DNA of 7,053 bases from a bacterium. GTDB taxonomy: Bacteria > RBG-13-66-14. This document shows positions 1 through 7,053 of this stretch, one piece after another. The stretch's first letter is position 1. Each line of letters begins with the position of its first letter. The position numbers and the translations under genes were made by a program. Under the pieces are notes generated by a model. It saw only the letters and a program-made list of their open reading frames with translations. It did no database searches and was not told the origin of the DNA. The stretch spans positions 1-7,053 of the forward strand of contig DATKYS010000066.1 in assembly GCA_035528375.1 (NCBI GenBank), written 5' to 3'.

Positions 1-1749
1 GATGTAGGCGATGGGGGAGAGCTTCCAGTAGTGGTCCCGGTCGGTCCAGGGGCGTTTTCCGCCGAACTCCTTCTCGAACCAGAACCCCGTGTCCGAGGAG
101 CCGTAGAAGTCCAGGAGGTTGGAGACCGAGCGCTGGGCGACGGCGGCGGCGAATCGGTCCGTGTGGCCGATGACCCAGTTGGTCATGTAACCGCCGTAGG
201 AACCGCCGGTGATGCCGATGCGCGCCGCGTCCACGAAGGGCAGCGCCGCCGCGTGGTCGGCCAGCGCCAGCACGTCCTCGTAGTCCTTCGTGCCCCAGGC
301 GTTGACGATGGCCCGGGTGAACTCCTCGCCGTAGGAGGTGCTGCCCCGGGGGTTGCACCAGAGCACCACGAAGCCCCGGCCGGCCAGGTAGTGGAACTCG
401 TGCATCAGCGCCTCGCCGTAGCTGACGTGGGGCCCGCCGTGGACCTCGAGGACCGCCGGGTACTTCGCCTTCGGGTCGAAGCCGGGCGGCTTCAAGAGCC
501 AGCCCTGGAGCTTGGTGCCGTCGCCGGATTTGAACCGGAACCGCTCCGGCTCGGGCAGGTGCCAGGCCCCGATCACCCGCGTGTTCAGGGAGCTCAACCT
601 CCGGGGCTCGCCGCCCTTTTCCAGGTGGTAGAGCTCGCCGGAGTTGACGGCGGTGACCCAGGCGTAGAAGAGGCCTCGAGCATGGACGCGGAAGAAGGTG
701 GCCGCGCCGAGGCCGCCCACGACCTCCCGGGGCTTCGCCTTCCCGCCCAGCTTCATTTCCCAAACGCCGGTGGAGCCTTCGCGGGTGAAGTTGAAGAGGA
801 TGGAGCCGCCGTCGGGGGCGAACCGGGGCCGGTCCGAGGCGCAGATGCCGTTCAGGTCGTCAATGACACGCCCCCCGACCAGGTCCAGCGTCCCGGTCAG
901 GTTCACCGTCTCGCCCTTGGCGATGTCGTATATGTAAAGGCGCGGGCTGCGGCCCGCCGGGTCCTCGGGGTGCTCGTGGCCGAACCAGGCCAGGCGCTTC
1001 CCCGCGGGATCGGCGGCGAGCGCCCACTTTGGTCCCTCGGGGGTGGGGAGCTTTTTCGGCTTCCCGCCCTTCGCCGGCAGGCGGAAGAGGTCCACGTAAT
1101 CGGCGTCCCGGTCCGGGTCCTCCCGGTGGCAGGAGAGGTAGAAGAGGTCGGCGCCGTCGGCGGGGAGGGCGAAGTCGGCGTTCTCGTATTGATCGTCTGT
1201 GAGCCGCTTCGAGGCACCCCGCACCGGATCGAGCCGGTAGAGGTTGAAGCTGTCCTTGGGCCGCCAGCCCTCGCCGTCCATGCGGTAGAGGATGCGGTCC
1301 ACCTCGCGGAACGGAGGCGCTTCGGGCTTGCCCTCGGGCCCCTTGACGGGCTCGTCGGCCGCGCGGAAGGAGTAGTAGATGTACCCCCCGTCAGGGGAGA
1401 AGAGAAACCGGCCGACCTCTCCCTTGAGCGCGGGACCCACGGGGCGGGCCTCCCCGCCGTCCGTGGGCAGCAGGTGGAACCGGAACGCCTTCTCATCCTC
1501 CCGGTTGGAGAGGAAGGCGACGGTCCCGCCGTCCGGTGAGAATTTCGGCGAGATGTCGTTGTAGTCGCCGTGTGTGACCTGCGCGGCGGGGCGGGAGTCC
1601 CGGGACCACCAGAGGTCGCTCCAGTACTTGCGTTTCTTCAAGTCGGCGCGCTTGACGCTGAAGACGACGATGTGTCCGTCGGGGGAGAGATCGAGGTCGG
1701 TGATGACCTTTAGCTTGGCGAAGTCGTCGGCGGCAATGGCTTTGGACAT
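1..1749 (-). CDS. S9 family peptidase (prolyl oligopeptidase / acylaminoacyl-peptidase type), 3' end cut by window
   Basis: The reverse strand is open from the ATG at 1749 to the window edge, giving 583 residues with no stop. The N-terminal ~400 residues look like a TolB/DPP-type beta-propeller, with repeated S/A-PDG motifs (LSPDG, FSPDGG twice, FAPDGG). The C-terminal part is the alpha/beta-hydrolase: the oxyanion motif HGGP begins at residue 437, followed by CNPRGS and the nucleophile elbow GGSYGG with the catalytic serine at residue 517. The Asp and His of the triad should lie in the missing ~90-100 residues, as S9 enzymes of this type are usually 650-700 aa. No signal peptide is seen (start MSKAIAADD), so it is probably cytoplasmic and degrades short peptides or N-acylated peptides. 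A GAGG at 1757-1760 lies 7 nt before the start. It is divergent from the hydrogenase genes, with its own promoter. Exact substrate (oligopeptidase, dipeptidyl peptidase or acyl-peptide hydrolase) cannot be decided from sequence. Confidence 0.93.
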   Translation of the reverse strand, partial: MSKAIAADDFAKLKVITDLDLSPDGHIVVFSVKRADLKKRKYWSDLWWSRDSRPAAQVTHGDYNDISPKFSPDGGTVAFLSNREDEKAFRFHLLPTDGGEARPVGPALKGEVGRFLFSPDGGYIYYSFRAADEPVKGPEGKPEAPPFREVDRILYRMDGEGWRPKDSFNLYRLDPVRGASKRLTDDQYENADFALPADGADLFYLSCHREDPDRDADYVDLFRLPAKGGKPKKLPTPEGPKWALAADPAGKRLAWFGHEHPEDPAGRSPRLYIYDIAKGETVNLTGTLDLVGGRVIDDLNGICASDRPRFAPDGGSILFNFTREGSTGVWEMKLGGKAKPREVVGGLGAATFFRVHARGLFYAWVTAVNSGELYHLEKGGEPRRLSSLNTRVIGAWHLPEPERFRFKSGDGTKLQGWLLKPPGFDPKAKYPAVLEVHGGPHVSYGEALMHEFHYLAGRGFVVLWCNPRGSTSYGEEFTRAIVNAWGTKDYEDVLALADHAAALPFVDAARIGITGGSYGGYMTNWVIGHTDRFAAAVAQRSVSNLLDFYGSSDTGFWFEKEFGGKRPWTDRDHYWKLSPIAYI

Positions 1750-1799
1750 GGGATTGCCTCGGGGAGGTCTGGTGTGGTTCGTTTGTAGAAATCAGCCGC

Positions 1800-1829
1800 A
1801 TTCTACACTGATAAGATAGATTTATCCAA
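1800..1829 (-). promoter_or_regulatory. Probable sigma70-type promoter of the S9 peptidase gene
   Basis: On the minus strand, TTGGAT (1829-1824) and TAGAAT (1805-1800) are separated by 18 nt. This sits in a markedly AT-rich block (about 1780-1900) inside otherwise GC-rich DNA. It would start transcription near 1793 and give a leader of roughly 45 nt ending in the GAGG ribosome site. Assignment rests on consensus match and placement only. Confidence 0.5.
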
Positions 1830-1985
1830 AGATTTCTCGACCAAGTTTTTATTTTAATATGAATAATGAAATTAATGCAATCACTCTTTAGTAAAAAAAA
1901 GCGGCGTTCCCCAGTGGAATCATCCCGCAGACCGACTTGCAGTGTGTGGTCGTCGGACGCTCACGCAAATCTGTGTTTTTTTAAC
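1830..1985. other. AT-rich intergenic stretch, no gene seen
   Basis: This stretch has runs of A and T (A8 at about 1893-1900, T7 at 1976-1982) and no credible coding frame. GTCGTCGG (1949-1956) and CACGC (1962-1966) are complementary to CCGACGAC (1994-2001) and GCGTG (1986-1990). Together they form an interrupted 13-bp stem that reaches into the first GTAGGG palindrome. It may hold upstream regulatory sites for the peptidase, but nothing recognisable was found. Confidence 0.4.
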
Positions 1986-1989
1986 GCGT

Positions 1990-2013
1990 GCGACCGACGA
2001 CGGTCGCCCCTAC
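1990..2013 (-). repeat. GTAGGG-headed palindromic repeat, copy A
   Basis: Read on the minus strand it starts GTAGGGG and continues as a hairpin with arms GCGACC and GGTCGC around a 6-nt loop. It is nearly identical to copy D, on the same strand, at 2170-2195. The outer GCCCCTAC faces the GTAGGGGC of copy B 25 nt away, so A and B form a head-to-head pair. Confidence 0.75.
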
Positions 2014-2037
2014 GGATCGGGTTTGCTGGATATTGAC

Positions 2038-2063
2038 GTAGGGGCGGGTGTCCACACCCGCCC
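2038..2063 (+). repeat. GTAGGG-headed palindromic repeat, copy B
   Basis: It starts GTAGGGG, then forms a perfect 10-bp stem GGGCGGGTGT / ACACCCGCCC around a CC loop. It shares its head with copies A, C and D, but the arms carry a different sequence that is still fully self-complementary. It is followed by a T-run and the linker AATAAGGTAG leading into a CCCTCACCC repeat. Confidence 0.8.
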
Positions 2064-2071
2064 GTTTTTTT
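2042..2071 (+). terminator. Terminator-like hairpin with T7 tail, made by repeat copy B
   Basis: A perfect 10-bp GC-rich stem (2042-2051 with 2054-2063) is followed by G and seven T (2065-2071), a textbook intrinsic terminator on the + strand. No + strand gene lies upstream in the window, so if active it would insulate the hydrogenase promoter region from incoming or spurious + strand transcription. It is also a member of a dispersed repeat family, so terminator function may be incidental. Confidence 0.55.
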
Positions 2072-2081
2072 AATAAGGTAG

Positions 2082-2116
2082 CCCTCACCCTTAATCCCTC
2101 TCCCACGGGGAGAGGG
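2082..2116 (+). repeat. CCCTCACCC / CTCTCCC palindromic repeat (REP-like), short form
   Basis: CCCTCACCC is followed by a perfect 9-bp inverted repeat: CCCTCTCCC (2096-2104), loop ACG, GGGAGAGGG (2108-2116). The same block recurs at 2266-2309, several times in 4378-4642 and again after 6830. It is non-coding and REP-like in size and palindromic structure. Confidence 0.75.
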
Positions 2117-2141
2117 AGACCGCGTTCACCCGTGCGATGAT

Positions 2142-2167
2142 GTAGGGGCGGACCTTTAGGTCCGCCC
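2142..2167 (+). repeat. GTAGGG-headed palindromic repeat, copy C
   Basis: It starts GTAGGGG, then has a perfect 10-bp stem GGGCGGACCT / AGGTCCGCCC with a TT loop. The arms differ from copies A, B and D at matching positions on both sides. It is arranged head-out with copy D, separated by two bases. Confidence 0.8.
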
Positions 2168-2169
2168 GC

Positions 2170-2195
2170 GGGCGACCGACGATGGTCGCCCCTAC
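2170..2195 (-). repeat. GTAGGG-headed palindromic repeat, copy D
   Basis: The minus-strand head is GTAGGGG. The arms GGGCGACC (2170-2177) and GGTCGCCC (2184-2191) enclose a GACGAT loop. It is the same subtype as copy A (loop GACGAC) and lies in inverted orientation to copy C. Confidence 0.8.
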
Positions 2196-2217
2196 GGGAT
2201 ATTGGGCGGTTCACGGC

Positions 2218-2309
2218 GTAGGGTGGGAATTCCTATCCCCGCCGCCTTCACGTTCCCCGCCTCGACCCTCACCCTAACCCGTAGGCGAGCCTCTCCCACG
2301 GGGAGAGGG
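2218..2309 (+). repeat. Composite repeat: GTAGGG palindrome copy E, long linker, CTCTCCC palindrome with insert
   Basis: It begins GTAGGGTGGGAATTCC and continues as an imperfect palindrome to about 2243. Then comes a linker TTCACGTTCCCCGCCTCGA, the CCCTCACCC block at 2266-2274, the 10-nt insert GTAGGCGAGC (2280-2289), and the stem CCTCTCCC (2290-2297) / GGGAGAGG (2301-2308). The same linker, palindrome-to-CCCTCACCC, recurs on the minus strand at about 4545-4480, showing that the modules travel as a unit. Confidence 0.7.
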
Positions 2310-2351
2310 AAATACGTGCGGGGACGCCCACCGGCACCGAGGCCGCGAGTC

Positions 2352-2360
2352 TGGTATAAT
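2352..2360 (+). promoter_or_regulatory. Extended -10 promoter of the hydrogenase operon
   Basis: TGGTATAAT is a perfect TGnTATAAT extended -10 box, and no recognisable -35 lies at the expected distance, which extended -10 promoters can do without. Transcription would begin near 2367, leaving a leader of about 30 nt before the hydB start. It lies just downstream of the repeat cluster. The call rests on consensus and position. Confidence 0.6.
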
Positions 2361-2396
2361 CGGCACAGACGACGCGAACGGGGAAAGGGTCCGCCC

Positions 2397-3425
2397 ATGA
2401 AGGTCCTGCGCATGGATAAAAAGCACCTCGGCACCCTCCTGGAAATGCTCCGGGGGTGGGGCGAGGTCCACGTGCCGGTGAAGCACGGGGTGAACTCGTA
2501 CCGCTGGGAGCCGTACACCGACCTCGAAAAGGTCGCCTACGACGCCCTGCGCACCGTCATCCCGGCGAAGAAGTACTTCTACCGGCCCCGGGAGACCATG
2601 TTCCGCTTCGACGCGCGGCGGGGCTTCGAGGCGGAAACCGCCGGTCTCGCCGAGCGCCTGGTCCTCTTCGGCATCCACGCCTGCGGGCTGCACGCCCTGG
2701 AAACCCTGGACAACATCTTCGCCGGCCGCTACGCGGACAACTACTACTTCACCCGGCGCGAGAACATCATGATCGTCGCCACCAGCTGCATCCCCGACGA
2801 GCACTGCTTCTGCAAGTCCATGGGCACCGACGCCATAGACGAGGGCTTCGACCTTTTCCTGACCGACCTGGACGACGCGTTCCTGGTCGGGGTGGGCACC
2901 TCGCGGGGGGACGACGTGGTCTCCGGCCGCCCCGAGCTTTTTTCCGAGGTGGACGAGGAGTTCACGCAGCGCTACCTGGAGTTCCGACGGCGGCGGGAGC
3001 GGGCCTACTGCCTGACGCTGGAAATCAGCGACCTGCCCACGATTCTGGACCTGGAGTACGAGAGCCCCATCTGGGACAAGCTGGCCGAACGCTGCCTCTC
3101 CTGCGGCTCCTGCTCCATGGTCTGCCCGACCTGCTACTGCTACGACGTCAACGACACGCTGGAGCTTGTCGGCGGCGGCACGCGCTGGCGGGAATGGGAC
3201 TGCTGCCTCTTCCGGGAGCACGCGCTGGTGGCGGGGGGTCACAACTTCCGAGAGGATCGCGGTCAGCGGCTCAAGCACCGCTACCTGCACAAGCAGCAGG
3301 CGTTTCTGGGCGATTTCGGCCGCGCGGCCTGCGTCGGCTGCGGGCGCTGCATCGTCAGTTGCCCGGCGAAGATTGACTACGTCGAGTGCCTGAAGATGCT
3401 CAGGGGGGACCAGGCCCATGCTTAG
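2397..3425 (+). CDS. hydB: Group 3b [NiFe] hydrogenase (sulfhydrogenase) beta subunit, 4Fe-4S dicluster protein
   Basis: A protein of 342 aa that carries electrons between the flavin (gamma) subunit and the hydrogenase module in the cytoplasm. The C-terminal half has two ferredoxin-type motifs: C233-x2-C236-x2-C239-x3-C243-P and C312-x2-C315-x2-C318-x3-C322-P. Further cysteines at 96, 131, 137, 139, 246, 248, 269 and 270 suggest additional cluster ligation in the N-terminal and middle regions. Related proteins include the beta subunit of P. furiosus sulfhydrogenase (about 367 aa) and anaerobic sulfite reductase subunit A. The ATG at 2397 is chosen because it follows the extended -10 box and an AAAGG-like ribosome site. 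The frame is open upstream to 2202 but there it runs through repeats. An in-frame ATG at 2412 (Met6) is an alternative. It is the first gene of the operon and overlaps hydG by 8 nt, implying translational coupling. The name follows archaeal sulfhydrogenase usage, not [FeFe] maturation. Confidence 0.92.
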   Translation: MKVLRMDKKHLGTLLEMLRGWGEVHVPVKHGVNSYRWEPYTDLEKVAYDALRTVIPAKKYFYRPRETMFRFDARRGFEAETAGLAERLVLFGIHACGLHALETLDNIFAGRYADNYYFTRRENIMIVATSCIPDEHCFCKSMGTDAIDEGFDLFLTDLDDAFLVGVGTSRGDDVVSGRPELFSEVDEEFTQRYLEFRRRRERAYCLTLEISDLPTILDLEYESPIWDKLAERCLSCGSCSMVCPTCYCYDVNDTLELVGGGTRWREWDCCLFREHALVAGGHNFREDRGQRLKHRYLHKQQAFLGDFGRAACVGCGRCIVSCPAKIDYVECLKMLRGDQAHA

Positions 3426-4284
3426 AGACCAGCGGCTCTCGTTCAGGCAGGCGGCCAACCCGTACCAGCCGCACCTGGCCCGGATCGTGGCCGTCAAGCC
3501 CCAGGACCGCGACCACAAGCTCTTCCAGATCCGCTTCGAGGACCGCGCGATCGCGGAGAGCTTCCGCTCGCGCCCGGGCCAGTTCGTCGAGCTCTCGGTC
3601 ATCGGTACCGGCGAGTGCCCCATCTCCATCTCCAGCTCGCCGACGCGGACGGGGATAGTGGAGCTGTGCGTCCGGCGGACGGGCCGGGTGACCTCCGCGC
3701 TGTTCAGGCTGCCCACCAACTCCCTCATCGGCCTGCGCGGCCCCTACGGCAACGGCTACCCCGTGGAGAAGATGGAGGGCGGCGACCTGCTGCTGGTGGC
3801 CGGCGGACTGGGGATGGCCCCGCTGCGGAGCCTGCTGTGGTACGCCCTGGACGACCGCGCCGACTTCCGCCGCGTCATTTTATTCTACGGCTGCCGCGAA
3901 CCGAAGGAGGTCCTCTTCCGCGACGAGATGGCCGGCCTCGTATCCCGGGAGGACCTCGAGTGCCACCTCACCGTGGACACCGACCCCGACAAGACCTGGC
4001 CCTACAACGTGGGGGTCGTCACCACGCTCTTCGACCAGGTGGAGGGGCTGAACCCTGAGGAGACCTACGCCGCCATCTGCGGCCCGCCCGTGGTCTACAA
4101 GTTCGTCGTCGAGAAGCTCCTGGAGCTCAACTTCTCCAAGGGGCGGATTCTGATGAGCCTGGAGCGGATGATGAAGTGCGGCGTGGGCAAGTGTCTGCAC
4201 TGCAGCATCGGGCACAAGTACACCTGCCTGGACGGGCCGATATTCACCTATTGGGACGCCATCAATTTACGGGAATCCATTTAA
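3418..4284 (+). CDS. hydG: Group 3b [NiFe] hydrogenase gamma subunit, FAD/NAD(P)-binding reductase
   Basis: A 288-aa ferredoxin-NADP reductase-like protein that exchanges hydride with NAD(P)H through FAD. The flavin domain shows RPGQFVEL (52-59) and PISISSSP (68-75). The nucleotide domain shows VAGGLGMAPLRSL (127-139) and CGPP (221-224). The C-terminal cysteine motif C254-x4-C259-x2-C262-x7-C270 is the iron-sulfur ligand set of PyrK-like and sulfhydrogenase gamma proteins. Length matches the P. furiosus subunit (about 292 aa). The start overlaps the end of hydB, with AGGGGGG 9 nt upstream. Its last eight codons use AAT, TTA, GAA, TCC, ATT and TAA, unlike the GC-rich codon choice of the rest of the gene. 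A second copy of this 3' end, in GC-rich codons, lies 92 nt downstream. The name is sulfhydrogenase HydG, unrelated to the radical-SAM HydG of [FeFe] hydrogenases. Confidence 0.94.
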   Translation: MLRDQRLSFRQAANPYQPHLARIVAVKPQDRDHKLFQIRFEDRAIAESFRSRPGQFVELSVIGTGECPISISSSPTRTGIVELCVRRTGRVTSALFRLPTNSLIGLRGPYGNGYPVEKMEGGDLLLVAGGLGMAPLRSLLWYALDDRADFRRVILFYGCREPKEVLFRDEMAGLVSREDLECHLTVDTDPDKTWPYNVGVVTTLFDQVEGLNPEETYAAICGPPVVYKFVVEKLLELNFSKGRILMSLERMMKCGVGKCLHCSIGHKYTCLDGPIFTYWDAINLRESI

Positions 4285-4295
4285 AAGGAAATAAG

Positions 4296-4376
4296 GTGCC
4301 GACACGGAGGCGACGCGCGCCGACACGCCGCGGCCGCGCCGCTTGGGACGCGATCAACCTGCGCGAGAGCATCTGA
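4296..4376 (+). CDS. Possible 26-codon micro-ORF, arginine-rich peptide ending in the hydG tail sequence
   Basis: A GTG at 4296, with AGGA 6 nt upstream (4286-4289), opens a frame of 26 codons. After the initiator it encodes two 7-residue units, PTRRRRA and PTRRGRA, from a 21-nt direct repeat (GCCGACACG at 4298 and 4319), then A and WDAINLRESI. The good ribosome-site spacing makes translation possible. More probably it is a by-product of the rearrangement that left a duplicated hydG 3' end here. No function is proposed. Confidence 0.2.
   Translation: MPTRRRRAPTRRGRAAWDAINLRESI
4344..4376 (+). pseudogene. Vestigial second copy of the hydG 3' end (WDAINLRESI-stop)
   Basis: These 33 bases encode exactly the last ten residues and stop of the intact hydG (4252-4284) but differ at 10 nucleotides, all synonymous: A GCC/GCG, N AAT/AAC, L TTA/CTG, R CGG/CGC, E GAA/GAG, S TCC/AGC, I ATT/ATC, stop TAA/TGA. 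Upstream homology ends at the Trp codon, as the intact gene has TAT and this copy GCT. The copy is in another frame relative to hydG. Because its codons fit the rest of the gene better, it may be the original tail, displaced when the present AT-rich tail was acquired. It could also be the end of a deleted paralogue. Confidence 0.7.
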
Positions 4377-4377
4377 T

Positions 4378-4642
4378 CCCCCTCTCCCCTCTGGGGTGAG
4401 GGCCGGGGAGGGGGGTGTAGCGGTCCCCTCTCCCTGTGGGAGAGGCGCGCCTACAGGCGGGGGTGAGGGCCACCTCATTCCCCCTCTCCCTTTTAGGGAG
4501 AGGGTTGGGGTGAGGGTCGAGGCAGGGAACGTGTAAACGGCGGCCCGCGTATCCCCTCTCCCTGTGGGAGTGGGTTGGGGTGAGGGTTGCATGTCCCCTC
4601 CCCCCTCTGGGGGGAAGCGCGCTTACGGGCCAGGGAGGGGGG
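4378..4642. repeat. Array of five CTCTCCC/GTGAGGG palindromic repeats inside the hydrogenase operon
   Basis: Successive units lie at about 4378-4415, 4425-4469, 4480-4516, 4553-4586 and 4595-4642, each a CTCTCCC or CTCCCCC hairpin joined to GTGAGGG-like sequence. The unit at 4425 carries the insert GCGCGCCTACAGGC, the one at 4480 has loop TTTT, and the one at 4595 has GCGCGCTTACGGGC. Linkers match other sites in the window: GAGGGCCACCT(C/T)ATT at about 4465 and 6897, the GGCAGGGAACGTGT linker at 4521 versus 2244-2265 reversed, and AGCGGTCCCC at about 4419 and 7021. No gene is seen in 4377-4728. Transcripts crossing it would form strong GC hairpins. Confidence 0.75.
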
Positions 4643-4728
4643 CGGGAGAATAACGGCCCGCACCTACTCGACGATCAGCTTTTACAGATTCGCCGCCGCT
4701 GAACCCTGACGGAACGGAAACCAGACCG
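4643..4728 (+). other. Leader segment before hydD, weak ribosome site
   Basis: After the repeats, 86 bases lead to the hydD ATG. Only a weak GGAAA (4716-4720) sits 8 nt before the start. I searched for a -35/-10 pair and found nothing convincing, so hydD and hydA probably depend on read-through from the promoter ahead of hydB, or on a promoter not recognisable by eye. Confidence 0.35.
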
Positions 4729-5520
4729 ATGGACAAGCCGAAAATCGCCGTCTACGGCCTTACCTGCTGCGCCGGCTGCCAGCTCAACATCCTCAACTGC
4801 GAGGACGAGCTCCTGGAGCTGGCCCAGGCGGTGGACATCAAGAGCTTCATCATGGCCCAAACCGGCAACGACGACTGCGAGGTGGACATCGCCTTCGTCG
4901 AGGGCGCGGTGGCCAGCGAGCGGAACCTGAAGCAGTTGAAGGACATCCGCGAACGGGCCGGGCTTTTGATCGCCCTGGGCACCGGCGCGTGTTGGGGCTG
5001 CGTCCAGGCCATGCAGAACGACGTGCCGCGGAAGGAGCTTCTCACCGAGGTATACGGCAAAGAGGTTCTGGAAAACCCCTTCTTCGAGTGCTTCGAGCCG
5101 AAACCCCTGCGCGACTTCGTAAAGGTGGATTACGAGATAGTGGGCTGCCCCATCGAGCGGAGCCAGTTCCTCCAGGCGGTGGCGTCGCTCCTGCACGGGG
5201 ACCTGCCACTCCTGCCCACCTACGCCGTGTGCACCGACTGCAAGTTCCGGGAGAACGAGTGCCTGTTGATCGAGCGGGGGGAGATGTGCCTGGGGCCGGT
5301 GACGAAGGCCGGCTGCGGGGCGCGCTGCCCCAGCAACAACCTCCCCTGCGAGGGCTGCCGGGGCCCGGTCTATGAGGCCAACTTCGCCTCCGAGGTGGAC
5401 GTGCTCCTGGACAAGGGCTATTCGATAGAGGACATAAAACAGGCCATGAGCCACTTCGGCGGCCCGCCCTCCGACGAGGCGCTGCGGACCAGGAAATTCA
5501 AGGGCACCGAGCTGCCGTAA
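4729..5520 (+). CDS. hydD: Group 3b [NiFe] hydrogenase small (delta) subunit
   Basis: A 263-aa protein of the NADH-quinone oxidoreductase 20 kDa / F420-non-reducing hydrogenase small-subunit family that pairs with the large subunit and relays electrons from the NiFe site. Proximal-cluster ligands are visible as C14-x2-C17 (in TCCAGC), the GTGACWGC segment (C88 or C91) and C140 (in VGCP). A C-terminal extension carries eight cysteines (168, 171, 178, 187, 196, 200, 207, 210), enough for two more Fe-S clusters. This fits the three-cluster delta subunit of sulfhydrogenases. Length agrees with P. furiosus HydD (about 261 aa). There is no twin-arginine signal, so it is cytoplasmic. The stop is 12 nt before hydA, so the two are clearly co-transcribed. 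It is separated from hydG by a 444-nt repeat-filled gap, unusual for this operon. Confidence 0.94.
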   Translation: MDKPKIAVYGLTCCAGCQLNILNCEDELLELAQAVDIKSFIMAQTGNDDCEVDIAFVEGAVASERNLKQLKDIRERAGLLIALGTGACWGCVQAMQNDVPRKELLTEVYGKEVLENPFFECFEPKPLRDFVKVDYEIVGCPIERSQFLQAVASLLHGDLPLLPTYAVCTDCKFRENECLLIERGEMCLGPVTKAGCGARCPSNNLPCEGCRGPVYEANFASEVDVLLDKGYSIEDIKQAMSHFGGPPSDEALRTRKFKGTELP

Positions 5521-5532
5521 GGGGAAGAAAGC

Positions 5533-6828
5533 ATGAGCCGGACCATTACCGTGGAGCACCTCTGCCGCGTCGAGGGGCACGGCGGCGTCACCATCGAGCT
5601 CGAGGACGGCGCCGTCAAGAGCGTGCGCATGGACATCTACGAGGGGCTGCGCTTCTTCGAGAGCTTCTTGAAGCGCGTCCCCTGGGCCGACATCCCCGAG
5701 GTGGCCTGCCGCATCTGCGCCATCTGCTCCGGCGTGCACAACGTGGTGGCCTCGCAGGCCATCGAGGACGCCTTCGGGGTGACGGTTTCGGAGCAGGTGC
5801 GGCTCCTGCGGCGGCTCTTCGTCCACGGGGGCAACATCGAGTCGCACGCCCTGCACATATTTTTGTTGGCCCTGCCGGACCTCGTGCAGCCGCGCTGCAA
5901 CTCCATCATCGAGCTGGCCGAGGACCTGCCCGACCCCGCGCGCATCGGCCTGGACATCAAGAAGTGCGGCAACGAGATCCAGGACTTAATAAGCGGGCGC
6001 GAGATTCACCCCTGCAACACCAAGCTCGGCGGCTTCGGCCGCATCCCGGAAAAGGACGTCTTCAAGTACCTGCGCGACCGGCTCGAGGCCGTCCTGGAGA
6101 ACGCCAGGGCCCTCGTGCCGCTGATTAAGGGTCTGGAGCTCCCCGGCTACCTCACCGCCGAGGGCACCTACATCGGGCTGAGGCCCTCCGGCGACGCCTA
6201 CGGCTACATGGGGGACCACATCGCCGCCAGCGACGGCACCCTTACCGACGTCCACGAGTACAAACGGGTGACCAACGAGTACGTCGTGCCGTACAGCCAC
6301 GCGAAGTTCTCCGCGTACGAGGGGAAGCCGTACACCGTGGGGGCGCTGGCCCGGGTCAACCTCTTCGGCGAGGCGTTGCACGGCGGGGCGAAGACGGTCG
6401 CCGGGCGCCTGGGATTCGCGACGCCGGTTTATAACATCTTCCACAACACCACGGCCCAGTTCATCGAGCTGGTGGACTCCGTCGAGGACTCCATCCAGAC
6501 CATCAACGCGATTCTGGCGCATTACGCGCCGGTGGAGCCGACGCCGGAGATCCGGCCCAGGGCGGGCCGGGGGACGGCGGGCATCGAGGCCCCCCGCGGC
6601 ACCCTCTACCACTCCTACGCCTTCGACGCCGACGGGCGCTGCACCGACGTGGACATCGTCACACCCACCTGCCAGAACCTGGCCGCCATGGAGCGCGACA
6701 TCCGGGCCATGGTCGAGGCCAACCCGGGGTTTTCCGACGAGGAGATCCACTTCCACGCGGAGATGATAGTCCGGGCGTACGACCCCTGCATCTCCTGTTC
6801 GGTGCACCTGTTGAACCTCTCCGCCTGA
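5533..6828 (+). CDS. hydA: Group 3b [NiFe] hydrogenase large (alpha) catalytic subunit
   Basis: The 431-aa subunit holding the NiFe(CN)2CO site that splits or makes H2. The N-terminal motif RICAICSGVH (60-69) supplies Cys62 and Cys65; the C-terminal DPCISCSVH (417-425) supplies Cys419 and Cys422. The RVEGHG segment (Glu14), the EAPRGTLYHS segment (352-361) and the HGG at 98-100 are other expected family landmarks. Ala64 occupies the position that is Gly in the common RxCGxC motif. The sequence continues six residues (LLNLSA) past His425, so a maturation endopeptidase is expected to trim a very short tail after nickel insertion. Length matches P. furiosus HydA (about 428 aa). The ATG follows AAGGGGAAG at 5519-5527. 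It is the last gene of the operon; repeats begin straight after the stop. The name follows sulfhydrogenase usage, not [FeFe] HydA. Confidence 0.96.
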   Translation: MSRTITVEHLCRVEGHGGVTIELEDGAVKSVRMDIYEGLRFFESFLKRVPWADIPEVACRICAICSGVHNVVASQAIEDAFGVTVSEQVRLLRRLFVHGGNIESHALHIFLLALPDLVQPRCNSIIELAEDLPDPARIGLDIKKCGNEIQDLISGREIHPCNTKLGGFGRIPEKDVFKYLRDRLEAVLENARALVPLIKGLELPGYLTAEGTYIGLRPSGDAYGYMGDHIAASDGTLTDVHEYKRVTNEYVVPYSHAKFSAYEGKPYTVGALARVNLFGEALHGGAKTVAGRLGFATPVYNIFHNTTAQFIELVDSVEDSIQTINAILAHYAPVEPTPEIRPRAGRGTAGIEAPRGTLYHSYAFDADGRCTDVDIVTPTCQNLAAMERDIRAMVEANPGFSDEEIHFHAEMIVRAYDPCISCSVHLLNLSA

Positions 6829-6830
6829 CG

Positions 6831-6900
6831 CCGGGGTGAGGGTCGGGGCGGCCCCCCTCTCCCTCCGGGAGCGGCGCGCCGACGGGGATGGGGGTGAGGG
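6831..6900. repeat. CTCTCCC/GTGAGGG palindromic repeat with insert, immediately after hydA
   Basis: A GGGGTGAGGGTCGGGG fragment is followed by a CCCTCTCCCTCCGGGAG hairpin, the insert GGCGCGCCGACGGGG and GGGGGTGAGGG. It is the insert-bearing form also seen at 4425-4469. It starts within a few bases of the hydA stop and could act as a 3' stabilising or attenuating hairpin of the operon mRNA. Confidence 0.65.
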
Positions 6901-6918
6901 CCACCTTATTAAAAACGC

Positions 6919-6944
6919 GGCGGGGTTAGGAAACCCCGCCCTAC
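6919..6944 (-). repeat. GTAGGG-headed palindromic repeat, copy F, with T-run on the minus strand
   Basis: The minus-strand head is GTAGGG, with a 9-bp stem GGCGGGGTT (6919-6927) / AACCCCGCC (6932-6940). On the minus strand it is followed by GCGTTTTTAATAAGGTGG and then CCCTCACCC, the same order as copy B at 2038 onward. Read on the minus strand it would be terminator-like. On the + strand the hairpin lacks a good T tail, so termination of the hydrogenase mRNA there is uncertain. Confidence 0.7.
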
Positions 6945-6956
6945 ATTTAGGAAAAG

Positions 6957-7053
6957 GTCGGGGTGGGGGTTGCCGCCTGTCCCCTCCCCCCTCTGGGGGG
7001 AGGGTCAGGGAGAGGGGTGCAGCGGTCCCCCTCCCCCCTTTGGGGGGAGGCTT
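6957..7053. repeat. Further CTCCCCCC/GGGGGGAG palindromic repeats running to the window end
   Basis: Units lie at about 6981-7016 (CCCCTCCCCCCTCTGGGGGGAGGG) and 7027-7050 (CTCCCCCC, TTT loop, GGGGGGAG). They are joined by the linker GTGCAGCGGTCCCC, also found near 4417-4428 as GTGTAGCGGTCCCC. No coding sequence is seen after 6828. Confidence 0.65.

Follow-up and report, generated by a model that had tools for sequence, protein, structure and literature searches.

The hydG gene of a sulfhydrogenase-like NiFe hydrogenase operon has very probably lost its native last codons to a foreign tail that is now in use, the native tail having been displaced downstream, as judged from codon usage and comparison with relatives. 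The locus is best explained by the integration of an element at the 3' end of hydG, followed by loss of this element (probability roughly 0.5). The stretch of DNA analysed (the window) is an entire contig of 7053 bp, derived from a genome (G000) of 2.63 Mb in total. According to family profiles, it carries the operon hydB-hydG-hydD-hydA (beta-gamma-delta-alpha) of a group 3b-like enzyme, with a gene for an S9 peptidase on the opposite strand. Every one of the hydrogenase subunits scored below the NCBIfam equivalog cut-offs, so that the assignment to a subtype and substrate is tentative. The positions of all features are listed in Table 1.

Table 1. Features of the hydrogenase operon and of the duplicated hydG 3' end (positions in the window).
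Feature	Position	Strand	Evidence
hydB-like iron-sulfur (beta) subunit of a sulfhydrogenase-like NiFe hydrogenase	2397..3425	+	NCBIfam ShyB/HydB, E 6e-98/5e-95; Pfam Fer4_22
Intact hydG, FAD/NAD(P)-binding gamma subunit with the probable replacement tail at its end	3418..4284	+	NCBIfam cytochrome-c3 hydrogenase gamma, E 7e-99, ShyC, HydG; 77% identity to HydG of G005
TTGGGACGC, left copy of the core that is identical at both junctions; proposed site of crossover and left attachment-like site	4251..4259	+	Direct comparison; G001 reads CTGGGACGC at the same place
In-use, foreign-spelled hydG tail WDAINLRESI-stop	4252..4284	+	Lowest of 1849 ten-codon windows; common to G001; AATTTACGGGA also in hydG of G368
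Spacer between the copies; putative element remnant or deletion scar	4285..4321	+	Unrelated to the same interval of G001 (shuffle P = 0.35); flanks ~94% identical
Block GACACGCCGCGGCCGCGCCGC just 5' of the orphan, not hydG-homologous; proposed to flank the right attachment-like site on the element side	4322..4342	+	20/21 identical in G001
Orphan, probable native hydG tail after displacement; consists of the core TTGGGACGC and native codons	4343..4376	+	5 differences from the single tail of G005, versus 10 for the in-use copy
hydD-like delta subunit (follows hydG in the operon)	4729..5520	+	NCBIfam HydD/ShyD, E 9e-60/1e-57
hydA-like NiFe large (alpha) subunit	5533..6828	+	NCBIfam HydA/ShyA, E 1e-92/6e-85

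The intergenic regions of the contig (1900-2340, 4377-4660 and 6830-7053) are densely filled with short GC-rich segments that follow the pattern CCCCTCTCCC...GGGGTGAGGG. The sequence GGGTGAGGG occurred 84 times in a 343.7-kb sample of the genome, versus 6 times for the reversed control, and thus looks like a genome-wide dispersed repeat. Another intergenic repeat (GGACTCRGAATCCGCGTGACACGCCGTTAAAACGATCGAAGCCCGCCGCACCTC) was present twice, ~120 bp apart, on contig C15 of the same genome (L098, about 10940-11160).

The peptide WDAINLRESI, followed by a stop codon, is encoded both at the end of hydG (TGGGACGCCATCAATTTACGGGAATCCATTTAA) and in the orphan, at 4344-4376 (TGGGACGCGATCAACCTGCGCGAGAGCATCTGA). 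The original prediction had reported these two copies and 10 synonymous differences among their 33 bases, which proved exact on direct comparison, but the shared block begins one base earlier than reported (4251 and 4343). No third copy was detected in the G000 genome. Chance had been discounted as a source of the recoded copies, and indeed the peptide was retained in none of 2,000,000 simulations with 10 random substitutions; synonymous single changes make up 19 of the 99 in the tail. The serine codons of the two copies, TCC and AGC, lie two bases apart, with either one-base step altering the amino acid. The in-use copy is AT-rich as described, with a measured GC content of 30.6% across 4261-4296. 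The contrast in GC content between the copies is real, yet alone it is not decisive.

Among 14 genomes of the phylum, this tail was found in only three. G001, a congener with 94% nucleotide identity across the hydG fragment, contains the same two tails, separated by 60 bp as compared with 59 bp in the window. The two-tail layout is not an assembly accident of one MAG, and the event most simply predates the split between G000 and G001. G005, which belongs to another genus of the same family (77% HydG protein identity), has an empty site with a single tail of orphan-like spelling and with hydD 53 bp past the hydG stop. This tail is joined directly to the residues FTY, the arrangement anticipated for the GC-rich tail of a relative lacking the event, and its spelling identifies the orphan as native. 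The distance between the in-use tails of G000 and G001 is 4, that between their orphans 1, and that between in-use and orphan tails 8-10; relative to the G005 tail, the orphans of G000 and G001 have distances of 5 and 4, and the in-use tails of 10 and 11, respectively. The in-use tails of G000 and G001 cluster with each other, and their orphans with the tail of G005.

Based on the codon usage of the genes in the window, the in-use tail (spelled AATTTACGGGAATCCAT) is the least typical of 1849 ten-codon windows. Its low score results mainly from AAT and TTA, each of which accounts for ~1% of the codons of its amino acid. The P value for its synonymous choices is ~7e-4, versus 0.73 for the orphan, whose codon usage is ordinary. 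A search of 386 genomes identified one further hydG gene, from another phylum (G368; 51% GC, 64% protein identity) that ends in TGGGACGCGATGAATTTACGGGAGTTGATCTGA, like the in-use spelling. hydG-derived spellings of this type hence occur in other places as well; the likeness comprises only eleven codons, too few to name a donor. In many deltaproteobacterial hydG homologues (L007-L039), the codons of a C-terminal KEAI (AAGGAGGC) resemble the Shine-Dalgarno sequence of the next gene, so that their tail spelling is likely constrained by the neighbouring gene.

The likeness between the two copies starts abruptly at a core of only 9 nt, YTGGGACGC, which is identical at both junctions (TTGGGACGC at 4251 and 4343; CTGGGACGC twice in G001). 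The 5' side of the core is the hydG body for the left copy and unrelated GC-rich DNA (GACACGCCGCGGYCGCGCCGC) for the right copy, and the flanks 3' of the two copies also differ. Immediately before TGG, both copies of G000 have T and both copies of G001 have C, and the third base of the alanine codon (in-use/orphan) is C/G in the window and G/C in G001. In the ~38 bp after the in-use stop, the alignment of G000 with G001 was no better than that of shuffled sequences (P = 0.35), with DNA of ~94% identity on either side; this interval, unrelated between the two species, was thus deleted or exchanged after their split. Just upstream of the orphan (4298-4339) lie two 21-base units starting with GCCGACACG, arranged head to tail and 76% alike; the second unit, but not the first, is matched in G001. 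The block at 4322-4342 had no other match better than 3 mismatches across seven genomes of the family.

According to the favoured explanation, an integrating element would have entered the 3' end of hydG in the common ancestor, before the separation of G000 and G001, by crossover at the core. It would have brought a substitute 3' end specifying the same ten residues in other, more AT-rich codons, leaving hydG intact, while the native last codons would have come to lie beyond the element. Subsequent loss of the element body would have produced two attachment-like half-sites ~60 bp apart, one with the tail now in use and the other with the stranded native one. The hydG frame is open to 4284 and closes with an atypical, foreign-grouped tail, which would be the contribution of the element, and the end on the distal side (4343-4376) clusters with the lone tail of G005. 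An unrelated segment of ~38 bp within flanks that are 94% alike fits the separate loss of a larger insert. Campbell-type homologous insertion, by contrast, does not fit, since it would have placed hydG sequence before the orphan, where there is none.

Of the replacement by a diverged homologue that the original prediction proposed, the core, i.e. a swapped tail and a displaced native one, is supported by G005 and by the grouping of the tails; the agent is supported only in part. Replacement by an integrating element agrees with the geometry, but an integrase or element body was not found at the locus. Recombination between paralogous operons, also put forward, is not supported for surviving paralogues: the one closely related paralogue, on contig C40 (40% identity), has AEIDELPPDF as its C-terminus and so cannot be the tail source, and the orphan lacks hydG homology upstream of YTGGGACGC.

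We infer the carrier to have been a site-specific integrating element, as well as its type and its loss, and we consider the chances for such an agent to be about even. The 59-60 bp between the copies contain no integrase, excisionase or other element gene; an intact element was not found in the 14 genomes of the phylum, viral contigs, phages or plasmids; and tyrosine recombinases gave just two matches in G000, neither at the hydG locus. Because an integrase-bearing element is absent between the half-sites, the locus represents at most a remnant and was not filed as an intact member of the e14/icd type. The near-equal spacing of the copies (59 and 60 bp) is not as two independent deletions predict and counts against element loss. 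This spacing, the T/C base before TGG and the pattern at the alanine third base are left unexplained by the best explanation; the single-base cases may be coincidence.

A serious, albeit unlikely, rival does without a dedicated mobile element: a diverged hydG, acquired horizontally from a G368-like lineage, would have contributed a foreign tail with a little flank through recombination or template switching, both junctions being set by the microhomology TGGGACGC. Natural hydG genes with such a spelling do exist, as seen from the G368 tail (TACTGGGACGCGATGAATTTACGGGAG). However, both junctions would need to have used one and the same 9-base microhomology, there is no foreign-looking hydG sequence upstream of the tail, and hydG of G368 passes straight into hydD, with no flank resembling that of the window. 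Distinctly improbable is an insertion of the homing-endonuclease type, in which a mobile endonuclease gene with its own C-terminal segment would have replaced the tail and later been deleted. The fungal mitochondrial cases show the same signature, with a native tail like that of a close relative and an inserted tail that is diverged in DNA and nearly identical in protein (PMC3630166), but the 59-60 bp between the hydG tails contain no remnant or ORF of such kind. An apparent wholesale exchange of the interval after the split at near-constant spacing and the species-matched base before TGG led us to consider that very small inserts, each bringing a synonymous replacement for the gene end, may still be exchanged at the end of hydG. 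Ongoing exchange at the core would also account for the species-matched base before TGG and the alanine third base; the reading is nevertheless very improbable. We know of no bacterial hydrogenase in which a tail was replaced by a homing endonuclease.

The orphan is probably not a functional gene, going by its context in the two species. There is only a very small chance that it forms the 3' end of a real short gene (e.g. GTG 4296 to 4376, 26 aa) whose C-terminus resembles that of HydG. The GTG directly follows AAGGAAATAAG, and all three differences between G000 and G001 in the 54-nt block sit at third positions of this frame, but the conservation of 51/54 bases is within neutral expectation (P = 0.11). 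In G001, moreover, the frame lacks a start codon in common with the window, is preceded by an unrelated peptide and stands in another register to hydG; the block had no family match in NCBIfam or Pfam. Use of the orphan by read-through or frameshifting was rejected, as it is in the hydG frame in G001 and one base off in the window. An RNA element was rejected as well (folds no better than shuffles, z 0.25 and 0.75; no Rfam match), and no dispersed repeat containing the insert was found. Hardly credible, finally, is an old tandem duplication of the hydG tail with synonymous drift of the in-use copy, which would give the same peptide from both copies but should have repeated the downstream flank, which differs, should have let the unselected orphan drift, which stayed native-like while the in-use copy changed most, and lacks a synonymous path between TCC and AGC.

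In the 343.7-kb sample of the genome, 464 long GC3-rich frames were inspected for a similar event; three exact or near-exact tail repeats were present, none of them synonymously recoded in the manner of hydG. The hydG tail is a clean new example of an already known type of event, with hydG as a new target, and does not amount to a new system. With it, a hydrogenase subunit gene from a sparsely sampled phylum joins the protein genes with a 3' end replaced by an integration-like event. Such events are recognisable after loss of the element from the stranded synonymous tail alone, which provides a rule for genome-wide searches: a gene whose last codons are repeated downstream in another synonymous spelling points to lost islands and their attachment sites.

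In E. coli, e14 integrates inside the 3' end of icd and supplies its final codons, with the displaced native end lying beyond the element (PMC6379469). The geometry of the hydG 3' end is the same, with a tail of probable foreign origin in use and the native end probably displaced. However, e14 displaces 163 bp and the prophage is present, whereas 33 bp are replaced at hydG and no element body or integrase is left. In the mobile ORF/C-terminal hybrids of fungal mitochondria (Allomyces atp6; Glomus atp6, atp9, cox2 and nad3), foreign C-terminal codons are used and the native C-terminus is stranded downstream (PMC3630166). These mitochondrial hybrids contain an endonuclease ORF between the copies, which the hydG locus lacks; as in hydG, their native copy is like that of a close relative and the inserted copy is diverged in DNA, but little in protein. 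Genomic islands at the 3' ends of tRNA and tmRNA genes are delimited by a regenerated target and a displaced fragment that mark their two ends (PMC4383910), and the 3' end of trmE is an island target as well (PMC8409611). The hydG locus differs in having a hydrogenase gene as the target, a synonymous instead of an identical replacement and no island, but a regenerated target and a displaced fragment are likewise seen.
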